NCBI GenBank assembly: GCA_016788425.1
Contig: JAEURQ010000002.1
Location: 1-64,000, forward strand
Origin: Chthonomonas sp.
GTDB taxonomy: Bacteria; Armatimonadota; Fimbriimonadia; Fimbriimonadales; Fimbriimonadaceae
Reading direction: 5' to 3'
Length of the DNA stretch: 64,000 nt
This document shows positions 1-64,000 of this stretch, in pieces. Every line of letters begins with the position of its first letter. The stretch's first letter is position 1. A program made the position numbers and the translations under genes. Below the pieces are notes generated by a model, which made no database searches, had not been told where the DNA came from, and was given only the letters and a program-made list of their open reading frames with translations.

Positions 1-1085
1 ATGCCGCTAAAGAAAAAGATGCCGAGCATCAGCCACAGGAAGCCGCTCCAACTGGCCATTGAGCCTGGATTCGCAAATGGCAGGATTGCAATACTGCACG
101 CCAGCATTCCGATCCCGCTGACCATCGTCACCTTTGCCCCGCCAACTTTGTCTGCGACTGGCCCTGCGGCAGCGCGGACTCCTGCCCCAACCAGCGGCCC
201 CAGAAATGCAAAAGCCAGTGGATCCGGTGCGCCATCGAATCCGCCGTAAAGTTGCTTGATCATTAACGGAAAAGCAGCTGCTAGGCCACTAAACGACCCG
301 AAGGTCATGATGTAGAGCGAGGTCATGACCCACGTGTGCTTTTCCTTGAAGATATCGAGTTGCTCCCTAAAGCTGGCCTGAACCGGCACGTCCCGAAGCC
401 CAAACCAAGCGACCACAGCACCTAAGAGCACAAGAGGCACCCAAATCAGTGCCCCGTTCTGAAGATAGATGTTGCTGGTCGCCCCGGTCTTTGAGTTGGT
501 TAAAGTTTGCGAACTACCAACCAGGACGATCCCGATGATGGCGGGAATAAGAAATTGGGCAACACTCACGCCAAAGTTTCCGATTCCCGCTTGAATCCCG
601 AGCGCCGTCCCCAGCTTGGATTTTGGGAAGAACAACGATGTGCTCGGCATGAATGAACTGAAGTTGCCCCCACCCAAACCCGCGAGAAACGCCAGAACCA
701 AAAAGGTTGACAGCGGAGTCTGAGGGTTCATGACCGCGAACCCCCAGCCCACGCAGGGGATCGCCAAGAGAAGCGTCGATACACTCACGGTCTTGCGCGT
801 TCCAAAAATGGGGACGAGAAAAGTGTGAATGATCCGCAAGGTCCCAGCCGCGAGGCCGGGCATGGCCGTCAGCCAGAACAGTTCCTGGGGCGTGAACTTG
901 AAACCGATGCCAGAGAGTTTTACGACCAGAGCGCTCACCATGAACCAGGTGGAGAAGCTCAGGAGCAGGCAGAACGTGGTAATCCATAATGTCCGCCATG
1001 CCACCGGCTTCGCGGTGGACTCCCAAAAGGTTGGGTCGTTAGGTTGCCATTCTTGAACTTTCTGAGCGTCGGTTGCTGTATTCAT
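1..1085 (-). CDS. narK: NarK-type nitrate/nitrite MFS carrier (3' end cut by window)
   Basis: Major facilitator of the nitrate/nitrite porter family; it moves nitrate in and/or nitrite out across the inner membrane. About 361 residues are visible, starting MNTATDAQ at the ATG complementary to 1083-1085, and the C-terminus lies beyond base 1. A glycine-rich nitrate-signature segment (AGLGGGNFSSFMPS) is followed by a second glycine-rich helix (GIQAGIGNFGVSVAQF), as in NarK and NasA carriers. A palindromic operator (1136-1153) lies upstream, centred 59.5 bases before the ATG. A GAAAAT -10 element at 1115-1110 would place the transcript start at 1103, giving an 18-base leader and the usual -41.5 operator position. 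This is one of two narK genes in the island; direction of transport cannot be told from sequence. Confidence 0.93.
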   Translation of the reverse strand, partial: MNTATDAQKVQEWQPNDPTFWESTAKPVAWRTLWITTFCLLLSFSTWFMVSALVVKLSGIGFKFTPQELFWLTAMPGLAAGTLRIIHTFLVPIFGTRKTVSVSTLLLAIPCVGWGFAVMNPQTPLSTFLVLAFLAGLGGGNFSSFMPSTSLFFPKSKLGTALGIQAGIGNFGVSVAQFLIPAIIGIVLVGSSQTLTNSKTGATSNIYLQNGALIWVPLVLLGAVVAWFGLRDVPVQASFREQLDIFKEKHTWVMTSLYIMTFGSFSGLAAAFPLMIKQLYGGFDGAPDPLAFAFLGPLVGAGVRAAAGPVADKVGGAKVTMVSGIGMLACSIAILPFANPGSMASWSGFLWLMLGIFFFSG

Positions 1086-1135
1086 GAGTCGGACTCTTTG
1101 TCTTTCCCTATTTTCGATGATCCGCTCACGGCGCG

Positions 1136-1153
1136 CTATGATGCCTGTCATAG
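1136..1153. promoter_or_regulatory. Crp/Fnr-type operator 1 (narK1 promoter)
   Basis: The sequence is CTATGATGCCTGTCATAG, with a 5-4-5 core ATGAT-GCCT-GTCAT as in Fnr-family sites. It is identical to the site at 8193-8210. It lies in the 122-base gap between the two narK genes, upstream of the leftward narK. The likely ligand is the Crp/Fnr protein encoded at 13539-14240 (inference). Confidence 0.8.
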
Positions 1154-1207
1154 AATCTCAAATGGCTCAGACCTCTTCGTCCGTGGGGCTCTGGGAAGCG
1201 CGCTGCT

Positions 1208-2695
1208 CTACTCCGTCGCCGGAGCCTGTTTCGCCATCTTTAGGATCGTGACGTGCATCCAAACAAGGCAAACAATGCTAATGAGAGCGAGGAGCAGCCA
1301 GCAAGAGGTCCAGAGTCCGGTCAGTTTTAGCAGGTAGCCAAACAGAATCGGGCAAAAGAAGCCGCCCAGTCCGCCGATGACCCCAACGATTCCACCCACA
1401 ACGCCGACGTCATTCGGAAAATAGTCGGGGATGTGACGATACACGGCGGCTTTCCCGATCCCCATCATGATTCCCGCCAAGAAAACGATAGTCGTAAACA
1501 CCCACACGTTGGCCTGGAAGTAAACGTGAGTCACACCACGGGCAAGTAGCTCGCGCTTCTTCACCTTCTGGCCCACTTGTACCACCGGTTCTTGCCAGGA
1601 CTGACTTCGGGGAAGGATGATCGTGCCCTCAGAAAGGCTCGAACCCTTGCTCGATAGGGTTTGGGTCGAGCCACTGGCCGTCTTCAAAGCATACGACTTG
1701 TCATCAATTTGAACCCGATCTTGACTGACCAGAGTCACGGTTCCAGCTCGATCCGCCAGAACTCCTTCCCCGGGAGACATGATGTCCATGCGTGGCGCGA
1801 TGACGAGCGCGAACAAAACCACGCAGCTTGCCAGCACCCAGTACATCGTGGATCGGGCTCCGAACTTATCGCTCATCCACCCTCCAAGCGCACGAACCAG
1901 CCCGCTCGGAAGGCTAAAGATGCTCGCCATCAGCCCCGCCATCGCGAGGCTCATTCCGTAGACGCTGAGATAGTACGGCACGAGCCATTGAGCTAGGGCT
2001 ACGAACGCCCCAAACACAAGAAAGTAGTACGCGCCGAATCGCCACACTCGAACGGACTTGAGAGGGGCAAGCATGGTGCGAAGTGTCTTTTGGCTCGCTC
2101 CTTCCGTGACCCGATTCTTCGTAAAGACCGCAAACAGGATCGTCATTCCAAAAAGGCATGCCGCGTAAATCAGAGGCAAAGTCCGCCACCCTTCCAATTG
2201 ACTACCTTCTTGAGTGAGTCTTTGCAACGCGAGGGGAGCCAGCAGGGTAGTCAACGCCGAGCCTGCGTTTCCAACACCGAATATCCCTAGCGCGGTTCCT
2301 TGCTTTTCCTTGGGAAAAAACACGGATGTGTAGGCGATGCCGACCGCGAAAGCCGCGCCGCTCATCCCAAAAATGAGCCCCGAGATCACGAGATGGGCGA
2401 AAGTAGTTGCGAAGCTAACGGATGCAACTCCGGCGGTTGCAAGGAGCATCACGCCGATGTAGACCGGCTTGCCCCCAAAACGGTCCGTGAGTAGCCCGAC
2501 CGGCAACCGCATGATCGACCCGGTGAGAATGGGTACACCAAGGAGCCAACCGAGCTCCTCTTTGGAGATCGGAATGACCTGCTTATCGACCAAAAAAGCC
2601 CCCAGCACACCGTACATCGTCCAGACGGCGAAGCACACCGTGAAGGCGATGGTGTTGAGGATGAGCATGCGGTTGGCAAAGGCTCGATCTGGCAT
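1208..2695 (-). CDS. narK: NarK-type nitrate/nitrite MFS carrier with extra soluble insert
   Basis: Second nitrate/nitrite porter of the MFS. I place the start at the ATG at 2695 (MPDRAFANRM), not at upstream TTG or ATG codons, because the longer reading would run through the operator at 2729-2745, whose centre is exactly 41.5 bases from this ATG. The protein is about 495 residues and has the family's FGVGNAGSALTTLLAPLAL and GGIVGVIGGLGGFF helices. It is longer than usual because about 85 hydrophilic residues are inserted between TM9 and TM10, on the predicted periplasmic face. The insert contains GVLADRAGTVTLV and QEPVVQVGQKVKKRELLARG, which resembles a barrel-sandwich (lipoyl-like) fold. 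It is divergent from moaA. Confidence 0.92.
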   Translation of the reverse strand: MPDRAFANRMLILNTIAFTVCFAVWTMYGVLGAFLVDKQVIPISKEELGWLLGVPILTGSIMRLPVGLLTDRFGGKPVYIGVMLLATAGVASVSFATTFAHLVISGLIFGMSGAAFAVGIAYTSVFFPKEKQGTALGIFGVGNAGSALTTLLAPLALQRLTQEGSQLEGWRTLPLIYAACLFGMTILFAVFTKNRVTEGASQKTLRTMLAPLKSVRVWRFGAYYFLVFGAFVALAQWLVPYYLSVYGMSLAMAGLMASIFSLPSGLVRALGGWMSDKFGARSTMYWVLASCVVLFALVIAPRMDIMSPGEGVLADRAGTVTLVSQDRVQIDDKSYALKTASGSTQTLSSKGSSLSEGTIILPRSQSWQEPVVQVGQKVKKRELLARGVTHVYFQANVWVFTTIVFLAGIMMGIGKAAVYRHIPDYFPNDVGVVGGIVGVIGGLGGFFCPILFGYLLKLTGLWTSCWLLLALISIVCLVWMHVTILKMAKQAPATE

Positions 2696-2728
2696 GCCTC
2701 TGTTATGGCCCGCACTCTCGGCGAGGTT

Positions 2729-2745
2729 TATGATGGATATCATGG
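2729..2745. promoter_or_regulatory. Crp/Fnr-type operator 2, shared by narK2 and moaA
   Basis: The sequence is TATGATGGATATCATGG, core ATGAT-GGAT-ATCAT at 2730-2743. Its centre (2736.5) is 41.5 bases from both divergent start codons: the narK2 ATG at 2695 and the moaA GTG at 2778. The -10-like hexamers CATAAC (minus strand, 2707-2702) and CACAAT (2766-2771) fall at -12 to -7 of those codons. This fits two leaderless class II promoters facing away from one site. The same sequence recurs inverted at 12255-12271. Confidence 0.82.
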
Positions 2746-2777
2746 TTCCACGCGGCGGCTTACGGCACAATTGAGTC

Positions 2778-3767
2778 GTGACCCATGCGGATGTGCTGGC
2801 GGATCGGTTTGGTCGATTCCACGACTACCTTCGGGTGTCGATCACGGATCGATGCAATTTCCGGTGCGTCTACTGCATGCCCGAAGAAGGCGTAGTCTGG
2901 CAACCGCGCGAAGAAATTTTGAGATTTGAGGAGATTGAGCGTCTTGCTCGGTTCTTCGTGGAGCGTGGCGTGCGGAAGATTCGGCTTACCGGCGGCGAAC
3001 CAACCCTACGCAAGGGCTACCTTCACCTCGTTGAAGCAATTGCCGCCATCCCGGGTTTGAGGCAACTTGCTCTCACAACCAACGGAACCCGCTTGGCCCA
3101 AGACGCAGGGGCGCTCAAGGCGGCTGGGCTGGCAAGCGTCAATGTTAGTTTGGATACACTGCGGCTGGATCGCTTCGTTGAGATCACGCGGCGAAACGAG
3201 TTACCTAGGGTTCTCCAAGGAATTGAGACCGCCCGTGCGGCGGGGCTAGAGACCAAGATCAACGTGGTGGTTCTTCCGGGAGTGAATGAGGATGAGATCA
3301 TCCACTTCGGCGAGTTTGCCAGCGAGCACAATCTGACCGTCCGGTTCATTGAGTTCATGCCTTTTCTCGACAACGGTTGGAACGCAGACCGGGTCGTCTC
3401 TTCCGCAGAGATTCGAACCCGGCTCTCCGAGCGATTTGAGCTTCGACCCCTGGAATCTGGCGCCTCGGATGTTGCCCGGGAGTATGCAATCGATGGCTCC
3501 GAGGGCCGGGTCGCCTTTGTCTCAAGCGTCACCGAGAGCTTCTGTTCAGGCTGCAACCGCCTTCGCTTGACGGCAGACGGTCAGCTCAAATCGTGTCTAT
3601 TCCTACCGCCGAGCGTCTCGTTACGGGACTTGATTCGAGGGGGAGCTCCCGACGAAGAACTGGAGACAGCTGTCCAATGGTGCCTCGATGGCAAGTGGAG
3701 CGCCCATCCACCGATGCGGAACTGGGCTCAACGAGATAACTTAACCATGGTGCAAATAGGCGGATGA
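2778..3767 (+). CDS. moaA: GTP 3',8-cyclase MoaA
   Basis: Radical SAM enzyme that turns GTP into 3',8-cyclo-GTP, the first step of molybdenum cofactor synthesis. The N-terminal SAM cluster ligands are C26, C30 and C33 (CNFRCVYC), followed by the GGEP motif. The C-terminal second cluster is in SFCSGCNRLRL and the downstream SCLF. The chain ends in GG, as is usual for MoaA. Length 329 is normal. The GTG start is supported by the operator centred 41.5 bases upstream and a CACAAT -10 element, so the mRNA is probably leaderless. It is the first gene of a run in which the next four genes overlap the gene before by about 4 bases. Confidence 0.97.
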   Translation: MTHADVLADRFGRFHDYLRVSITDRCNFRCVYCMPEEGVVWQPREEILRFEEIERLARFFVERGVRKIRLTGGEPTLRKGYLHLVEAIAAIPGLRQLALTTNGTRLAQDAGALKAAGLASVNVSLDTLRLDRFVEITRRNELPRVLQGIETARAAGLETKINVVVLPGVNEDEIIHFGEFASEHNLTVRFIEFMPFLDNGWNADRVVSSAEIRTRLSERFELRPLESGASDVAREYAIDGSEGRVAFVSSVTESFCSGCNRLRLTADGQLKSCLFLPPSVSLRDLIRGGAPDEELETAVQWCLDGKWSAHPPMRNWAQRDNLTMVQIGG

Positions 3768-4666
3768 GAGACGTTTCTTTTAAGAACACAACCAAGCGAA
3801 CGGCCCTCGCTCGCGCTGAACTTACGGCGAGCGCCGAGACGATTCGGCGCGTCCAGAATGGCGATACTCCCAAAGGAGACCCGGTTCCCGTTGCTAAGGT
3901 TGCGGCGATTCAGGCGACGAAAAAAACAACCGAGTGGATTCCTTACTGCCATAACATCCCGATTGAGCATGTAAGGGTGGACTTTGAATTCTTGGCAGAC
4001 CGCATCGCGGTCGAGGTCTTTGTTGTTTCCGTCGCCAAGACCGGGGTCGAGATGGAAGCTATGACCGGGGCCGCTGCTGCCGTGCTCACCCTCTACGACA
4101 TGCTCAAAATGATCGACGACGGCATGGAAATCGTCGGCGTTCGCCTCCTTTCCAAAACGGGTGGGAAGAGCGATCTTCCCCAGCGCAGCGACTGGAACGC
4201 ACAAGTTCTGGTGATGTCAGATCGAGCGCATCGCGGCGATTACGACGACCGAAGCGGCCCAACCCTTGAACAGGCACTAAAGGGCCACGGCGCGGGCTCC
4301 GTCTCGGTGAAAGTTCTGCCCGATGAATCGGAATTACTGGGTAATGAGGTTCGCGCTGCCGCTGACAGAGGTGTTTCGTTGCTCGTGATCAGCGGAGGTA
4401 CGGGCGTTGGTCCTAGGGATATCACTTCTGATACCATCGCACCGCTCCTCGAAAAAAGCCTCCCTGGTGTGGTCGCTGCCTTTCAATCCTACAGCCATTC
4501 AAGGCTACCGACCGCGATGTTTGCCAGGCCGATTGCTGGGATCATTGGAGAGACGGTTGTGCTGGCAATTCCGGGCAGCCCGGGAGCGTGCGAGGATGCC
4601 ATGGCCTGCTTGATGCCGAGCCTGTTGCATGTTCATTCCATGCTCGCTGGGGAGGGCCACCCGTGA
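3764..4666 (+). CDS. moaC: MoaC-MogA/MoaB fusion (molybdenum cofactor synthesis)
   Basis: Bifunctional protein. Residues about 1-135 are MoaC, cyclic pyranopterin monophosphate synthase, with the KKTTEWIPYCHNIPI substrate segment and the KTGVEMEAMTG active-site segment. Residues about 145-300 are a MogA/MoaB molybdopterin adenylyltransferase domain with the SGGTGVGPRDIT motif. The fusion puts ring formation and adenylation on one chain. The ATG overlaps the moaA stop by four bases, which indicates translational coupling. MoaC fusions of this kind are known in other bacteria, so this is unusual rather than new. Confidence 0.95.
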   Translation: MRDVSFKNTTKRTALARAELTASAETIRRVQNGDTPKGDPVPVAKVAAIQATKKTTEWIPYCHNIPIEHVRVDFEFLADRIAVEVFVVSVAKTGVEMEAMTGAAAAVLTLYDMLKMIDDGMEIVGVRLLSKTGGKSDLPQRSDWNAQVLVMSDRAHRGDYDDRSGPTLEQALKGHGAGSVSVKVLPDESELLGNEVRAAADRGVSLLVISGGTGVGPRDITSDTIAPLLEKSLPGVVAAFQSYSHSRLPTAMFARPIAGIIGETVVLAIPGSPGACEDAMACLMPSLLHVHSMLAGEGHP

Positions 4667-5823
4667 TCACGGTCGATGAGGCGCTTTCAATCATTCGCGA
4701 TCATCGCCGGACCATACCAACGGAAGGAGTGGAGCTGATTCACGCCCTGGGCCGGGTTTTGGCGAAAGATGTCGTTTCCCCATTTGATCTTCCGCTCTTT
4801 GATAACTCCGCCATGGACGGCTTCGCCGTCGGGAGTCCAGAGGGGCCCTGGGAGATCGTTGACGAGGTTGCGGCGGGGGCGACGGCTCCAATGGGCATCC
4901 AACCGTGTCAGGCCGTGCGGATCTTCACTGGAGCCCCCGTGCCAAGTAGAACATACGGCATCATCGCACAAGAAGACGCTTCGGAACAAGAAGGCTTGGT
5001 CGTGGGAGAAGTTCGAAAGGGCGGACATGTGCGGTTTCAGGCTGAAGAAGCACCGGCGGGGCATCTCGTCGCGCAAAAGGGAGCGATGTTGACACCACCC
5101 CATCTCGCCGCGTTCGCGAGTTGCGGACTTGCCACAGTTGAAGTCCGCGGTCTGCCAAATGTCACCATTCTTAGCACCGGAAATGAAGTCGTGCCTCCTG
5201 GCCAGTCACTCCAATACGGTCAGATCTTCAATTCCAATGCGACCGCTCTCTCGTCAGCCTTGGCCCTCAGAGGCATCCGCGCACAAGTGCGACACGCTCC
5301 AGATTCCCAAGAAGAGCTACGCGCCCAGATCCACGAGTCGATTCAAAGTTCCGAGCTCCTGATCACGACCGGCGGGGTTTCCGTCGGGGCTCATGACCTC
5401 GTTCGAGCGGCCATGGAGGAGGCGGGTTTCCACGTGAGGTTCCACGGCGTCGCCGTGAAACCAGGCAAGCCAATTGCTTTCGGGGTGCGAGAAGATGGAA
5501 AAGCATGGTTTGGCCTCCCTGGCAATCCTCTCTCGACATGGGTGGGTTATCTGGTTTTCGTCAGTACTTGGCTGGAGGATGAGTTGCCCCGTGAACCCAG
5601 GCGAGTCGCGAGAAAGATGGATAGGAAGCCGGGACGCGAAGAGTTTCTGCCGGCGCAGCGATTACCCAGCGGTGAGGTTACGATCCGCAACCTCATTGGC
5701 TCCCACGCGAACTTTGGCCTTTTGGAGAGCGACGGACTTGTGAGGATCAACCCCGATGTGATCACGTTGGTCCAAGGCGAGCACATCGATTTCTTGCCTT
5801 TCCCATGGAATCGAAACCCATGA
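4663..5823 (+). CDS. moeA: Molybdopterin molybdenumtransferase MoeA
   Basis: Inserts molybdenum into adenylated molybdopterin. It has 386 residues from the GTG at 4663 (MITVDEAL), which overlaps the preceding stop; an ATG at 4588 in the same frame is less likely because it lies deep in the MogA domain. Recognisable segments are FDNSAMDGFAV near the N-terminus, STGNEVVPPGQ and ITTGGVSVGAHDLV in the MoaB-like domain, and KPGKPIAFG with GLPGNPLS in the C-terminal half. It sits between the MogA domain and moaD in the tight cofactor operon. Confidence 0.96.
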   Translation: MITVDEALSIIRDHRRTIPTEGVELIHALGRVLAKDVVSPFDLPLFDNSAMDGFAVGSPEGPWEIVDEVAAGATAPMGIQPCQAVRIFTGAPVPSRTYGIIAQEDASEQEGLVVGEVRKGGHVRFQAEEAPAGHLVAQKGAMLTPPHLAAFASCGLATVEVRGLPNVTILSTGNEVVPPGQSLQYGQIFNSNATALSSALALRGIRAQVRHAPDSQEELRAQIHESIQSSELLITTGGVSVGAHDLVRAAMEEAGFHVRFHGVAVKPGKPIAFGVREDGKAWFGLPGNPLSTWVGYLVFVSTWLEDELPREPRRVARKMDRKPGREEFLPAQRLPSGEVTIRNLIGSHANFGLLESDGLVRINPDVITLVQGEHIDFLPFPWNRNP

Positions 5824-6062
5824 AGACCGTGACAATCCGCTATTTTGCCGTCCTGCGAGAGCGCCGTGGACTCGCCGTTGAGCAGAAAACGACCTCATGC
5901 GAGACCGTTGGAGACTTCGTCGAAACGCTCATCGCAGAGCACCGGCTCGGACTTCCGCCCGCACTAATTCGGGTTGCCATCGAAGGTGAATTTGTCGATC
6001 CAGCTGACCCACTGCAAGAAGGAAGTGAACTTGTCCTGATTCCTCCGGTGGCGGGCGGATGA
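5820..6062 (+). CDS. moaD: Molybdopterin synthase sulfur carrier subunit MoaD
   Basis: Ubiquitin-like small subunit of molybdopterin synthase, which carries sulfur as a C-terminal thiocarboxylate. It has 80 residues and ends in the required Gly-Gly (PPVAGG). The start at 5820 (MKTVTIRYFAVLRERRG) forms an ATGA overlap with moeA. A start at 5805 would add five residues with no family support. The partner MoaE and the activating MoeB domain are encoded together by the next gene. Confidence 0.95.
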   Translation: MKTVTIRYFAVLRERRGLAVEQKTTSCETVGDFVETLIAEHRLGLPPALIRVAIEGEFVDPADPLQEGSELVLIPPVAGG

Positions 6063-7465
6063 AGTTCTCCCTAAGCGATGCCCCGATTGCCGCTGAGCAG
6101 ATAACCCATGATGCGGCGGGCGGATTTGTCGTCTTCGAGGGCAAAGTACGCAATCACGCCGAGGGGCGGTCCGTTGTTGGGCTCGAGTATGAGGCATTCC
6201 CCGAAATGGCCCTTTCCCAGGGGGAAGCGCTTGTTCGAGATGCCATCGAGCGTTTTGGGCTCTCGGAAGCCAGGGTGATCCATCGGGTCGGGCAACTTAC
6301 CATCGGCGACACGGCAGTCGTCGTGCAAACGGCCTCCCCCCACCGGCGAGAAGCCTTTGAAGCATGCGAGTGGATCATGGACCAACTCAAGTGGCGGATT
6401 CCCATTTGGAAGCGCGAAACCTACTCTAGCGGAGTCGCCGAGTGGGTTGTCCCCGGTGAAGCCGCGTCTAGCCCGGTTGACGACGAGATGTTCGCCCGGC
6501 AAATGCGACTTCCCGAAGTCGGACCCGAGGGTCAAGCCGCGCTCGCCGGAGCCAGAGTCTTACTTGTCGGGGTTGGGGGCCTGGCGGCTGGGAGCCTGCC
6601 TTCACTGGTGGGATCAGGCATCGGGACGCTGGGCCTGGTAGACGCCGACCTGGTTGAACTCTCGAATCTTCATCGTCAAACCCTATTTGCCGCTTCGGAT
6701 GTGGGCCGTTTGAAAGTCGAGCGAGCTGCCGTATTCGCGCGTCGCCTCCGGCCCGAGCTGACGGTTCAGACATTTCCTGTGCGCCTCGCTGAAGGTAATG
6801 CCGAACAACTCGTCTCCGGCTACGACTGGATCATAGACGGAACCGATTCCCTAAATACAAAGCTTCTGCTCGACCGAGTTTGCCAGCAACTCGGCCGCCC
6901 CTTGGTCACCGCCAGTGTCCACCAATTTGAGGGGCAACTGATGACGATCCGGCCCGGAGGACCGTGCCTTGCCGATCTTTTTCCCGAACCGCCTCCCGAA
7001 CACTGCGTTGGAACATGCGCCCAATCCGGAGTGCTTGGCGTTGTGCCCTCGCTGATGGGGGTTCTCCAAGCGAACGAAGTCATCAAAGGCATCCTTGGAT
7101 TACCGGTCTTGGATGACAAGTTGCTTTTGTTTGATTTCCGCACCTTAGAAGCTACCACGATCCGTCGCAAATCCTCCGGCGAACTCAGTTCCGGGAGCAG
7201 CAATTGGGACGTAGATGCAACCTCCATCAATCTTGAAAGCTTTGAGTTGGTGGATATTCGGGAGCCTAACGAAACTCCCGAGCTCACCCGGCCCCATCAT
7301 AAGGTGCCTATGGCGGAATGCTACGAAGTCGAATGGCAACGTCCTACCTTGTTCGTTTGCGCCTCCGGAAGGCGTAGTTACCGCCTAGTCGCCGACCTCA
7401 GAGCACGGGGTGTTCGCGGCGTCTTCTCGCTTCAGGGAGGAGTCGAGTGCCTTGAACGTGATTGA
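6059..7465 (+). CDS. moaE: MoaE-MoeB-rhodanese triple fusion
   Basis: 468 residues holding three functions. Residues 1-135 are MoaE, the catalytic subunit of molybdopterin synthase. Residues about 140-360 are a MoeB/ThiF-type E1 that adenylates MoaD, with GVGGLAAGSLPSLVGSG for ATP binding and SNLHRQTLF. Residues about 375-468 are a rhodanese domain with a likely persulfide cysteine in FVCASGRRSYR. Together with MoaD this could run a full sulfuration cycle. In the E1 domain the zinc site looks incomplete: the usual CxxC before LFPEPP reads CLAD, and only the later Cys pair (HCVGTC) remains. The ATG overlaps the moaD stop. Confidence 0.94.
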   Translation: MKFSLSDAPIAAEQITHDAAGGFVVFEGKVRNHAEGRSVVGLEYEAFPEMALSQGEALVRDAIERFGLSEARVIHRVGQLTIGDTAVVVQTASPHRREAFEACEWIMDQLKWRIPIWKRETYSSGVAEWVVPGEAASSPVDDEMFARQMRLPEVGPEGQAALAGARVLLVGVGGLAAGSLPSLVGSGIGTLGLVDADLVELSNLHRQTLFAASDVGRLKVERAAVFARRLRPELTVQTFPVRLAEGNAEQLVSGYDWIIDGTDSLNTKLLLDRVCQQLGRPLVTASVHQFEGQLMTIRPGGPCLADLFPEPPPEHCVGTCAQSGVLGVVPSLMGVLQANEVIKGILGLPVLDDKLLLFDFRTLEATTIRRKSSGELSSGSSNWDVDATSINLESFELVDIREPNETPELTRPHHKVPMAECYEVEWQRPTLFVCASGRRSYRLVADLRARGVRGVFSLQGGVECLERD

Positions 7466-8198
7466 GCCGTGGCTTTATTTTGGAGTCTTCGCCGTGGCCC
7501 TTGGCTACAGCATGGTCGGTCACGGCGGAGCCTCGGGATACCTCGCTTTACTTGCATTCACCGCGATTCCGAGCGCGGTTGGGGCCACCACAGCGCTCGT
7601 TCTCAACGTCTTTGTCGCGGGTATCACCCTGGTGGTATTTGGACGAGCGAAGCATTTTGATTGGAATCTCGCGTGGCCGCTGCTGCTGGGGTCTGTACCT
7701 TTCGCGTTTCTAGGCGGACGCCTCAAGTTCGAAAACCAAGTCCAAGACCTCGTTCTTGCCGCGGTGCTTCTTTATGCCGCTGGAGTGCTGATTTTGAGCG
7801 TTCCGGCTAAAGACGGCGAGAGCCAACCACCGGTTCGTCCTATTCTCGTGGGGTCGGGGGCTGGCATTGGCTTCTTGAGCGGGCTCGTAGGGGTCGGAGG
7901 AGGGATTTTTTTGTCTCCGCTGCTGATCCTCAATCGGTGGGCGCAGCCGCACAAAGTGGCAGCCCTCTCGGCGGTGTTCATTTTCGCGAACTCGCTGGCC
8001 GGTCTCTCGGCTCGACCTTTTGATCTCCTGAGAGAAAGCCTGAGCCAATGGCCTCTAATCACAGTAGGCATTCTTGGCGCAGTCGGTGGCAGCTACTTCG
8101 GAGCCCATCGAGTATCAAGTCTTGCCCTTCGGCGTGCGTTAGGATTGGTTTTGCTACTTGCCGTGGCTAAGCTGCTCCAGAAGGGATTGGGGCTATGA
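7452..8198 (+). CDS. TSUP family (TauE/SafE) permease
   Basis: Membrane protein of about 248 residues with eight predicted helices. The two halves carry the family's glycine-rich repeats (GYSMVGHGGASGYLALL and GFLSGLVGVGGGIFLSPLLIL). TSUP proteins move sulfite, sulfoacetate or similar anions; the substrate here is unknown. The TTG start at 7452 has AGGAG at 7438-7442, nine bases upstream, and lies inside the end of the preceding gene; a GTG at 7458 is the alternative. It is the last gene of the cofactor operon, and its stop codon lies inside operator 3. A role in anion or sulfur supply to the cofactor pathway is a guess from position. Confidence 0.85.
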   Translation: MNVIEPWLYFGVFAVALGYSMVGHGGASGYLALLAFTAIPSAVGATTALVLNVFVAGITLVVFGRAKHFDWNLAWPLLLGSVPFAFLGGRLKFENQVQDLVLAAVLLYAAGVLILSVPAKDGESQPPVRPILVGSGAGIGFLSGLVGVGGGIFLSPLLILNRWAQPHKVAALSAVFIFANSLAGLSARPFDLLRESLSQWPLITVGILGAVGGSYFGAHRVSSLALRRALGLVLLLAVAKLLQKGLGL

Positions 8199-8210
8199 TG
8201 CCTGTCATAG
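8193..8210. promoter_or_regulatory. Crp/Fnr-type operator 3 and leaderless promoter of the nitrate reductase gene
   Basis: The sequence is CTATGATGCCTGTCATAG, identical to operator 1, with core 8195-8208. Its centre (8201.5) is exactly 41.5 bases before the ATG at 8243. TAAACT at 8231-8236 occupies -12 to -7 relative to that ATG, where a -10 element would sit if transcription began at the A of the start codon. The site overlaps the stop codon of the upstream permease gene. Confidence 0.83.
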
Positions 8211-8242
8211 CGGCATTCTCCCAGCGAGACTAAACTTCAGAT

Positions 8243-10426
8243 ATGGCTAAGCCCCCTGTCTCAATCGAGAAGCTGATCGAAGAATTCGGTCCGCACCCCG
8301 CCTACATGCCTCCTGGCGGTTGGGTGGGCAGGGATGATCCCGACAAGTTGGTGAAGACGCACTGTTGCTTCTGCGGAATGCAATGCGGGATCCAGTTAAA
8401 GGTCAAAAAAGACCAAGTGATCGGGTTCGAGCCTTGGGAGGAGTTCCCCTTCAATCGAGGTAAGTTGTGCCCCAAAGGAGTGAAGCGATACCTGCAGGGA
8501 GGCCACCCAGACCGATTGCTTAACCCGATGAAGAACGTGCCGGGACAAGGGTTCATTTCCATCTCATGGGAGGAAGCGTTCAGCACCACCATCAAGGCTA
8601 TCCAAGACGTTCAGGCTAAATACGGCAATGACTCCGTAGCCTTTCTCTCCGGCGTTTCTCTCACCAATGAAAAGAGTTATCTGATTGGAAAATTTGCACG
8701 ACTCGGATTGCAGACCGCCAACCTAGACTACAACGGTCGCCTATGCATGGTGAGCGCAGGGGCGGGTAACAAGAAGGCATTCGGGCTTGACCGAGCTTCA
8801 AACTACTGGGAGGACATCGTTCACGCCGAAGTGATTCTCCTTGCCGGAACGAACGTGGCCGAGTGTTCCCCCATTACGACCGACTACATTTGGCGAGCCC
8901 GGGATCGCGGCGCGAAACTGATCGTGATCGATCCCCGCGTGACGCCCATCGCTCGCACTTGCGATCTTCACCTCCCGGTGCTCCCGGGAACGGATTCGGC
9001 GTTGTTGCTTGGAATTCTACGGGTGCTGATCGAAGAGGGACTGACCAACGAAGAGTTCATCGCGGAATTCACTTCGGGTTGGGAAGAAACGAAAGCAGCG
9101 GCTCTTGCGCTTCCCCTGGAAGAGGCGAGCCGAATCAGCGGGATCAAGGTTGAGGACATCGTTCGAGCCGGAAAAATGTGGGGTGAAGCTAAGACCAGCT
9201 TCCTGATGCACGCGCGGGGTATCGAGCACAGTTCCAAAGGCGTGGACAACGTGGTGAGCTGCATTAACCTCGTTCTCGCAACTGGGCGGATCGGGCGAAA
9301 AGGTTGCGGATATGGAACCATCACGGGGCAAGGCAACGGACAAGGAGGGCGCGAACACGGCCACAAGTGCGACCAGCTCCCCGGCAATCGAGATATCTCA
9401 AACCCGGCTCACCGCGAGTACATCTGCTCGGTTTGGGGCTGCACCGACGAAGAACTCCCCGGCAAAGGCCACACCGCTCCCGAGATCATGGAAATGATCC
9501 ACGCCGGTGAGATCAAAGCCCTTATCTCCATTTGCTTCAACCCGCTGGTCTCGCTGCCAGACTCTAACTTCACCCGCGAGGCACTCAACAAACTAGAGCA
9601 CTACACGGCCATCGACTTCTTCTTGAATGAGACAGCTCACCATGCCGACATCGTGATGGCGGGATCGCTTCATGAAGAGGAGGAAGGAACCAGCACGAGC
9701 GCCGAAGGGCGGGTAATCCGAATCAAAAAGGCGGTCAATCCTCCTGGAAACGCCAAGGCCGACACCGACATCGTCTTGGAACTTGCTCGGCGGCTTGGAC
9801 GAGGCAAGTTTTTTGACCACTTCAAGACGTCGGAGGACATTTTCAACGAGTTGCGAGTGGCGAGCAAGGGCGGGACCGCTGATTATTACGGAATCACCTA
9901 CGAGCGAATCGAGAATGAGCTCGGCGTCTTTTGGCCCTGCCCCGAAATTGGCCACCCAGGCACCCCCCGCCTGTGGGAGGACCTGAAGTTTAAGACCCCA
10001 GACGGCAAAGCCCAGTTCAATGCTGTGAAGTACCGTCCGCCGCTGGAAGAACCGGATGACGAGTACCCGGTGGTTCTGACGACCGGGCGAGTTGTGTCGC
10101 ACTACTTGAGCGGAACACAAACTCGCCGGATCGGAGGGTTGGTTGATCTCTGTTCCGATCCCTACGTGGAGATCCACCCGACGTTGGCCGAACAATATGG
10201 CATTGCCGATAAGGATTGGATGCGCGTCACGAGTCGGCGCGGCGAAGTCGTCCTTCAGGCGAAAGTGGTCACCACGATTCGCCCCGACACCGTTTTCATC
10301 CCGTACCACTGGCCCGGGCGTAAGGCGGCAAATAATCTCACCATCCGTTCCTACGATCCCGTCAGTGGCATCCCTGAATACAAACGAGCCTGCGTGAAGA
10401 TCGAGAAGTCTGAGACACCGCAATGA
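8243..10426 (+). CDS. narB: NarB/NasA-type molybdopterin nitrate reductase, catalytic subunit
   Basis: 727-residue Mo-bisMGD enzyme of the DMSO reductase superfamily, expected to reduce nitrate to nitrite. The N-terminal [4Fe-4S] ligands are C41, C44, C48 and C76. C168 in GRLCMVSAG is the likely molybdenum ligand, and this motif is that of assimilatory-type NarB/NasA enzymes. There is no Tat signal, so it acts in the cytoplasm. There is no C-terminal [2Fe-2S] or flavin domain, so electrons must come from a partner; the co-regulated four-cluster protein at 11616-12221 is the obvious one. Specificity for nitrate is inferred from the two narK genes. The next gene overlaps its stop by four bases. 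Confidence 0.88.
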   Translation: MAKPPVSIEKLIEEFGPHPAYMPPGGWVGRDDPDKLVKTHCCFCGMQCGIQLKVKKDQVIGFEPWEEFPFNRGKLCPKGVKRYLQGGHPDRLLNPMKNVPGQGFISISWEEAFSTTIKAIQDVQAKYGNDSVAFLSGVSLTNEKSYLIGKFARLGLQTANLDYNGRLCMVSAGAGNKKAFGLDRASNYWEDIVHAEVILLAGTNVAECSPITTDYIWRARDRGAKLIVIDPRVTPIARTCDLHLPVLPGTDSALLLGILRVLIEEGLTNEEFIAEFTSGWEETKAAALALPLEEASRISGIKVEDIVRAGKMWGEAKTSFLMHARGIEHSSKGVDNVVSCINLVLATGRIGRKGCGYGTITGQGNGQGGREHGHKCDQLPGNRDISNPAHREYICSVWGCTDEELPGKGHTAPEIMEMIHAGEIKALISICFNPLVSLPDSNFTREALNKLEHYTAIDFFLNETAHHADIVMAGSLHEEEEGTSTSAEGRVIRIKKAVNPPGNAKADTDIVLELARRLGRGKFFDHFKTSEDIFNELRVASKGGTADYYGITYERIENELGVFWPCPEIGHPGTPRLWEDLKFKTPDGKAQFNAVKYRPPLEEPDDEYPVVLTTGRVVSHYLSGTQTRRIGGLVDLCSDPYVEIHPTLAEQYGIADKDWMRVTSRRGEVVLQAKVVTTIRPDTVFIPYHWPGRKAANNLTIRSYDPVSGIPEYKRACVKIEKSETPQ

Positions 10427-10875
10427 AACGGGCCTTTGCGCTGGAGCCATTCTCTCGGGATCATAATGACGGCCTGCACCTCGCTCGGGCGCTAAGAGAG
10501 GAGCGTCTGGACGCTCCTGCACTGGCTCGTGCGACTTGGGAGCGGGAGATTGCCGACCACTTTGCCGAGGAGGAGCGGCTCCTCGGCCCGCTCGCCGGTG
10601 CAGATTCTGCTCGCTTATATAAAGAACACCGGCAGATCGAACAGCTCATCAGCGAATTGCCGACTTCGTGCGTATCGCTTGGGCAAGCTCTCGAAGATCA
10701 CATTCGCTGGGAAGAACGGGTGATGTTTCCCGCCATTGAATCCCGCATGACCCCCGACGAGGAGGCCACCTTGGCTCAAGAAGCTCTCAAAATGGAGCAT
10801 CGCCGGTGGGAAACCTGCCCAAGCCGGGCCGAAATCGTGCAACGCCGACTTGACCGCCTTCATCCCGAAGCCTAA
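10423..10875 (+). CDS. Hemerythrin-like (HHE) diiron protein
   Basis: 150 residues with the four-helix hemerythrin pattern: RDHNDGLHLAR, HFAEEERLL, KEHRQIEQL and HIRWEERVMFPAIE supply the His and Glu ligands of a diiron site. It has no signal peptide and is translationally coupled to the nitrate reductase gene (ATGA overlap). Plausible jobs are nitric oxide or oxygen binding, or protecting or repairing iron-sulfur centres during nitrate reduction; the sequence does not decide. The gene ends three bases from the convergent two-helix gene, and I see no terminator between them. Confidence 0.85.
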   Translation: MKRAFALEPFSRDHNDGLHLARALREERLDAPALARATWEREIADHFAEEERLLGPLAGADSARLYKEHRQIEQLISELPTSCVSLGQALEDHIRWEERVMFPAIESRMTPDEEATLAQEALKMEHRRWETCPSRAEIVQRRLDRLHPEA

Positions 10876-10878
10876 CCA

Positions 10879-11112
10879 CTACTGCATCTTCATCAGCCGC
10901 TTTACCCCGGCGAGCATCCAGATGTTGATGCCCAGAAGCAAGAAGCTGAACGCCGAAGCTTGAATCACCATGCCGGTCTTTCCGGTCAAGATATTTTCAA
11001 GCACCATCACAAACAGCCATAGCTGAATGAGAAACAGGATCATTGCAAACAGCAGGAATCCGACGAAGACGACTGCCTTTTGGCGGCGGCGATGGAATTG
11101 CGGCGTATTCAC
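10879..11112 (-). CDS. Small two-helix membrane protein
   Basis: 77 residues with a basic N-terminus (HRRRQK), two hydrophobic helices at about 13-37 and 48-68, and a basic C-terminal tail. It resembles the small DUF6755-type membrane proteins found in redox operons, but I recognise this only loosely. The GTG start overlaps the Rieske stop codon by one base, so the two are translated together. A role as membrane anchor or assembly factor for the Rieske/ferredoxin module is inferred from position. Confidence 0.75.
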   Translation of the reverse strand: MNTPQFHRRRQKAVVFVGFLLFAMILFLIQLWLFVMVLENILTGKTGMVIQASAFSFLLLGINIWMLAGVKRLMKMQ

Positions 11113-11609
11113 TAGTGGTCACCTTTGATTGCACCAGTCGCCCAGATTTCGCTACCGCGAACTTCGATCTTAACTTGGGGAAGGGGGTGCGGCGGCGGAC
11201 CTTGAACCACGCTACCGTCGTCCAAGGAAAAAGCACCGTTGTGGCATGGGCAGTAGAGGAGCTCACGCTCGTTCTTGACTTCGTACTCCACGGGGCAAGA
11301 AAGGTGAGTGCACCGCCGTTTGAAGGCAACAAATTCGCCGTCCTGCTTCCTGACTAGAATGCACAGATCACCAGGTCGCGGGCAGCTGAAAGCCAGGGCG
11401 GAACCGGGCTTCAAATCTTCAGTCGAGCATATCTTTGCGGCCTCAAACTTGATTTCCTCCCTCGGAATTTGGGCGTAAGCCGCCAGTGCTGCCGTGCCAA
11501 CGGCTACACCACCACTTGCTAACGTGAGAAACTTGAAGAACTCACGGCGGGTCACAAAGTGGTCGTCTTCCCACTCAATCGGAAAATCTTCTTTCAGCTT
11601 GTCGTTCAT
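11112..11609 (-). CDS. Tat-exported Rieske [2Fe-2S] protein
   Basis: 165 residues. A twin-arginine motif (TRREFFKFL, residues 20-28) leads into one hydrophobic segment (29-46) that probably stays as a membrane anchor. The Rieske domain follows, with C100-x-H102 and C120-x2-H123 as cluster ligands and C105 and C122 placed to form the stabilising disulfide. Tat export puts the cluster on the outer face of the inner membrane, like the Rieske subunit of bc complexes, yet no cytochrome b gene is in the window. It lies six bases downstream of the four-cluster ferredoxin gene in one operon. Confidence 0.9.
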   Translation of the reverse strand: MNDKLKEDFPIEWEDDHFVTRREFFKFLTLASGGVAVGTAALAAYAQIPREEIKFEAAKICSTEDLKPGSALAFSCPRPGDLCILVRKQDGEFVAFKRRCTHLSCPVEYEVKNERELLYCPCHNGAFSLDDGSVVQGPPPHPLPQVKIEVRGSEIWATGAIKGDH

Positions 11610-11615
11610 GTTGGA

Positions 11616-12221
11616 TTAACTCTCCACTTGTCGCACGGCGGTCAAAAGGTCAGATCGACGAACGACCGCATCGGGTTTAACCGTGAGTTGTTTTGTTCCT
11701 TGGGGCATCATCAGGTGAACCTTGGTTGTGATCTTCTTGTTGCCAAATATGAACTCGTTGATCGGGGTTCCTGAGCGTTCGGCGGCGAGTTCTTCGGGCG
11801 TCCCGTAGAACAGAGCGCCGGATGGGCACACGGTAGCGCACATGGGTTTCAGTCCGATGGAAGTACGGTCGTAGCACATGTCGCACTTCATCATCTGGTC
11901 CACCTCAACGTCGTACTTGGGCACTCCGAATGGACAAGCGAACAGACAATTTGTGCACCCGATACATCGTGGCTTCAACGAGCTTTGCACCACGCCATCA
12001 GGGGTTTTCTTGATTGCATCCGCCGGGCAAACCATCGCGCACGCTGGCTCGTCGCAATGCATGCAGATGATTGGCGTTGTCTGCACGGTGTCTGCTCGCT
12101 GAACTTGCTCCAAGTGAATCATCGAGACGCCCGGGTGGGTGTCGCACTCGGCACACGCCTGAACGCAGGCATTGCAACCGATGCACCGGCTTGGGTCTAT
12201 GTAGAACTGCCGCTCACTCAC
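11616..12221 (-). CDS. Four-cluster [4Fe-4S] electron-transfer subunit (DmsB/NrfC/NarH type)
   Basis: 201 residues with sixteen cysteines in four cluster-binding sets: [11 protein letters not shown] from residue 13, [26 protein letters not shown] and [21 protein letters not shown]. This is the pattern of beta subunits that feed electrons to molybdopterin enzymes. There is no export signal, so it should meet the cytoplasmic nitrate reductase. The start is a GTG at 12221; operator 4 is centred 42.5 bases upstream, one base more than at the other leaderless promoters. It leads the ferredoxin-Rieske-small membrane protein operon. Confidence 0.92.
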
Positions 12222-12254
12222 AACGACAATGGTTGCACGCCAACCAACCGCACA

Positions 12255-12271
12255 CCATGATATCCATCATA
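12255..12271. promoter_or_regulatory. Crp/Fnr-type operator 4 (ferredoxin-Rieske operon)
   Basis: The sequence is CCATGATATCCATCATA, the exact reverse complement of operator 2, core 12257-12270. Its centre (12263.5) is 42.5 bases upstream of the GTG at 12221 on the minus strand. The -10 region is less clear here than at the other sites (CATTGT on the minus strand near 12231-12226). Confidence 0.78.
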
Positions 12272-12317
12272 CAGCTGTCTGCACTTGGTCGAAGCTAGCG
12301 CACCGGATCATGTCAAA

Positions 12318-12334
12318 TATGACCGATGTCATAG
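12318..12334. promoter_or_regulatory. Crp/Fnr-type operator 5 (porin promoter)
   Basis: The sequence is TATGACCGATGTCATAG, core ATGAC-CGAT-GTCAT at 12319-12332. Its centre (12325.5) is exactly 41.5 bases before the ATG at 12367. AAAGAT at 12355-12360 lies at -12 to -7. The site brings the outer-membrane porin into the same regulon as the nitrate genes. Confidence 0.8.
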
Positions 12335-12366
12335 GATTCTGGGGAGTGATCAGCAAAGATTGACTT

Positions 12367-13536
12367 ATGCCGATTCTTCCTGACCACATGGACAATAGCG
12401 ACCTTCATATAAAGCCGATTCTGGAGTTTCGAGCCAGGTACGAGCGGCGCATGGATGCGGACTTTCAGCCTGACCGGCGTGATAATCGAAGCAACCTGTT
12501 GCTCCGAGGTCGAGTCGGTCTGCAATTGAGCAAAGACGGTGTCACGGGCAGAATCGTGTACCAGCACGCAAGCTCACTCAACTGGCTTCCCGCTGGAAAC
12601 GGTATCGCGATCCGGAGCGATCTTCTTGAGGCCAACGTCAGCTTCAAGAATGGAGCGACTACCTACACTGTTGGGCGGCAACGTTTCGGGTTGGGCAATC
12701 GAAGGCTCATCGGCGAACTCGAGTGGAACAATGTCGCCAACGCTTTAGAGGGCCTTAAGGTTGAGGATCGATCTTGGACCTTCTTCCTGATGCGTGCGGG
12801 CGTATTGCCAGCTCCCTCGAAGAACTTAGTTTTGTCGGGAGTCACCTTCAAGAGGGCGTCCAACACTACGGCCTTCATCATCAAGGTTGATGATGCGAAG
12901 GGGGTAGATCAAACTCGGTATACGCTTTCGAATGAGGGAACGATTAAGCCGAATACGAAATCGACCCTGAATTATCAAATCGCCTTCCAGGCGGGTCATC
13001 AGGATGGGAAAAGCGTGCATGCTTGGGCGGCAAATGGAAGGTACGGGAAGGAAATCACGCCAAAGGTAGAGGCGTACAGCGAACTTAACGTTGCCAGCGG
13101 CGGCAGTAGCAACCGAGTCAATGCCACTTTTGATCAGCTGTACCCCAGCGGACATGATCGACTTGGATTAATGGACACAACTGGGTGGAAGAACATCGTT
13201 TCTGCGGCCGCTGGGCTGAAGTTCAAGCCAAGCGCAAATTCGTCGCTGCGGCTCAGCTACACCTGGTTGCAGCTTTACGATAAGCATGATGCTTGGTACG
13301 GAGTAGGCGGAGCGATCAATTCCTTTGGCACAACGCTTTACAGAGATCCAACCGGCAACTCCGGTCGCGATATTGGGCAAGAGTTCAGCCTGGATTACTC
13401 TTCGACGATGGCCAATGGTTTAACCTTGAGTTCTGGCGCTGGCGTTTTTCTTCCGGGCCGATTTGTGAAGTCCTTCGGTGGAGGCAGATCGGGAAATCAG
13501 ACCTTCGGCTACTTCATGCTCGGTTGGAAATTCTAA
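12367..13536 (+). CDS. Alginate-export-type outer-membrane beta-barrel porin
   Basis: 389 residues of alternating amphipathic strands, with FRARYERR near the start, repeated short Gly/Asn turns and a C-terminal aromatic ending (FGYFMLGWKF), as in Gram-negative barrels of the alginate-export family. A role in nitrate or nitrite passage through the outer membrane is inferred from regulation only. Oddly no signal peptide is present: the chain begins MPILPDHMDNSDLHIKP, an in-frame TGA sits at 12361-12363, and neither other frame upstream encodes a hydrophobic segment. The operator at -41.5 supports this start, so either export is unconventional or the 5' end is damaged. Confidence 0.8.
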   Translation: MPILPDHMDNSDLHIKPILEFRARYERRMDADFQPDRRDNRSNLLLRGRVGLQLSKDGVTGRIVYQHASSLNWLPAGNGIAIRSDLLEANVSFKNGATTYTVGRQRFGLGNRRLIGELEWNNVANALEGLKVEDRSWTFFLMRAGVLPAPSKNLVLSGVTFKRASNTTAFIIKVDDAKGVDQTRYTLSNEGTIKPNTKSTLNYQIAFQAGHQDGKSVHAWAANGRYGKEITPKVEAYSELNVASGGSSNRVNATFDQLYPSGHDRLGLMDTTGWKNIVSAAAGLKFKPSANSSLRLSYTWLQLYDKHDAWYGVGGAINSFGTTLYRDPTGNSGRDIGQEFSLDYSSTMANGLTLSSGAGVFLPGRFVKSFGGGRSGNQTFGYFMLGWKF

Positions 13537-13538
13537 TC

Positions 13539-14240
13539 CTATCGGACGGCCTGAAGCAATTTGTCCAGATCCTTTACGAGGATATGCCGCGCCTGGGTTT
13601 CAATCCACTCCTGCTTCTGCCAACGGCTCATGATGCGGATCGTGGACTCCACGGTCGTACCTGCGAGCTCAGCGATTTCTTGCCTCGTGAGGGGAACGTC
13701 CAACAAAAGCCCCTCTGGGAGCTCTCGCCCAAACGACCGTGTGAGCACGAGAAGCACGGCTGCCACACGTTGCTCAACCGTCCCTACCGAGAGGTGCGCA
13801 ATCAGATCAAATGACTGTCTTAGCCGGTGCGCAGTGCGCCTGAAAACCTGTTCTTTCAAAACGACGTTCTTCTCATAGACCGGCAAAAAGCCTGCCTTCG
13901 GCACTTTGAGATACCAGGTTCCGGTGATCGCTTTGGCTGACTGCGGGCACCCTGTGCCATCGATGGCCCCTAACAAACCGAACACGTGCCCAGGCCCCAT
14001 GATTTCCGTCGTGATCTCCTGATGGCTTGGTCCTAGTGTAGTCATCTTGATGAACCCGGTTCCCACCACACCAAAAAAAGAGACGCTGCTACCGCTAAGC
14101 CAAATCGTCTCGCCCTTTTCGGCATGCGCCATGCGAGAATTCACCACAAGCTCGCCGACCTGATCATCTGTGAGGCCTCCCAGCAGCGTGCTGCTCAAGA
14201 AGACCTCCCGGCGCGACGGTGCTTCTGCTTGCTCAGACAT
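13539..14240 (-). CDS. Crp/Fnr-family transcription regulator of the nitrate island
   Basis: 233 residues: a cyclic-nucleotide-binding-like sensor domain (about 15-125), a dimerisation helix, and a winged helix-turn-helix at about 184-214 with the recognition helix in TTVESTIRIMSRW. It lacks the N-terminal cysteine cluster of Fnr, so it is not an Fnr-type oxygen sensor; NO or redox sensing of the NnrR/DNR kind is possible. It lies beside the operators with Fnr spacing (ATGAY-N4-RTCAT) and is their likely ligand. CAAACT at 14252-14247 stands at -12 to -7 of its ATG, so its own mRNA may also be leaderless. No operator copy is seen at its promoter. Confidence 0.9.
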   Translation of the reverse strand: MSEQAEAPSRREVFLSSTLLGGLTDDQVGELVVNSRMAHAEKGETIWLSGSSVSFFGVVGTGFIKMTTLGPSHQEITTEIMGPGHVFGLLGAIDGTGCPQSAKAITGTWYLKVPKAGFLPVYEKNVVLKEQVFRRTAHRLRQSFDLIAHLSVGTVEQRVAAVLLVLTRSFGRELPEGLLLDVPLTRQEIAELAGTTVESTIRIMSRWQKQEWIETQARHILVKDLDKLLQAVR

Positions 14241-14307
14241 GGAATGAGTTTGGCAGATTAGTCAAGCGCATATTCAGACCAAATTGCCGCCATTGAGCTC
14301 ATATCTT

Positions 14308-14326
14308 GTCTCTCCAAGGTCTCTCC
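14308..14326 (+). repeat. Paired GTCTCTCC repeat (possible integrase arm site, island right end)
   Basis: GTCTCTCC at 14308-14315 and again at 14319-14326, eleven bases apart, 74 bases left of the first tRNA-like att segment. The same paired motif occurs at 14507-14525 and at 15743-15762, where it lies 74 bases left of the second att segment. Confidence 0.6.
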
Positions 14327-14351
14327 AACGCGTTGGACAAGGGCGGTCATT

Positions 14352-14392
14352 TAGGTTCGACGGCGGACGAACGGCCTGCTTCGTTGAACCTA
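14352..14392. other. Imperfect palindrome next to the att segment
   Basis: TAGGTTC (14352-14358) is complementary to GAACCTA (14386-14392), and inside it ACGAA (14367-14371) pairs with TTCGT (14380-14384). GAACCTA appears again at 14455-14461, just beyond the att segment. The function is unknown. The TTAGGTTCGACGG stretch recalls the 5' end of tmRNA, but no tmRNA body follows. Confidence 0.45.
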
Positions 14393-14399
14393 GAAAATG

Positions 14400-14447
14400 T
14401 CAGTCCTAAGGAGGGCGTCGGGGGTTCGATTCCCTCCGGGGCCGCCA
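14400..14447 (+). repeat. Attachment-site repeat att1: 3' half of tRNA-Arg(CCU)
   Basis: 48 bases identical to 15836-15883. Read as tRNA they run from the anticodon loop (GTCCTAA, anticodon CCU) through the 3' anticodon stem GGAGG, variable loop GCGTC, T arm (GGGGG-TTCGATT-CCCTC), acceptor strand CGGGGCC, discriminator G and CCA. The 5' half of the tRNA is absent, so this is not a functional gene. A duplicated tRNA 3' half is the usual scar of a tyrosine-recombinase element. By orientation the intact tRNA should lie to the left of the window. Confidence 0.85.
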
Positions 14448-14466
14448 CTAATTTGAACCTAACATA

Positions 14467-14562
14467 GAGAGACAACTTGGAGGGATTAGAGCGACTTCAC
14501 CTTTTGGTCTCTCCAAAAGTCTCTCAATCCTTGGCTCGCGTTGAGTGTAGACTTGAGAGACC
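14467..14562. repeat. Islet left-end repeat block (GAGAGAC / GTCTCTC motifs)
   Basis: GAGAGAC at 14467-14473, paired GTCTCTCC at 14507-14514 and GTCTCTC at 14519-14525, then GAGAGACC at 14555-14562. The block is recognisably related, in the same order, to 15704-15806 at the other end of the islet, including a shared TGGAGGGA and a TGTAGACT. I read the motifs as recombinase arm-type sites. Confidence 0.55.
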
Positions 14563-14694
14563 ATGTCCACTCGCGCCGATCACGGAGAAGGTTCTTGCCG
14601 GCAAATTTCCACTGGCATCGGATGGGGCGCGGGCACTCAAGGCACCCTTGATAGTTCTGAGTGGAGCCAGCCCGCGTCCCTTTGGGGCCGGATC

Positions 14695-14974
14695 ATGTCA
14701 AATACTCAACCTCTCTTCCCACTTGGTCGAATTGTAGCCATTTCTCGCGTTCTTGCAGTCGTGAACAACCGCGATATTCAGAACGGTCTCAACCGTCACA
14801 TGGGTTGGTGACTGGGGAGAGTTGGATCAAAATGACCGAGAAGCCAACGACCGAGCCGTATTGGAAGCAAGCAGAATTCTCTCGGCCTACGACAGTTCGG
14901 ATAAGATTTGCTTCTGGATCATCACTGAGTGGGATCGATCAGCTACAACAGTTCTCCTGCCGGAGGACTACTGA
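14695..14974 (+). pseudogene. Frameshifted small accessory gene of plasmid/ICE type
   Basis: Frame 1 reads MSNTQPLFPLGRIVA and ends at a TGA after NRHMGW. The next frame continues as GDWGELDQNDREAND and ends in ATTVLLPEDY at the TGA at 14972-14974. Together these match a common short protein family of plasmids and integrative elements (LGxIVATPGAL, GDWGEL, ITEADRSxTTxLLPE). One extra base near 14800-14806 breaks the reading frame. The family's function is not known to me. Its presence supports a mobile origin for the islet. A sequencing error is the alternative. Confidence 0.65.
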
Positions 14975-14978
14975 CCTC

Positions 14979-15003
14979 AGCGGTTCACACTCTGTGAACC
15001 GCT
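14979..15003 (+). terminator. Hairpin terminator after the frameshifted gene
   Basis: AGCGGTTCACA (14979-14989) and TGTGAACCGCT (14993-15003) form an 11-bp stem with a 3-base loop, four bases after the stop at 14974. The following TATTTGT is a weak U-tract. Confidence 0.65.
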
Positions 15004-15042
15004 TATTTGTGATCATAATGCATGTATACAGAAACGTCGAAG

Positions 15043-15705
15043 ATGACTAGTTACGACCGAAACGCTATTGCGCTGGCTGTGGGTCTTTCTTGCCTCGCTG
15101 GCTACGTTGATGCGTCTGGATTCCTAGCGACTGGCGGTGTATTTGTTTCTTTTATGAGTGGAAATTCCACGAGGTTGAGCGTCGCCTTAGTAAACAATCG
15201 TTATCAATATGCCTACCTGGTTTTCGGTGTAATCTTTCTATTCGTGGTGGGAGTGATTGTCGGGACTGTAGTTTCTCGGCAAGCTGGTGATAGGAGGAAA
15301 ACTTGGGTGCTCATGATCGTCACCATCCTCCTCTTCATTGCCGCAATCTGTCACACCATTGGACAGACTTATGCGAGCACCGCGTTCATGGTGTTGGCAA
15401 TGGGTGCGGAAAACGCCGTATTTCAACGGGATGGCGAGGTGAGCATCGGGCTAACTTATATGACAGGTACGTTGGTAAAACTAGGACAGCAGATTGCGGC
15501 AATAATGTTTGGCGGATCGAAAGATACTTGGTGGCCGTATGCTTTACATTGGCTCGGATTGGTCTCTGGCGCGATCCTAGGAGCATGGGCGCATGGCGCA
15601 CTTCTGGCCCTCACACTTTGGCCAGCAGTTTTAGCAGCACTGTTTTTCTGCGCCTGTTCAGCTAAGCTGAACATTGCGACGTCGCAACGCACTGGACAAA
15701 ATTGA
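15043..15705 (+). CDS. DUF1275 (YoaK-like) membrane protein
   Basis: About 220 residues with six predicted membrane helices and the family's LAGYVDASGFL and FVSFMSGNSTRL motifs near the N-terminus. The function of the family is unknown; a transport role is often assumed. I chose the ATG at 15043 (MTSYDRNAIAL) because family members begin there; an ATG at 15022 adds seven residues. It is the only intact gene of the 1.4-kb islet between the two att segments and its base composition is lower in GC than the backbone. Confidence 0.88.
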   Translation: MTSYDRNAIALAVGLSCLAGYVDASGFLATGGVFVSFMSGNSTRLSVALVNNRYQYAYLVFGVIFLFVVGVIVGTVVSRQAGDRRKTWVLMIVTILLFIAAICHTIGQTYASTAFMVLAMGAENAVFQRDGEVSIGLTYMTGTLVKLGQQIAAIMFGGSKDTWWPYALHWLGLVSGAILGAWAHGALLALTLWPAVLAALFFCACSAKLNIATSQRTGQN

Positions 15706-15806
15706 GAGACCAAATGGAGGGAAGTGGGAGACCTTTCCCGCTGGTCTCTCAAAAGGTCTCTCTTAGCCACTGGATTTTGGCAGTCGTCGTGAGACCCCTG
15801 TAGACT
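15704..15806. repeat. Islet right-end repeat block (GAGAGACC / GGTCTCTC motifs)
   Basis: GAGAGACC at 15704-15711, GGTCTCTC at 15743-15750 and at 15755-15762, then TGTAGACTC near 15799. Counterpart of 14467-14562. The paired GGTCTCTC lies 74 bases before att2, matching the spacing of 14308-14326 to att1. Confidence 0.55.
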
Positions 15807-15835
15807 CAAATCAGAAATTTTTCAGCCAAGTTTTT

Positions 15836-15883
15836 TCAGTCCTAAGGAGGGCGTCGGGGGTTCGATTCCCTCCGGGGCCGCCA
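15836..15883 (+). repeat. Attachment-site repeat att2: 3' half of tRNA-Arg(CCU)
   Basis: Exact second copy of the 48-base segment at 14400-14447, 1436 bases further on, in the same orientation and preceded by a run of six T. It marks the right boundary of the islet; the leftward gene starting at 16478 lies beyond it on the backbone side. Confidence 0.85.
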
Positions 15884-15893
15884 ACTTTGGGAG

Positions 15894-16478
15894 TTACTGT
15901 AGCCCCATTTCCGTGAGCAGTTCGGGCAGCGGGCGGGCGTGCCGGGGCGCGCTGACCATGTTTTCAAACGCCAGTTCGCCGAGCCGTGTCATCACCACCT
16001 CTTCGCCCAGCAAGTGGTCGAGCGTGAGGAAGCCGAGCTGCCCGAGGACCTGCTCGTCGACTTGCACCGGGAGCGGCAGATAGAGCGTGACGTCGAGGTA
16101 GTTTTCGGAATTGCGCGCCGAGATAAATTTGGTGAGGTTCAGGTCGAGTTCCTGCCCGGCCATTTGGATGACCGGCGGCTCGGTGCGTTGCCGAAATGCC
16201 ACCACGTTCCAGCCGCGAATCTGGGGCGCGGCGCGGGCTACTTGCACGGCGATCGGCGCCACACCTTGCAATCCGCCGGGGCTGATCTCCAGCTGATAGG
16301 TGTCGGTCTGCATCGAGATTCCGGGGCACAGGTCGGGGTGGATGCGCGCGAGTTGTTCCGCGATTTTGGTGACGTTGGCGTTCATGTCGCCGCTGCGCAG
16401 CGTGTTGGCATTGGCGGCAAACCACTGCCAAAACTGCTCGGGGCTGCTCTTACGTTGAAGAAAACTCGGGAGTTTCAT
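15894..16478 (-). CDS. Conserved hypothetical protein
   Basis: 194 residues, no signal peptide or membrane helix. The N-terminal FWQWFAANANTLRSG resembles a family of cytoplasmic proteins that begin with a FWxWF motif and later have an ISPGG segment and a GWNVVAFRQR segment; no function is known to me. Codon use is that of the GC-rich backbone, unlike the islet beside it. It ends eleven bases right of att2, making it the first backbone gene. Confidence 0.8.
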   Translation of the reverse strand: MKLPSFLQRKSSPEQFWQWFAANANTLRSGDMNANVTKIAEQLARIHPDLCPGISMQTDTYQLEISPGGLQGVAPIAVQVARAAPQIRGWNVVAFRQRTEPPVIQMAGQELDLNLTKFISARNSENYLDVTLYLPLPVQVDEQVLGQLGFLTLDHLLGEEVVMTRLGELAFENMVSAPRHARPLPELLTEMGLQ

Positions 16479-16616
16479 CGCTTTGGTTTGTGTTTACCCG
16501 GTTTCCGGATGTCGTGTAGCACATTCTGGACCAGGAATGAGCAAGCAATCCACCACTTTTTTCGACGCCTTGAAGACTGACTTAGTCCATCATACTGAAT
16601 ATTGTCTTCGAACAAG

Positions 16617-17654
16617 TCATGGCCTTTCGACGCTCTTCACCCGCAATAAAGAAATAGTACGATCAGATACTTGAAGTATGATGTCTTTAACCAGAGGGTT
16701 GCAGGTGCGCCCAAAATTATGCTGTTGCGCAACTTTGCCCAAAGAGCCTTCCTCAGAAACGATCCAATCGCTTGCCCCGTCAGAAACGATGGCGTTTCCT
16801 CCTCTAACTTCTAGACTGATATAGCTGGATTTAAGAACGGGAATTTGAATGTCATGAAGTAGTTCTCCAGCCTTGGTCTCGATTCTACACTGACCGCTTT
16901 CTGAGACAACAACGATGTTGCCGGAATCAAACTGACCTGCGTTAGCCATGTCGGGAGGAGCCTCCAGAACGAAATTTTTGTTGCTGCCCTGCCAACCTTC
17001 AAGCCGCGGGGCAAGTCCACCATAACCAATAAGGGCGATCTGCGGTTGTCCATTTCCACTGACGACAAATGTTAGTGACTTGTAGTCAAGTTTCGATATC
17101 GTTGGCGAACCAGGAACGCCAGCCGTAATACTGATGTCACTCTTTCTTCCGAGCATACTTACTATCGTAAACGCATCTGGGCCCGACCTGACGAGATGCT
17201 CGATCATATCTTCAAATGAGTTGTTCCAGAGCTCAGGTGCTTTCATGTGGTTTAGCATCCGAGCGTTTTTTATGTCCCACAGATATATAGAAAACTTGTC
17301 CGAGGTAAGGCAGTAGTTTAAGTCACTTGTTAGCAACGCTCGTGTCACGCTCACTGTGTGCTTCAGCGTAGCTTTCAGAGTTGGTGCGGGTGACTTAGCG
17401 GGAAGATACTCATAGATGCGAACGACCTTTGCATCATGACCGATCGCAAAGGTACTCCCCAAGCTGTCGTACACAAATGCATTGTCATCCATGCTGCTGA
17501 TCGCTTGAATCTGCTCCAAGACCAGGACTTTCTTTGATGGACTAGTTTGTGTTTTGTAGTTTGGAGCGGGCTCTACCTTATTGCTCATTCTTGCGCCGCA
17601 CCCAAGGAGAGTAATGGAGATGGCTACAGCAATTGAGGGTGACCGGTATCTCAC
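16617..17654 (-). CDS. Predicted lipoprotein, possible beta-propeller
   Basis: 345 residues with a lipoprotein signal (hydrophobic segment ending LLGC at about residue 19). The rest is rich in short beta-type segments such as VVRIYEYL and FSIYLWDI, in the style of WD40-like propellers, but no clear repeat could be counted. GC content is lower than in neighbouring genes, which may mean acquisition. The function is unknown. Confidence 0.75.
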   Translation of the reverse strand: MRYRSPSIAVAISITLLGCGARMSNKVEPAPNYKTQTSPSKKVLVLEQIQAISSMDDNAFVYDSLGSTFAIGHDAKVVRIYEYLPAKSPAPTLKATLKHTVSVTRALLTSDLNYCLTSDKFSIYLWDIKNARMLNHMKAPELWNNSFEDMIEHLVRSGPDAFTIVSMLGRKSDISITAGVPGSPTISKLDYKSLTFVVSGNGQPQIALIGYGGLAPRLEGWQGSNKNFVLEAPPDMANAGQFDSGNIVVVSESGQCRIETKAGELLHDIQIPVLKSSYISLEVRGGNAIVSDGASDWIVSEEGSLGKVAQQHNFGRTCNPLVKDIILQVSDRTISLLRVKSVERP

Positions 17655-17694
17655 TTCTATTTTTTACCCGGGCCTACCTTCGCCCGTCTACGGA

Positions 17695-18141
17695 TTACTT
17701 GAGTTCCTGAGCGAGGCCGATGAGGATGCCCTCCGGGCCGCGGATGTAGCACAGCCGATACACGCCCTGGTATTCCACAACCTCATCCACCACGGTCGCG
17801 CCGAGTGGCCGCAGGCGAGTAAGGGTTTCCTCAAGGTTGGCCACGCTGAACATCACTCGCAAATAGCCGAGCGCATTGACGGGCGCAAGACGATGGTCAG
17901 CAACAGTGGCGGGGGCAAGGAACTGGCTGACTTCGAGTCGGCTTACGCCATCGGGAGTGGCGAGCATCGCAACTTCCACCCGTTGGTCGCGCAGACCGGT
18001 GACCCTTCCGGCCCAATCGCCCTCGACGATCCAACGACCTTCGAGAGACATACCCAGCACCTCAAAGAACTCAATCGCGCGATCGAGTGATTCGACCACG
18101 ATGCCGGTATTGTGCATTCGCAAGGGAGAGCTATCTGCCAT
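17695..18141 (-). CDS. VOC-superfamily (glyoxalase/dioxygenase-like) protein
   Basis: 148 residues from the ATG at 18141 (MADSSPLRMHNTGIVVESL). An upstream start at 18213 would cross the terminator of the ferritin-like gene. Two beta-alpha-beta-beta-beta modules are visible: HNTGIVVESLDRAIEFFEVLG, then GYLRVMFSVANLEETLTRLRPLG ending in YIRGPEGILIGLAQ. Possible metal ligands are a His near the start and the Glu of GPEG. The substrate is unknown. Confidence 0.87.
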   Translation of the reverse strand: MADSSPLRMHNTGIVVESLDRAIEFFEVLGMSLEGRWIVEGDWAGRVTGLRDQRVEVAMLATPDGVSRLEVSQFLAPATVADHRLAPVNALGYLRVMFSVANLEETLTRLRPLGATVVDEVVEYQGVYRLCYIRGPEGILIGLAQELK

Positions 18142-18171
18142 ATGACTTGAGTATCCACCAAGCTCGGGCGC

Positions 18172-18203
18172 AAAAACGCCCGCCTCGAACGCTCGAGGCG
18201 GGC
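18172..18203 (-). terminator. Rho-independent terminator of the ferritin-like gene
   Basis: The stem GCCCGCCTCGA/TCGAGGCGGGC (18178-18188 with 18193-18203, loop of 4) is followed on the minus strand by GTTTTTG. It lies 13 bases beyond the stop codon at 18217. Confidence 0.88.
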
Positions 18204-18216
18204 GAGGCAACAAGCT

Positions 18217-19122
18217 TTAGCGGATGTTGCCGTTGAGGCCGGCGGGGAAGAAGCCGCCGCTGCCGCTACCACCCAGGTAAACGATGCTCAGGACTTCCGC
18301 CGTCGAGCGGGTGTAAACGATGCCGTTGTCGTCGGTCGGCACGATGTTGGCGTTGCCGCCCACCACGATGCCTTGGTCCTTATCGCCCGCACCATCGGCG
18401 CCGTCGCGAAGGTCGGAGATGGCTTGCGCCGTAGTGACCGCCGAACCGCCGATGTTATACAGCACGGTGCGCACCATTCCGGCGTGATACGCTTCCACGC
18501 CGAGGATGCCCGCCGCGGCCTCAAGGTAATCCTTGTTGGTGATCAGCCGGGCGCCGCCCTTGTAGGCCGTCACGCCAACATCCTCGAACACGAACGCGCC
18601 GATGAGGAAGTTGACCTCGTTAGCGAACGGGTCGAACGTCGGGCCGAGTCCTGCCGCCGCGGCGGCCGCGTTGAAGCTTTCGCGCAGGTTGATTTCTGGG
18701 CGGACGACGGCTTGCGTGCCGAGAGCGGCGCGCAGGAACCGAACGTGGGCGAGCTCGTCGGCCGCGATTTCGCGGGCGTACTGCTCGAAGGCGGGGGTGG
18801 AGAAGGTGACCGCGCTACCGCCGGTGACCGCGCCGGCGGTGGCTCCGCCGGCATCGTTTTGCGAAAGGCCGACGCCGAACACGGCGCGCAGGTAGTACTC
18901 GGCCTCGAGGTATTCGAGGTTGAGCGCGAAGTTGAGGACGTTGATATCGGTGGCGTTGCCGACGCCGATGGTGTCGGCGCCATCGCCTCCGCAACCGGCC
19001 AACACGCCGCCGCCGAAGAGAGCCGCGCCGCCGGCCAACATGCCCTTAAGAAGGGTTCTGCGTTCGAAGCGCTTTTCCGCCATTTCTTCTCGGGCCAGTG
19101 ATAATTCTCGAGTAATGCTCAT
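18217..19122 (-). CDS. Ferritin-like domain lipoprotein with Tat-type signal
   Basis: 301 residues. The N-terminus has a twin-arginine stretch ([11 protein letters not shown]), a hydrophobic segment and a lipobox-like LAGC, so the protein is probably Tat-exported and lipid-anchored. The body has the ferritin-like pattern of four helices with carboxylate and histidine ligands: [27 protein letters not shown] and [16 protein letters not shown]. Members occur as desiccation- or stress-linked surface proteins; the substrate is unknown. AAGGAAA lies five bases before the ATG. The terminator at 18172-18203 closes the unit. Confidence 0.9.
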
Positions 19123-19264
19123 GTGAATTTCCTTCGTCTTGCTTCAATTCATGAGCAAGGCTCACCTAAGGTAACGCGGGAATTTTTGTGGCGGGCGCGT
19201 GTTCAGAGAACCGTCATGTAACGTTCACCATGGGTTCAGGAGGGGGGCGAAATTTGGCGTGAGT

Positions 19265-19335
19265 CGCCCCCGTCTGCCCACATGCCACGCCCGCGCGACC
19301 ACGCTGGCGCTTGTCGCTTTGCCCAGACGGGGGCG
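19265..19335. repeat. REP-like hairpin repeat, copy 1
   Basis: 71-bp element bounded by perfect inverted ends CGCCCCCGTCTG and CAGACGGGGGCG. The inside contains CGCGCGACCACGCT and TCGCTTTG, which are shared with the copies at 19423-19490 and 36489-36558. It lies in the gap between the ferritin-like and cupin genes. Confidence 0.8.
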
Positions 19336-19422
19336 GGCTGTCGCGGTGGAGGGAGGTGAGGTGGGTGGGAGCTTGTCGCTGCGGTGGAGGGAGGTTTTTC
19401 GGTGGGTAGGTTGGAGACATTT

Positions 19423-19490
19423 GCCCCCGTCTGCCCACATGCCACGCCCGCGCGACCACGCTACGCTCGTCGCTTTGCCCAGACGGGGGC
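19423..19490. repeat. REP-like hairpin repeat, copy 2
   Basis: 68-bp copy in the same orientation as copy 1, with ends GCCCCCGTCTG and CAGACGGGGGC. Between copies 1 and 2 a short GGTGGAGGGAGGT motif is also repeated twice. Apart from these repeats and the ribosome site of the ferritin-like gene I see nothing in 19123-19549. Confidence 0.8.
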
Positions 19491-19549
19491 GGGCTGGCGC
19501 GGTGCAGAGAGTAAGGATTGAGAAAGTACCTGCCCGCCTGGCCGAAGGC

Positions 19550-19897
19550 TTACCTACCCTTCAGCTCCACCACGATCACGTGGATGTCCTCCGCGCCGAC
19601 GTTCGTCAGAGTATGCGGCCCGAGAGGCGGCGTCCAGGTGGTCGCGGGCAGCGCATCCGGACCCGCGGCGCCGCGCGTGTCCAGCAGAACCGCGCCGTGC
19701 TCGTCGCGCCGAACCATATCCGCCCACGAAAGAATCGTCGTCGCCGCCGGATGCTGGTGGGTGTGCAGGGCGGTGGTCTCGCCGGGGCGGATGCGGGTCT
19801 CCAGCACGCGCACGTGCTCGTTCTCCAGCAGCACGCGGTGATGCTCGCGCGCGGCAAGTACGGCGTCGAGTTCCGGCGGCCAAAAATCAAATGACAT
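19550..19897 (-). CDS. Cupin-domain protein
   Basis: 115 residues forming a single cupin barrel. RIRPGETTALHTHQHPAATTIL carries the metal-binding histidines of cupin motif 1, and GPHTLTNVGAEDIHVIVVELK corresponds to motif 2. It has no export signal. The substrate cannot be inferred; small cupins of this type act as isomerases, dioxygenases or sensors. It is divergent from the next gene. Confidence 0.88.
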   Translation of the reverse strand: MSFDFWPPELDAVLAAREHHRVLLENEHVRVLETRIRPGETTALHTHQHPAATTILSWADMVRRDEHGAVLLDTRGAAGPDALPATTWTPPLGPHTLTNVGAEDIHVIVVELKGR

Positions 19898-19972
19898 AAC
19901 CCAAAGCTTGACAGCGAACTTTGGAAACGGTCAAACCTGTCGTACAATATCCGTGGTTCGGTGGGCACTTTT

Positions 19973-21541
19973 ATGAAACCTCTCGCGATTCTTGCTGCGC
20001 TGTGCGCATGCGCCATTTCTCTGGCGCAATTCACATCTTCCAACGTCACGCAGTCGGCCTGGCTTTCGAACGCCGCGCTTGCGGGCGGCGATGGGAATGA
20101 CTGCTGGGGATATGTTTCACCGTCTGGCCGCGAGTACGCGCTCATGGGCCAAGTGGACCAAATGACTGTGGTCGAGGTAACAAACCCCGCCGCGCCGGTG
20201 ATCATTCAGGCGTTCCCGCACCTCACCAGCACGTGGTCGGATATCAAGGTCTACCGCGACCATGCTTATGTGGTGACCGAAGCCGCCGGCTCGGGCATCA
20301 TGGTCATCAATCTCTCGCAGGTGGATCAGGGGATCGTCACTTTGGTGCGCACCATCGCCAGCCCGGGCAGCTCGCACAACATCCATATCGACGAAACCAG
20401 CGGGTTCCTTTATACTTGCGGCAGTCGAACCGGAACCGGCACCACCATGTGCTTCGACCTGAGCAATCCGGGGAATCCGGTGCGCGTGGGGGCCAACTCG
20501 CTGACCACCAACTACATGCACGACGTGCAGGTGAACACGTTTACCAGCGGCCCGTACGCGGGGCGACAGATTCTCTACGGCTTTAGCGAGAGTCGAGGCG
20601 TGGACCTGTACGACGTGACCAACAAGAGTGTGCCGGTATTTCTGGCGCGGGCGACCTACACCAACATCGGCTATTGCCACCAGGGTTGGCTGAGCGCCGA
20701 CCGTAAGTATCTTTTTGTTGATGATGAACTCGACGAGCAGAACTTCGGCGGCACCACCCGCTCGCTGGTGTTCAACGTGGAGAACATTAACGCGCCGGTG
20801 CTGGTAGGCACGTTCTCCAGCGGGCTGAGCTCGATTGATCACAACCAGTATTGGGACGACGGGTTCCTCTTCCAAGCTAACTATCGCTCGGGTCTGCGCA
20901 TTTTCGACGCCAAGAATCCGACCGCGCCGGTGCAAGTGGGCAACTACGACACGTATCCCAGCAGCAACTCGGCTCAGTTCTCGGGCGCGTGGAGCACGTA
21001 TCCGTTCTTCCCCAGCGGCACCGTCATCGTCAGCGACATCAATCGCGGCTTGTTCGTGCTGAACGCAAGCGCGGCGCTGACTCGCACGGAAGCGGCGACG
21101 ACCTTCCAACTGGTGACTGGCGCACTCGGCGGCGGCTCGCTGAGCTCGCTGACCGCGGTGGATTCAAATGTCATCTCGGTGCGATTCCCCAAGAGCGTGA
21201 GCCCACTGCGCAAGTCGGCGGAAGCGCTGATGAAGTTCAAGACCTTTGACACGGAGCCTCAGAATTTTACGATTGACCTGCAGTCGGGCGCGCAGGGCGG
21301 TTCGGCGCTGGAGACCGTGAGTCTGCTGAACGTGCAAACGAAGCGCTACGAGGTGATCAACACGCGCAACTTGGGTGAAGGCGAATCGCTCGCATCCATG
21401 CCGGTGACCGTGTTGCCGAAGCGTTTTGTCAACCAAACCACGAACGAAGTGACGGCGAAGGTCAAGTGGACCATGTCCACCACGGGTCGCGGCCTTCCCG
21501 CCGTTCGCGTCAACCAGTTCCGCGCTCGCGTTCTGCGCTAG
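19973..21541 (+). CDS. Secreted choice-of-anchor-B-type (LVIVD-repeat) protein
   Basis: About 522 residues from the ATG at 19973 (MKPLAILAALCACAISLAQ, a signal peptide). The body is a repeated blade pattern of the LVIVD type: YALMGQVDQMTVVEVTNPAAPV, then AYVVTEAAGSGIMVINLS and NYRSGLRIFDAKNPTAPVQVG, expected to form a propeller. It has no PEP-CTERM tail. A TACAAT -10 element lies at 19943-19948. This is an extracellular or surface protein of unknown role. Confidence 0.88.
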   Translation: MKPLAILAALCACAISLAQFTSSNVTQSAWLSNAALAGGDGNDCWGYVSPSGREYALMGQVDQMTVVEVTNPAAPVIIQAFPHLTSTWSDIKVYRDHAYVVTEAAGSGIMVINLSQVDQGIVTLVRTIASPGSSHNIHIDETSGFLYTCGSRTGTGTTMCFDLSNPGNPVRVGANSLTTNYMHDVQVNTFTSGPYAGRQILYGFSESRGVDLYDVTNKSVPVFLARATYTNIGYCHQGWLSADRKYLFVDDELDEQNFGGTTRSLVFNVENINAPVLVGTFSSGLSSIDHNQYWDDGFLFQANYRSGLRIFDAKNPTAPVQVGNYDTYPSSNSAQFSGAWSTYPFFPSGTVIVSDINRGLFVLNASAALTRTEAATTFQLVTGALGGGSLSSLTAVDSNVISVRFPKSVSPLRKSAEALMKFKTFDTEPQNFTIDLQSGAQGGSALETVSLLNVQTKRYEVINTRNLGEGESLASMPVTVLPKRFVNQTTNEVTAKVKWTMSTTGRGLPAVRVNQFRARVLR

Positions 21542-22722
21542 TCCGCCGAATCGGGAACCATGGCCAGGCCCAGACGACACACTTCGTCGTCGGGGCCTTT
21601 TCCGTACTTCACATCCGCCGGTTCGCGGTTCTCGTTCATGCGGCATTTTTCGTCGTTGCGATAGAAGAATCGGGCAGTGATTTTGCTTCCCTTTTCAACG
21701 CGAACGGGTTCGGCGAATTGGAGGGCCGGAGCGAAACTGTAGTCCCATCGCCGGGTGTGGTAGAGCGTTTCCGGTTCGCCCTTCGGTTTGATGAGCGTGA
21801 TCTCGATTTCGGCGCAGTAGTTGCGCGCCTCGGGCATCAGGCTGAGCATGGAATTGCCGTCGGTGAACTCGTGAGTAAGCGTTTGCTCCAACACTTTGTT
21901 GGCCGGGATCAGAAAGTTGAGCTGCTCCATTTGGACGGTCGCGACCGGCTGCGCCTTGCCGTAGCTCAGGGTGACGGTGCTTCGGTCGCGCTCGGGCTTG
22001 CCGGTCGCCTTATAGTGGTGAACCAGCACGACCATGGTGTCGTCATCCACCAGCGAAATCGCGGCGGGCAGCCGTAGCGCGCCGGAACCGGGGGCGATTG
22101 TGGTCGCGAAGTAGGGCTTGATTCCTGTGAACGTGCCCGAAGTCAATCCGACTCGCTTGGCCGCCTCGACATCCTTGGCCGCGACGATGGCAACCGACGT
22201 GTAGCGCAAGCTGTTGGCGGCGTCGGGCCGAATCTGGATGGCCGATAAGCCCTGGTCGGTCGCGTCAATCTTGAACGCGTAGACCCGGCGTTGGTCATCG
22301 CCGATTGCGGGGATCGGTTCGGGGTTTGTAAGCTCAACAACTTGGTCGGCGCGGATGGGTTCCAGTGGCACGACGGCGGGGAGTTTGATTTCGCTCGCCT
22401 TTCGCCATTTCTGAATGAGCAGCCGATCGTCGTCGTTGAGTTGCCGTGAGTGGCCGACGAACTTGACGTTCGATTCGTAAAGGTGGGGCGGCATCGCTTG
22501 GCTGAGGATTTGGCGGTAGATCAGCTTTTGGTGGAAGACGATGCGCTCGGAACTGTCGAGCCTCACGCCGCCGATTCCGTTAGCGCCGTGGCACGACACG
22601 CATTCGCGGGTGATGAGTTCTTGCACCTGCCGATTGACGTCTTCGTCCGGTTGCGGCGCGGCTTGCCAGGCGAGGCCCAGCGTGGTGCCCGCCCCCAGAA
22701 TCAGAAACAACTTCGGGTTCAT
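21538..22722 (-). CDS. Secreted cytochrome c / copper monooxygenase-like protein
   Basis: About 394 residues from the ATG at 22722 (MNPKLFLILGAGTTLGLAWQ, signal peptide). A haem c site CVSCHG follows near residue 40, then an AMPPHLYESN segment. The C-terminal two thirds resemble the paired jelly rolls of ascorbate-dependent type II copper monooxygenases, including HHY and a C-terminal KCRMNENR...DDEVCRLGL region, but the full set of copper ligands is not obvious. Proteins of this kind are often fused or adjacent to a redoxin; here a redoxin is divergently encoded 38 bases away. Confidence 0.75.
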   Translation of the reverse strand: MNPKLFLILGAGTTLGLAWQAAPQPDEDVNRQVQELITRECVSCHGANGIGGVRLDSSERIVFHQKLIYRQILSQAMPPHLYESNVKFVGHSRQLNDDDRLLIQKWRKASEIKLPAVVPLEPIRADQVVELTNPEPIPAIGDDQRRVYAFKIDATDQGLSAIQIRPDAANSLRYTSVAIVAAKDVEAAKRVGLTSGTFTGIKPYFATTIAPGSGALRLPAAISLVDDDTMVVLVHHYKATGKPERDRSTVTLSYGKAQPVATVQMEQLNFLIPANKVLEQTLTHEFTDGNSMLSLMPEARNYCAEIEITLIKPKGEPETLYHTRRWDYSFAPALQFAEPVRVEKGSKITARFFYRNDEKCRMNENREPADVKYGKGPDDEVCRLGLAMVPDSAD

Positions 22723-22760
22723 ATCAAACTCTGCTCGCCGCGCAAGCGTCTTGTACGAAT

Positions 22761-23315
22761 ATGACGTGTTTACTCGCCGCAATACTCGCTCTTGCGGCCC
22801 CGGCGGTGACGGATTTGCCAAAAAATGTGAAGCTGCCTGCCGCTCAGTTGGTGAACGGCAACGCAGCCAAGGTCGCCGCGGATCAACCGGTGGTGATTAT
22901 TTATCTGACCGCCGAGTGCCCGATTGCGAACCGCTACGCGCCGGTGATCGAGAAACTGCACCTTAAGTATCGCAAGCAGTTGACCTTGATTCGGAGCTTC
23001 CCCAACGAGGTGAGTGAGCGCAAGATCATTCGCGAGGTCTCGCGCGAGTACAAACAGACATCGCCGTTTGTGCTGGATCCCAAGCTCGCGTTTGCTCGCG
23101 CGCTCGGGGTCAAGGTGAGTCCGGAAGCGGTGCTCCTGGATCGGTCGCGCAACGTGGTGTACCGCGGGCGGATTGATGGGCGCAACATCGAGCACGGCAA
23201 GGAGACCACAAATTTTCGGCACGACCTTGCGGAGGCAATTGACGAGTTGCTCGCTGGCCGGCCGATCAGTCAACCCGAAGTCCAGGCGAAGGGCTGCTAT
23301 CTGCCGATTGACTGA
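22761..23315 (+). CDS. Exported redoxin (AhpC/TSA-like) protein
   Basis: 184 residues with a short signal sequence ([16 protein letters not shown]) and a thioredoxin fold. The likely active cysteine is in [17 protein letters not shown], and [22 protein letters not shown] is the usual cis-Pro/beta segment. The C-terminal KGCYLPID matches redoxins that are fused to cytochrome c and copper monooxygenase domains in other bacteria. It is divergent from just such a protein, so the two probably act together outside the cytoplasm. Confidence 0.85.
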
Positions 23316-23401
23316 CGCCCCCCACTTGCGATCCGTCAATCGCCTGTGCCATACTCTTTTCTTGCGATTGGCCTCAAAGGCCGACATTCAAAGGACCAGC
23401 C

Positions 23402-23569
23402 ATGGCAAAAAAGGGCGAAAAGCGGGAAATTATTCGACTTGTCTGTACTGAAGACGGGAAGAATTATTACAGCACATCAAAGAACAAAGTGAACACCAAG
23501 GATAAGTTGGAGCTGATGAAGTACAACCCCAACCTCCGCAAGATGACCCTTCACCGCGAGAAGAAGTAA
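23402..23569 (+). CDS. rpmG: Ribosomal protein L33 (zinc-free form)
   Basis: 55 residues, [15 protein letters not shown] and then [23 protein letters not shown]. Only one cysteine is left of the four that bind zinc in C+ L33 proteins, so this is a C- type. It is encoded ten bases before rpmF. Confidence 0.95.
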
Positions 23570-23578
23570 GGAACGATC

Positions 23579-23761
23579 ATGCCAAACCCCAAGCGAAGAC
23601 ACAGCCACCAACGAACCGCGAAGCGACGCACCAACTACGGCACCGAAATGCCGGAAGTGAGCGTAGCTCGACAGGTCGGTTCGGACTTCGGCGTACACCT
23701 GCGCCACCACGCGACTCCCGACGGATACTACAAGGGTCGCAAGCTCCCGGGCTACAAGTAA
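23579..23761 (+). CDS. rpmF: Ribosomal protein L32 (zinc-free form)
   Basis: 60 residues with the conserved N-terminal MPNPKRRHSHQRTAKRR and a C-terminal GYYKGRKLPGYK. The two CxxC pairs of zinc-binding L32 are absent. It shares a transcript with rpmG and ends before the hairpin terminator at 23785-23820. Confidence 0.93.
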   Translation: MPNPKRRHSHQRTAKRRTNYGTEMPEVSVARQVGSDFGVHLRHHATPDGYYKGRKLPGYK

Positions 23762-23784
23762 GAATTTTTCTGACGAACCAACTG

Positions 23785-23820
23785 GCCGCTTCTCAGGTTA
23801 CTGAGGAGCGGCTTCGTTTT
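23785..23820. terminator. Terminator between rpmF and the CDF gene
   Basis: GCCGCTTCTCAG (23785-23796) pairs with CTGAGGAGCGGC (23801-23812) with one G-T pair, followed by TTCGTTTT on the plus strand. On the minus strand the hairpin, which includes the last codons of the CDF gene, is followed by AGAAAAATT. It is probably bidirectional. Confidence 0.8.
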
Positions 23821-24718
23821 GTTCGGCATGCGCTTCGGCCTGGTGCCGCATTTCGGCGTGGTAGGGCTCGTAGTGGGCATTGACGATCGCGCCGCCGAGC
23901 GCGTGCGAAATCTGGTCTTCAATGGCTTCGGCCAGATCGTGCGCCTCAACGAAGCTCAAGTGATCGTCGAGCAGCAGGTGCAGGTCCACGTAACGTTCCG
24001 AGCCGACGGCCCGCGTTTTGAGCGCGTGAAATCCGCGCGCATCGGGGTGCGAGTGCAGCACATCTTCAATGAGCGTCACCTCGTGGCGGGGTAGCGCGCC
24101 GTCCATGAGCGGGTGCAGCAATTTGCGGAGTTGGAGCAACGCCGAGACGATGACGAACGCCATAAACGCGATGGCGATGAGCGGGTCGAGTTGCTTCCAG
24201 CCGGTGAGTTTCACGGCGATGAGCCCGAGCAGGATTCCGAGCGAGGCGAACATGTCGCCGCGCAGGTGGGTGACCTCGCTGCTGAGCGCGCTGGAACCAT
24301 GTTGCCGCGCGACGCGGGCCAGGTGCAGACTGAGCGCGAGATTGATCAAGGTGCTGGCGGCCATCGCGATGAGGCCGTAGTCCACCGTAATCGGCTCAGG
24401 ATGAATGAGGCGGCGGGTCGCCTGGGCGGCCACGATGATCGCCGTGATCGAGATGACGATCATCTGCCCGGCAGCGAGCAGCACCTCGGCCTTGCCGTGT
24501 CCATAGGGATGTTCCGGGTCGGGCGGTCGGGCGGAGACTCGAATCGCCTGGAGCACGCCGTAGGAAATCAGCACGTCCACGGCGGATTGCAAACCTTCGG
24601 CGAGAACGCTGACGCTCCCCGAGAGGGTGCCCGCGATGACCTTACCGAGCACATTGAGAGTGGTGAGGCCGAGCGAAAGCTGGGCCCCTTGTTCCACCGC
24701 TCGTTCCGCGTTTGCCAT
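23798..24718 (-). CDS. Cation diffusion facilitator (CDF) metal exporter
   Basis: 306 residues: six membrane helices followed by a cytoplasmic CDF dimerisation domain (about 215-290) and a His/Glu-rich tail (YHAEMRHQAEAHAEQNE). The TM5 metal ligands are present (HLRGD, H-x3-D). In TM2 the usual H-x3-D or D-x3-D reads AEGLQSAVD, with Gln in place of the first ligand, so metal choice may differ from zinc. It lies opposite rpmGF with a shared terminator; the metal is unknown. Confidence 0.9.
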   Translation of the reverse strand: MANAERAVEQGAQLSLGLTTLNVLGKVIAGTLSGSVSVLAEGLQSAVDVLISYGVLQAIRVSARPPDPEHPYGHGKAEVLLAAGQMIVISITAIIVAAQATRRLIHPEPITVDYGLIAMAASTLINLALSLHLARVARQHGSSALSSEVTHLRGDMFASLGILLGLIAVKLTGWKQLDPLIAIAFMAFVIVSALLQLRKLLHPLMDGALPRHEVTLIEDVLHSHPDARGFHALKTRAVGSERYVDLHLLLDDHLSFVEAHDLAEAIEDQISHALGGAIVNAHYEPYHAEMRHQAEAHAEQNEAAPQ

Positions 24719-24762
24719 CGGTAAGTGTCATTGTGGCCCAATTCTTGCCGCCATCCCAAGGC

Positions 24763-25086
24763 ATGCGCAATCGTGGATTCTCCAAGTTCGAATTGATCGC
24801 CGTCATCGCCATTGTCATGACCGCCGCCGCCATCGGTGTGCCGGAAATTTTGGCCAATCAGAAAGCCGAAGCCGCCAAGCAGTGCGCATTCAAACTGGAC
24901 CGCGTGAACTTTGCCAAGGAACAGTGGGCGTTGGAGCACCGCCAACCCAGCGGAACCGCCGTGACTCAGGATGAACTGGTCCCGGGTTACATTAGCTTGA
25001 TGCACATTGATGAGGCCAAAGCGATGCCGGGCTTTGAAATTGGCAAAGTCGGTGAGAAATCTTCCTGTAAATGTGGAAGTAACTAG
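24763..25086 (+). CDS. Type IV prepilin-like protein
   Basis: 107 residues from the ATG at 24763. The N-terminus RNRGFSKFELIAVIAIVMTAAAIG is a class III signal: Gly before Phe at the cleavage site, Glu at position 5 and a hydrophobic helix. The rest is a small globular domain with Cys pairs at the end (SCKCGSN). It is followed 56 bases later by a second prepilin-like gene. It is probably a minor pilin or pseudopilin; no assembly genes are nearby. Confidence 0.87.
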   Translation: MRNRGFSKFELIAVIAIVMTAAAIGVPEILANQKAEAAKQCAFKLDRVNFAKEQWALEHRQPSGTAVTQDELVPGYISLMHIDEAKAMPGFEIGKVGEKSSCKCGSN

Positions 25087-25142
25087 GCATAGCCTGCATA
25101 TTTTCGGGTGGGGTCCGAAGATTAGAGTGGGGAAGCTTTGCT

Positions 25143-25466
25143 ATGCGTCGCGCATTTACTCTCATCGAAATCATGATCGTGGTCATGATCATCGGCGTCC
25201 TGCTGGCCGTCGCAGTTCCCTCGTGGGTTCGTTCTCGTGAGGTAACGCGTCGCAACGCCTGCCTCGAGAACATGAAAAAGATCGAGGAGGCGAAGGATAT
25301 CTACGCCATGGAGAATCGACTTTCAACCGGCGACGCGGTGACGAACGCGCAGATTGCGCCGCAGTTCATCAAGGGCATTTTTCCGACTTGCCCGAGCGCG
25401 GGCACGTACACCACGAACGTCATCGGGACGCATCCCGATTGTAGCGAGCACGGCGTGCTCCCCTAA
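25143..25466 (+). CDS. Type IV prepilin-like protein
   Basis: 107 residues with a typical prepilin N-terminus (MRRAFTLIEIMIVVMIIGVLLAVAVPSW). Downstream, RRNACLENMKKIEEAKDIYAMEN and a PTCPSAGTY segment with two further Cys resemble the small ComGC/GspG-like pilins common in this kind of genome. It is paralogous in layout to the preceding gene. The terminator at 25475-25499 follows nine bases after its stop. Confidence 0.92.
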   Translation: MRRAFTLIEIMIVVMIIGVLLAVAVPSWVRSREVTRRNACLENMKKIEEAKDIYAMENRLSTGDAVTNAQIAPQFIKGIFPTCPSAGTYTTNVIGTHPDCSEHGVLP

Positions 25467-26446
25467 AGCTTCTCGGGCACCACACTGGTGCCCTTTTTTG
25501 CGCTTTCAATCGCGGCTTCGGCAATCGCCACCGCGCTGAATGCTTCGGCGGGCGTGATCTCGTACGGCGTGCCGGTTTCCAGCGCCGCAATCCAACTTGA
25601 AAACTGACGGAAGTAAGGGTCCTGGTCGGGCGTAAGGCTGTTGTCGGTGAAGGTCGTTCCGGCTAAGTTGGTGGCGCGCACGGCGGCAGTGGTCCGCGAG
25701 TCGAACTGAATCATGCCGTCGGTGCCGCACACTTCCATGGTCACGCGGAATCCCGCCGGATCCATCCAAGTTGCCTCGACGTGGGAGACCGCGCCGCTGG
25801 CATGGCAGAGCGTGGCCAGGCCGTAATCGCCATCGGCGAACGGCTGCTTGCTAAAGGCGACGGCGCGGGCATTAACGCTGACCACCTCGCCGAGCGTCCA
25901 ACTGAGCCAATCAAAATCGTGAATCGCCAGGTCAAAGAGCACCCCGCCGGAGCGCTCGAAGTCGCGGAACCAGCCCCCAGCGCCAGTCGGAGCTTTGCCG
26001 CCTCGGCGCAATCGCGCGGCGGTGACTCGCCCGACTCGGCTGGCGGCGACTAACTCGTGCGCGCGGCGATACTCGGCAAAGTAGCGAACAACCTGGCCCG
26101 CGGCCAATTGGACGCCCGCCTTGGACGCAGCCTCGATGAGCGTTCGGCACTCGGCGGTCGTGCGGGCGAGCGGCTTCTCGATCATCACGTGCCGCCCGGC
26201 GGCAATGACCTTGAGGCCGATTTCCTGGTGGAGGTCGGTCGGGAGGCACACGTCCACACTATCGGATTTGCTCAGGAGTTCTTCAAACGAAGCGCATGTC
26301 TGGACGGTGGGGAACTGCTCTCCGTACGCTTTGAGCGCGTCGGGGTTGGCGTCGAAGGCAAACAGCTGCACGTTTGGCATGCGGCGATAGTGGTTTGCGT
26401 GGACGCGCCCCATTCCCCCGGTGCCGACAATGCCAACGTTGATCAT
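25463..26446 (-). CDS. Gfo/Idh/MocA-family NAD(P)-dependent oxidoreductase
   Basis: 327 residues. The N-terminal Rossmann fold starts NVGIVGTGGMGRVHANHYRRMP, followed by EKPLARTTAEC, the conserved EKP lysine motif of this family, and a C-terminal alpha/beta domain with the catalytic-type HDFDWLSWTLG segment. These enzymes oxidise or reduce sugars and inositols; the substrate is unknown. Its start overlaps the end of the DMT transporter gene by four bases, so the two are co-transcribed. Confidence 0.93.
   Translation of the reverse strand: MINVGIVGTGGMGRVHANHYRRMPNVQLFAFDANPDALKAYGEQFPTVQTCASFEELLSKSDSVDVCLPTDLHQEIGLKVIAAGRHVMIEKPLARTTAECRTLIEAASKAGVQLAAGQVVRYFAEYRRAHELVAASRVGRVTAARLRRGGKAPTGAGGWFRDFERSGGVLFDLAIHDFDWLSWTLGEVVSVNARAVAFSKQPFADGDYGLATLCHASGAVSHVEATWMDPAGFRVTMEVCGTDGMIQFDSRTTAAVRATNLAGTTFTDNSLTPDQDPYFRQFSSWIAALETGTPYEITPAEAFSAVAIAEAAIESAKKGTSVVPEKL
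25475..25499 (+). terminator. Rho-independent terminator of the prepilin gene
   Basis: GGGCACC/GGTGCCC stem (25475-25481 with 25487-25493, loop ACACT) followed by six T. It lies within the 3' end of the convergent oxidoreductase gene. Confidence 0.88.
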
Positions 26447-27330
26447 GTCGCCAGTTTACTGGTGGCTTGGACTCGGTTGCCCAGCATCACTCCGGCGAGA
26501 ACAATGACGAGCCCGACGATCTGCGTCGTGAGGATCGGGGTGCCGAGCAGGAAGTGGCCGATGAGAATGGCGGTCGGCGGAATGAGATATTGATACAGCG
26601 TGGCTCGGGCCGCGCCAATCTCGGAGATGCCCTGGTAGTAGGTGATGAACGCGACGCCGCCGGAGAGAATGCTGGTGTAGAGCAGCGCGGCCCAGGTGAG
26701 GGGAAGAATGCTCGCCCACTCGACTTGCATCGTCGCGGACCAGCCAAACGGGATCATGACCAGGCAACCACCGATCATGGCTTGTGCGGTGAGTTTGGCG
26801 GGCGAGTGGTCGCGTAGCAGTGGGCGAATCACGATGACGCTGAGCGCCCACACGAGCGCACCGGCGAAGACCAAGAAATTGCCCAGCAATTCGCCTGGTT
26901 TTTCGCTGCCGTGGCCGAAGATCACGCCGATGCCGCCGAGCGCAATCGCCGCCCCAATCAGCACGTCCCAGCGGAATTTGTCCTGTTTAAACACGACGCT
27001 GAGAAGGCCCGTCATGAGCGGGGAGGTGGCCATGATGATCGCGCCCGCGTTCTCGTTGGTGCGGTGCAGCCCGGCCAGAAAGAGAATCATGTAGATTCCC
27101 ATGCTCAGGAACCCCTGAAGGATGCTACGCCAGGCGTGTTCGGGGCTGGTGAAGCGCAGACTTTCGCCTTGCCATTTGGCCACGATCACAAAGAAAATGG
27201 CGGTCGGAATGGTGCGCAACAGGGCCACGGCCTCGGTCGAGAGCTGCTGATGCAGCGCCTTGATGGCGGCGAAATTGCCCGCCCAAAGGACCACGGTAAC
27301 CAGGAGATGAAAGTTGACCCTCTTGGCCAC
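26443..27330 (-). CDS. DMT-superfamily (EamA-type) transporter
   Basis: About 295 residues with ten predicted helices in two EamA repeats (WAGNFAAIKALHQQL and GALVWALSVIVIRPLL begin the halves). A GTG at 27330 or a TTG at 27336 could be the start. It is likely an exporter or importer of small metabolites; the substrate is unknown. It is co-transcribed with the oxidoreductase gene downstream. Confidence 0.9.
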   Translation of the reverse strand: MAKRVNFHLLVTVVLWAGNFAAIKALHQQLSTEAVALLRTIPTAIFFVIVAKWQGESLRFTSPEHAWRSILQGFLSMGIYMILFLAGLHRTNENAGAIIMATSPLMTGLLSVVFKQDKFRWDVLIGAAIALGGIGVIFGHGSEKPGELLGNFLVFAGALVWALSVIVIRPLLRDHSPAKLTAQAMIGGCLVMIPFGWSATMQVEWASILPLTWAALLYTSILSGGVAFITYYQGISEIGAARATLYQYLIPPTAILIGHFLLGTPILTTQIVGLVIVLAGVMLGNRVQATSKLAT

Positions 27331-27403
27331 CCACAAATTATTGCATTCGCGAACGAAATGGCGTGTGACTTGCTCTCTCTTGTGCTACAACGCAATTGCT
27401 ATT

Positions 27404-28210
27404 ATGAAAAAAGCTTTTACTCTCATCGAATTGCTCGTGGTTATCGCCATCATTGCAATTCTCGCTGCCATCCTGTTCCCGGTTTTCACCCAAGCCAAAC
27501 TGGCCGCCAAGAAGACCGCCGCCCTCTCGCAAATGAAGCAACTGAGTCTGGCTGTGTTTATGTACAGCACGGACAACGATGACTACATGGCTCCGGCGAG
27601 CAACCGCACCGGCGTGGGCGACCCGATCATCTGGCCGGGTCTGGTCAACGTGTACGCGAAGAACAAGGACATCTTCCAAGCTCCGGATTCGCGCGGTACT
27701 TTTGCCGACGTCTGGGTGAATCGCAAGAACCAAAGCGTGGGCTACACCGACGCTTCGGGCGTGGACCCGCTGAGCACCGCCGTTGAAGGCGCGGCTCTCC
27801 CGGGAACGGAAGGCTTCACCAACGCGGCCAACTTCAGCCAAGCCGAGGAATCGGCCTCAATTGGTCTCTTCGCGGTAACCCCGAACGGAGCCAACGCTGG
27901 CTCGGGCAAGGAACGCGGCTACGTGTTCAACCCGTACAACGGTCCGACGCCGACGACCTACTCGACGGCTGAGGAAAACTACAAGTACGGCCTCCCGCTG
28001 ATCGCCGACGTGAACATCGTGACCACCCCGTACAAGGGCGTGAACTACACGACGCTCTCGGCTGGCGCGCTCAAGCCGATCTTTGCTCGCTACGGCGGCA
28101 ACGGTCAAGGCGATGGGCAAACCCCGGTGATCTTTGCTGATGGCCACGCCAAGATGTACTCGGCGAACTCGCTGAACCAGTACGGCAAGGTCATTTGGCG
28201 CTTCCGCTAA
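27404..28210 (+). CDS. Type IV prepilin-like secreted protein with H-X9-DG-type domain
   Basis: 268 residues from the ATG at 27404. MKKAFTLIELLVVIAIIAILAAILFPVF is a perfect class III signal, followed by a long N-terminal helix and MKQLSLAVFMYSTDNDDYMAP. The C-terminus holds FADGHAKMYSANSLNQYG, the DGHA segment typical of the large prepilin-like family expanded in Armatimonadota and Planctomycetes. An upstream start at 27314 lies inside the divergent transporter gene. The function is unknown, probably surface or pseudopilus related. Confidence 0.93.
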   Translation: MKKAFTLIELLVVIAIIAILAAILFPVFTQAKLAAKKTAALSQMKQLSLAVFMYSTDNDDYMAPASNRTGVGDPIIWPGLVNVYAKNKDIFQAPDSRGTFADVWVNRKNQSVGYTDASGVDPLSTAVEGAALPGTEGFTNAANFSQAEESASIGLFAVTPNGANAGSGKERGYVFNPYNGPTPTTYSTAEENYKYGLPLIADVNIVTTPYKGVNYTTLSAGALKPIFARYGGNGQGDGQTPVIFADGHAKMYSANSLNQYGKVIWRFR

Positions 28211-28232
28211 GAATGCTAAACTAGCGACAAGG

Positions 28233-29282
28233 ATGCGGATTCTTGTCACAGGCGGAGCCGGTTTCATCGGCTCCGCTTTTTTGCAACGAGCAGTAGCGGA
28301 GCAGCCGCAACACACGTTTTTGAACGTGGATAAGCTCGGCTACGCCGCGAATTTGCGCAACCTGGCCGGGGTTGACCAAGCGCCGAACTACTCGTTTCGA
28401 CGGGTGGACCTCACCGACGCGTCGCTGATCGCGACCACGGTGGCGGAGTTCGAACCCGATCTCGTGGTTCACTTCGCCGCCGAAAGCCACGTTGATCGCA
28501 GCATTAGCGCGCCGCGCGCCTTTGTGGATTCCAATGTGGTCGGCACACTGAACCTGCTCGAGGCCTGCCGGGCGGTGTGGCGCGATCCTGCGGGCAAGCG
28601 ATTTCACCACATCAGTACCGACGAGGTTTTTGGGGCACTTGGCCCGAGCGGCTCGTTCGATGAAACCACGGCCTACGATCCGCGCAGTCCGTATTCTGCC
28701 TCCAAGGCGGCGAGCGACCACCTGGTGCGAGCGTACTCCCACACCTATGGGCTGCCCGCAGTCATCACGAATTGCAGCAACAACTATGGTCCGCGGCAGT
28801 TTCCCGAGAAGCTAATCCCGCTGATGATTCTCAATTGCCTTGCGCGCAAGCCGTTGCCGGTGTACGGCGAGGGACAGCAGATTCGCGATTGGCTCTACGT
28901 GGATGACCACGTGGACGCGATTTTGCGCGTGGCGACCGACGGCAAGCTCGGCGAGACGTACCTTATCGGCGGCGGCCACGAGGTGACGAACCTTGAGATC
29001 GTCCGCACGATTATCGCCGAAGTGGCCTCGCAAACCGGCGCCGAACCCGCTGAACTGGAGGCGCTCATCACCTACGTCCCCGATCGCCCCGGCCACGATT
29101 TTCGCTATGCGATCAACCCGACCAAGATTCGCGAGGAACTCGGCTGGACACCGCGCGAGACCTTTTCCACGGGCCTGCGAAAAACCGTCGCGTGGTACCT
29201 GGCGGAAACCGATTGGGTGCGCGACGTGCAAAGTGGCGAATATCGCGAGTGGATGCGCCGACAATATGGGGGGGACGCATGA
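28233..29282 (+). CDS. rfbB: dTDP-glucose 4,6-dehydratase
   Basis: 349 residues, extended short-chain dehydrogenase. The Rossmann motif [12 protein letters not shown] is near the start, [12 protein letters not shown] follows, the catalytic STDEVFG is next, and [12 protein letters not shown] provides the Tyr-x3-Lys. It makes dTDP-4-keto-6-deoxyglucose, second step toward dTDP-rhamnose. A TAAACT element lies at 28217-28222, just before AAGG and the ATG. It leads the rfbBAC run; no rfbD is in the window. Confidence 0.96.
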
Positions 29283-30157
29283 TCAGCAAAGGAATCATTT
29301 TGGCGGGCGGTACGGGCTCGCGGCTGTGGCCGATCACGCGGAGTGTGAGCAAGCAGTTGCTGCCGATTTACAATAAGCCGCTGATCTACTACCCGCTGAG
29401 TGTGTTGATGCTCGCCGGAATCCGGGACATCTTGCTGATCACCACTCCGCACGAGCAGGAAATGTTCCGCCGACTGCTGGGCGATGGCGCGGCATGGGGC
29501 GTGAGCATTGACTACGCCGTGCAGCCGAACCCCGAGGGCCTGGCCCAAGCCTTTCTTATTGGCGAGCGCTGGATCGAAGGGCAGCCCTGCGCCATGGTGC
29601 TTGGCGACAACATTTTCTATGGTCAAGGCCTGACCACGCAACTCGCCAACGCGGTGCGGCAAGAAGCCGGGGCAACCGTATTTGCGTACCACGTCAGCGA
29701 TCCCGAACGGTACGGCGTGGTTGAATTTGATGCCGCCGGCCAGCCGATTAGCTTGGTGGAGAAGCCCACGTCGCCCCGCAGCAACTATGCGGTCACCGGG
29801 CTCTATTTCTACGACCACACCGTGGTGGAGCGAGCAAAAGCGATTCGGCCATCGGCGCGCGGCGAACTAGAAATCACCACCTTGAACGAGGCTTATCTCA
29901 ACGACGGCGAACTGAAGGTGGAGCTTTTGGGGCGCGGCGCGGCTTGGCTGGATACCGGCACTCCGCAGAGCATGTTGGAGGCGAGCAACTTCGTCGAGGC
30001 GGTGGAGCGTCGCCAAGGGCTCCTCATCTCCTCGCCCGAGGAAATCTCTTTCCGCAACGGCTGGATCTCGCGGGAGCACCTGTTGGGATTGGCTGACGGC
30101 TACGGAAGCAGCGAGTATGGAGCGGAGCTGCGGCGCGTGGCGGCGGGCCAACCATGA
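29279..30157 (+). CDS. rfbA: Glucose-1-phosphate thymidylyltransferase
   Basis: 292 residues from the ATG at 29279, overlapping the rfbB stop (ATGA). [31 protein letters not shown] is the nucleotidyltransferase signature, and LGDNIFYGQ and the later TGLYFYD match RmlA. It makes dTDP-glucose for RfbB. The reading frame extends upstream to 29192, but that part overlaps rfbB and is not used. Confidence 0.96.
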
Positions 30158-30696
30158 CCCTGGAACCGCTCGGCCCGGCGGGATTGCAACTCGTCATCCC
30201 GAAGCTGCTCGGCGACGAGCGCGGCTGGTTTAAGGAAGCGTGGCGCGATGACGCTTTCCCGGGGCTGAACTTTGTGCAGATGAACATGTCGCACTCGCGC
30301 GGCGGCGTGGTGCGTGGCCTGCACTACCAAGAGCCGCACCCTATGACGAAGCTCGTCTTTGTGGTCAGCGGCACCATTATTGATGTGGCGGTGGACATCC
30401 GCGTCGGATCGCCGACCTTCGGCGAGTTTTGGCAAGCCGAGCTCTCGGGCGACAACCATCGCCAGCTCTGCATTCCGCCCGGGTTTGCCCACGGCTTCGA
30501 GGTGCTCAGCGAGTCGGCGACCATCGGGTATATGGTCACCGAGCGATTCATTCCCGAAAACGACCGGGCCATCCGCTGGGATGACCCGGCCATTGGGATT
30601 CCTTGGCGAACCGCGGATCCGGTGATTTCGGCCCGCGATGCCGCCGCGCCCGAGCTAGCTCAGGCGACCGTGCTGCCGCGATTTTCGGCGCAGTAG
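30154..30696 (+). CDS. rfbC: dTDP-4-dehydrorhamnose 3,5-epimerase
   Basis: 180 residues of the RmlC cupin family. [28 protein letters not shown], with the catalytic His in GLHYQ, and [13 protein letters not shown] are present. It overlaps rfbA by four bases. Its last 42 bases overlap the 3' end of the convergent PEP-CTERM gene. The product would need an RfbD reductase encoded elsewhere to give dTDP-L-rhamnose. Confidence 0.95.
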
Positions 30697-31386
30697 CAGC
30701 ACCCCGACCGCGAACGCGGCGAAGGACGCCGGTTCGGGCACCGTGGTCACCGTGAGTTGGCAATCGTTGTCGCCCGGCTGAACCGTCCAAGGCGCGAGCC
30801 CCGCGCCGCTGTTGAACAGGCCGCTTGTCGCGGCGGTGTTGCCCAGCGCCATCGGCTGAATCGGCGTGATGCCGCCCGTGGCGCTCACGCAGAATCCCCA
30901 CGAGAAAACGCCCATCATGTTCGCCTTAAAGTTGTTGCGATCGATGCAAACAATCGCCGTGGTCGCGCAGAAGTACAACGGTCCGAACGGCCCCCAGCCT
31001 CCGGGCGAATCGTTGAAGAACCGGCCCTTGCCCCCTTGCCGATTCGTATCCGTGTTGCGGTCGGCGGCCGAGTTGTAGGTCACGTCGTACCAAGGATCGT
31101 TATCCCACGGTCCGCCCGGCCCGTTCGGCAGGGGGTCGGTAAAGTCGCCGTTCGGATAGCCCGGCACGTTGTTGCGAATGTTGCCCGCCGCATCCTTGAT
31201 CTTCACGTTCTGAAGCCATCGGACATCTGCCGCCGGGCACCAGGGATTGGGGCCTTGGTCGAATTCGGCCTGGATATTCACACCTCCCTGAGCATTGCTC
31301 CAATTGAACTTAGTCACGCGCAGAGTTTGGGCTTGCGCCACAACACTCGCGAGAACGACAATTGACGTAATCGAAATGAGTTTCAT
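30655..31386 (-). CDS. PEP-CTERM sorting-domain secreted protein
   Basis: 243 residues from the ATG at 31386 (MKLISITSIVVLASVVAQAQ, signal peptide). The C-terminus has the PEP-CTERM signal: VPEPASF, a hydrophobic stretch [10 protein letters not shown] and a basic end RRKSRQ. The mature part is rich in Gly, Asn and Trp and has several Cys. Such proteins are processed by an exosortase, which is not in the window. The function is unknown. Confidence 0.9.
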   Translation of the reverse strand: MKLISITSIVVLASVVAQAQTLRVTKFNWSNAQGGVNIQAEFDQGPNPWCPAADVRWLQNVKIKDAAGNIRNNVPGYPNGDFTDPLPNGPGGPWDNDPWYDVTYNSAADRNTDTNRQGGKGRFFNDSPGGWGPFGPLYFCATTAIVCIDRNNFKANMMGVFSWGFCVSATGGITPIQPMALGNTAATSGLFNSGAGLAPWTVQPGDNDCQLTVTTVPEPASFAAFAVGVLLLRRKSRQHGRLS

Positions 31387-31511
31387 TTGATCCCTCTCGG
31401 AGCGAGTATAGAGAGCCACCGCAAATTTTTGGGGCAATTGATATCATTTGCGCAAGAATGGTTAGGCAACTTTGCGGGAACTTCGAGCCCCCGCGCCGAC
31501 GTCTTGAAGTT

Positions 31512-32561
31512 ATGGTCACCAAGAAAAGTGTCTTAGGCATTCTCCTGCTCGCCGCCTCGGCGTGCGCCTCCGCCGCCGGCGAAATCAGCATCGGCAGCCC
31601 GGCTCCCAAACTCGATATCAAGACGTGGGTTAAGGGTACGCCCGTCAACGGCTTTGAAGCGGGCAAGACCTACGTGGTCGAGTTCTGGGCCACCTGGTGC
31701 GGTCCGTGCAAAACCTCCATTCCTCACCTAACTGAGCTGGCGAAGAAGAATTCCGACATCACCTTTATCGGGGTGAGCATTTGGGAAGACAACGACGACC
31801 AGCGCGTCGAAAAGTTTGTCACCGAAATGGGCGCCAAGATGGATTACACCGTCGCTTACAGCGGCAACAAAACCGGCATGTCGGAAAGCTGGATGACGGC
31901 GGCCGGCCAAAACGGCATCCCGAGCGCCTTCATCGTGAAGGACCGAACCATCGTCTGGATTGGTCACCCCATGAGCATGGACAAGCCGCTGGAAGAGATT
32001 AAGGCGGGCACCTACGACATGGCCAAGGCCAAGACCAAGATGGACGAGGCAGTCGCCGCGAATCGCCGCGCCATGGAAATCAACAAGGAACTCGGCGCGA
32101 TTAAGAAGCAGTTTGCCGCTGGTCAGAAGGCCGAAGCAAAAGCCAAGCTTGCCGACCTGGTGAAGAAGTATCCGGAAGCCGAAGCCAACGCCAAGCCGAT
32201 GCAACTGGCCTGGATCGCCGAAGAAAATCCGGCCGAGTTTTCGAAGAAGGCCAAGGGCATGGCCCGCAAAGAAGATGATCGCGACCAGTTGCTGAGCTTC
32301 GCCATGGCGAACGCAAGCCCGACGTCGAAGCTCATTCCGCAGGTTCGCGAGGCTGTGCAACTTAGCCTGGCCGCGACCAAGGAAAAGGAAATGAAGACCC
32401 TGTGGTACGCCCTCACGATCTTCGAGCGAATTGGTGACAAAGCCGCCGCGCTGAAGGCGGCGCAAACCGCGCTGGACGTTTTCCCGACCAGCGATATGAA
32501 GGATGAAGCCGACTTCAAGAAGTTCTTGGAAACCACGGTGGATCGTCTGAAGAAGGCCTAA
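31512..32561 (+). CDS. TlpA-like thioredoxin-fold protein with helical C-terminal domain
   Basis: 349 residues from the ATG at 31512 with signal sequence (VLGILLLAASACASAAG). The thioredoxin domain has VVEFWATWCGPCKTSIPHL (WCGPC active site) and the cis-Pro segment NGIPSAFIVKDRTIVWIGHP. Residues about 180-349 are Lys/Ala-rich helices that resemble TPR-like repeats and may bind client proteins. It is probably a periplasmic thiol-disulfide reductase. A strong terminator follows at 32581-32610. Confidence 0.92.
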   Translation: MVTKKSVLGILLLAASACASAAGEISIGSPAPKLDIKTWVKGTPVNGFEAGKTYVVEFWATWCGPCKTSIPHLTELAKKNSDITFIGVSIWEDNDDQRVEKFVTEMGAKMDYTVAYSGNKTGMSESWMTAAGQNGIPSAFIVKDRTIVWIGHPMSMDKPLEEIKAGTYDMAKAKTKMDEAVAANRRAMEINKELGAIKKQFAAGQKAEAKAKLADLVKKYPEAEANAKPMQLAWIAEENPAEFSKKAKGMARKEDDRDQLLSFAMANASPTSKLIPQVREAVQLSLAATKEKEMKTLWYALTIFERIGDKAAALKAAQTALDVFPTSDMKDEADFKKFLETTVDRLKKA

Positions 32562-32580
32562 GAGCCGTTGTTCACTGAAA

Positions 32581-32610
32581 TGCCCGACTCGTCTGAGTCG
32601 GGCATTTTTT
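32581..32610 (+). terminator. Rho-independent terminator
   Basis: TGCCCGACTC (32581-32590) pairs perfectly with GAGTCGGGCA (32595-32604), followed by six T; it lies 19 bases past the stop of the TlpA-like gene. Confidence 0.95.
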
Positions 32611-32668
32611 ATAACTTTTTGTGGAAAACTTCATCGATTTTCCGCACTAATCCGATACAATTACGGTG

Positions 32669-33076
32669 ATGTCTTGCTTGATCCCCACGAAAACAGGTGG
32701 ATCGCGCGTGGGTCCACCTCCACCGATTGGCACCGCATTTGGCTTCCCGGCCGACAATACGCCGGTCGGGGTGGTCTATGTCTATTTCCAGGCTCTTGAT
32801 CTTCAGGAGTGGTTCGACACCACGGTTCGTTCTCAGCAACTGACGTGTCAGTGCTTCCACAGTTACAATCAGCTTTTGCAGGCGTGTCTGCACGAGCCGC
32901 CGGCGGTGCTGTGGGTCGATCGGGCCGACGTGATGGCCTCGCTCGCGACCTGGTTGCCTGATCTGGCGGACATGGAGCTGATTCTTACTCGCGATAAGCG
33001 TCGCGATTCGCTGCCACTCGAGCTCGCGAGCCGGGTCCGCCTGACAGGCGATCCGCACGAGTTTCCGCGCGCGTAG
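32669..33076 (+). CDS. Hypothetical protein
   Basis: 135 residues from the ATG at 32669 (a GTG three bases earlier is also possible). A TACAAT element at 32656-32661 is so close to the start that the mRNA would be leaderless or nearly so. The middle (PVGVVYVYFQALDLQEWFDTTV and AVLWVDRADVMASLATWLPDL) looks like an alpha/beta fold, loosely like a receiver domain without its phospho-acceptor. No function is recognised. Confidence 0.7.
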   Translation: MSCLIPTKTGGSRVGPPPPIGTAFGFPADNTPVGVVYVYFQALDLQEWFDTTVRSQQLTCQCFHSYNQLLQACLHEPPAVLWVDRADVMASLATWLPDLADMELILTRDKRRDSLPLELASRVRLTGDPHEFPRA

Positions 33077-33407
33077 GCGCTTTTCTGCTGGCGGATTGGG
33101 TATGTGCTTCTATACCGCATTCGTCGGTTAACCCCACGAGACAATCTTGGTTTGTTAATTCGCCCTCGCAAGGTGAAAAACATGTCGCGAATACGGGGTG
33201 GTGTGCGAAAATCCCTTATGCGGCTCAGGCCACAGGAAACCGTTGCCAAGACAAGGTATGTTCATAAGCGATGAAAGCAGTGCCGCCTCCGAAGCGATTA
33301 CCAGTCTCCCGATACCTTGAACCGAAACGTGTGACTGAATCTCCATCACAGTCACAACAGCTCAAAAGGTCAGGAAGCAACCAAAGAGCGACAGGAAGTG
33401 GAAATAA
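33077..33407. other. Gene-free stretch before the methyltransferase cassette
   Basis: 331 bases, visibly lower in GC than the DNA to the left. I see no convincing gene, RNA or long inverted repeat. It marks the left edge of the foreign-looking cassette; the promoter of that cassette should be here. A purine-rich AGGAAGTGGAAATAA precedes the GTG at 33408. Confidence 0.5.
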
Positions 33408-34253
33408 GTGACATCCAAGTTGCCTGAACATGGTCTGGAACCCGTGACCGTGCGACCGATTTTAAGGTGGGCTGGAGCGAAAACACAAATACTTACAAAG
33501 TTAGCATCGTACTATCAAGATCCAAAGTATAAATACATCGAACCATTTTGTGGATCGGCATGCTTGTTCCTACGCCTGAACCCGAAACGGGCTGTACTCG
33601 GAGATATGAACAGTGACCTTATCGGGACGTACGAAACAGTTCGGTCCAACCCGTCAGATGTTCACCAAGCAATGCAGGGTTGGGGCCTCGACGCCGAAAC
33701 CTACTATAAGGTCAGGGCCGGAGAAGGTGTCCACACGGATCCCATCAGCAAGGCGGCAAGATTTCTATATCTCAATAGACTCTGTTTCAATGGAATTTAC
33801 CGTACGAACCTGAGTGGTAAGTTCAACGTTCCATGGGGGGCTACAAAATTTAGGGCGATGCTAAGCTTGGAAGAGTTAGTTTCATTCAGCGAAGCACTCA
33901 AAGGAGTAAAGCTTGTGTCGGGCGATTTTGCCATGTGCCTTCAAAGGGTCTCTGCAAAAACATTTGTGTATCTGGATCCCCCATACCGCGTGACTTCGAA
34001 GCGCACCTTCCGGGAGTATTTACCGGCAGGGTTCGCCGTAGACGATCTTCACCGACTTCGGACCGCAATCATCAGGATACACGAGTCAGGGGCGAAGTTC
34101 GTGCTCAGCTATGCAGACTCCGCTGAGGCGCGAACGCTTGGAGATGGATTCCAGACGGTGAGTACACCGGTCCGGCGCTTAGTGGCAGGTTCAGCCTCAA
34201 GCCGCACGAGAGTAGAAGAACTTCTGATTAGCAACATCGAGATAAGTCAATGA
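33408..34253 (+). CDS. D12-class DNA adenine-N6 methyltransferase
   Basis: 281 residues of the Dam/D12 class. RPILRWAGAKTQIL (16-29) is the N-terminal motif X, YIEPFCGSACLFLRL (43-57) is the SAM-binding motif I, LNRLCFNGIYRTN is typical of the class, and DPPY (190-193) is the catalytic motif IV. The target sequence is unknown. No restriction endonuclease is adjacent. The next gene overlaps by four bases (ATGA). The start is GTG. GC is lower than in the backbone, as for the two following genes, suggesting acquisition as a unit. Confidence 0.92.
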   Translation: MTSKLPEHGLEPVTVRPILRWAGAKTQILTKLASYYQDPKYKYIEPFCGSACLFLRLNPKRAVLGDMNSDLIGTYETVRSNPSDVHQAMQGWGLDAETYYKVRAGEGVHTDPISKAARFLYLNRLCFNGIYRTNLSGKFNVPWGATKFRAMLSLEELVSFSEALKGVKLVSGDFAMCLQRVSAKTFVYLDPPYRVTSKRTFREYLPAGFAVDDLHRLRTAIIRIHESGAKFVLSYADSAEARTLGDGFQTVSTPVRRLVAGSASSRTRVEELLISNIEISQ

Positions 34254-35308
34254 GTAATCCAAGCAGCGGACCCCACCTATCGCCCCAAACACTACCTGCA
34301 GGATCTCTCAAAGAGATTCCGCTTGAAGACATCGTGCCCGACACGAATAACCCTCGACTGCTATTTGATCCCGAGCCTTTAGCTTCACTCAAGGCGAGCA
34401 TTAAGAAACACGGTGTGCTTGTGCCCATTACTGTTCATAAGCAAAAGGGCACAAAGCTATACCGGATACTTGATGGCGAGCGACGATACCGATGTTGCGC
34501 CGAGCTCACAGCGGAAGGAACACCGATATTGACGATAAAGGCAAATATCGTGGATACGCCAGACCGATTATCGGGTTTGCTTGCCATGTTCTCAATCCAC
34601 AACTTCCGAGAGGGTTGGGAACTTATGCCTACCGCACTTAGCCTGAAAGAGGTCATGAATGAACTTGACGAAATGGACGCAGACACGAAGCGCCTGCATG
34701 AGCTAACCGGACTGAGTGAACCGCAGATTGAGCGGTGTAAAACGCTGATGGTCCTACCCGAAGAGTTCCAATTGCTTTCTCTGGAACCCAACCCGCGAAA
34801 GCGGATACCCTCAAATTTTTGGACTGAAGCAGAGCAGGTCGTTAAGAAAATCGAAACTCACATGCCACAAGTCGTTAAAGAACTTGGCGGTAGAGACGGG
34901 ATATGGCGAAGGTTGGTGGAAAAGTACCAGGCAAAGTCAATTAAGAGCGTGATTCATTTCCGAAGAGTCATGGAGGCTTTTACGTTGCTTGATGAGGACG
35001 ATGACGGCTACGAAGCGAGTCTACAGTCAGCAATTGAAAGACTGAGGGAGTGGTTACAAAACGTGCCTTATGACACCCGAGAAGCATTTGATGAACTTGT
35101 CCACGATAAGCGTAGAATCAAAAAAGCTGTTGATCTTTGCGACTCGTTCACGAAGGACATGCAACGACTTAAGCTTGAGTTTGCCTCCGACAGAGAAGAC
35201 CTCCAGGCATCTTTGAAGAGTATCCGCGAATTTGTGGACAAACTTCTTGATAAGCTATCTGGGGAAGACATGCCGCAGCCAGAATTGTTTGACGAGGTTG
35301 ATCTCTAG
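34250..35308 (+). CDS. ParB N-terminal-domain protein (non-partition type)
   Basis: 352 residues. Residues about 18-110 form a ParB/Srx-like domain: IPLEDIVPDTNNPR, GVLVPITVHK, and GERRYRC at 76-82, the nucleotide-binding arginine motif. A KorB-like helical part follows (LHELTGLSEPQIERCKTLMVLPEEF), and the C-terminal third is charged and probably coiled coil (KDMQRLKLEFASDREDLQASLKSI in part). No parA is near, so chromosome partition is unlikely. The gene overlaps the methyltransferase and is followed without a gap by the PRTase-like gene. Confidence 0.88.
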   Translation: MSNPSSGPHLSPQTLPAGSLKEIPLEDIVPDTNNPRLLFDPEPLASLKASIKKHGVLVPITVHKQKGTKLYRILDGERRYRCCAELTAEGTPILTIKANIVDTPDRLSGLLAMFSIHNFREGWELMPTALSLKEVMNELDEMDADTKRLHELTGLSEPQIERCKTLMVLPEEFQLLSLEPNPRKRIPSNFWTEAEQVVKKIETHMPQVVKELGGRDGIWRRLVEKYQAKSIKSVIHFRRVMEAFTLLDEDDDGYEASLQSAIERLREWLQNVPYDTREAFDELVHDKRRIKKAVDLCDSFTKDMQRLKLEFASDREDLQASLKSIREFVDKLLDKLSGEDMPQPELFDEVDL

Positions 35309-36130
35309 GTGGTGCGGCACCTGCTCGATTGCCACCGGATATCTAAGAGATTCCCTGGCTATGAACCACGCCCAATCAACTGGAAGGTTGTTTGGAAGTA
35401 TGTCCACCAATCCCGGCCTCGTGACAGGGGAGCCGTCTTTCGGATGCTTGCCCAAGTGCGGTACTTTCCGCCCAGCGAAGTAGAATCTCATCTCAGAGGC
35501 TTGCTTCTAAAGCTATGCCAAAGAGCGGATACTGATGGAATTCCACGAGATTGTGTTACGGTACTGGCGGGCCCTGGCGACGGAGAAAGCGGTCATGCCA
35601 TTCTGGAACTAGCAGATCAGCTGAATACACACGAGAACCTTAACCTAACTATCTTCAGAGGGAACGCCATAGAATTGCAGCAAATGCTAAAAAGCCAGAG
35701 TGCTTCGATCTTGGCATTTCTGGACGACTTTGCAGGTTCCGGCCAAACGTTTAAGGACTCAATTGGGGTGTGGAGCGGGGCATTCTCCACCACCGTCGTC
35801 CCGCTGTTTACGACAATAGTAATGTGCCCGGAGGCAATCCCTGTCGTGCGGGAGGCCGGAGCCGAGGCTATCTACTCTGTGCTACACCCGGATACCGAGA
35901 GGTTTAAGAGTATCTTCACTGACGAGGACTTTGCAATTCTCTCGTCTTACGCACTTGAACTACACAGTAAGACCCCTCTAGGTCACAAAAAAATGGGATG
36001 CATGACGGTGCTTTCCCGCAATTCGAACAACAACATGCCATTCCTTCTCAGAGGCACGAAGGGTCAACGAGTCTGGTACGGCCTCTTCCCCCGCCACGAT
36101 CAGCTTCACCCCTTACCCTACGAGCGTTAG
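35309..36130 (+). CDS. Phosphoribosyltransferase-like protein of conflict systems (PRTase-CE type)
   Basis: 273 residues, GTG start immediately after the TAG of the ParB-like gene. ILAFLDDFAGSGQT (134-147) has the form of the PRPP-binding loop of type I phosphoribosyltransferases (two Asp, then small residues and Thr). The C-terminus, GHKKMGCMTVLSRNSNNNMPFLL then WYGLFPRH, matches what I recall of PRTase-like proteins found beside retrons and other defence genes. It probably acts as an effector on nucleotides or nucleic acids; this is inference. A helical N-terminal domain of about 75 residues precedes it. Confidence 0.72.
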   Translation: MVRHLLDCHRISKRFPGYEPRPINWKVVWKYVHQSRPRDRGAVFRMLAQVRYFPPSEVESHLRGLLLKLCQRADTDGIPRDCVTVLAGPGDGESGHAILELADQLNTHENLNLTIFRGNAIELQQMLKSQSASILAFLDDFAGSGQTFKDSIGVWSGAFSTTVVPLFTTIVMCPEAIPVVREAGAEAIYSVLHPDTERFKSIFTDEDFAILSSYALELHSKTPLGHKKMGCMTVLSRNSNNNMPFLLRGTKGQRVWYGLFPRHDQLHPLPYER

Positions 36131-36185
36131 AACTAAGTCCAATGGTCAAGACCGGCCCGAGAACTAGAGCAACGGCACATTCCAC

Positions 36186-36437
36186 ATGAACGATAATGAA
36201 GACATTAAGAGCAACCTCTGCGATAACAAACTGTTTGGCTGCAAGGTTAGAGAGGACGAGGACGAGGACGAGGACGAGGATACTCTTAAATCTTGCATGT
36301 TAAAGAGGGATGAACATAAACGGATTGGTTGGCCCGACGAAAAGTTACTGGTTGCATATGCGAATAATGGGGAGGGAACTGGTGGAAGTGAAGAAACTCC
36401 ACGACATGCTCCTTCTTCCGGCATTGAAACGGCTTAA
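36186..36437 (+). pseudogene. Small ORF, probably a decayed helix-turn-helix gene
   Basis: Open for 83 codons from the ATG at 36186, with an acidic run of Glu-Asp repeats coded by GAGGAC units. After RIGWPDEKLLVAYANN the frame turns to composition unlike protein, while the next frame continues as ELVEVKKLHDMLLLPALKRLKA. Joined, the two look like a short DNA-binding domain of the GWP...L...A..L.VS...LKRRLK type, so I suspect a frameshift near 36367-36380. There is no good ribosome site. It may be a remnant of the mobile cassette. Confidence 0.4.
36252..36280 (+). repeat. GAGGAC hexanucleotide tandem repeat
   Basis: Four full GAGGAC units and most of a fifth. The unit length is a multiple of three, so slippage would change the Glu-Asp run length but not the frame. 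Confidence 0.85.
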
Positions 36438-36488
36438 GGCCACAAGACCGCTAAAATCGGACGTCACCCCGATCCAACGCGGCGGCCT

Positions 36489-36558
36489 CGCCCCCGTCTG
36501 GGCAAAGCGACGAGCGGAGCGTGGTCGCGCGGGCCTGGCAAGTGGGCAGACGGGGGCG
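36489..36558. repeat. REP-like hairpin repeat, copy 3 (inverted)
   Basis: 70-bp element bounded by CGCCCCCGTCTG and CAGACGGGGGCG, the reverse complement of the copies at 19265-19335 and 19423-19490. It lies just upstream of comM. An ORF can be read through it in frame with comM, but the comM start lies after it. Confidence 0.8.
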
Positions 36559-36603
36559 ATCCCACAGAGAATCTCAACCAACCAATGCGGCTACAATTCC
36601 AGA

Positions 36604-38109
36604 GTGATTGCCAAGGCGTGGGGAGCGACGCTCTCCGGGATCGATGCCCTCCCCATAGAGGTGGAGGTCGATATGTCTTGGACCAAGGCCGACCGCCATT
36701 TCGTGCTCGTCGGACTCGCTGATAAGGCCGTAGACGAAAGCCGCGTCCGCGTCAAAAACGCCATCATCACCTCGGGTTTGAACTGGCCGAGCGCCATGAT
36801 CATTTGCAATCTCGCGCCGGCCGACGTGCGCAAGGATGCCCCCGCCCTCGATCTGCCGATCGCCATGGCGATTCTCGCGATGAACAAGGCGGTGCCCATC
36901 CCCGAGTTGGCCGACTGCCTTTTTCTCGGCGAGCTCGGCTTAGATGGCAAACTGCGGCCGATTGATGGCGCGGTGAGCGCCGCCCTTCTCGCCCACGAAA
37001 AGGGCTTCCGCCGCCTCATCGTCCCTGAGGCCAACGCCGAAGAAGCGGCGATCTTCCCCGACCTCGAAGTGTACGGTTGTCGCACGCTGGAAGATGTCGT
37101 CAGCCTCATCAACGGCGACCTGCAAGCGCCCATGTCGCAGCGCAGTTTTACCGACGACGAGGAGCCCGAGTTCGAGATTGACTTCTCCGACGTAAAGGGG
37201 CAGACACACGCTATCCGCGCGCTAGAGATCGCCGCCGCCGGCGGTCACAACCTGCTCATGGTCGGGCCGCCGGGTTCCGGCAAAACCATGCTGGCTCGCC
37301 GCATCCCCACCATCATGCCGCCGCTCACCCTCGAGGAAAGCGTCGCCGTCACCCGCGTGCACAGCGCCAGCGGCTCGCGCGGAAGCCAGCGCGGCCTCAT
37401 GAAGGTCCGTCCGTTTCGGTCGCCGCACCACACCGCCAGCTACGCGGCCATTGTCGGCGGCGGCAAGATTCCCAAACCAGGCGAAATCTCGCTCGCGCAC
37501 CTGGGCGTGCTGTTCATGGACGAAATGCCCGAGTTCGATCGCGACGTATTGGAATCGCTCCGGCAACCGCTGGAAGATGGCATCGTCACCGTTTCGCGAG
37601 TCCAAATGCAGATGACCTTTCCTGCTGAGGCCATGCTCATCGGGGCGATGAACCCGTGCCCTTGCGGGTTCAAGGGCTATCCCGAGGCCCAGTGCGTTGG
37701 CGCAAGTCTCTGCGAACGCTACGGCGCCAAGCTGAGCGGCCCGCTCCTGGATCGGATTGATTTGCACATCACCGTCCCGCGGCTTAAGCCCGACGAATTG
37801 CTCGACATGAAACCCGGCGAAACCTCGGCGCAGATCCGGGCGCGGGTCAAGTCGGCGCGGGCGCGACAGCGTGAGCGATTTGGCGCGGCGATGCTGAACG
37901 CCAAGATGGCTCCGCGGCAACTGCGGGAGATCGTCACGCTCGATGCCGAGAGCGAGGCGTTCATGCGCGCGGTCAGCGCCAAGCTCAATATCTCGGGGCG
38001 CGTGTTCGATCGGCTGCTCAAGGTGGGTCGCACCATCGCCGACTTGGCGGGGAGCGAGCAGGTGACCAAGGTTCACTTGGCCGAGGCGGTTCAGTACCGC
38101 GAGCGCTAG
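36604..38109 (+). CDS. comM: ComM/YifB-family Mg-chelatase-like AAA+ ATPase
   Basis: 501 residues from the GTG at 36604 (MIAKAWGATLSGIDALPIEVEVD), which matches the family N-terminus. It has an N-terminal Lon-protease-like domain without the active site, then the AAA+ core with Walker A GPPGSGKTMLARRIP, Walker B GVLFMDEMPEF and a zinc-like NPCPCGFKG...C...C region, and a C-terminal Mg-chelatase domain. ComM is a helicase that promotes branch migration during natural transformation. The prepilin-like genes in the window would fit competence. The frame runs open upstream to 36310, but only through repeat DNA. Confidence 0.94.
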   Translation: MIAKAWGATLSGIDALPIEVEVDMSWTKADRHFVLVGLADKAVDESRVRVKNAIITSGLNWPSAMIICNLAPADVRKDAPALDLPIAMAILAMNKAVPIPELADCLFLGELGLDGKLRPIDGAVSAALLAHEKGFRRLIVPEANAEEAAIFPDLEVYGCRTLEDVVSLINGDLQAPMSQRSFTDDEEPEFEIDFSDVKGQTHAIRALEIAAAGGHNLLMVGPPGSGKTMLARRIPTIMPPLTLEESVAVTRVHSASGSRGSQRGLMKVRPFRSPHHTASYAAIVGGGKIPKPGEISLAHLGVLFMDEMPEFDRDVLESLRQPLEDGIVTVSRVQMQMTFPAEAMLIGAMNPCPCGFKGYPEAQCVGASLCERYGAKLSGPLLDRIDLHITVPRLKPDELLDMKPGETSAQIRARVKSARARQRERFGAAMLNAKMAPRQLREIVTLDAESEAFMRAVSAKLNISGRVFDRLLKVGRTIADLAGSEQVTKVHLAEAVQYRER

Positions 38110-39029
38110 TTCAGCAAGGCCGTCAGCCGCAGAATCTCGTCGTAAATGGGTCGGTGCTGGGCTACTTGTTGCTCCACTTCGGCGCGAGTCGCGCACGATC
38201 CGGTTGCGCCCAAGTCGCGGCAAGCGAGCCCGCCCACCAACGAGGCGAACGCGAGCGATTGCCCGAGCGGCCAACTGTGCGCCAGCGAGAACAGCATTCC
38301 CGCCCGGAAGGCATCGCCCGCCCCGGTCGTGTCCACCACACCGGAAATGGGGAAGGCCGGCAGACGCACCGCGCCGCGCGGGTTGCCGACATAAAAGCCG
38401 CGGTTGCCGTCCGTGAGGATCACTGTGCCTTCGGTGATGGTCGCCATCTGGTGGGCGGCGGCGCAGTTGTCCGATTCGATTCCCGGCTTGCCGACCCAGT
38501 CGGTGCTGGTCTGGTAGTAGCTCGTCGGGCCCAGCGCGCGGGGTGGGCTGTCCATCGCGTAGATCATCATGCCCGCCGCGCGGCCCAAATCGTAGATGCG
38601 CCAAATGCTCTCGCCGAGGTTCATATCGCCGGAGATGATTCCGCCGCGCAACGGCGAAACGTGCAGGTTGGCGGTGAGTTCGGCCAGCTCGGTGAACCCG
38701 TCGCCGAGCATGGTGCGCTGCCCGTCGGGAGTCACGAGGATGTCGCATTGCGGCACGCGGTTTCGGCCACCGGGGAGAACCACACGCCGGAGCCCGACTT
38801 TCTCCACGCCTTGCCGCAGACGGTCGGCGGCCAAACCCGAGCCGATCGGGTTGCCATAGACCAGCGCGCTCATGCCAAGTTGCAATAGGCCAAACGCGGT
38901 GTTGTAGGCCTCGCCGCCCGGCCCCTCGCGCACCTCAAGGGCGTCGATGTACTGGCCGGGGCGAGGAAACTCGGGGACACGAATCAGGCGATCCCAGCAT
39001 ACGGTGCCGGCGATCAGGATTTCGCGCAT
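38106..39029 (-). CDS. PfkB-family carbohydrate kinase
   Basis: 307 residues. GTVCWDRLIRVPEFPRPGQY and a GPGGEAYNTA glycine motif lie near the N-terminus, and DTTGAGDAFRAGMLF (PfkB signature 2, catalytic Asp) near the C-terminus. It phosphorylates a sugar or nucleoside; the substrate is unknown. It lies nine bases downstream of a ribose-type ABC permease, which suggests an imported sugar is its substrate. It overlaps the end of comM by four bases. Confidence 0.92.
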   Translation of the reverse strand: MREILIAGTVCWDRLIRVPEFPRPGQYIDALEVREGPGGEAYNTAFGLLQLGMSALVYGNPIGSGLAADRLRQGVEKVGLRRVVLPGGRNRVPQCDILVTPDGQRTMLGDGFTELAELTANLHVSPLRGGIISGDMNLGESIWRIYDLGRAAGMMIYAMDSPPRALGPTSYYQTSTDWVGKPGIESDNCAAAHQMATITEGTVILTDGNRGFYVGNPRGAVRLPAFPISGVVDTTGAGDAFRAGMLFSLAHSWPLGQSLAFASLVGGLACRDLGATGSCATRAEVEQQVAQHRPIYDEILRLTALLN

Positions 39030-39038
39030 GGTCTCAGT

Positions 39039-40010
39039 TTAGTCCGATTGCCCGCGTTGGAGCAAGACCGCCGCCAGAATGATGCCGCCCTTAACAATTC
39101 CTTGCAGATAGTTGTTCACGCCGAGGATCACCAGGACGTTCTGAATGACGCCCAACAGCAACACGCCGATGACGGTGCCGCCAATGGTTCCGCGACCACC
39201 GCGCAGTACTGTCCCGCCGACCACGACTGCGGCGATGGCATCGAGTTCGTAGTAGAGCCCAACCGTGCTCGTGGCGATGCCGTTCATGCGGCTCGCCAAC
39301 AGCAGGGCCGCCAGGCCGGTGCAAAAGCCCATGAGCGCGTAAACGCCGATGCGCGTGCGGTTCACGGCGACGCCCGAGTAGTGCGCCGCGCGCTCGTTGC
39401 TGCCAATCGCCACGACCTTGCGGCCGAAGGCGGTTTTGCGCAGAAGCACGGCGAAGAGAATTGCCAGCGCGAAGAACACCAGAATGCTCCAGTAGATCAC
39501 GAGCGGCTGGTCGTTGCTGCGGATAAACGGAATCGGAATGCCGCCGGTGCCGAGGTTTTGGAACAGCGGGTTTTGCGCCCCGACCTCGCCGCCTTGCGCG
39601 TAGGCTTGCGCCGCCGACCGGTAGGCAAGCAGCCCGACCAGCGTCACGACAAACGGCGTCACGCGCCCGAATACGCTCACGACGCCGTTGATCCATCCGG
39701 CGACCAACCCGAGCAACACCGAAACGGCAATCGCGATGAGCACGCCTGTGCCACCCGCCGGGCCAAACCGGTTCATCGTATCCACCGCCACGACGCCGAT
39801 GAAGGCGAGCGCCGAGCCGACCGAAAGATCAATACCGCCGGTGATGATGACCCATGTCATGCCCAGCGCGAGAATGCCGGGCGCAACATTTTGGTTGAGG
39901 ATATTGCGCAGGTTCTCGGGCTGCAAGAAAATGCCGGGGTTGAGGATCCCGTTGATAACGACCAGCAAGATCAGCGCGACCAGCGCTCCGTTTTCGCGAA
40001 GGAACTTCAC
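39039..40010 (-). CDS. Ribose/xylose-type ABC transporter permease
   Basis: 323 residues, eight to ten helices, branched-chain permease fold of the RbsC group. GMTWVIITGGIDLSVGSALAF is the family signature region and GLLAYRSAAQAYAQGGEVG follows. The EAA-like cytoplasmic loop is GSNERAAHYSGVAVNR. No ATPase or binding protein gene is adjacent, which is unusual. Its start overlaps the MHS transporter stop by four bases, and a PfkB kinase gene follows, so a sugar is the likely substrate. Confidence 0.92.
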   Translation of the reverse strand: MKFLRENGALVALILLVVINGILNPGIFLQPENLRNILNQNVAPGILALGMTWVIITGGIDLSVGSALAFIGVVAVDTMNRFGPAGGTGVLIAIAVSVLLGLVAGWINGVVSVFGRVTPFVVTLVGLLAYRSAAQAYAQGGEVGAQNPLFQNLGTGGIPIPFIRSNDQPLVIYWSILVFFALAILFAVLLRKTAFGRKVVAIGSNERAAHYSGVAVNRTRIGVYALMGFCTGLAALLLASRMNGIATSTVGLYYELDAIAAVVVGGTVLRGGRGTIGGTVIGVLLLGVIQNVLVILGVNNYLQGIVKGGIILAAVLLQRGQSD

Positions 40011-41344
40011 GCCGCCGGCCCCTCAACCATGTCTTGGTTTTGGTGGGTGTTCGCAGGAAGGTATTTCAGCCCGATAAACAGCGTGACAAGCGCGATCGCG
40101 CACGGATAGATGAGGCCCGCCAACGGATTCCCGGTTGAAGCTGGGAGCCATGTGGCGATGAGCGGCACGAATCCGCCGAACACGCCATTCCCGATGTGAT
40201 ACGGCAGCGACATTGACGTGTAGCGTACTCGGACGGGGAACAGCTCCACCAAGAACGCGGCGATGGGGCCGTAGATCATGGTCACCGGTACGACGAGCAG
40301 GAAGACGCTCAGCCCGATGAGCAGTTGATTCGGGTTCGCCGGGTCCTTAGCGGCGTTGGTAATCAGCCAAAACAGGGCAGGGAAGGCGACCACCGAGGCC
40401 GCGCAACTCGCCATCATCAGCTTTTTGCGGCCGATGCGATCGCTGAGCGCGCCGAAGTACACAAAAAGCGGCGTGGCCAGCAACAACGTGACGATCAGCA
40501 GGTTGGAGACCATGTCCTTGTTGAGCTTGAGCGTGGTCTCCATAAACGTCTTGACGTAGAACTGCGCCGTGTACCAAATGACGCCTTGCCCGGCCGCCGC
40601 ACCAAACAGCGCGATGAGAACGAGGCGGCGATTTTCGGGGTTGACGAAGCTGTCGCGCAGCGGATTCTTGCTCACCTGCCCGCTTTCCTTCACGCGATTG
40701 AACAGCGGTGACTCGTGCATGCGAAGGCGAATCGAGAAGCTCACGGCGATGAGCACGGCGCTGATGAGGAACGGAATCCGCCAGCCCCACACCTCGAAGT
40801 CGGCGCCAAAGCTCTTGCGGCAAAGCTGAATCACGATGAGCGAAAGAATCAGCCCGGCGGTCGCGGTGATTTGGATGAAGCTCGTGTAGTAGCCGCGCTG
40901 ATTGGCGGGCGCGTGCTCGGCGACATAGGTCGCGGCCCCGCCATATTCGCCGCCCAACGCGAGCCCCTGCAGCATGCGAAGAATGAGCAGCAGCACTGGC
41001 GCGAGCATGCCCACTTGCGCGTACGTGGGCAACACGCCGACCAGAAATGTGGAGCCGCCCATCAGCCCCAGCGTGAGAATGAACGTGGCCTTGCGTCCGA
41101 CAATGTCGCCGAGCCGACCGAACACGAGCGCGCCAAATGGTCGCACGACAAACCCGGTGGCGAAGATCGCCAGCGACTTGAGGAGCTGTACCGTCGGGTC
41201 GTCGCCGACAAAGAATATCTTGCCGATCTCCGCCGAAAGCGCGGCGAACAGATAGAAGTCGTACCACTCGATGACCGTGCCCACGGAACTGGCCACGATG
41301 ACGCGGCGAAGCTCGGCTGGCGAAGTTGGTGCAGTTGAGGCCAT
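40007..41344 (-). CDS. MFS transporter, metabolite:H+ symporter (MHS/ProP-type) family
   Basis: 445 residues from the ATG at 41344 (MASTAPTSPAELRRVIVASS). The signature GTVIEWYDFYLFAALS in TM1 and RPFGALVFGRLGDIVGRK in loop 2-3 identify the MHS family, which takes up organic acids or osmolytes such as citrate, shikimate or proline. A longer reading from 41425 is possible but is not supported by family length. The stop overlaps the permease start. The substrate is unknown. Confidence 0.92.
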   Translation of the reverse strand: MASTAPTSPAELRRVIVASSVGTVIEWYDFYLFAALSAEIGKIFFVGDDPTVQLLKSLAIFATGFVVRPFGALVFGRLGDIVGRKATFILTLGLMGGSTFLVGVLPTYAQVGMLAPVLLLILRMLQGLALGGEYGGAATYVAEHAPANQRGYYTSFIQITATAGLILSLIVIQLCRKSFGADFEVWGWRIPFLISAVLIAVSFSIRLRMHESPLFNRVKESGQVSKNPLRDSFVNPENRRLVLIALFGAAAGQGVIWYTAQFYVKTFMETTLKLNKDMVSNLLIVTLLLATPLFVYFGALSDRIGRKKLMMASCAASVVAFPALFWLITNAAKDPANPNQLLIGLSVFLLVVPVTMIYGPIAAFLVELFPVRVRYTSMSLPYHIGNGVFGGFVPLIATWLPASTGNPLAGLIYPCAIALVTLFIGLKYLPANTHQNQDMVEGPAA

Positions 41345-41363
41345 TGCGCCTAGGTTAGCCGGA

Positions 41364-43730
41364 TTAGGGCCCGTTCGGCAAGGGCGGTTTTCCGCGACGG
41401 GTAGGCTGCGCGCTGGCTTGCACATAGGCTTCGGCGGCCAGCAGGAAGCCGTCCTCGATGGGGAACTCGGCGAAAACCGCGAGCCGCGGATCGACTTTGC
41501 TTTCGCTGAGGATCTCGAGCGCGCCGATTTCGTTGCCCGCCGAATACCGGGCCAGCGCCGTTTGCAGCTTCTTACTACGCCGCAACACCGGCCGCACGCG
41601 ATCGAGCAGCATGCTGTCGCGCGACATTCCGCTGAGCAAAAAGAGGCGGTACACCGGCGACTCGATGCCCCATTGCCGGGCTACGCCCAGCAGGCAGCGC
41701 CGACGCGTGATCACGGACTCGCAGCTTTGCGCGACGCTAAGGATGAGCGGCACGTCTTGCGGGTTGCCGACCGCGCCAAGGGCATAGGCGATTTCGCTGC
41801 AGGCTTCGTCGCGGTGCATGCCGGCCGATTGTCGCAGCGCGACCGCGCATTCGCGCAGTTCGTGTTCGGAGATGGCTTCGGCGGCGGCAATGCGCACGCT
41901 GGGTCGCGGGTCGAGAGCGCTCTCGGCGACAACCTCCACGGCTTCCGGCCCCATATTCCAGCGCAACCCTTGCAGAGCGGCGCGGCGAAGGTCGGGATCG
42001 TGGGGGTCGCGCGCGGCGCGAATGAGGGCGGGGATCACTTCGGGCAAGCCGAGTTCGCCGAGCGCTTTGGCCGCCGCGCGGCGCAGCTGCGAGCGCGGAC
42101 TATCCAAGAATCGGATGAGGATTGACGCGGCTTCGGGGTGCCCAATCTTGCCGAGCGCCTCGATCGTTTCGTCCTCAACCAGGTCGGCGTGATCTTCAAG
42201 CTGGTGGATGAGCGCGCGCACCGCCTTTTCGTCGCCCAACGAGGCAAGCGCTTGCGCGGCCTTGCGACGGACCCGCGGCGATGGGTCGTGCAGCGCCTTG
42301 ATGAGCTCGTCGGTGGCCACGCCAAACTGCTTGTCGGCCAGCTGTTCCATGGCGTGCTCGCGCTTGCTCACGTCGGTGCTGGTCGAAAGATCACGCAGCG
42401 CACGGTAGCCCGTCGGCGAGATGTTTTTGAGCTGAGAAAGGGTTTGCCCGATCGTGGTGGAGCCTTCCTCGCGAACCGGCAGCAACAGAAAGACGCTGCT
42501 AAACCGGATGCCGATGGCGATCCAGAGCACGGTTTGATAAGACCCCGCGACATCGCCGCCGCCCACGAACTGGCGGAACAAAAGCATGCCCAAAAACGGG
42601 GCGACCCCGCCGAGCACCGCTTGAATGGCGAGCGCGCTCCCCATGTAATTGGCGCGATCTTCGGGGGAGGCCGTGGCGAGCAGAAGATTGAATTGGCAGG
42701 TGCCGATTCCGGCCCACACGATGCCGCCGACCACGTGACTGGCGAAGAGAATGGGGAAGTTGTAGGGGTTATCTGGCCCGGCAAACACCCAGCCCAAGAG
42801 CGTGAACCCGAGCCCCACGCTCAGCACGGAGAGGATCGGTTTGTTCCCGTATTTGTCGGCCAAAAATCCCCACGTTTTGGCGAACAGAACAATGGTCGCC
42901 GCCTGCACCAAACCGAAAAACTGAATCGTCGCGAGTGGAAGTTTGAGGCTTTCGAGCGCGTAGGGCGACAGGATCGAGCCGGGGAATGCCTGCGCGAAAA
43001 CGAAAAACGCGAGGAAGCCCAGCACCTTGCGGAAGTGCTTGTCGCGGAACGGCGCGCGGATGGAGCGCACGCCCTCGCGGAAGCTGGATTTCACCGGGTT
43101 GGGCCGTACGTGCTCCTTCATTTGCAGGAAAAAGTACTGGCTGAGCAGGGCGAACACAATGCCCAGCCCCAGCACCAATCCGTAGCCGAGCTCCATTTGG
43201 TTTTGCGCGCGGAACCGGTCGATAAGGAAGCCGCCGAGCAAGCCGGTGCTCGCGCCGACGAGGCTGGAAATGGAGTTGCGGCGACTGAAATACCACCCGC
43301 GGCTGTTGGTTGGCACAAGCTCGGCCATCCAGTCGTTGTAAATGGGCCCGACAAACTGCCCCGCCGCGCCGGACACGACGACGCAGAGAAAGAGGAGCGG
43401 CAACCTTACCTCGGGTGGTCCCTGCCAAATGGCGAGCCCGAGAAGAGGGAACAGCGCCAGCCGGATAATCCAGCCGAAGGGCACGATGACGCGGCGGAAC
43501 ACCGGGAACTGCCGCCCATAGATGGCTCCGGCGATGCCGAGCAGCCCGAGCATGCTGGGGACCGAGGTGACGAGCGCGATCCAGTAGTCAGCGTCGCGGT
43601 CGGTAGTCGCGATGTGCTTGATCAGGGAGGTGACAATCGCCCCGCCGGTGAGCGTGGCGAAGGCGTTGAAGAGCGCGCCGTCGGTGGTGGCGTTGCGTAA
43701 ATCACGAACGTCGTCCAGTCGGCTAGCCAC
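41364..43730 (-). CDS. MFS transporter fused to HEAT-repeat domain
   Basis: 788 residues. Residues 1-430 are a 12-helix MFS protein (GPIYNDWMAELVPTNSRGWYFSRR is a conserved loop). Residues about 455-690 are HEAT/armadillo-like repeats of about 31 residues, for example ELIKALHDPSPRVRRKAAQAL and RALIHQLEDHADLVEDETIEAL, which should form a cytoplasmic helical scaffold. The C-terminal about 100 residues are helical and unassigned. The fusion suggests regulation of transport by a bound partner. It lies 19 bases upstream of the MHS transporter gene on the same strand. Confidence 0.9.
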   Translation of the reverse strand: MASRLDDVRDLRNATTDGALFNAFATLTGGAIVTSLIKHIATTDRDADYWIALVTSVPSMLGLLGIAGAIYGRQFPVFRRVIVPFGWIIRLALFPLLGLAIWQGPPEVRLPLLFLCVVVSGAAGQFVGPIYNDWMAELVPTNSRGWYFSRRNSISSLVGASTGLLGGFLIDRFRAQNQMELGYGLVLGLGIVFALLSQYFFLQMKEHVRPNPVKSSFREGVRSIRAPFRDKHFRKVLGFLAFFVFAQAFPGSILSPYALESLKLPLATIQFFGLVQAATIVLFAKTWGFLADKYGNKPILSVLSVGLGFTLLGWVFAGPDNPYNFPILFASHVVGGIVWAGIGTCQFNLLLATASPEDRANYMGSALAIQAVLGGVAPFLGMLLFRQFVGGGDVAGSYQTVLWIAIGIRFSSVFLLLPVREEGSTTIGQTLSQLKNISPTGYRALRDLSTSTDVSKREHAMEQLADKQFGVATDELIKALHDPSPRVRRKAAQALASLGDEKAVRALIHQLEDHADLVEDETIEALGKIGHPEAASILIRFLDSPRSQLRRAAAKALGELGLPEVIPALIRAARDPHDPDLRRAALQGLRWNMGPEAVEVVAESALDPRPSVRIAAAEAISEHELRECAVALRQSAGMHRDEACSEIAYALGAVGNPQDVPLILSVAQSCESVITRRRCLLGVARQWGIESPVYRLFLLSGMSRDSMLLDRVRPVLRRSKKLQTALARYSAGNEIGALEILSESKVDPRLAVFAEFPIEDGFLLAAEAYVQASAQPTRRGKPPLPNGP

Positions 43731-43827
43731 GGGTTTAGTTTAGCCGCTTGAACCTATTTCGTGTGGTTTTGGGCGAATGTGGCTTATACTGTGTGCTCAG
43801 GCGGATTTCGCGTGGAGTTGTGTTCAC

Positions 43828-44757
43828 ATGAGGAAGATTGCTGGTTTGGGATTTGTCGCGGCGGCGCTGCTGCCGGGGCTTGCGCTCGCGCAGGTGCGTC
43901 AGTTTCGCTACTACCTGTCGTATGGCGATCAGCAACTAGTTGACCTGGCAAGGACTTCTGGTGCTGACATCCATGCCACGCTCGGGGCCGAAATCCCCAA
44001 TGGTAATCCTGTAAGAGTTCCTGCAATGCAGTCATTCAAGGTCTTTTTAGGAGTTGAGCATCTGGATAATGGTAATGGTGAAGCATTTGTAAAGCATTTG
44101 CGAAGCTTTGTAGCCTATGATCGTGCACGCTTATCAAATGCTGCTTTTTTTTCTGCACCCCCAACAGACAATTTTTCTTTCAGGAAGATTTCGCCAACGC
44201 ACACTGCTGCAGATATGCTTGCCCAGAATGTCAACGATTTTGGATCAGGAATTGTCTACGACCTGCACAGAAACACGATTGATGAGGATAATGATGGTCT
44301 CCCTGATCGAGCTGTATATGCGGACCTTGTGGACCGTGGAGTCGGAGCCTTCGTCTCTGGTTCTGACTCGAGCGTGCAGGTTCGTCCTATGGGCACATCT
44401 CATCTTCTAAACCCTCGATACCGGCTTGCGAACGGAAACTTTGGATTCGGATGGTTTAGGCTCGCCCCCGGGACTAGACACCTCATTTGTACCTTGTCCT
44501 ACGAGAATGGACTACAAGTTGGCGAGTCCTATGGGAATGCGACCGGCGAAACTGGGCTACTTCTGCACACGACAGATGCCGAGCAAACAGGCTCGGGGAA
44601 TAACTTGGGATTTTATCGAACTTCAAGCCTGCATCCCGAACCCTGGCAGAATATTGGTGCCAAGTACACCCTCATCGGGGCTGCGCCTGTGCCTGAGCCA
44701 GGGGTGATGGTGGGCTTGCTTGCTGGACTGGGGATGTTGATTCGTCGTCGCCGGTAA
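43828..44757 (+). CDS. PEP-CTERM secreted protein, paralog 1
   Basis: 309 residues from MRKIAGLGFVAAALLPGLALAQ (signal peptide) to a PEP-CTERM tail (VPEPGVM, hydrophobic GLLAGLGML, IRRRR). The mature part starts VRQFRYYLSYGDQQLVDLA and has no recognised domain. GC drops in the middle of the gene relative to its ends. It is the first of two tandem paralogs 1234 bases apart. The promoter region GAATGTGGCTTATACTGTG at 43775-43793 (TATACT as -10) is repeated before the second copy. Confidence 0.88.
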   Translation: MRKIAGLGFVAAALLPGLALAQVRQFRYYLSYGDQQLVDLARTSGADIHATLGAEIPNGNPVRVPAMQSFKVFLGVEHLDNGNGEAFVKHLRSFVAYDRARLSNAAFFSAPPTDNFSFRKISPTHTAADMLAQNVNDFGSGIVYDLHRNTIDEDNDGLPDRAVYADLVDRGVGAFVSGSDSSVQVRPMGTSHLLNPRYRLANGNFGFGWFRLAPGTRHLICTLSYENGLQVGESYGNATGETGLLLHTTDAEQTGSGNNLGFYRTSSLHPEPWQNIGAKYTLIGAAPVPEPGVMVGLLAGLGMLIRRRR

Positions 44758-44831
44758 GTCGCCTGCGACTCAACCCCGCGCAAAGCGTTCTAAACCCGCC
44801 ATCCGCCGCGTCGGCCCAAGGCCACTCCCCC

Positions 44832-44990
44832 GGACTCGCTCGCGGGGCTCGCGTCGTCCTCCCGCCCCGACGCGGCTAAGGCTGGCGCTATCGAGGAGTG
44901 AGGACGTTTGCGGAGGTCAGGGATGTACCGGTTTCGCTCGCGGGTTCGCGTCGTCCTCCCGCCCCGAGCGCCCCGACGCGGCGGAAACTT
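44832..44990. repeat. GC-rich hairpin repeats R1 and R2
   Basis: R1 (44832-44880) and R2 (44930-44990) share GGACTCGCTCGCGGGGCTCG followed by GTCGTCCTCCCGCCCCGAC. GCGTCG and CGACGC flank a CCTCCCGCCC centre and can pair. R2 carries an extra GAGCGCCCC. They fill most of the 304-base gap between the two PEP-CTERM paralogs, and the same pair follows the second paralog at 46066-46212. Confidence 0.8.
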
Positions 44991-45061
44991 CGCCATCGAT
45001 TTTCACCGAATGTGGCTTATACTGTGTGCTCAGGCGGAATTCGCCTGGAGTTGTGTTTCAC

Positions 45062-45991
45062 ATGAGGAAGATTGCTGGTTTGGGGTTTGTCGCGGCAGCG
45101 CTACTGCCGGGGTTTGCACTGGCGCAGGCGCGTCAGTTTCGGTACTACCTGTCGTATGGCGATCAGCAATTGGTAGATTTGGCGCGGTCGTCGGGCGCGG
45201 ACTTGAATGCGGCCTTAGGTAGCGAGATTCCTACTGGCATTGCTTTGCGAGTGCCATCAATGGGATCATTTAAGGTGAATCTGTGTGTTCAGCATATTGC
45301 CCAAGGATTCGGTGAAGTTTTCGTGAAAAATATTTCTGGTTACGTCGCCTATGATCGAGCATTTCATCGAAACGTGGCATTCTTATCTGCACCGCCACTA
45401 GATACCTTTTCATTTCGGAAGGTTGCGCCCGTTTTCACTGGAGTTGACGAGCTGCAGCTAAATGCTAGTGATTTCGGTAAGAGAGTCGTTTACAACCGAC
45501 AGAGGAACACGGTTGACGAGAACCTTGACGGTGTTCCCGACTTGGCTGAATATGGGGGACCCAATGCACTCGGATTTGGAGCCTATGTCGCTGGGAATGA
45601 CGATGCATATCAAGTGCGACCGGTTGGAGTATCTCATTCTCTTGATCCGTTGTACCCTTTGGCGAACGGGATGATTGCTTCGGGTTGGTTTAAGATGTTA
45701 CCGGATGAAAGATTAAGGATTTGCAATTTGAGTTATGCAAACGCTTTAGCAGTTGGAGAGTCCTACGGCTTTGCGTCGGGAGAAACAGGGTTGCAACTTC
45801 ACACTTCGAACGGCGAACAGACCGGGTATCCCAACAATCTTGGTTACTACCGGAACTCGAACATGCATCCAGAGCTTTGGCAACATATCGGCGCAAAGTA
45901 CACCCTCATCGGGGCTGCGCCTGTGCCAGAGCCGGGGGGGATGGTGGGCTTGCTCGCTGGACTCGGCATATTGATTCGCCGTCGCCGGTAA
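45062..45991 (+). CDS. PEP-CTERM secreted protein, paralog 2
   Basis: 309 residues, MRKIAGLGFVAAALLPGFALAQ then ARQFRYYLSYGDQQLVDLA, ending VPEPGGMVGLLAGLGILIRRRR. The first and last parts are nearly the same as paralog 1, while the middle has diverged clearly (for example SLDPLYPLANGMIASGWF against LNPRYRLANGNFGFGWF). This is a tandem duplication of about 1.23 kb that includes promoter and downstream repeats. The function is unknown; the sorting signal implies surface or extracellular location. Confidence 0.88.
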   Translation: MRKIAGLGFVAAALLPGFALAQARQFRYYLSYGDQQLVDLARSSGADLNAALGSEIPTGIALRVPSMGSFKVNLCVQHIAQGFGEVFVKNISGYVAYDRAFHRNVAFLSAPPLDTFSFRKVAPVFTGVDELQLNASDFGKRVVYNRQRNTVDENLDGVPDLAEYGGPNALGFGAYVAGNDDAYQVRPVGVSHSLDPLYPLANGMIASGWFKMLPDERLRICNLSYANALAVGESYGFASGETGLQLHTSNGEQTGYPNNLGYYRNSNMHPELWQHIGAKYTLIGAAPVPEPGGMVGLLAGLGILIRRRR

Positions 45992-46065
45992 GTCGCCTGC
46001 GACTCAACCCCGCGCAAAGCGTTCTGAACCCACCTTTCGCCGCGTCGGCCCACGGCCACTCCCCC

Positions 46066-46403
46066 GGACTCGCTCGCGGGGCTCGCATCGTCCTCCCGCC
46101 CCGACGCGGCTGAGACTGGCGCTATAGAGGAGTGAGGTCATTTGCGAAAGTCAGGGATGTACCGGACTTGCTCGCGGGGCTCGCATCGTCCTCCCGCCCC
46201 GACGCGGCTGAGCAGACCTTGAGAAAGGGAGCCTGGTGGCTGGTGAGAGAGCGCAAGCCGGACTCGCTCGCAAGGCTCGCGTCGTCCTCCCGCCCCGACG
46301 CGGCTGAACTCGCCCCTGAAGAAGGAGGCAGAGGGTAAAGCGAGAGATCACAAGCCGGACTCGCTCGCAAGGCTCGCGTCGCCCTCCCGCCCCCACGGCT
46401 AAG
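46066..46403. repeat. Tandem GC-rich hairpin repeats R3-R6
   Basis: Four copies of the unit seen at 44832: R3 46066-46114, R4 46164-46212, R5 46260-46308, R6 46357-46403. Starts are 98, 96 and 97 bases apart, so the period is about 97. Core CGTCGTCCTCCCGCCCCGACG (R5) is conserved, with CAT in place of CGT in R3 and R4. The spacers of R3-R4 match those of R1-R2; later spacers differ. No gene is seen in 45992-46468. Confidence 0.8.
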
Positions 46404-46468
46404 ACTCTCGTCAGTGAGAGAGCTTGGGCCGCGCGTAATCCAGCCAAGACCCAAAACTTGGCAACCAA

Positions 46469-47356
46469 TTACCGCAGGTAATCCATCAGGCTCAAGCGCT
46501 GAGCCTGGCTGGTGACCTGCAACGACGCTTGGTACGCCGTTTCGGCGAGCTGCATGCGCGTGATCGCTTCGCTCAAATCCACTTCTTCCACATCCGAAAT
46601 CCGCTGCGTGAGCTCGTCAATCCTGCGCTGGCCATGGTTCTCCATGTCCGTCACCAGAGTCATCTTCGCGCCCGCCTCGCCGCGCTGCTGCCGAACAATC
46701 TCCATGCTACGGTCGAGCTCGGCCAGGTTGATGTCGGAAATCCCGGTCACGTTCCCTGTCGCCAGGTTCTGGCGGAGGTTCTCCAGGTGGGTGTACGCCT
46801 GCTGAAACTGCGCCGAAAGGTTTTGGTTGACCTGGATTGTTTCGCCCGGCCCCACTTCCACCAAAATCGGGTTCGCGTCGCCGCTGTAGTCCAGCCCGTT
46901 TAGCGTCGTGTTGAGCGCAAACGGCTTGTTGCCGGTGTCTTGCCCGGCGAAAATGTACTGCCCGGCGCCGCCGGTCGTGTTCACTTCCTGCAAAAATCGC
47001 GTTTGCAACTCGGTGATTTGCTTGGCTAGCGAATCGCGGGCGGCTTGGTCGGTGCTGCTATTGGCACCTTGCAGGCCAATGACCTTGGCCTGCTTGATGA
47101 TGTCGTGGAGGTTGCCCAGCGCGGTTTCCGTGGCGCCGGAGTAGTCCTTCGCCGAACGCAAGTTCGTGCGATATTGGGTCAGCGCGCTGTGGAGGTCTTT
47201 GGAACGCACCACAAACGCCGCGCCCGCGGGGTCGGTCGTAAAGAGGTCGGCCCGCTTGCCCGTCATCACTTCCTGTTGCGCACGGAAGTAATCCGCCTGC
47301 GCCTTATGAATGCGCGACGAATAGGTGTTGTATTGTTGGTTCGTGCTGACTCTCAT
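46469..47356 (-). CDS. flgL: Flagellar hook-associated protein 3 FlgL
   Basis: 295 residues. The N-terminal flagellin-like helix MRVSTNQQYNTYSSRIHKAQADYFRAQQEVMTGKR and the C-terminal helix ISDVEEVDLSEAITRMQLAETAYQASLQV are the conserved flagellin coiled-coil ends. FlgL joins the hook to the filament. It is the last gene of the leftward flagellar operon, 24 bases after flgK. Confidence 0.93.
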   Translation of the reverse strand: MRVSTNQQYNTYSSRIHKAQADYFRAQQEVMTGKRADLFTTDPAGAAFVVRSKDLHSALTQYRTNLRSAKDYSGATETALGNLHDIIKQAKVIGLQGANSSTDQAARDSLAKQITELQTRFLQEVNTTGGAGQYIFAGQDTGNKPFALNTTLNGLDYSGDANPILVEVGPGETIQVNQNLSAQFQQAYTHLENLRQNLATGNVTGISDINLAELDRSMEIVRQQRGEAGAKMTLVTDMENHGQRRIDELTQRISDVEEVDLSEAITRMQLAETAYQASLQVTSQAQRLSLMDYLR

Positions 47357-47380
47357 TCGAGTTCACCTCCGCTACTTTGA

Positions 47381-48751
47381 TTATCGGATCAAATTGATCA
47401 GATCTTGCGCCACTTCGTCGTAAACGCTAATCAGTCGCGCGGCGGCTTGGTAGCTCCGCTGATACTTAAGCATGTTCGCCATTTCGTCGTCCAGACTCAC
47501 GCCGCTCACGCTCTCGCGTTGTTGAGTGACTTGATCCATAATCGCGGCATTGGTTTCCGCCGCATTCAGGAAGTAAGCGTGCTCGCTGCCGATGTTCGAA
47601 ATGTTGTCCTTGTGATAATCCAGCACGCTGCGGTTGCCTAATCCGGCCAGCTTAAGGCTACGCAATTGGCTCATCTGCAGGGCCAGGCCGGTGTCGCCGT
47701 CCTTACCTGTTACGCCAATCGCAATGTTGCGCACGTCGGCTTGCACTTCGGCGGAGATGTCAAAGTCGATCGCGCCGGTCTGCGGCCCGGTCGTTACATC
47801 ACCGAAGAAGTTGATGTTCGTCGTCGCGTTTTGGTTAATCCCGCTCTTGTGCAGATTGTTGATCTCGGTGCGCAAGGTGTTGGCGAGCGTATCGAGGTTC
47901 GTCAGTTGCTTATCCAGCGCGCTGCCGTTGCCCAGCAGTCCGGCCAGTTTGCCAGTGCGAATCTGGGTTCCGCCGACCGTTCCGGCGGTCAGGTCCACGT
48001 TGTTCGCCATGTTGTGCGAGCCGATGCCATCCACCAGCGTGAAGTTGCTGATAAACACACTCGTTGTGCCGTCCTGTTGCCGCGACACCGTCACGTTGGT
48101 GAGGTTCGAGAGCTCCTCGATCATGTTGTCGCGCTGATCGAGCAGGTCACTGGGTTCCGTGCCCGCCACCGAAGCCTCGCGGATGCTGCGGTTGAGCGAG
48201 GCCAGGTTTTGCCCTAACTCGTTGATGCGCTGCACGGTGCTGTTAATTTCGGCGGTGACGTTCTCCTGCTGCGAGGAAAGGTCGCGGTGAGCGGTGCGAA
48301 TGGAGGTCGCCAGCCGCTGCCCGGCGAGGCGCGTTTGCGTGCGATAGGCCGACTCGTTCGGGTTGGAGGCCAGCGCCGACCACGAGTTGAAGAAGTTGCC
48401 CATCTCCTTGCTGATGCTGCCGTCGTTCGGCTCGTTGAAGGTGCCCAAAATCGAGCCCAGACCATCGGCCATGGTTCGGTTTTTGCCGTCTCCGCCCTGT
48501 GCGTCCCACATGCGCTGATCCAAAAAGCCGTCGCGAACGCGAGTGACGGCGTCCATTTGCGCGCCGTTACCCAGGCTTCGCCAGCCCATTTGGTAGTAGT
48601 TGAGCGGGTCCGTGGTGCTGAATTCGACGGTCTGGCGCGAGTAGCCCCGCGTGTTGACGTTCGAAATGTTGTGACCAGTGACGTCCATGGCGCGCTGAAA
48701 CCCGCGAAGGGCCCGCGTCGCCAGGTCAATTCCGTGGAAAAAACTCGGCAC
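47381..48751 (-). CDS. flgK: Flagellar hook-associated protein 1 FlgK
   Basis: 456 residues. ATRALRGFQRAMDVTGHNISNVNTRGYSRQTVEF is the rod/hook N-terminal motif and the C-terminus ends SVYDEVAQDLINLIR with the paired coiled-coil segment before it. FlgK forms the first hook-filament junction layer. It lies between flgN, its chaperone, and flgL. Confidence 0.95.
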   Translation of the reverse strand: MPSFFHGIDLATRALRGFQRAMDVTGHNISNVNTRGYSRQTVEFSTTDPLNYYQMGWRSLGNGAQMDAVTRVRDGFLDQRMWDAQGGDGKNRTMADGLGSILGTFNEPNDGSISKEMGNFFNSWSALASNPNESAYRTQTRLAGQRLATSIRTAHRDLSSQQENVTAEINSTVQRINELGQNLASLNRSIREASVAGTEPSDLLDQRDNMIEELSNLTNVTVSRQQDGTTSVFISNFTLVDGIGSHNMANNVDLTAGTVGGTQIRTGKLAGLLGNGSALDKQLTNLDTLANTLRTEINNLHKSGINQNATTNINFFGDVTTGPQTGAIDFDISAEVQADVRNIAIGVTGKDGDTGLALQMSQLRSLKLAGLGNRSVLDYHKDNISNIGSEHAYFLNAAETNAAIMDQVTQQRESVSGVSLDDEMANMLKYQRSYQAAARLISVYDEVAQDLINLIR

Positions 48752-48763
48752 GAGATCCTCCGG

Positions 48764-49237
48764 TTAGGCCACCTGGTTGACCAGCGCCGGCGTGCGCTTG
48801 GCCTTGGTCACATAGCTCGCGCTGTCATCCTGAATCGCTTGCGCGACAATGGCGAGCGTGCCATTGACGTAGGCGAGTTCACTTTCGATGAGCTTGCGAT
48901 TTTTGGCGAGAATCGTTTTGATGTTCGCCGAGGCCGACCGGACTCGCGTGGCGAGCTGACCGACTTGCTGTGCTTCGGCTTCTTTAAGCGCCCCGACAAT
49001 GCTTCGGAAACTCGGATCAACTCCCAGTTCTCCGGCCAGCTTTGTTGCCGAGACCACAGCTTCTTCGTCCAGCTTTCGCAAGTGGGCGAGCAGTCGTTCA
49101 ATTTCCGGTTGAACCTGATCAAGGCGATCCGGTTCGCGGCGGGCAAGGGCGGTGGTTTGCTCACCCAGCGAGCGCACAAGGCGTTCGGCCGAGCTTAGCC
49201 AATCCCACCAGAGGATTTGGAGTTCACGTGTGATCAT
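48764..49237 (-). CDS. flgN: FlgN-type export chaperone
   Basis: 157 residues, all helical, with the FlgN pattern of a long N-terminal helix and a central LLAHLRKLDEEAV segment. FlgN binds FlgK and FlgL before export, which fits its position just upstream of both genes. Sequence conservation in the family is low, so the call leans on length, helical content and position. It overlaps the preceding gene by four bases. Confidence 0.82.
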   Translation of the reverse strand: MITRELQILWWDWLSSAERLVRSLGEQTTALARREPDRLDQVQPEIERLLAHLRKLDEEAVVSATKLAGELGVDPSFRSIVGALKEAEAQQVGQLATRVRSASANIKTILAKNRKLIESELAYVNGTLAIVAQAIQDDSASYVTKAKRTPALVNQVA

Positions 49238-49686
49238 TGTTTCACCTGATTGTTGTTGAGATAAACCTGAGCGAGCCGCTGGTTGAGAATCGGCTTCGCG
49301 AGTTGTTGGTACATGACCTGGCCCATGCCGAACTGCCCCGTGCGACCGACTTGGTCGGCCATGGATTGGTGCATCATGTCCTGCGCCATGTCGCTCATGG
49401 GGCCTTCGAGTTCGCCCTTGGGTTTGGACTTCGCCATCACCGCGAGCATCTGCTTGACGAGCACGCCTTCGAGCTGCTCGGTGGATTCCTTGAGCTTGCC
49501 GAGGGCGAGCTTGGCCGGGCCGTCGAGGTCCTTTTGCCGCAACGCCATGACCTTTTCACCAAACTTCACCTGAAAGACGGTGGCCTCCGGATCCTTAAAG
49601 TCGGTGCTGCCGGTCTTGTTGGCGTACTGCTTGAGCAGGGCGTCCACCGCTCGTTGCTCGCGCGGGGCGATTTTCAGAACGTCCAT
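49234..49686 (-). CDS. flgJ: Rod-binding protein (FlgJ N-terminal domain type)
   Basis: 150 residues matching the rod-capping half of FlgJ: QLEGVLVKQMLAVM and DMAQDMMHQSMADQVG correspond to the family's FExxLVxxML and MxxDxLAxxL segments. There is no muramidase domain, as in many non-enterobacterial FlgJ proteins. It overlaps flgI by one base and flgN by four, so it is co-translated. Confidence 0.88.
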   Translation of the reverse strand: MDVLKIAPREQRAVDALLKQYANKTGSTDFKDPEATVFQVKFGEKVMALRQKDLDGPAKLALGKLKESTEQLEGVLVKQMLAVMAKSKPKGELEGPMSDMAQDMMHQSMADQVGRTGQFGMGQVMYQQLAKPILNQRLAQVYLNNNQVKQ

Positions 49687-50924
49687 TAGAGCACCTTCAC
49701 CTTGGCCTTCAGCGCCCCTTGCGCCTTGAGCTGGTCGAGAATCGCGATCATGTCGGCAGCACTCACCTTGAGCTTTTGGAACAACTTGGCGAGGTCGGTC
49801 AGGGTCGTGTTCGGGCTGAGCACGCCAATCTGCACCTCGGATTCCTTCGCCGAGACTTCGGTGTTCGTCACCGGGTTCGGCGGATTGTTGGTGAACGGCG
49901 CTTGCTCGCCCACCGCGGTGGTTTCGCGGATGATGACTTTGAGGCTGCCGCGAGCCACGATGGCCGGCCCGAGCTTGACGTTGCCGCTAATCGTGATGGT
50001 GCCGGTGCGCTCGTTGATGGTCACAACGGCAGGGATGTCGGCCTTCACGACCGTGGTTTCGATGCTGGCCATGGCCCGCAACGGGTTTTCCTTGATCGGA
50101 AGTTGGATCGCGACAGTACCTCCATCCACCGCCTTGATGCGGTAGGTGGCGAACCGTTGCTGAAGCTTTTGAGCAATGCGCTCGGCGGTGGTGATGTCGC
50201 CCTGATCGAGCTCCAGGTACATCGTGTTGCCTTCAAAGAGCATTTGGTAGGGAACCGAGCGCTCGACGATCGCGCCCGAACTCACGCGGCCCACCGTGAC
50301 GTGGTTCTTTTGCACGCTGCTGCCACCACCCGAGGCGTTGAATCCGCCAACCGTGATGGGGCCCTGCGCGACGGCAATCGCGTTGGCTTCGTCATTCGCG
50401 CCGAAGAGTCCCGCTTGCAGCAGGATGCCGCCTTCCAAACTCTTGGCGTCGCCGATGCTTTGCACGGTCACATCAATGGAGTTGCCGGGCGAAGCAAACG
50501 GCGGAAGCTCGGCGATGATGCTCACCGTGGCCACGTTCTTCAGGTTCATGGCCTGCGGATCCACCAGGGTGCCGAACTTGCGCATGGCGTTGGCCATCAG
50601 CGTCGCCGTGAACGGCGTTTTTTGGGTGTCGCCCGAGCCGTTGAGACCCACCACGAGCCCGTAGCCCATGAGCTGGTTGCTTCGGACGCCGCGGAATCGG
50701 GCAATGTCCTTGATGCGCACGTCGAGACCTTCCTCGTTCACGCGTTTGATCTCGGCATTGACACGATCCTCGGGGCCAATCATTTGCACCTGCGGCTTGG
50801 CACCATTTTTGGCGCCAGCCTTTTGGGCTTGGCCGGTTTTGGTCGCGGGCGCGCCTTGCGGCACCGCCACGGCGGCGCTCGCGGTGAGCAGGCTAGCGGT
50901 CAGAAGTTTGACGGTTAATTTCAT
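49686..50924 (-). CDS. flgI: Flagellar P-ring protein FlgI
   Basis: 412 residues from the ATG at 50924 (MKLTVKLLTASLLTASAAVAVP, signal peptide). RIKDIARFRGVRSNQLMGYGLVVGLNGSGD is the FlgI signature, and the C-terminus has LAKLFQKLKVSAADMIAILDQLKAQGAL. FlgI forms the ring in the peptidoglycan layer. About 30 extra residues (PQGAPATKTGQAQKAG and on) separate the signal peptide from the core. Confidence 0.96.
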   Translation of the reverse strand: MKLTVKLLTASLLTASAAVAVPQGAPATKTGQAQKAGAKNGAKPQVQMIGPEDRVNAEIKRVNEEGLDVRIKDIARFRGVRSNQLMGYGLVVGLNGSGDTQKTPFTATLMANAMRKFGTLVDPQAMNLKNVATVSIIAELPPFASPGNSIDVTVQSIGDAKSLEGGILLQAGLFGANDEANAIAVAQGPITVGGFNASGGGSSVQKNHVTVGRVSSGAIVERSVPYQMLFEGNTMYLELDQGDITTAERIAQKLQQRFATYRIKAVDGGTVAIQLPIKENPLRAMASIETTVVKADIPAVVTINERTGTITISGNVKLGPAIVARGSLKVIIRETTAVGEQAPFTNNPPNPVTNTEVSAKESEVQIGVLSPNTTLTDLAKLFQKLKVSAADMIAILDQLKAQGALKAKVKVL

Positions 50925-51017
50925 TGGGCTTCGGGGCGGGTTGGTCTTTGCCGGGAACAACGACGATCACCGGACGCGGACGGATAAGTTTCAAAAGGTG
51001 GCGGCGGGAGGTTGACA

Positions 51018-51614
51018 TTAGAACAGCCAGTCGAGAACCTTGGTCAGCAGGCCGCGGCGCTGCCGGTCTTGAATCGCGCCCTTGCCCTCAAACCGGATGT
51101 CGGCTTCGGCGAGGCTCTCGCTCATCACCGAGTTGTCGGGGGCGATATCGTCGGGGCGCAGCACGCCGCGCAGCTTAAAGCTCTGCAGCTCCTTGTTGAT
51201 CATCAGCGTGCGTGTGGCTTCCACCACCATCGTGCCGTTCGGACGGACTTCGGTAATGACGCCGGTGATCTTGGCCTGCAAGCGGCCGTTTTGGCTGGTG
51301 CTACCCTTGCCATCGGTCGAGCTGTTGCTGTTGGTCGAAAACGGCTTGAGCAACTGGTCGAGAAACTTGACGGGAAACTTCGCGCCAACCTCGCTGTTGT
51401 CCTTTTTGCTCGTGTTGGTGCTCGCGCTGAACTGCGCCACCGACGACTCGCTGATGACAACGGTGAGGACATCACCCTTGAGGCGGGCGACGCGATCGAT
51501 CAGGTAGTTGCGACCGTTGGTCCACAACGAACCGGGGTTCGTATTCTTTTCGATGACTTGGGCGTTGGCCAACTGAATGGCGCTGATGGCGAGGCAAAGG
51601 AATCGGCATTGCAT
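51018..51614 (-). CDS. flgH: Flagellar L-ring protein FlgH
   Basis: 198 residues. LKGDVLTVVISESSVAQFSASTNTSKK is the family core and LRGVLRPDDIAPDNSVMSESLAEADIRFEGKG ends the conserved region. FlgH forms the outer-membrane ring. Most homologues are lipoproteins, but the signal here (FLCLAISAIQLANAQ) has no lipobox cysteine at the cleavage site. Its presence shows the organism is diderm. Confidence 0.93.
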   Translation of the reverse strand: MQCRFLCLAISAIQLANAQVIEKNTNPGSLWTNGRNYLIDRVARLKGDVLTVVISESSVAQFSASTNTSKKDNSEVGAKFPVKFLDQLLKPFSTNSNSSTDGKGSTSQNGRLQAKITGVITEVRPNGTMVVEATRTLMINKELQSFKLRGVLRPDDIAPDNSVMSESLAEADIRFEGKGAIQDRQRRGLLTKVLDWLF

Positions 51615-51619
51615 AGGAT

Positions 51620-52891
51620 TTACTGGACCTCCACGGATCCGTCGCTGAGGACGCGCCCGACAAGGAGCGTGCCTTCGCTGGTGCGAACTTCGACCTCCAG
51701 GCCGTTTCGCAAAACTTTGGTCACTCGACCGGTGGTCTCAACACTTAGAGCACCCGCATTGGCGATGATGCGCACAGTGGTTCCAACCGTGAGTTTGGGG
51801 ACGCCGCCATCGCGGCGTAGCTGAACGCTGGTCGAGTTAAATCGGCGGTCGTTGACGAAGATGTCAAACGTCACGCGAATGCCATCAGCGCCTTCGAGGC
51901 ACTGCGTGCAGCGCAGGCTCAAGCTGCCTTTGGGCACCCGCAGATCGGCGGGTTTGCTCGTGGCGAGCAACTTGCCGTTGCTGCCGAACTTGGCTTCGGC
52001 TTCGAGAATCGCGGCCTCGACCACTTGCTGGGTGCGGATGGTTTGCCCGGCGCGGACGACCTTGGCCTCGGCGGCGAGCTCGATATCAACCTTCGTCGGA
52101 TCGAATCCGGCGGCCTTGAGCATCGTGCGCAGGTAGGGCAGGTCCAGCTTGCGCTCGACCCCGAAGTACGGCGTGTTGCCGATGCGCACCTCGGCCAGTT
52201 TCTTGGCGACGGTCGGATCGGCCGCGATGTCGGCGATGTCGCGGAGCAGGAACGAATCGCCTTCGACTTCGTTGAGCGGGCGGATCGTCAGCAGCGGCGT
52301 GGTCGGATATCCCTTGCTGGTTGTCCGGGCGGCGGAATACGATTCGACTTCCTTGGGGAAGGTGGTCGGCTTGACCGGACGGGAGGTTTCGCCCTTGCGG
52401 TCTTCGGTCTCGCCAAGCACCTCGCGCGGTCGCTCCTTTTCTTGGAGCGCAAATTTGTCGTTCATGCGGTTGACGATCACCATGACCGTGCCGTCCGCGT
52501 TGGGCGCGGGGTTGATCAGCTTGGGGCGGCGCGGGCTGATCCAGTAGTTGCCCGACTTTTCGAGCAGCCCCTCCGAATCGAATACGGCCAGCACCACGCG
52601 GCCGACTTGCTGGTCGCCCACCTTGATCCAGCCATCGCGGGTCATGTCAAAGGTCCCTTCAATCTTGGGCATCTGAATCGCGGGGATCAGGTAGCCGCCG
52701 TTCTTATCGGCCAGGCGACCCTTCGCGTCGATCACGAGGTCCATGGTGCGCGTGTATACGGTATCGCCATCGAAGCCAAGCCGGAAGTAGCCCGGACCAT
52801 CAACTTTGACGGTGGCGAACGACGTCGGCTTACTTTGTTGGCTCACCGCGAGGGCGGGCACCACCAAGAGAGAAAGGAGCAGGGTTTTCAT
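51620..52891 (-). CDS. flgA: FlgA P-ring chaperone fused to a hook/rod-protein-like domain
   Basis: 423 residues with a signal peptide (MKTLLLSLLVVPALAVSQQ). Residues about 25-150 look like the D1 part of FlgG/FlgE: VDGPGYFRLGFDGDTVYTRTM, RLADKNGGYLIPAIQMP and VGRVVLAVFDSEGLLEKSGNYW. Residues about 205-423 are FlgA, with the SAF domain near VPKGSLSLRC and the end region TVRIIANAGALSVETTGRVTKVL. FlgA helps assemble the P ring. It overlaps flgG by one base. Confidence 0.88.
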   Translation of the reverse strand: MKTLLLSLLVVPALAVSQQSKPTSFATVKVDGPGYFRLGFDGDTVYTRTMDLVIDAKGRLADKNGGYLIPAIQMPKIEGTFDMTRDGWIKVGDQQVGRVVLAVFDSEGLLEKSGNYWISPRRPKLINPAPNADGTVMVIVNRMNDKFALQEKERPREVLGETEDRKGETSRPVKPTTFPKEVESYSAARTTSKGYPTTPLLTIRPLNEVEGDSFLLRDIADIAADPTVAKKLAEVRIGNTPYFGVERKLDLPYLRTMLKAAGFDPTKVDIELAAEAKVVRAGQTIRTQQVVEAAILEAEAKFGSNGKLLATSKPADLRVPKGSLSLRCTQCLEGADGIRVTFDIFVNDRRFNSTSVQLRRDGGVPKLTVGTTVRIIANAGALSVETTGRVTKVLRNGLEVEVRTSEGTLLVGRVLSDGSVEVQ

Positions 52892-53679
52892 TAGCGCTTG
52901 AGGTTGTTGAGGATGCTGAGCATATCGTCGGCGGTTTGAATCGCCTTAGAATTGATTTCGTAGGCACGCTGAGCCAGGATCATGCGGACCATTTCTTCGA
53001 CGACCTGTACGTTGGAGCCCTCAACGAACGAGGAGGTGAGTTCACCGGCACCGTTTTGGCCGGGCGTCGCGGTCTGAGCGTCGCCGCTCGCGCCGCCGGC
53101 AAGATACAGGTTCTGTCCGGCGCGGGTAAGGCCGCTCGGGTTCGCAAACACCGTGGTCGAGATTTGTCCCAGCGACGTCGGCTCGTTGGTGCCGGGCAAA
53201 ATCGCCGAAACCGTACCGTTGCCCGAGACCGTGATGGCCTTGGCTCCGGCGGGAACCGTGATGTTGGGCACCAGCGGGTAGCCGTCGTTGGTCACGACGA
53301 GGCCGGTGGCATCGAGCTTAAAGCTGCCGTCGCGAGTGTAGGCCAAGCCGCCATCGGCTTTTTGTACGCTGAAGAATCCGTCGCCGTTAATCGCGAGGTC
53401 CAAGGGGTTGCCCGTGGCTTGCATGGGTCCACCGGCAAAGTTGGTTGCCGTCGCGGAGAACTTGCTACCAAGACCGATTTGCACCGGCGAAGGCAGGTTC
53501 ACGGCGCCGCCGGTGGAGGCACCCGAGGCCCGGAAGGTCTGCACCATCAGGTCTTGAAACTCGGCTCGCTGCTGCTTAAAAGCGGTCGTGTTAACGTTGG
53601 CGAGGTTGTTAGAGATAACGTCCAGGTTGAGCTGCTGCGAGAGCATCCCCGTGCCGGCCGTGTTCAGTGCGCGCATCAT
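52891..53679 (-). CDS. flgG: Flagellar distal rod protein FlgG
   Basis: 262 residues. MMRALNTAGTGMLSQQLNLDVISNNLANVNTTAFKQQRAEF is the rod N-terminal motif, GDGFFSVQKADGGLAYTRDGSFKLD follows, and the C-terminus has EGSNVQVVEEMVRMILAQRAYEINSKAIQTADDM. Length is that of FlgG. It lies second in the operon after the FlgF-like gene. Confidence 0.96.
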   Translation of the reverse strand: MMRALNTAGTGMLSQQLNLDVISNNLANVNTTAFKQQRAEFQDLMVQTFRASGASTGGAVNLPSPVQIGLGSKFSATATNFAGGPMQATGNPLDLAINGDGFFSVQKADGGLAYTRDGSFKLDATGLVVTNDGYPLVPNITVPAGAKAITVSGNGTVSAILPGTNEPTSLGQISTTVFANPSGLTRAGQNLYLAGGASGDAQTATPGQNGAGELTSSFVEGSNVQVVEEMVRMILAQRAYEINSKAIQTADDMLSILNNLKR

Positions 53680-53747
53680 AGTTTTAGTTGTTGTCCTTTG
53701 ATGCTAGGTCCGCCTCCTGGCCGCAAGCGGCTCAGGTCCAGCTAGAT

Positions 53748-54476
53748 CTAGCCTTGTTGCAGGGCTTGAATGAGCTTTTGGCTCGCTTCGTCCTCCGTTG
53801 AAATCACTTTTTGAGCCATCTCGAACACGCGGCTGGCCTTGATCATGTCGACCATGGCTTCGACGGCGTTCACGTTGGAGGCCTCCAGCATGCCGCTGGC
53901 GACCCGAGTCTCAAAGGGTTGGGCGTTGGGGGCGGTGAGCAGGCCATCGCCCACTCGTTGCCAGGTGTCGGCATTCCAGATTCCCAGCGAGGCGATCACT
54001 TGTCCGCCCTGGCTAATCTGGCCGTTGTCGTCCACCTTGATGGTGCCTTCACCTTTCATGGTGATGGGCGTGCCGTTTTTGTCGAGCACGGGATGGCCCA
54101 TTTGGGTCACCAACTCGCGCTTGCTGTTGATTGTAAAGCTGCCGTTGCGGGTGTAGTGCATCTGGCCGTTGGCCATCACGCCAAACGCGCCGTCTTCGCC
54201 GAGAATGGCGACATCGAGCGGGTTGGACGTGTTGATCGCGGAGCCCGCGGACCGGACGAGATAGCGTTGGCTTTCGACGGGGCCGGTGCCGAGCGTGCCG
54301 AGCACATCGCCCATCCCGCCTTCGCCTCGCAAGAGCCGCTCAAGGGCCTCGCTGAACTCGACTCGCTCCGACTTAAAGCCGGTCGTATTCACGTTCGCCA
54401 AGTTGTGCGTAATCGTGTCGAGTTTGCTCTGCGCGGCCATCATTCCGGCTGCTGCGCCATAAACACCTCTATTCAT
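53748..54476 (-). CDS. flgF: Flagellar proximal rod protein, FlgF-like
   Basis: 242 residues. MNRGVYGAAAGMMAAQSKLDTITHNLANVNTTGFKSERVEF begins as in FlgF/FlgG; LGEDGAFGVMANGQMHYTRNGSFTINS and the C-terminal EASNVNAVEAMVDMIKASRVFEMAQKVI are family segments. I call it FlgF by its place before flgG. It is first in the leftward flagellar operon, which runs to flgL. Confidence 0.92.
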   Translation of the reverse strand: MNRGVYGAAAGMMAAQSKLDTITHNLANVNTTGFKSERVEFSEALERLLRGEGGMGDVLGTLGTGPVESQRYLVRSAGSAINTSNPLDVAILGEDGAFGVMANGQMHYTRNGSFTINSKRELVTQMGHPVLDKNGTPITMKGEGTIKVDDNGQISQGGQVIASLGIWNADTWQRVGDGLLTAPNAQPFETRVASGMLEASNVNAVEAMVDMIKASRVFEMAQKVISTEDEASQKLIQALQQG

Positions 54477-54576
54477 CCTGCTTAGGTTATTGGTTCGCTA
54501 AGAGCGGGCCTTAGGGCGCGGAGTTCGCAATCTACTTGAGGTTTGCCGAGCGCAGGCTTTCGGGTAAGGTAGCCAC

Positions 54577-55152
54577 ATGCTACGAGGACTCGTATTCGCA
54601 TGCGCATTGTTGCCGCTGATGGCGGTGGCCAACCCCGAGTTGACGTTGGAACCGCAAGCCAAAAAGAAGAAAAAGGGCTTTGGGATCGGTCTCGACGTCA
54701 GCGCGTTCTTCCCTTCGGATCGCGACATCGTCCGCGCGTTCGCGGCGGCGAACTACGGAATCGGCCTCTCGCCCACGAACATCAATTTCCGCCCCGGCAC
54801 GCACTTTATCTGGGACATCGGTCTCAACGGCGACAGCCGCGCGGGCTCGCGGTACTTCACTGTGGCGCCGACTTTCGGCGTGATCTACTCGCCGCAAAAC
54901 GAAGACAGCCAGTCCACCTTCCGCCCGTACTTCGCGGCGCGCGTCGGACCGTACTACGCGGATTATTCGATTTTGCGCAACAACACGCGCTTTAAGGACC
55001 GCGGGTTCGGTTGGAATGGCAACGTCGAAGCCGGCTTGTTCCTCACCGACAAGATCCGTGTGAGCGTTCGCTACGACAAGTTCTCGGAGAAAGACGGGTT
55101 TGACCTCGGCGGTTTACGCGCCGGTGTCACCTGGCAGTTCCTTCGCTTTTAG
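54577..55152 (+). CDS. Predicted outer-membrane beta-barrel protein
   Basis: 191 residues. A signal peptide (MLRGLVFACALLPLMAVA) is followed by a Lys-rich linker (KKKKKGFGIGLDV). Strand-like segments follow (YFTVAPTFGVIYSP, YFAARVGPYYADYSI, GWNGNVEAGLFL, IRVSVRYDKF) and the chain ends GVTWQFLRF with a C-terminal aromatic, as in small barrels of 8-10 strands. The function is unknown. Confidence 0.85.
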   Translation: MLRGLVFACALLPLMAVANPELTLEPQAKKKKKGFGIGLDVSAFFPSDRDIVRAFAAANYGIGLSPTNINFRPGTHFIWDIGLNGDSRAGSRYFTVAPTFGVIYSPQNEDSQSTFRPYFAARVGPYYADYSILRNNTRFKDRGFGWNGNVEAGLFLTDKIRVSVRYDKFSEKDGFDLGGLRAGVTWQFLRF

Positions 55153-55835
55153 TCGATCGACGTGAGCCGAACAAACGCCTGCTCCGGTTGATCGGAGCGC
55201 AAGATCGCCGCCTCCACGCTGAGATTCTCCGTGAGGGCGGCGAATTGCTTTTCGCCACTCGGGTCCACGGCGAGCGCCCAGAGGTCTTGCAGTTTCTTCA
55301 TCGCGGCCTCCGGTTTCAGCTTGGTCCAATCGGTGTCGTCCAGCTCTTCGCGGAGAGTCGTCGCGCCATCTTGATTGCCGGTAATGAACGCGGCTTTGCT
55401 CCGCACGGAGTAGTCGCCGTCATAGTCCATCACGTAAAAGCGAGTGTCCTCGGGACGCTCGGCCACGTCGGCGAACAACCCTCGGGCGACAAAGGGAGCC
55501 GTGTTGAGATCGGCAAACGCGCGCTTGAGGGGTTGGCTCATCGCGCTCACGACGCGCTTGATGGTTACGTCTTGCTCGCTCCGGTTAAAGCCTTCCTGAT
55601 GGGCGAAGTCGAGCGCGGCCATGCGCAGATTTTCGACGTCGCTTTGTTGACCGATCAGTCCCAGCGCAAGGCGATCGTAGATTTCGTAAATCTTGGGTGC
55701 CTGCCGTCGAACCGCGAAGAGGAGCGTGCCTTCTTTGGTGGCGACCGCGATCACAGGGGTGCCACCGCTCAGGCGTTCTTCGATAAAGCTCGATCGTGTG
55801 CTGATCGTCTCGTGCCAATCAAACGGGGGCATCAT
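55149..55835 (-). CDS. Proteasome alpha-subunit-like (PrcA-like) protein
   Basis: 228 residues resembling actinobacterial PrcA. VIAVATKEGTLLFAVRR, then IYEIYDRLALGLIGQQSDVENLRMAALDFAHQEGF and DVTIKRVVSAMSQPLKRAF follow the alpha-subunit order of beta strands, the EIYDR...G...D/EFENLR block and the following helix. There is no N-terminal catalytic Thr, as expected for an alpha subunit. The C-terminal 100 residues diverge. No beta subunit, Pup ligase or Mpa/ARC ATPase is in the window. Confidence 0.75.
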   Translation of the reverse strand: MMPPFDWHETISTRSSFIEERLSGGTPVIAVATKEGTLLFAVRRQAPKIYEIYDRLALGLIGQQSDVENLRMAALDFAHQEGFNRSEQDVTIKRVVSAMSQPLKRAFADLNTAPFVARGLFADVAERPEDTRFYVMDYDGDYSVRSKAAFITGNQDGATTLREELDDTDWTKLKPEAAMKKLQDLWALAVDPSGEKQFAALTENLSVEAAILRSDQPEQAFVRLTSID

Positions 55836-55880
55836 GTCAGAGGGTTCTACTCCATTTTCCGCCCGCGTGATGCGGCGACC

Positions 55881-56612
55881 TTACTTGGGCACAACCCAGA
55901 TGTTGCGAAACTCGACCGGACTGCCATGGTCTTGCAGCATCAACGGGAGCTTTGGCGCGTGATACGCGTACTTGGCCACCGCGCGGTACGCCGTTTGGCC
56001 CATGACCTTGGTCTTATTGAGCACGCGCACGCCATTGAAGACGAGCGTCACCGTGGCCGGGCTCTTCAGCGAGCCATCCATGGCAAAGACCGGCGCGACA
56101 AAGTCGATGTCGTAGGTTTGCCATTCGCCTTGCGGTCGGCACGGGTTCGAGCTCGGCGGAGTTTGTCCGTAGATGGACCCCGCGTGACCATCGGCGTACG
56201 TCACGTTGTTAAAGCAGTTGAGAATCTGGATCTCGTATTCGCCCATGAGGAAGACGCCGCTGTTGCCGCTGCCTTGATCCTTGTAGTTGTCAACCGGCGT
56301 GCGCCATTCGATGTGATACCGTCCGCTGCCAAACGCTTCTTTGGTCAGGTTTGCTCCTTGCTGCACCTGCAAGTCGCCGTTGGCCAGCTTCCAACTCGGG
56401 TTGCTCCATGTGGGTACGACCGCGCCCATCGGGGCCGGTACCGGCTTGCCATCCCATGCGACAGGATTCTTCTTCCTGGGATGCGGACGCTCCTTATCGT
56501 GAACGCGCCACTTGGTGCCGGGGATGATCGGCGTGTCGCTGAAACCCGGTCGGTCGTCAATCAAGATCGTCGCGGCGAGAGCAAGGGCGGTGAGCATTTC
56601 TTTAGTTCTCAA
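55881..56612 (-). CDS. Secreted DUF1080 (3-keto-glycoside hydrolase-like) protein
   Basis: 243 residues with a signal sequence (MLTALALAATILIDD). The fold is the concanavalin-like DUF1080 type: FGSGRYHIEWRTPVDNYKDQGSGNSGVFLMGEYEIQIL, YGQTPPSSNPCRPQGEWQTYDIDF and SPVEFRNIWVVP are the family blocks. Members act on 3-keto sugars or bind glycans outside the cell. It overlaps the end of nuoE by eleven bases on the same strand. Confidence 0.9.
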   Translation of the reverse strand: MRTKEMLTALALAATILIDDRPGFSDTPIIPGTKWRVHDKERPHPRKKNPVAWDGKPVPAPMGAVVPTWSNPSWKLANGDLQVQQGANLTKEAFGSGRYHIEWRTPVDNYKDQGSGNSGVFLMGEYEIQILNCFNNVTYADGHAGSIYGQTPPSSNPCRPQGEWQTYDIDFVAPVFAMDGSLKSPATVTLVFNGVRVLNKTKVMGQTAYRAVAKYAYHAPKLPLMLQDHGSPVEFRNIWVVPK

Positions 56613-57216
56613 GAGGGCCTACTTGTACCTTAACGATATCGTCGGCCATTTGGGTAACAGTTGAGCCTTCCGAGGTGCGAAGTTTTTCGATCAGCGCATC
56701 CAAATAGGCGCCATCAACCGGACCGTGGTATTCGGAACCGACCTGAATCAAAGGCGCGCGGTCGCAGGCGTTGAGGCATTCCACCTCGTGCAACGTGAAG
56801 ATTCCGTCGGCGGTGGTCTCGCCGAAGCCGATGCCAAGTTTGTTTTTGAGATATTCGGCGATGGGGTATGCGCCGCACACTTGGCAGCTTAGGCAGGTGC
56901 ACACTTCGATCATGTGCTTGCCGACCGCGTGGGCCGTGTTATACATCGAGTAGAACGTCGCCACGCCTTCGACTTCGGCGTAGCTGCGGCTGAGGCGATG
57001 GGCGACCTCGGCGATGGCTTCGCCGCTCAGGTAGCCGCCGTACTCGCGTTGGGCAATCCAAAGTCCGGGCAGAATGCACGACTTCTTGTCGGGGTAGTGG
57101 GTGAGGAGCTGCTCCAGTTCGCGCACGGCTAGATCGCTAAAGCGAAGTTCTACTTCCTCGCTCCGGGGCGCGCGTGGTCGGTCGTTGGGGCTGCCAATCT
57201 GCAGGAGGTCACTCAC
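56602..57216 (-). CDS. nuoE: NADH-quinone oxidoreductase subunit E
   Basis: 204 residues from the GTG at 57216. It is a thioredoxin-like [2Fe-2S] subunit with ligands in [13 protein letters not shown] and [12 protein letters not shown], and the helical [28 protein letters not shown] at the N-terminus. NuoE works with NuoF in the NADH-oxidising arm of complex I. Here nuoF lies 5 kb away on the other strand, which is unusual. A longer reading upstream would overlap fumC. Confidence 0.93.
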
Positions 57217-57264
57217 AAGCTGTATTGTACTCAGGCGTTCCGCGCGCGCGGGTACCTTTATAGA

Positions 57265-58662
<1,398 letters not shown>

Positions 58663-58663
58663 C

Positions 58664-58999
58664 ATGAACTTCGGATACATTCTCCTCGGCCTCGCTTTTG
58701 TCCTCATTTCGTGGGGCAGTTGGGCGATCATGAGTGCGTTCTTCGATCGCACGAAACCCGAAACCAAGCGCCTAGGCAAACTTTTGCGCGGCATGGTCAC
58801 CGAGTTGCTGGGGCTCACCAGCTTTCTGGGCGGATACTTCAGCGACACCAAGGCGTCGTTTGCGTTCTTGGTGTTCTTTGGCGCGCTGTTCTTGGGCTCA
58901 GGGTCGGGGATGTTCCACGCCGTGCTGAGCGGTCGGCGCAGCCAAATCGAGGCTAACCTCGCTCAAGCTCAGCCGCCATCCGAAGAGACGCAACCGTAG
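58664..58999 (+). CDS. Small membrane protein of unknown function
   Basis: 111 residues with three hydrophobic segments (YILLGLAFVLISWGSWAIMS, LLGLTSFLGGYFS, FLVFFGALFLGSGSGMFHAVLS) and a polar C-terminal tail. It begins one base after the fumC stop, so it is likely co-transcribed with it. The last 47 bases overlap the end of folP. The function is unknown. Confidence 0.72.
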   Translation: MNFGYILLGLAFVLISWGSWAIMSAFFDRTKPETKRLGKLLRGMVTELLGLTSFLGGYFSDTKASFAFLVFFGALFLGSGSGMFHAVLSGRRSQIEANLAQAQPPSEETQP

Positions 59000-59768
59000 C
59001 GCGTACGTCGTGCGTGCGCACATATTCGGCACCCCACGTGACCGCATAAAGTTGCGCGACCAGCGTGGCGGGCAAGCGGTCGTTGATGTCAGCCGGGGTC
59101 TCTTCGTTGCCCAGATAGCGGCCGATGAAGCTTTTGCGGCTGAGGCCAACCATGATGGGCAATCGCAACCGGCGGAACTGCCGAAGCTCTTGCAGTAGCT
59201 GTAGGTTGTGTTCGGTCGTCTTCCCAAATCCGAACCCGGGATCCACGATCAGGTGGTCGCGGTTGACTCCGGCGGCGACTAGCTCTTCGGCACGGTCGCT
59301 CAGCCAACTGCGAACGTCGGTCACCACCTCGGTGTAGGCCGGCGACATTTGCATGGTTTGCGGGTCACCCTGGTGGTGCATCAGGCAATACTTCACCTCG
59401 CTGGCGGCGATAATGTCCACCATACGCGGGTCATCGCCGCCGGAAACGTCGTTCACCATTTGCACGCCCAGCACAATGCCGCGGCGCGCGATTTCTGCTT
59501 TGCGTGTGTCGAGACTCACGGGGATGCCGAGTTCAATGAGGCGCGTGATGACTGGCTCAACCCGCTTCCATTCCTCTTCCAGTTCCACCGGCTCAGCGCC
59601 GGGGCGCGTGCTCTCACCACCAATGTCAATGTAGTCGGCGCCTTCCGCGCGCAACTGTTGCGCGGCCTCCACAGCTTGGTCAATCCCGAAGCTCTTTCCT
59701 CCATCGCTAAAGGAGTCGGGTGTCACATTGACGATGCCCAGAATTTTGGCGGCGAATTGGTTACTCAA
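58953..59768 (-). CDS. folP: Dihydropteroate synthase
   Basis: 271 residues. ILGIVNVTPDSFSDGGKSF and DIGGESTRPGAEPV are the two signature motifs, and DPGFGFGKTTEHNLQLLQEL and VGLSRKSFIG follow. It joins dihydropterin pyrophosphate with p-aminobenzoate in folate synthesis. It overlaps the end of lysC by eight bases, so it is part of an ACT-lysC-folP transcript. Confidence 0.97.
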   Translation of the reverse strand: MSNQFAAKILGIVNVTPDSFSDGGKSFGIDQAVEAAQQLRAEGADYIDIGGESTRPGAEPVELEEEWKRVEPVITRLIELGIPVSLDTRKAEIARRGIVLGVQMVNDVSGGDDPRMVDIIAASEVKYCLMHHQGDPQTMQMSPAYTEVVTDVRSWLSDRAEELVAAGVNRDHLIVDPGFGFGKTTEHNLQLLQELRQFRRLRLPIMVGLSRKSFIGRYLGNEETPADINDRLPATLVAQLYAVTWGAEYVRTHDVRATVASLRMAAELERG

Positions 59769-61104
59769 CGGTTTCTAATTCAAACAGGTCGTGGAGCGTT
59801 TTGACGGCGCGGTGAAGTTCAGACTCGGGAATGAGGCAACTAAGGCTCAAGTTCGAGTCGGTGGTTTGCAAAACGGGGACTTGGTTTTCGTGGAGGGCGC
59901 GGAGAACGCGATAGAAGACGCCGGGATTGCTCATGTATTCCTGGCCGACCACGCTCACCATCGTGCAACCTTCGGTCAAACTGATCGGCAACGTGGATAA
60001 GGGACCAAGTGGTTCCAAAAGCTTCGCCTGCGTTTCGGCTTCCAGCGACGGGCTGGCGCCGATCTGGAACATATACATGCTGCCTTGCACCGGAATCACG
60101 AGTCCATCGAGCAGGTCGAGGGCGGTCGGGTATTGGTCGCGCGGCACCGCGAATCCGATGCCGCTCGGCGACAGATTCATCATGTGCAGGTTCAAATTGT
60201 AGCGCGCCATCATCTCGTACACGCGGCTTTCAATGAGGGTGCGATGGTCCGAAGGCGCTTCGTGCAGATCGAACTGCAAGTACACGAGCTTGCCGGTGTG
60301 CGTCACGCCGGTGACGCGGTTGCGCTCGACTTGATCGCTGGGCACAACCTCGGTGCCGATGGCATCGCTAAACGTGCTCTTGACCCACAGCGGCATGCCG
60401 TACTTCATCGCGATCTCCGCCGCGCGGGGATGCAAAACTTTCGCGCCAAGGTGCGCGATCTCGGCGACCTCTTCGTAACTGATGCGCCGCAATGTACTGG
60501 CTTTCGGCACGTAGTCTGGGTCGGCGGTTTTCACGCCTTCCACGTCGGTGAAAATCTCGACCGCCGCGGCCTTTAGGGCCGCGCCAATCGCGGCGGCGGT
60601 GGTGTCGCTTCCACCCCGGCCCAGAGTGGTGAGCTCGCCGCCAGGGTGACCCGGCTCGGGCACGAACACGCCCTGAAATCCGCAGATCACCGGGATCGAG
60701 CGGTCCTCAATGCAGCGTTGAATCGCCAGCGGGTTGATCGCGACAATCCGCGCGTTGCCATAGATGCCGTCGGTGCGGATGCCAGCCTGGCCGCCGCGAA
60801 ACGCCATTGCCCCATGACCGAGCGTTTTAAGCAAGTGCGCAAAGATCACCGACGAAAAGATTTCGCCGCAAGCGATCATCAAGTCCATTTCGCGCGGATC
60901 GGGCTCGACCGTGTCGTCCATTTCTTTGAGCAAGCCGATGAGCGTGTCGGTCGCGTAAGGTGCGCCTCGGCGACCGATGGCGCTGACCACGACAACCGGC
61001 GAATAGCCTTGCTCCTTGGCCGAGATCACGCGCAGGGCGGATTGGCGGCGGGCTTCGGGAGTGGCGACACTCGTGCCGCCAAACTTCATCACCTTAACCT
61101 TCAA
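59761..61104 (-). CDS. lysC: Aspartate kinase
   Basis: 447 residues. VMKFGGTSVATPEARRQ at the start and LGRGGSDTTAAAIGAAL later are the aspartokinase motifs. Two ACT domains occupy about 305-447 and should bind the feedback amino acid. It makes aspartyl phosphate for lysine, threonine and methionine. Its start overlaps the end of the upstream ACT-domain gene by eleven bases. Confidence 0.96.
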   Translation of the reverse strand: MKVKVMKFGGTSVATPEARRQSALRVISAKEQGYSPVVVVSAIGRRGAPYATDTLIGLLKEMDDTVEPDPREMDLMIACGEIFSSVIFAHLLKTLGHGAMAFRGGQAGIRTDGIYGNARIVAINPLAIQRCIEDRSIPVICGFQGVFVPEPGHPGGELTTLGRGGSDTTAAAIGAALKAAAVEIFTDVEGVKTADPDYVPKASTLRRISYEEVAEIAHLGAKVLHPRAAEIAMKYGMPLWVKSTFSDAIGTEVVPSDQVERNRVTGVTHTGKLVYLQFDLHEAPSDHRTLIESRVYEMMARYNLNLHMMNLSPSGIGFAVPRDQYPTALDLLDGLVIPVQGSMYMFQIGASPSLEAETQAKLLEPLGPLSTLPISLTEGCTMVSVVGQEYMSNPGVFYRVLRALHENQVPVLQTTDSNLSLSCLIPESELHRAVKTLHDLFELETVE

Positions 61105-61594
61105 GCTGCTCCTCCATCAGTTGCTTCAGGCGGTCGGCAATGGTGCGCGCGCCATCGTGATCGGTCACCACGAGCAGCTGGTCGTGCATATCGGCGAGGT
61201 GGGCGATCGGCGCGCCGGTCGCAATGGCGAGCGACACGACGCGGGCGAGCAATCCTTCTTCGTCGCGCATGTTTACCGCCGTCACCAGCACGATGCTTTG
61301 GCGCGGGGCAATAGAAAAGTGCACGCCGCCTTGCTTGAGCAAGTCGTCCAGTTGCGTGGCCATCGAGCCATCCACCAAGAAGCTAAAGCCAGACGGCGTG
61401 AGCTTGACAAAATCAATGCTAAAGTTGGCGTCGGCCACGAGTTTGAGAACTTCAAGCCGGGCGTCGGCGAGGTTCCCATCAAGCTGGGAGATGTGGATTT
61501 GGGCGAGGTTGTCGCGAATCTCGAGGCGGCTGATTCCTCGTCGCTTTTCAAATGCGGTTTCTAGCTGGTCGGCAACCGTGGTGTGGAGGGACAT
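61094..61594 (-). CDS. ACT-domain protein
   Basis: 166 residues with two halves of ACT-type beta-alpha-beta-beta-alpha-beta pattern. The second half is clearer: IVLVTAVNMRDEEGLLARVVSLAIATGAPIAHLADMHDQLLVV. It has no catalytic domain. It is overlapped with lysC, so it is probably a regulatory partner that binds an amino acid and acts on aspartate kinase; this is inference from position. Confidence 0.83.
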   Translation of the reverse strand: MSLHTTVADQLETAFEKRRGISRLEIRDNLAQIHISQLDGNLADARLEVLKLVADANFSIDFVKLTPSGFSFLVDGSMATQLDDLLKQGGVHFSIAPRQSIVLVTAVNMRDEEGLLARVVSLAIATGAPIAHLADMHDQLLVVTDHDGARTIADRLKQLMEEQLEG

Positions 61595-61624
61595 TTCGGC
61601 CCCTCCATCATACCAAATGCCCGG

Positions 61625-61996
61625 TTAAGCGGGCGACTTTGTTGTATACAGCATGTAGCTCGCGACCACGAACAGAAATCCGGCGAAGCAGCGTTTCATG
61701 ACGATGGGGCTGAGGCCGAGCGCCAGCTTGGAGCCGAGCAGCGCCCCGCCCAAAAATCCAGCGGCGATGAGCGCGCCGATTTTGTAGTCCACGTTCTGCG
61801 CCTTGGCATAGTTCATCAGGCCGAGAATGCCCACGGGCATGAGCAGTGCCACGAGCGAGGTGCCTTGCGCCTTATGCTGGGTGAAGCCGAGCGCGAAGGT
61901 GAGGCACGGCACGATGATGATGCCGCCACCGATGCCGAAGAGGCCGCCGCCGACGCCGGCGAAGAGGCCAATGATGAGCCCAAGTATAATTTCCAC
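61625..61996 (-). CDS. Half-size TSUP (TauE/SafE) family membrane protein
   Basis: 123 residues from a GTG at 61996 (MEIILGLIIGLFAGVGGGLFGIGGG). A TTG start at 62017 would overlap the marR start. It has four helices and the glycine-rich TSUP motif GGGLFGIGGGIIIVPCL once, so it is half the usual size and would have to dimerise. It is divergent from the MarR-type gene with only nine bases between starts, so the regulator may control it. Confidence 0.85.
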   Translation of the reverse strand: MEIILGLIIGLFAGVGGGLFGIGGGIIIVPCLTFALGFTQHKAQGTSLVALLMPVGILGLMNYAKAQNVDYKIGALIAAGFLGGALLGSKLALGLSPIVMKRCFAGFLFVVASYMLYTTKSPA

Positions 61997-62005
61997 GGTC
62001 AAAGT

Positions 62006-62455
62006 ATGTCGTCTCAAGAGGAGTCTTGCTATCTAGAGTTGTGGAAGTACGCCTTCGTCGGGCTGCAAACCATGATCAAGGAAATCGGCGCCGACATGGA
62101 TCAGGCGGGCAGTCTCTCGCTGGAAGCCTATGACCTTCTCTTGCAACTCGAGATGTCGCCCGGCATGGCTCTGCGCATGAGCGACTTGGCCGAACGCGCG
62201 TTGCTCAGCCCGAGCGGAATCACCCGCGCCATTGACCGCCTGGAGAAGCTGGGTTACGTGCAGCGAGAAGCCGATGCGACCGATGGCCGCGCGACTCTCG
62301 CCGTGCTCACTCCGGCGGGCAAAGCCGCCCGCAAGGAGTCCTGGTGTAGCTATCGCCAGGCGATTCTTTCGCGATTCAAAGAGCGATTCACCCCGGAAGA
62401 AGCGAAGGCGGCCACCGAGATCCTGCGCAAACTTCGCCCCGGCTGGCTGGATTAA
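62006..62455 (+). CDS. MarR-family transcription regulator
   Basis: 149 residues with the MarR winged helix: MALRMSDLAERALLSPSGITRAIDRLEKLGYVQREADATDGRATLAVLTPAGKAA covers the recognition helix and wing. It is divergent from the half-size TSUP gene and upstream of nuoF. The ligand is unknown; the pair may be an anion-export unit. Confidence 0.93.
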   Translation: MSSQEESCYLELWKYAFVGLQTMIKEIGADMDQAGSLSLEAYDLLLQLEMSPGMALRMSDLAERALLSPSGITRAIDRLEKLGYVQREADATDGRATLAVLTPAGKAARKESWCSYRQAILSRFKERFTPEEAKAATEILRKLRPGWLD

Positions 62456-62488
62456 CCCCGAAATGGAGCGGTAGAATAGCGAAGGTCC

Positions 62489-63793
62489 ATGGCTGAATAC
62501 AAGCTGCTTTTTGAACACGCTCACGACGCGAGCTACCGAACCCTTGACGGCTACAAAAGTAAGGGTGGATATAAGGCCTTGGAAAAGGCGCTGAAGATGG
62601 AGCGTCAGGCGATCATTGACGAAGTGAAGGCGAGCGGTCTTCGCGGTCGCGGCGGCGCCGGATTCCCTACTTGGATCAAGTGGAACGGCATTCCGAAAGA
62701 GAAGACTTTCAAAAAGCACTACGTGCTGTGCAACGCCGACGAAGGCGAGCCCGGCACGTTTAAAGACAAGCAATTGATGGAGGAAACTCCGTTCCTGCTC
62801 ATCGAAGGGATGACCATCGCCGGACTCGCCACGCAGGGTGACGCCGGATACATCTACATTCGCGGCGAGTTTATTGACGCCGCTAAGAACCTTCGGGCGG
62901 CGATTGACGAAGCGTACGCCGCCGGTTATCTGGGCAAGAACATCCAGGGTTCGGGCCGCGATTTTGACCTTTACATCCACCTTGGCGCGGGCTCCTACGA
63001 GTGCGGCGAGGAAAGCGCGCTGATGTCGAGCCTCATGGGCGAGCGCGGCATGCCGCGGCTGAAGTTCCCCCACGCGCCGCTTCCGACGATCGCCGGGCTG
63101 TGGGATTCGCCTACGCTCATCAACAACGTCGAGACCTACGCGTGCGCGCCGTTTATCGTCAACAAGGGCGGCGAGTGGTATGCCACGCTCGGCGCTTCGA
63201 CCAAGAACTCGCGCGGCACCAAGCTGTTCTCGGTGAGCGGTCACGTGAACAAGCCGGGCAACTACGAAATCGAATTCGGCACGTCGCTCGCCGAACTGCT
63301 CGAAATGTCGGGCGGCATGAAGGGCGGCGCGCTCAAGGCGTGCGTTCCGGGCGGAAGCTCGGTGCCGATCATCAACGCCGAAGCCGTGAACAAGGCGATT
63401 ATCGGCTACGAAGAAATGTCCGACGTGCAGAGCATGGTCGGGTCGGGTGGCTGCATGTTCCTCAACGAGCACACGTGCATCGTCAGCTTTATCTGGCGCA
63501 CCGCGCATTTTTACGCCATGGAAAGCTGTGGCAAGTGCACGCCGTGCCGCGAGGGCACCAAGTGGATGCTGCAGATCATGGATCGCATCGTCAAGGGCAA
63601 CGGCCAACCGGGCGACAAGGAACTGCTGCTAGATATCTGTAGCCAGATTGATGGCCGTTCGTTCTGCGGTTTGGGCGACGCCGCCGCGTGGCCCGTGGCC
63701 GCCGCCATTCGCGTTTTCCCCGAGGAATTTGACTACTTTATTGCAAACGGCAAGAGCATGGTGAAGTCGGCCAAAGACCTGTTGCCGGTGTAA
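62489..63793 (+). CDS. nuoF: NADH-quinone oxidoreductase subunit F
   Basis: 434 residues. GLRGRGGAGFPTWIKW is the NADH/FMN-binding glycine motif, CNADEGEPGTFKD and GAGSYECGEESAL follow, and ESCGKCTPCREGTKW with FCGLGDAAAWPV binds the [4Fe-4S] cluster N3. It is the NADH dehydrogenase subunit of complex I. A TAGAAT -10 element lies at 62472-62477. Its usual partner nuoE is 5 kb to the left on the other strand. Confidence 0.97.
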   Translation: MAEYKLLFEHAHDASYRTLDGYKSKGGYKALEKALKMERQAIIDEVKASGLRGRGGAGFPTWIKWNGIPKEKTFKKHYVLCNADEGEPGTFKDKQLMEETPFLLIEGMTIAGLATQGDAGYIYIRGEFIDAAKNLRAAIDEAYAAGYLGKNIQGSGRDFDLYIHLGAGSYECGEESALMSSLMGERGMPRLKFPHAPLPTIAGLWDSPTLINNVETYACAPFIVNKGGEWYATLGASTKNSRGTKLFSVSGHVNKPGNYEIEFGTSLAELLEMSGGMKGGALKACVPGGSSVPIINAEAVNKAIIGYEEMSDVQSMVGSGGCMFLNEHTCIVSFIWRTAHFYAMESCGKCTPCREGTKWMLQIMDRIVKGNGQPGDKELLLDICSQIDGRSFCGLGDAAAWPVAAAIRVFPEEFDYFIANGKSMVKSAKDLLPV

Positions 63794-63796
63794 CTT

Positions 63797-64000
63797 ATGC
63801 TCAGCGCCATTGCCGTTCTTACTCTAGCGCCGGTGCAAACCGGCCTCGACGTGTGGCGTTCGCAACAGTTCGCCGAGCTCAAAGGCAAGCGCGTCGGCCT
63901 CATCACTAACCCCACGGGAGTAGACGTCAACCTCGATGCGAATGTGGACTTGATGCTGAAAGCCGGCATCAAAGTGGTGGCGCTGTTCGGGCCGGAGCAC
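63797..64000 (+). CDS. NamZ-like (DUF1343) protein, 5' part only
   Basis: 68 codons are visible before the window ends. A short hydrophobic start (MLSAIAVLTLAPVQT) could be a signal peptide. ELKGKRVGLITNPTGVD and LFGPEH are the N-terminal motifs of DUF1343 proteins, which include the exo-beta-N-acetylmuramidase NamZ. The gene begins three bases after the nuoF stop codon. Confidence 0.85.
   Translation, partial: MLSAIAVLTLAPVQTGLDVWRSQQFAELKGKRVGLITNPTGVDVNLDANVDLMLKAGIKVVALFGPEH

Follow-up and report, generated by a model that had tools for sequence, protein, structure and literature searches.

Five palindromes stand before nitrate-reduction genes at the edge of a Chthonomonas sp. contig, and the question raised by this locus is which protein reads them and what their almost constant distance to the start codons means. 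The window, that is, the whole stretch analysed, comprises 64,000 nucleotides (positions 1-64,000, forward strand) of contig JAEURQ010000002.1, assembly GCA_016788425.1, from a member of the Armatimonadota (Fimbriimonadales) with a genome of 2.67 Mb. All five sites carry the core ATGAY-N4-RTCAT exactly where the first-pass annotation had placed it (Table 1), although its description of them as near-identical holds for the half-sites, which are common to all, and not for the full 14-mer, which is the same in two sites only. Judging from sequence comparison, we consider it highly probable that the Crp/Fnr protein encoded at 13539-14240 activates nitrate-reduction operons, most of them leaderless, in the class II manner, through a box of the FNR type that has A rather than T as its outer base.

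Table 1. Genes, palindromes and -10-like hexamers of the nitrate locus, in window coordinates (distances to start codons are from the palindrome centre).
Feature	Position	Strand	Observations
narK1, NarK-family nitrate/nitrite transporter	1-1085	-	PRK15034.1 285.8 bits; TIGR00886 263.7 bits (NCBIfam)
narK2, NarK-like transporter, predicted leaderless	1208-2695	-	TIGR00886 184 bits
moaA	2778-3767	+	GTG start; TIGR02666 368 bits
Molybdopterin nitrate reductase (NasC/NasA-like), predicted leaderless	8243-10426	+	NF047855 805.6 bits
DmsB-like 4Fe-4S protein (ferredoxin gene)	11616-12221	-	GTG start; profile matches
Outer-membrane porin, Alginate_exp family	12367-13536	+	PF13372 99.3 bits
Crp/Fnr regulator, predicted activator	13539-14240	-	PF13545 and PF00027; helix TTVESTIR; one cysteine
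Palindrome 1	1138-1151		ATGATGCCTGTCAT, extended TATGAT-N4-GTCATA; serves narK1; 59.5 from ATG 1085
Palindrome 2	2730-2743		Common to divergent narK2 and moaA; 41.5 from both starts
Palindrome 3	8195-8208		ATGATGCCTGTCAT; 41.5 from nitrate reductase ATG
Palindrome 4	12257-12270		42.5 from ferredoxin GTG
Palindrome 5	12319-12332		41.5 from porin ATG
-10-like GAAAAT, narK1	1110-1115	-	-12 to -7 of predicted transcript start 1103
-10-like CATAAC, narK2	2702-2707	-	CATAAC in 7/8 relatives, CAAAAC in L161
-10-like CACAAT, moaA	2766-2771	+	CACAAT in 7/8 relatives, TACCAT in L161
-10 TAAACT, nitrate reductase	8231-8236	+	TAAACT or TAGACT in 7/7 genomes
-10-like AACCAT, ferredoxin gene	12229-12234	-	-13 to -8; 29.5 from palindrome; invariant in 7 genomes
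-10-like AAAGAT, porin	12355-12360	+	Weak; kept in L019-L023

The regulator would bind all five palindromes and thereby control two NarK transporters, a molybdenum-cofactor operon, the molybdopterin nitrate reductase, the FeS and Rieske proteins and the porin, and the signal is likely to be nitrate, NO or low oxygen. narK1 is cut by the contig edge, as the contig (C2) starts at window base 1. The cofactor operon is headed by moaA and extends to about 8198, as judged from the order of the ORFs; by inference the genes after moaA are moaCB, moeA, moaD, moaE-moeB and a TauE/SafE-like gene. The score of the nitrate reductase falls below the NF047855 cut-off of 1100, and its gene is overlapped by one for a hemerythrin-domain protein (10423-10875); the Rieske protein (11112-11609) comes after the DmsB-like gene. 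In relatives the palindrome also precedes genes of nitrate and NO metabolism, namely those for 16 NarK proteins, 11 molybdopterin reductases, MoaA, MobA, a globin and NnrS.

The candidate regulator belongs to the Crp/Fnr superfamily, with both domains above their cut-offs (PF00027, 44.5 bits; PF13545, 63.5 bits), and is the sole protein over the cut-off of its type in the assembly. Its helix-turn-helix aligns without gaps to solved Crp-family proteins, and the recognition helix, G-T-T-x-E-x-x-I-R, is invariant in 59-60 of the 60 homologues aligned. The protein is not FNR proper: it lacks the four 4Fe-4S cysteines, it scores 60.2 bits against the cut-off of 228 for the NCBIfam Fnr model NF008365, and its sites do not have the form of the FNR box TTGAT-N4-ATCAA. 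Nor is it CRP (cAMP), given a half-site unlike TGTGA and 37.6 bits against 266 for NF008732. The consensus motifs of HcpR, DNR and NnrR differ from the sites found here. Its one cysteine, residue 98, precedes an invariant proline and is conserved in 38 of the 60 homologues; as a haem ligand it was rejected as a rule, the position being F or Y in 21 of the 60, and the lack of any invariant Cys or His in this set argues weakly against a conserved haem ligand. In FNR the recognition helix is E-x-x-S-R, and its serine reads the outer base of the half-site. We lean towards a lineage-wide Armatimonadota subfamily of Crp/Fnr proteins with changed DNA reading (Ile for Ser; TTGAY to ATGAY) and compact nitrogen-oxide modules of fixed spacing between activator site, -10 and start codon; the tie between the helix change, E-x-x-S-R to E-x-x-I-R, and the half-site change is a specific prediction in the Crp/Fnr code.

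Class II regulation by FNR and DNR (TTGAT-N4-ATCAA; DNR, CTTGATnnnnATCAAG; PMC1274295) is alike in protein family, 5-4-5 palindrome, nitrogen-oxide respiration and the -41.5 position, whereas the system described here has an outer A instead of T (ATGAY), the helix E-x-x-I-R, no Fe-S cysteines and predicted leaderless mRNAs. HcpR of delta-proteobacteria (wyTTGACnnnnGTCAArw; PMC1274295) shares the TGAC-N4-GTCA core and acts in nitrogen-oxide stress and respiration, but has T/A as outer bases where the present sites have A/T, and in place of hcp and frdX the targets here are genes for NarK, nitrate reductase and the cofactor. The CRP/FNR meta-regulon of a partial-nitritation anammox reactor (PMC8510549) is alike in the Crp/Fnr control of nitrogen metabolism; it was built on the known motifs FNR, CRP, DNR, NnrR and MalR, and neither Armatimonadota nor this motif appears in its text. 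The open papers searched, which cover the literature in part, contained no Crp/Fnr protein with ATGAC/GTCAT sites and no leaderless denitrification targets. Molecular genetics has hardly touched this phylum, for which the locus offers a testable regulon with its regulator, DNA code and set of predicted transcript starts.

The first-pass annotation had assigned the palindromes to this regulator, and the assignment is supported by co-occurrence and by gene placement. Of the 55 family genomes that encode a homologue, 53 have the 16-bp palindrome, as do 7 of the 30 that encode none (Mann-Whitney p 1e-12, uncorrected for shared ancestry); G147 and G149 have the homologue and lack the 16-mer. In three distant relatives (L025, L124, L131) the palindrome precedes the regulator gene itself, a placement of the autoregulation type. 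Two proteins may share the palindromes, because the relatives carry a second paralogue at the point where the contig here ends exactly, and sharing could occur if that paralogue is present. In relatives such as G110 and G138 it lies beyond narK1, is about 30% identical and has the helix TVESAIR; in the relatives L154, L158, L159, L160 and L161 the identity is likewise about 30% and the helix reads TTVESAIR. Its counterpart in the present genome is possibly lost in the contig gap and may be unassembled; the 457-residue membrane protein and MobA that lie downstream of narK1 in relatives were not found in the assembly, reflecting either the gap or true absence. That the palindromes are mainly bound by this divergent paralogue, or by the two proteins alternately (with oxygen sensed by one and NO by the other, for instance), is nonetheless unlikely. 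The similar helix and two genomes (G117, G142) that keep the motif with a distant homologue (28-30% identity) as their only one speak for it, but the motif persists in G151, G152 and G143, where the only homologue is of the close type, the first two of these retain the full set of sites read, and the close-type regulator is encoded beside the sites as well as being preceded by one in the three relatives mentioned.

In the window a -10-like hexamer begins 29.5 bp from the centre of every palindrome, and TAAACT, CACAAT and CATAAC do lie at -12 to -7, as had been claimed. Among 99 non-redundant intergenic-or-edge palindromes near homologues of the regulator, counted after similar sequences were removed, -10-like hexamers peak at 29.5 and 30.5 bp (54 and 19 sites; background about 4) and ATG at 41.5 and 42.5 (16 and 21; background about 2); both peaks are absent for palindromes deep in ORFs. 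Class II geometry is thus supported by the 29.5 or 30.5 bp spacing across the family. An extra ATG peak at 33.5 (9 cases) probably comes from -10 hexamers that end in AT and are followed by G. Recalculation returned the distances first reported, 41.5 for four start codons, with one palindrome symmetric between two divergent genes, and 42.5 for the ferredoxin gene, but the invariant is the palindrome-to--10 spacing, and the start-codon distance is its consequence. narK1 illustrates this: in its relatives L154-L161 the hexamer (GAAAAT or GACAAT) stays at 29.5 while the start codon shifts between 57.5 and 60.5, which supports the leader of about 18 bases proposed for its transcript.

We envisage that a dimer centred at -41.5 would cover the -35 region and recruit RNA polymerase to a weak -10 downstream; transcription would start about 12 bases past the -10 and, in five of the six genes, within about one base of the start codon, yielding leaderless mRNAs, and the palindrome between narK2 and moaA would serve both. 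Throughout this genome TANNNT is enriched at -12 from start codons (21 vs 2.8), and this peak and Shine-Dalgarno cores are mutually exclusive, a combination typical of leaderless genes which indicates that they are common here independently of the palindrome. TAAACT is the commonest hexamer at -12 among such genes; the hexamers of the regulon often depart from TANNNT (CACAAT, CATAAC, AAAGAT, AACCAT). The genome-wide peak and the family ATG peak together favour the leaderless reading. It is improbable that the transcripts instead have short leaders, with the true start several bases 5' of the codon and the value of 41.5 reflecting a constraint tied to the ribosome or to the start codon. narK1 and many family targets, with start codons 44.5 to 60.5 from the palindrome, clearly have leaders, and base-exact starts cannot be fixed from sequence; however, the two peaks fit starts at the codon, and class II spacing predicts +1 there. 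Leaderless genes of Deinococcus-Thermus and Actinobacteria, where such expression is best known, share TANNNT at about -12 (PMC3160421, PMC12340547), whereas the present case lies in the Armatimonadota, a name absent by word search from both texts, and adds an activator site at fixed distance. Leaderless expression would be compatible with class II activation to either side of one shared site. If the reading of fixed-spacing modules is true, DNA by itself would suffice to recognise regulator, transcript start and translation start in bacteria that have not been cultured.

The -41.5 position, the -10 at fixed spacing and the lack of a good -35 are those expected of class II activator-dependent promoters, the transcript start being a prediction. 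Position by itself fits either sign of regulation, and a site here would overlap a -35 element, so that the palindromes might be operators from which a repressor blocks RNA polymerase. This we regard as very improbable, since no -35-like element was found above control at the palindrome promoters, the -10 hexamers are weak as in activator-dependent promoters, and repression does not require rigid spacing to the -10. The weakness of the porin and ferredoxin hexamers (3/6) counts against the class II activator reading.

That the palindromes arose by chance, or as repeats spread with copied promoters, is scarcely credible in spite of the two identical 14-mers, given seven exact matches in the window against 0.20 expected from shuffles, family peaks that survive similarity filtering and positions conserved in diverged relatives. 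The other two window matches (25173 and 39847) lie inside ORFs. A search of the rest of the genome, which the first-pass annotation had proposed, gave 28 exact copies in 2.67 Mb, of which the five known sites alone are promoter-placed; the other 23 lie nearly all within ORFs, and one candidate, C1:371785, was rejected as a promoter site, since an ORF (MITIIAL...) has its start codon within the palindrome's overlap. A scan allowing up to two mismatches over the genome stretches taken for scans (599 kb of 2.67 Mb) gave no extra site at 41.5/42.5 with a -10. Gene by gene, the spacing is kept in 7-8 relatives: palindrome 1 and its -10 are retained, the narK2 start is conserved at 41.5, palindrome 3 has the same spacing in 7/7 genomes, palindrome 4 is at 42.5 in 7/7, and palindrome 5 is kept, with one mismatch in L020. 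In L023 the palindrome and the -10 are retained and the stretch between them has diverged.

All five copies of the palindrome ATGAY-N4-RTCAT that the first-pass annotation had placed at 1138-1151, 2730-2743, 8195-8208, 12257-12270 and 12319-12332 are exact matches there, and the spacings between palindrome centre and start codon, when recomputed, came to the values it had given: 41.5 bp for the narK2, moaA, nitrate reductase and porin genes and 42.5 bp for the ferredoxin-like gene. The window, which opens contig C2, holds seven exact palindromes against 0.20 expected, two of the seven lying inside ORFs, and the whole 2.67 Mb genome holds 28, the only promoter-placed copies being the five in the window. 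The search of the rest of the genome that the annotation had suggested brought back no further promoter-placed site among the 28 exact copies, and a relaxed scan of 599 kb of sampled sequence (two mismatches allowed, start at 41.5 or 42.5 bp and a -10 required) gave only the known sites.

Each of the six window promoters has a -10-like hexamer whose first base is 29.5 bp away from the centre of its palindrome (table), and the ferredoxin-like gene starts at 42.5 bp because one additional base separates its -10 from the start codon. The narK1 start codon lies at 59.5 bp; in relatives its hexamer is constant at 29.5 bp while the start varies from 57.5 to 60.5 bp. The 41.5 bp spacing at the nitrate reductase is the same in 7 of 7 genomes, with the palindrome and GACTAAACT retained (GACTAGACT in the related locus L023, where the intervening stretch has diverged), and the ferredoxin-like gene keeps 42.5 bp, also in 7 of 7. 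In the window and in seven relatives (L154-L160) the shared narK2/moaA site is 41.5 bp from both starts and has a hexamer in each direction, and the same holds in L024, apparently from the same genome as L160; symmetric two-sided use at 42.5 bp occurs at two more sites (L129 and L151).

Features of the window and of loci in related genomes (L-numbers), with the -10-like hexamers found at 29.5 bp
Feature	Position	Match or remark	-10-like hexamer
narK1	window	NarK-type transporter, profile match	GAAAAT
narK2	window	NarK-type transporter, profile match	CATAAC
moaA	window	MoaA, profile match	CACAAT
Nitrate reductase	window	NasC/NasA-like molybdopterin reductase; 805.6 bits, cut-off of closest model (1100) not reached	TAAACT
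Ferredoxin-like gene	window	DmsB-like 4Fe-4S protein, profile match	AACCAT
Porin	window	Alginate_exp, profile match	AAAGAT
Rieske protein	window	profile match	
Hemerythrin-domain protein	window	profile match	
Reductase cluster	window 8243-12221	NasC/NasA-like reductase with DmsB-like and Rieske proteins	
Crp/Fnr regulator	window 13539-14240 (-)	profile match; sole protein over HTH_Crp_2 cut-off in assembly	
Second Crp/Fnr paralogue	L154:2502-3059, L158:2883-3533, L159:7022-7567, L160:6602-7147, L161:6980-7570	just beyond narK1	
Gamma-like protein	L154:526-1566 (-)	weak nitrate reductase gamma subunit similarity	
Apparent membrane protein	L154:3157-4530 (-), equivalents in L156-L161	~457 residues, no Pfam match	GATAAT
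NapC/NrfH-type cytochrome	L161:9710-10101 (genome G138)	close to a palindrome	

A homologue of the regulator (E 1e-20) is present in 76 of 291 Armatimonadota genomes, and around these regulators we gathered, with similar sequences removed before counting, 111 unique sites, 99 intergenic or at ORF edges and 12 deep in ORFs. Among the 99, TATAAT-like hexamers (four or more matching bases, the second base being A) numbered 54 at 29.5 bp and 19 at 30.5 bp, against about 4 elsewhere, and ATG codons that start a reading frame of 90 codons or more numbered 16 at 41.5 bp and 21 at 42.5 bp, against about 2 elsewhere; the same counts gave no peak for the 12 sites deep in ORFs.

Leaderless-type spacing extends to other genes. 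In 599 kb with 312 putative operon heads, TANNNT stood at -12 of 21 heads (mean elsewhere 2.8) and at -13 of 10, absolute fractions being rough as the start was taken as the first ATG. A Shine-Dalgarno core was found in none of these 31 heads, and genes close behind another gene also had TANNNT at -12 (11 versus 0.9). The commonest -12 hexamer of leaderless-type genes, TAAACT, is also that of the nitrate reductase. By word search, Armatimonadetes are absent from two papers that describe leaderless genes (PMC3160421, PMC12340547).

The palindrome accompanies the regulator, which is 89-98% identical at homologous loci from Armatimonadetes and Chthonomonas sp. records. Of the same-family genomes, 53 of the 55 that have a homologue carry the 16-mer TATGAYN4RTCATA (mean 3.6), against 7 of the 30 that lack one (mean 0.33). 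The Mann-Whitney p-value is 9.5e-13, optimistic as related genomes are not independent; a reversed control pattern averaged 0.05 and 0.23, respectively. Palindromes also lie by regulator genes themselves: upstream in L025 (regulator 49% identical; CACAAT at 29.5 bp), and 42.5 bp from the regulator start in L124 and, in another family of the phylum, in L131 (palindrome at 9906, ORF start at 9955). In a further family, L153 has two 16-mers less than 13 kb from a homologue of 29% identity whose helix follows the same pattern. Genomes G147 and G149 (loci L114 and L115) have standard-helix homologues yet no exact 16-mer, perhaps through degenerate sites or loss of the regulon. In relatives, the second paralogue is about 30% identical and has the same type of recognition helix (TVESAIR); here its position would coincide with the assembly gap, the window's contig ending inside narK1. 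Genomes G151, G152 and G143 have only the close-type homologue (E 1e-20), and the motif is still present.

The FNR recognition helix is E209-x-x-S212-R213, and the regulator differs in having isoleucine where FNR has serine; this isoleucine may account for the outer A of the half-site. E198, I201, R202 and S205 do not vary across 60 homologues, and T195 and T196 are almost invariant; the regulator's one cysteine is not invariant among them, and no histidine is. Aligning the HTH with solved Crp-family proteins required no gaps. Positions equivalent to CRP R180 and E181 have been tied to half-site bases (PMC1274295). Binding, activation and transcript 5' ends at the window promoters are predictions from sequence.

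Among the 71 predicted targets in relatives, 16 match NarK, 11 molybdopterin reductases, 6 the porin family, 5 DmsB-like and 5 carboxymuconolactone-decarboxylase-like proteins, 4 ResB, 3 MoaA, 3 MobA, 2 globins, 2 NnrS and 1 a multihaem cytochrome, a set that fits nitrogen-oxide metabolism, although the sites were sampled near regulators and hence near genes of this type. The apparent membrane protein of L154 and its equivalents is a conserved, leaderless-type predicted target, with its start mostly at 41.5 to 43.5 bp.

The genome has no NIR_SIR or NrfA family matches (as controls, the families were found in 11 and 1 of 14 named genomes, respectively), which, with the reductase cluster, suggests that nitrate reduction would stop at nitrite. 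In L154 the cluster extends beyond narK1 to the gamma-like protein, whose match is under the family cut-off; it adjoins a CMD-family gene predicted to be palindrome-controlled and may anchor the NasA-like reductase in the membrane. The missing nitrite reductase matches and this gamma-like neighbour would therefore make a respiratory or nitrite-exporting role more likely than assimilation, as far as the contig end allows. The cytochrome near a palindrome in L161 hints that some relatives take nitrite reduction further.
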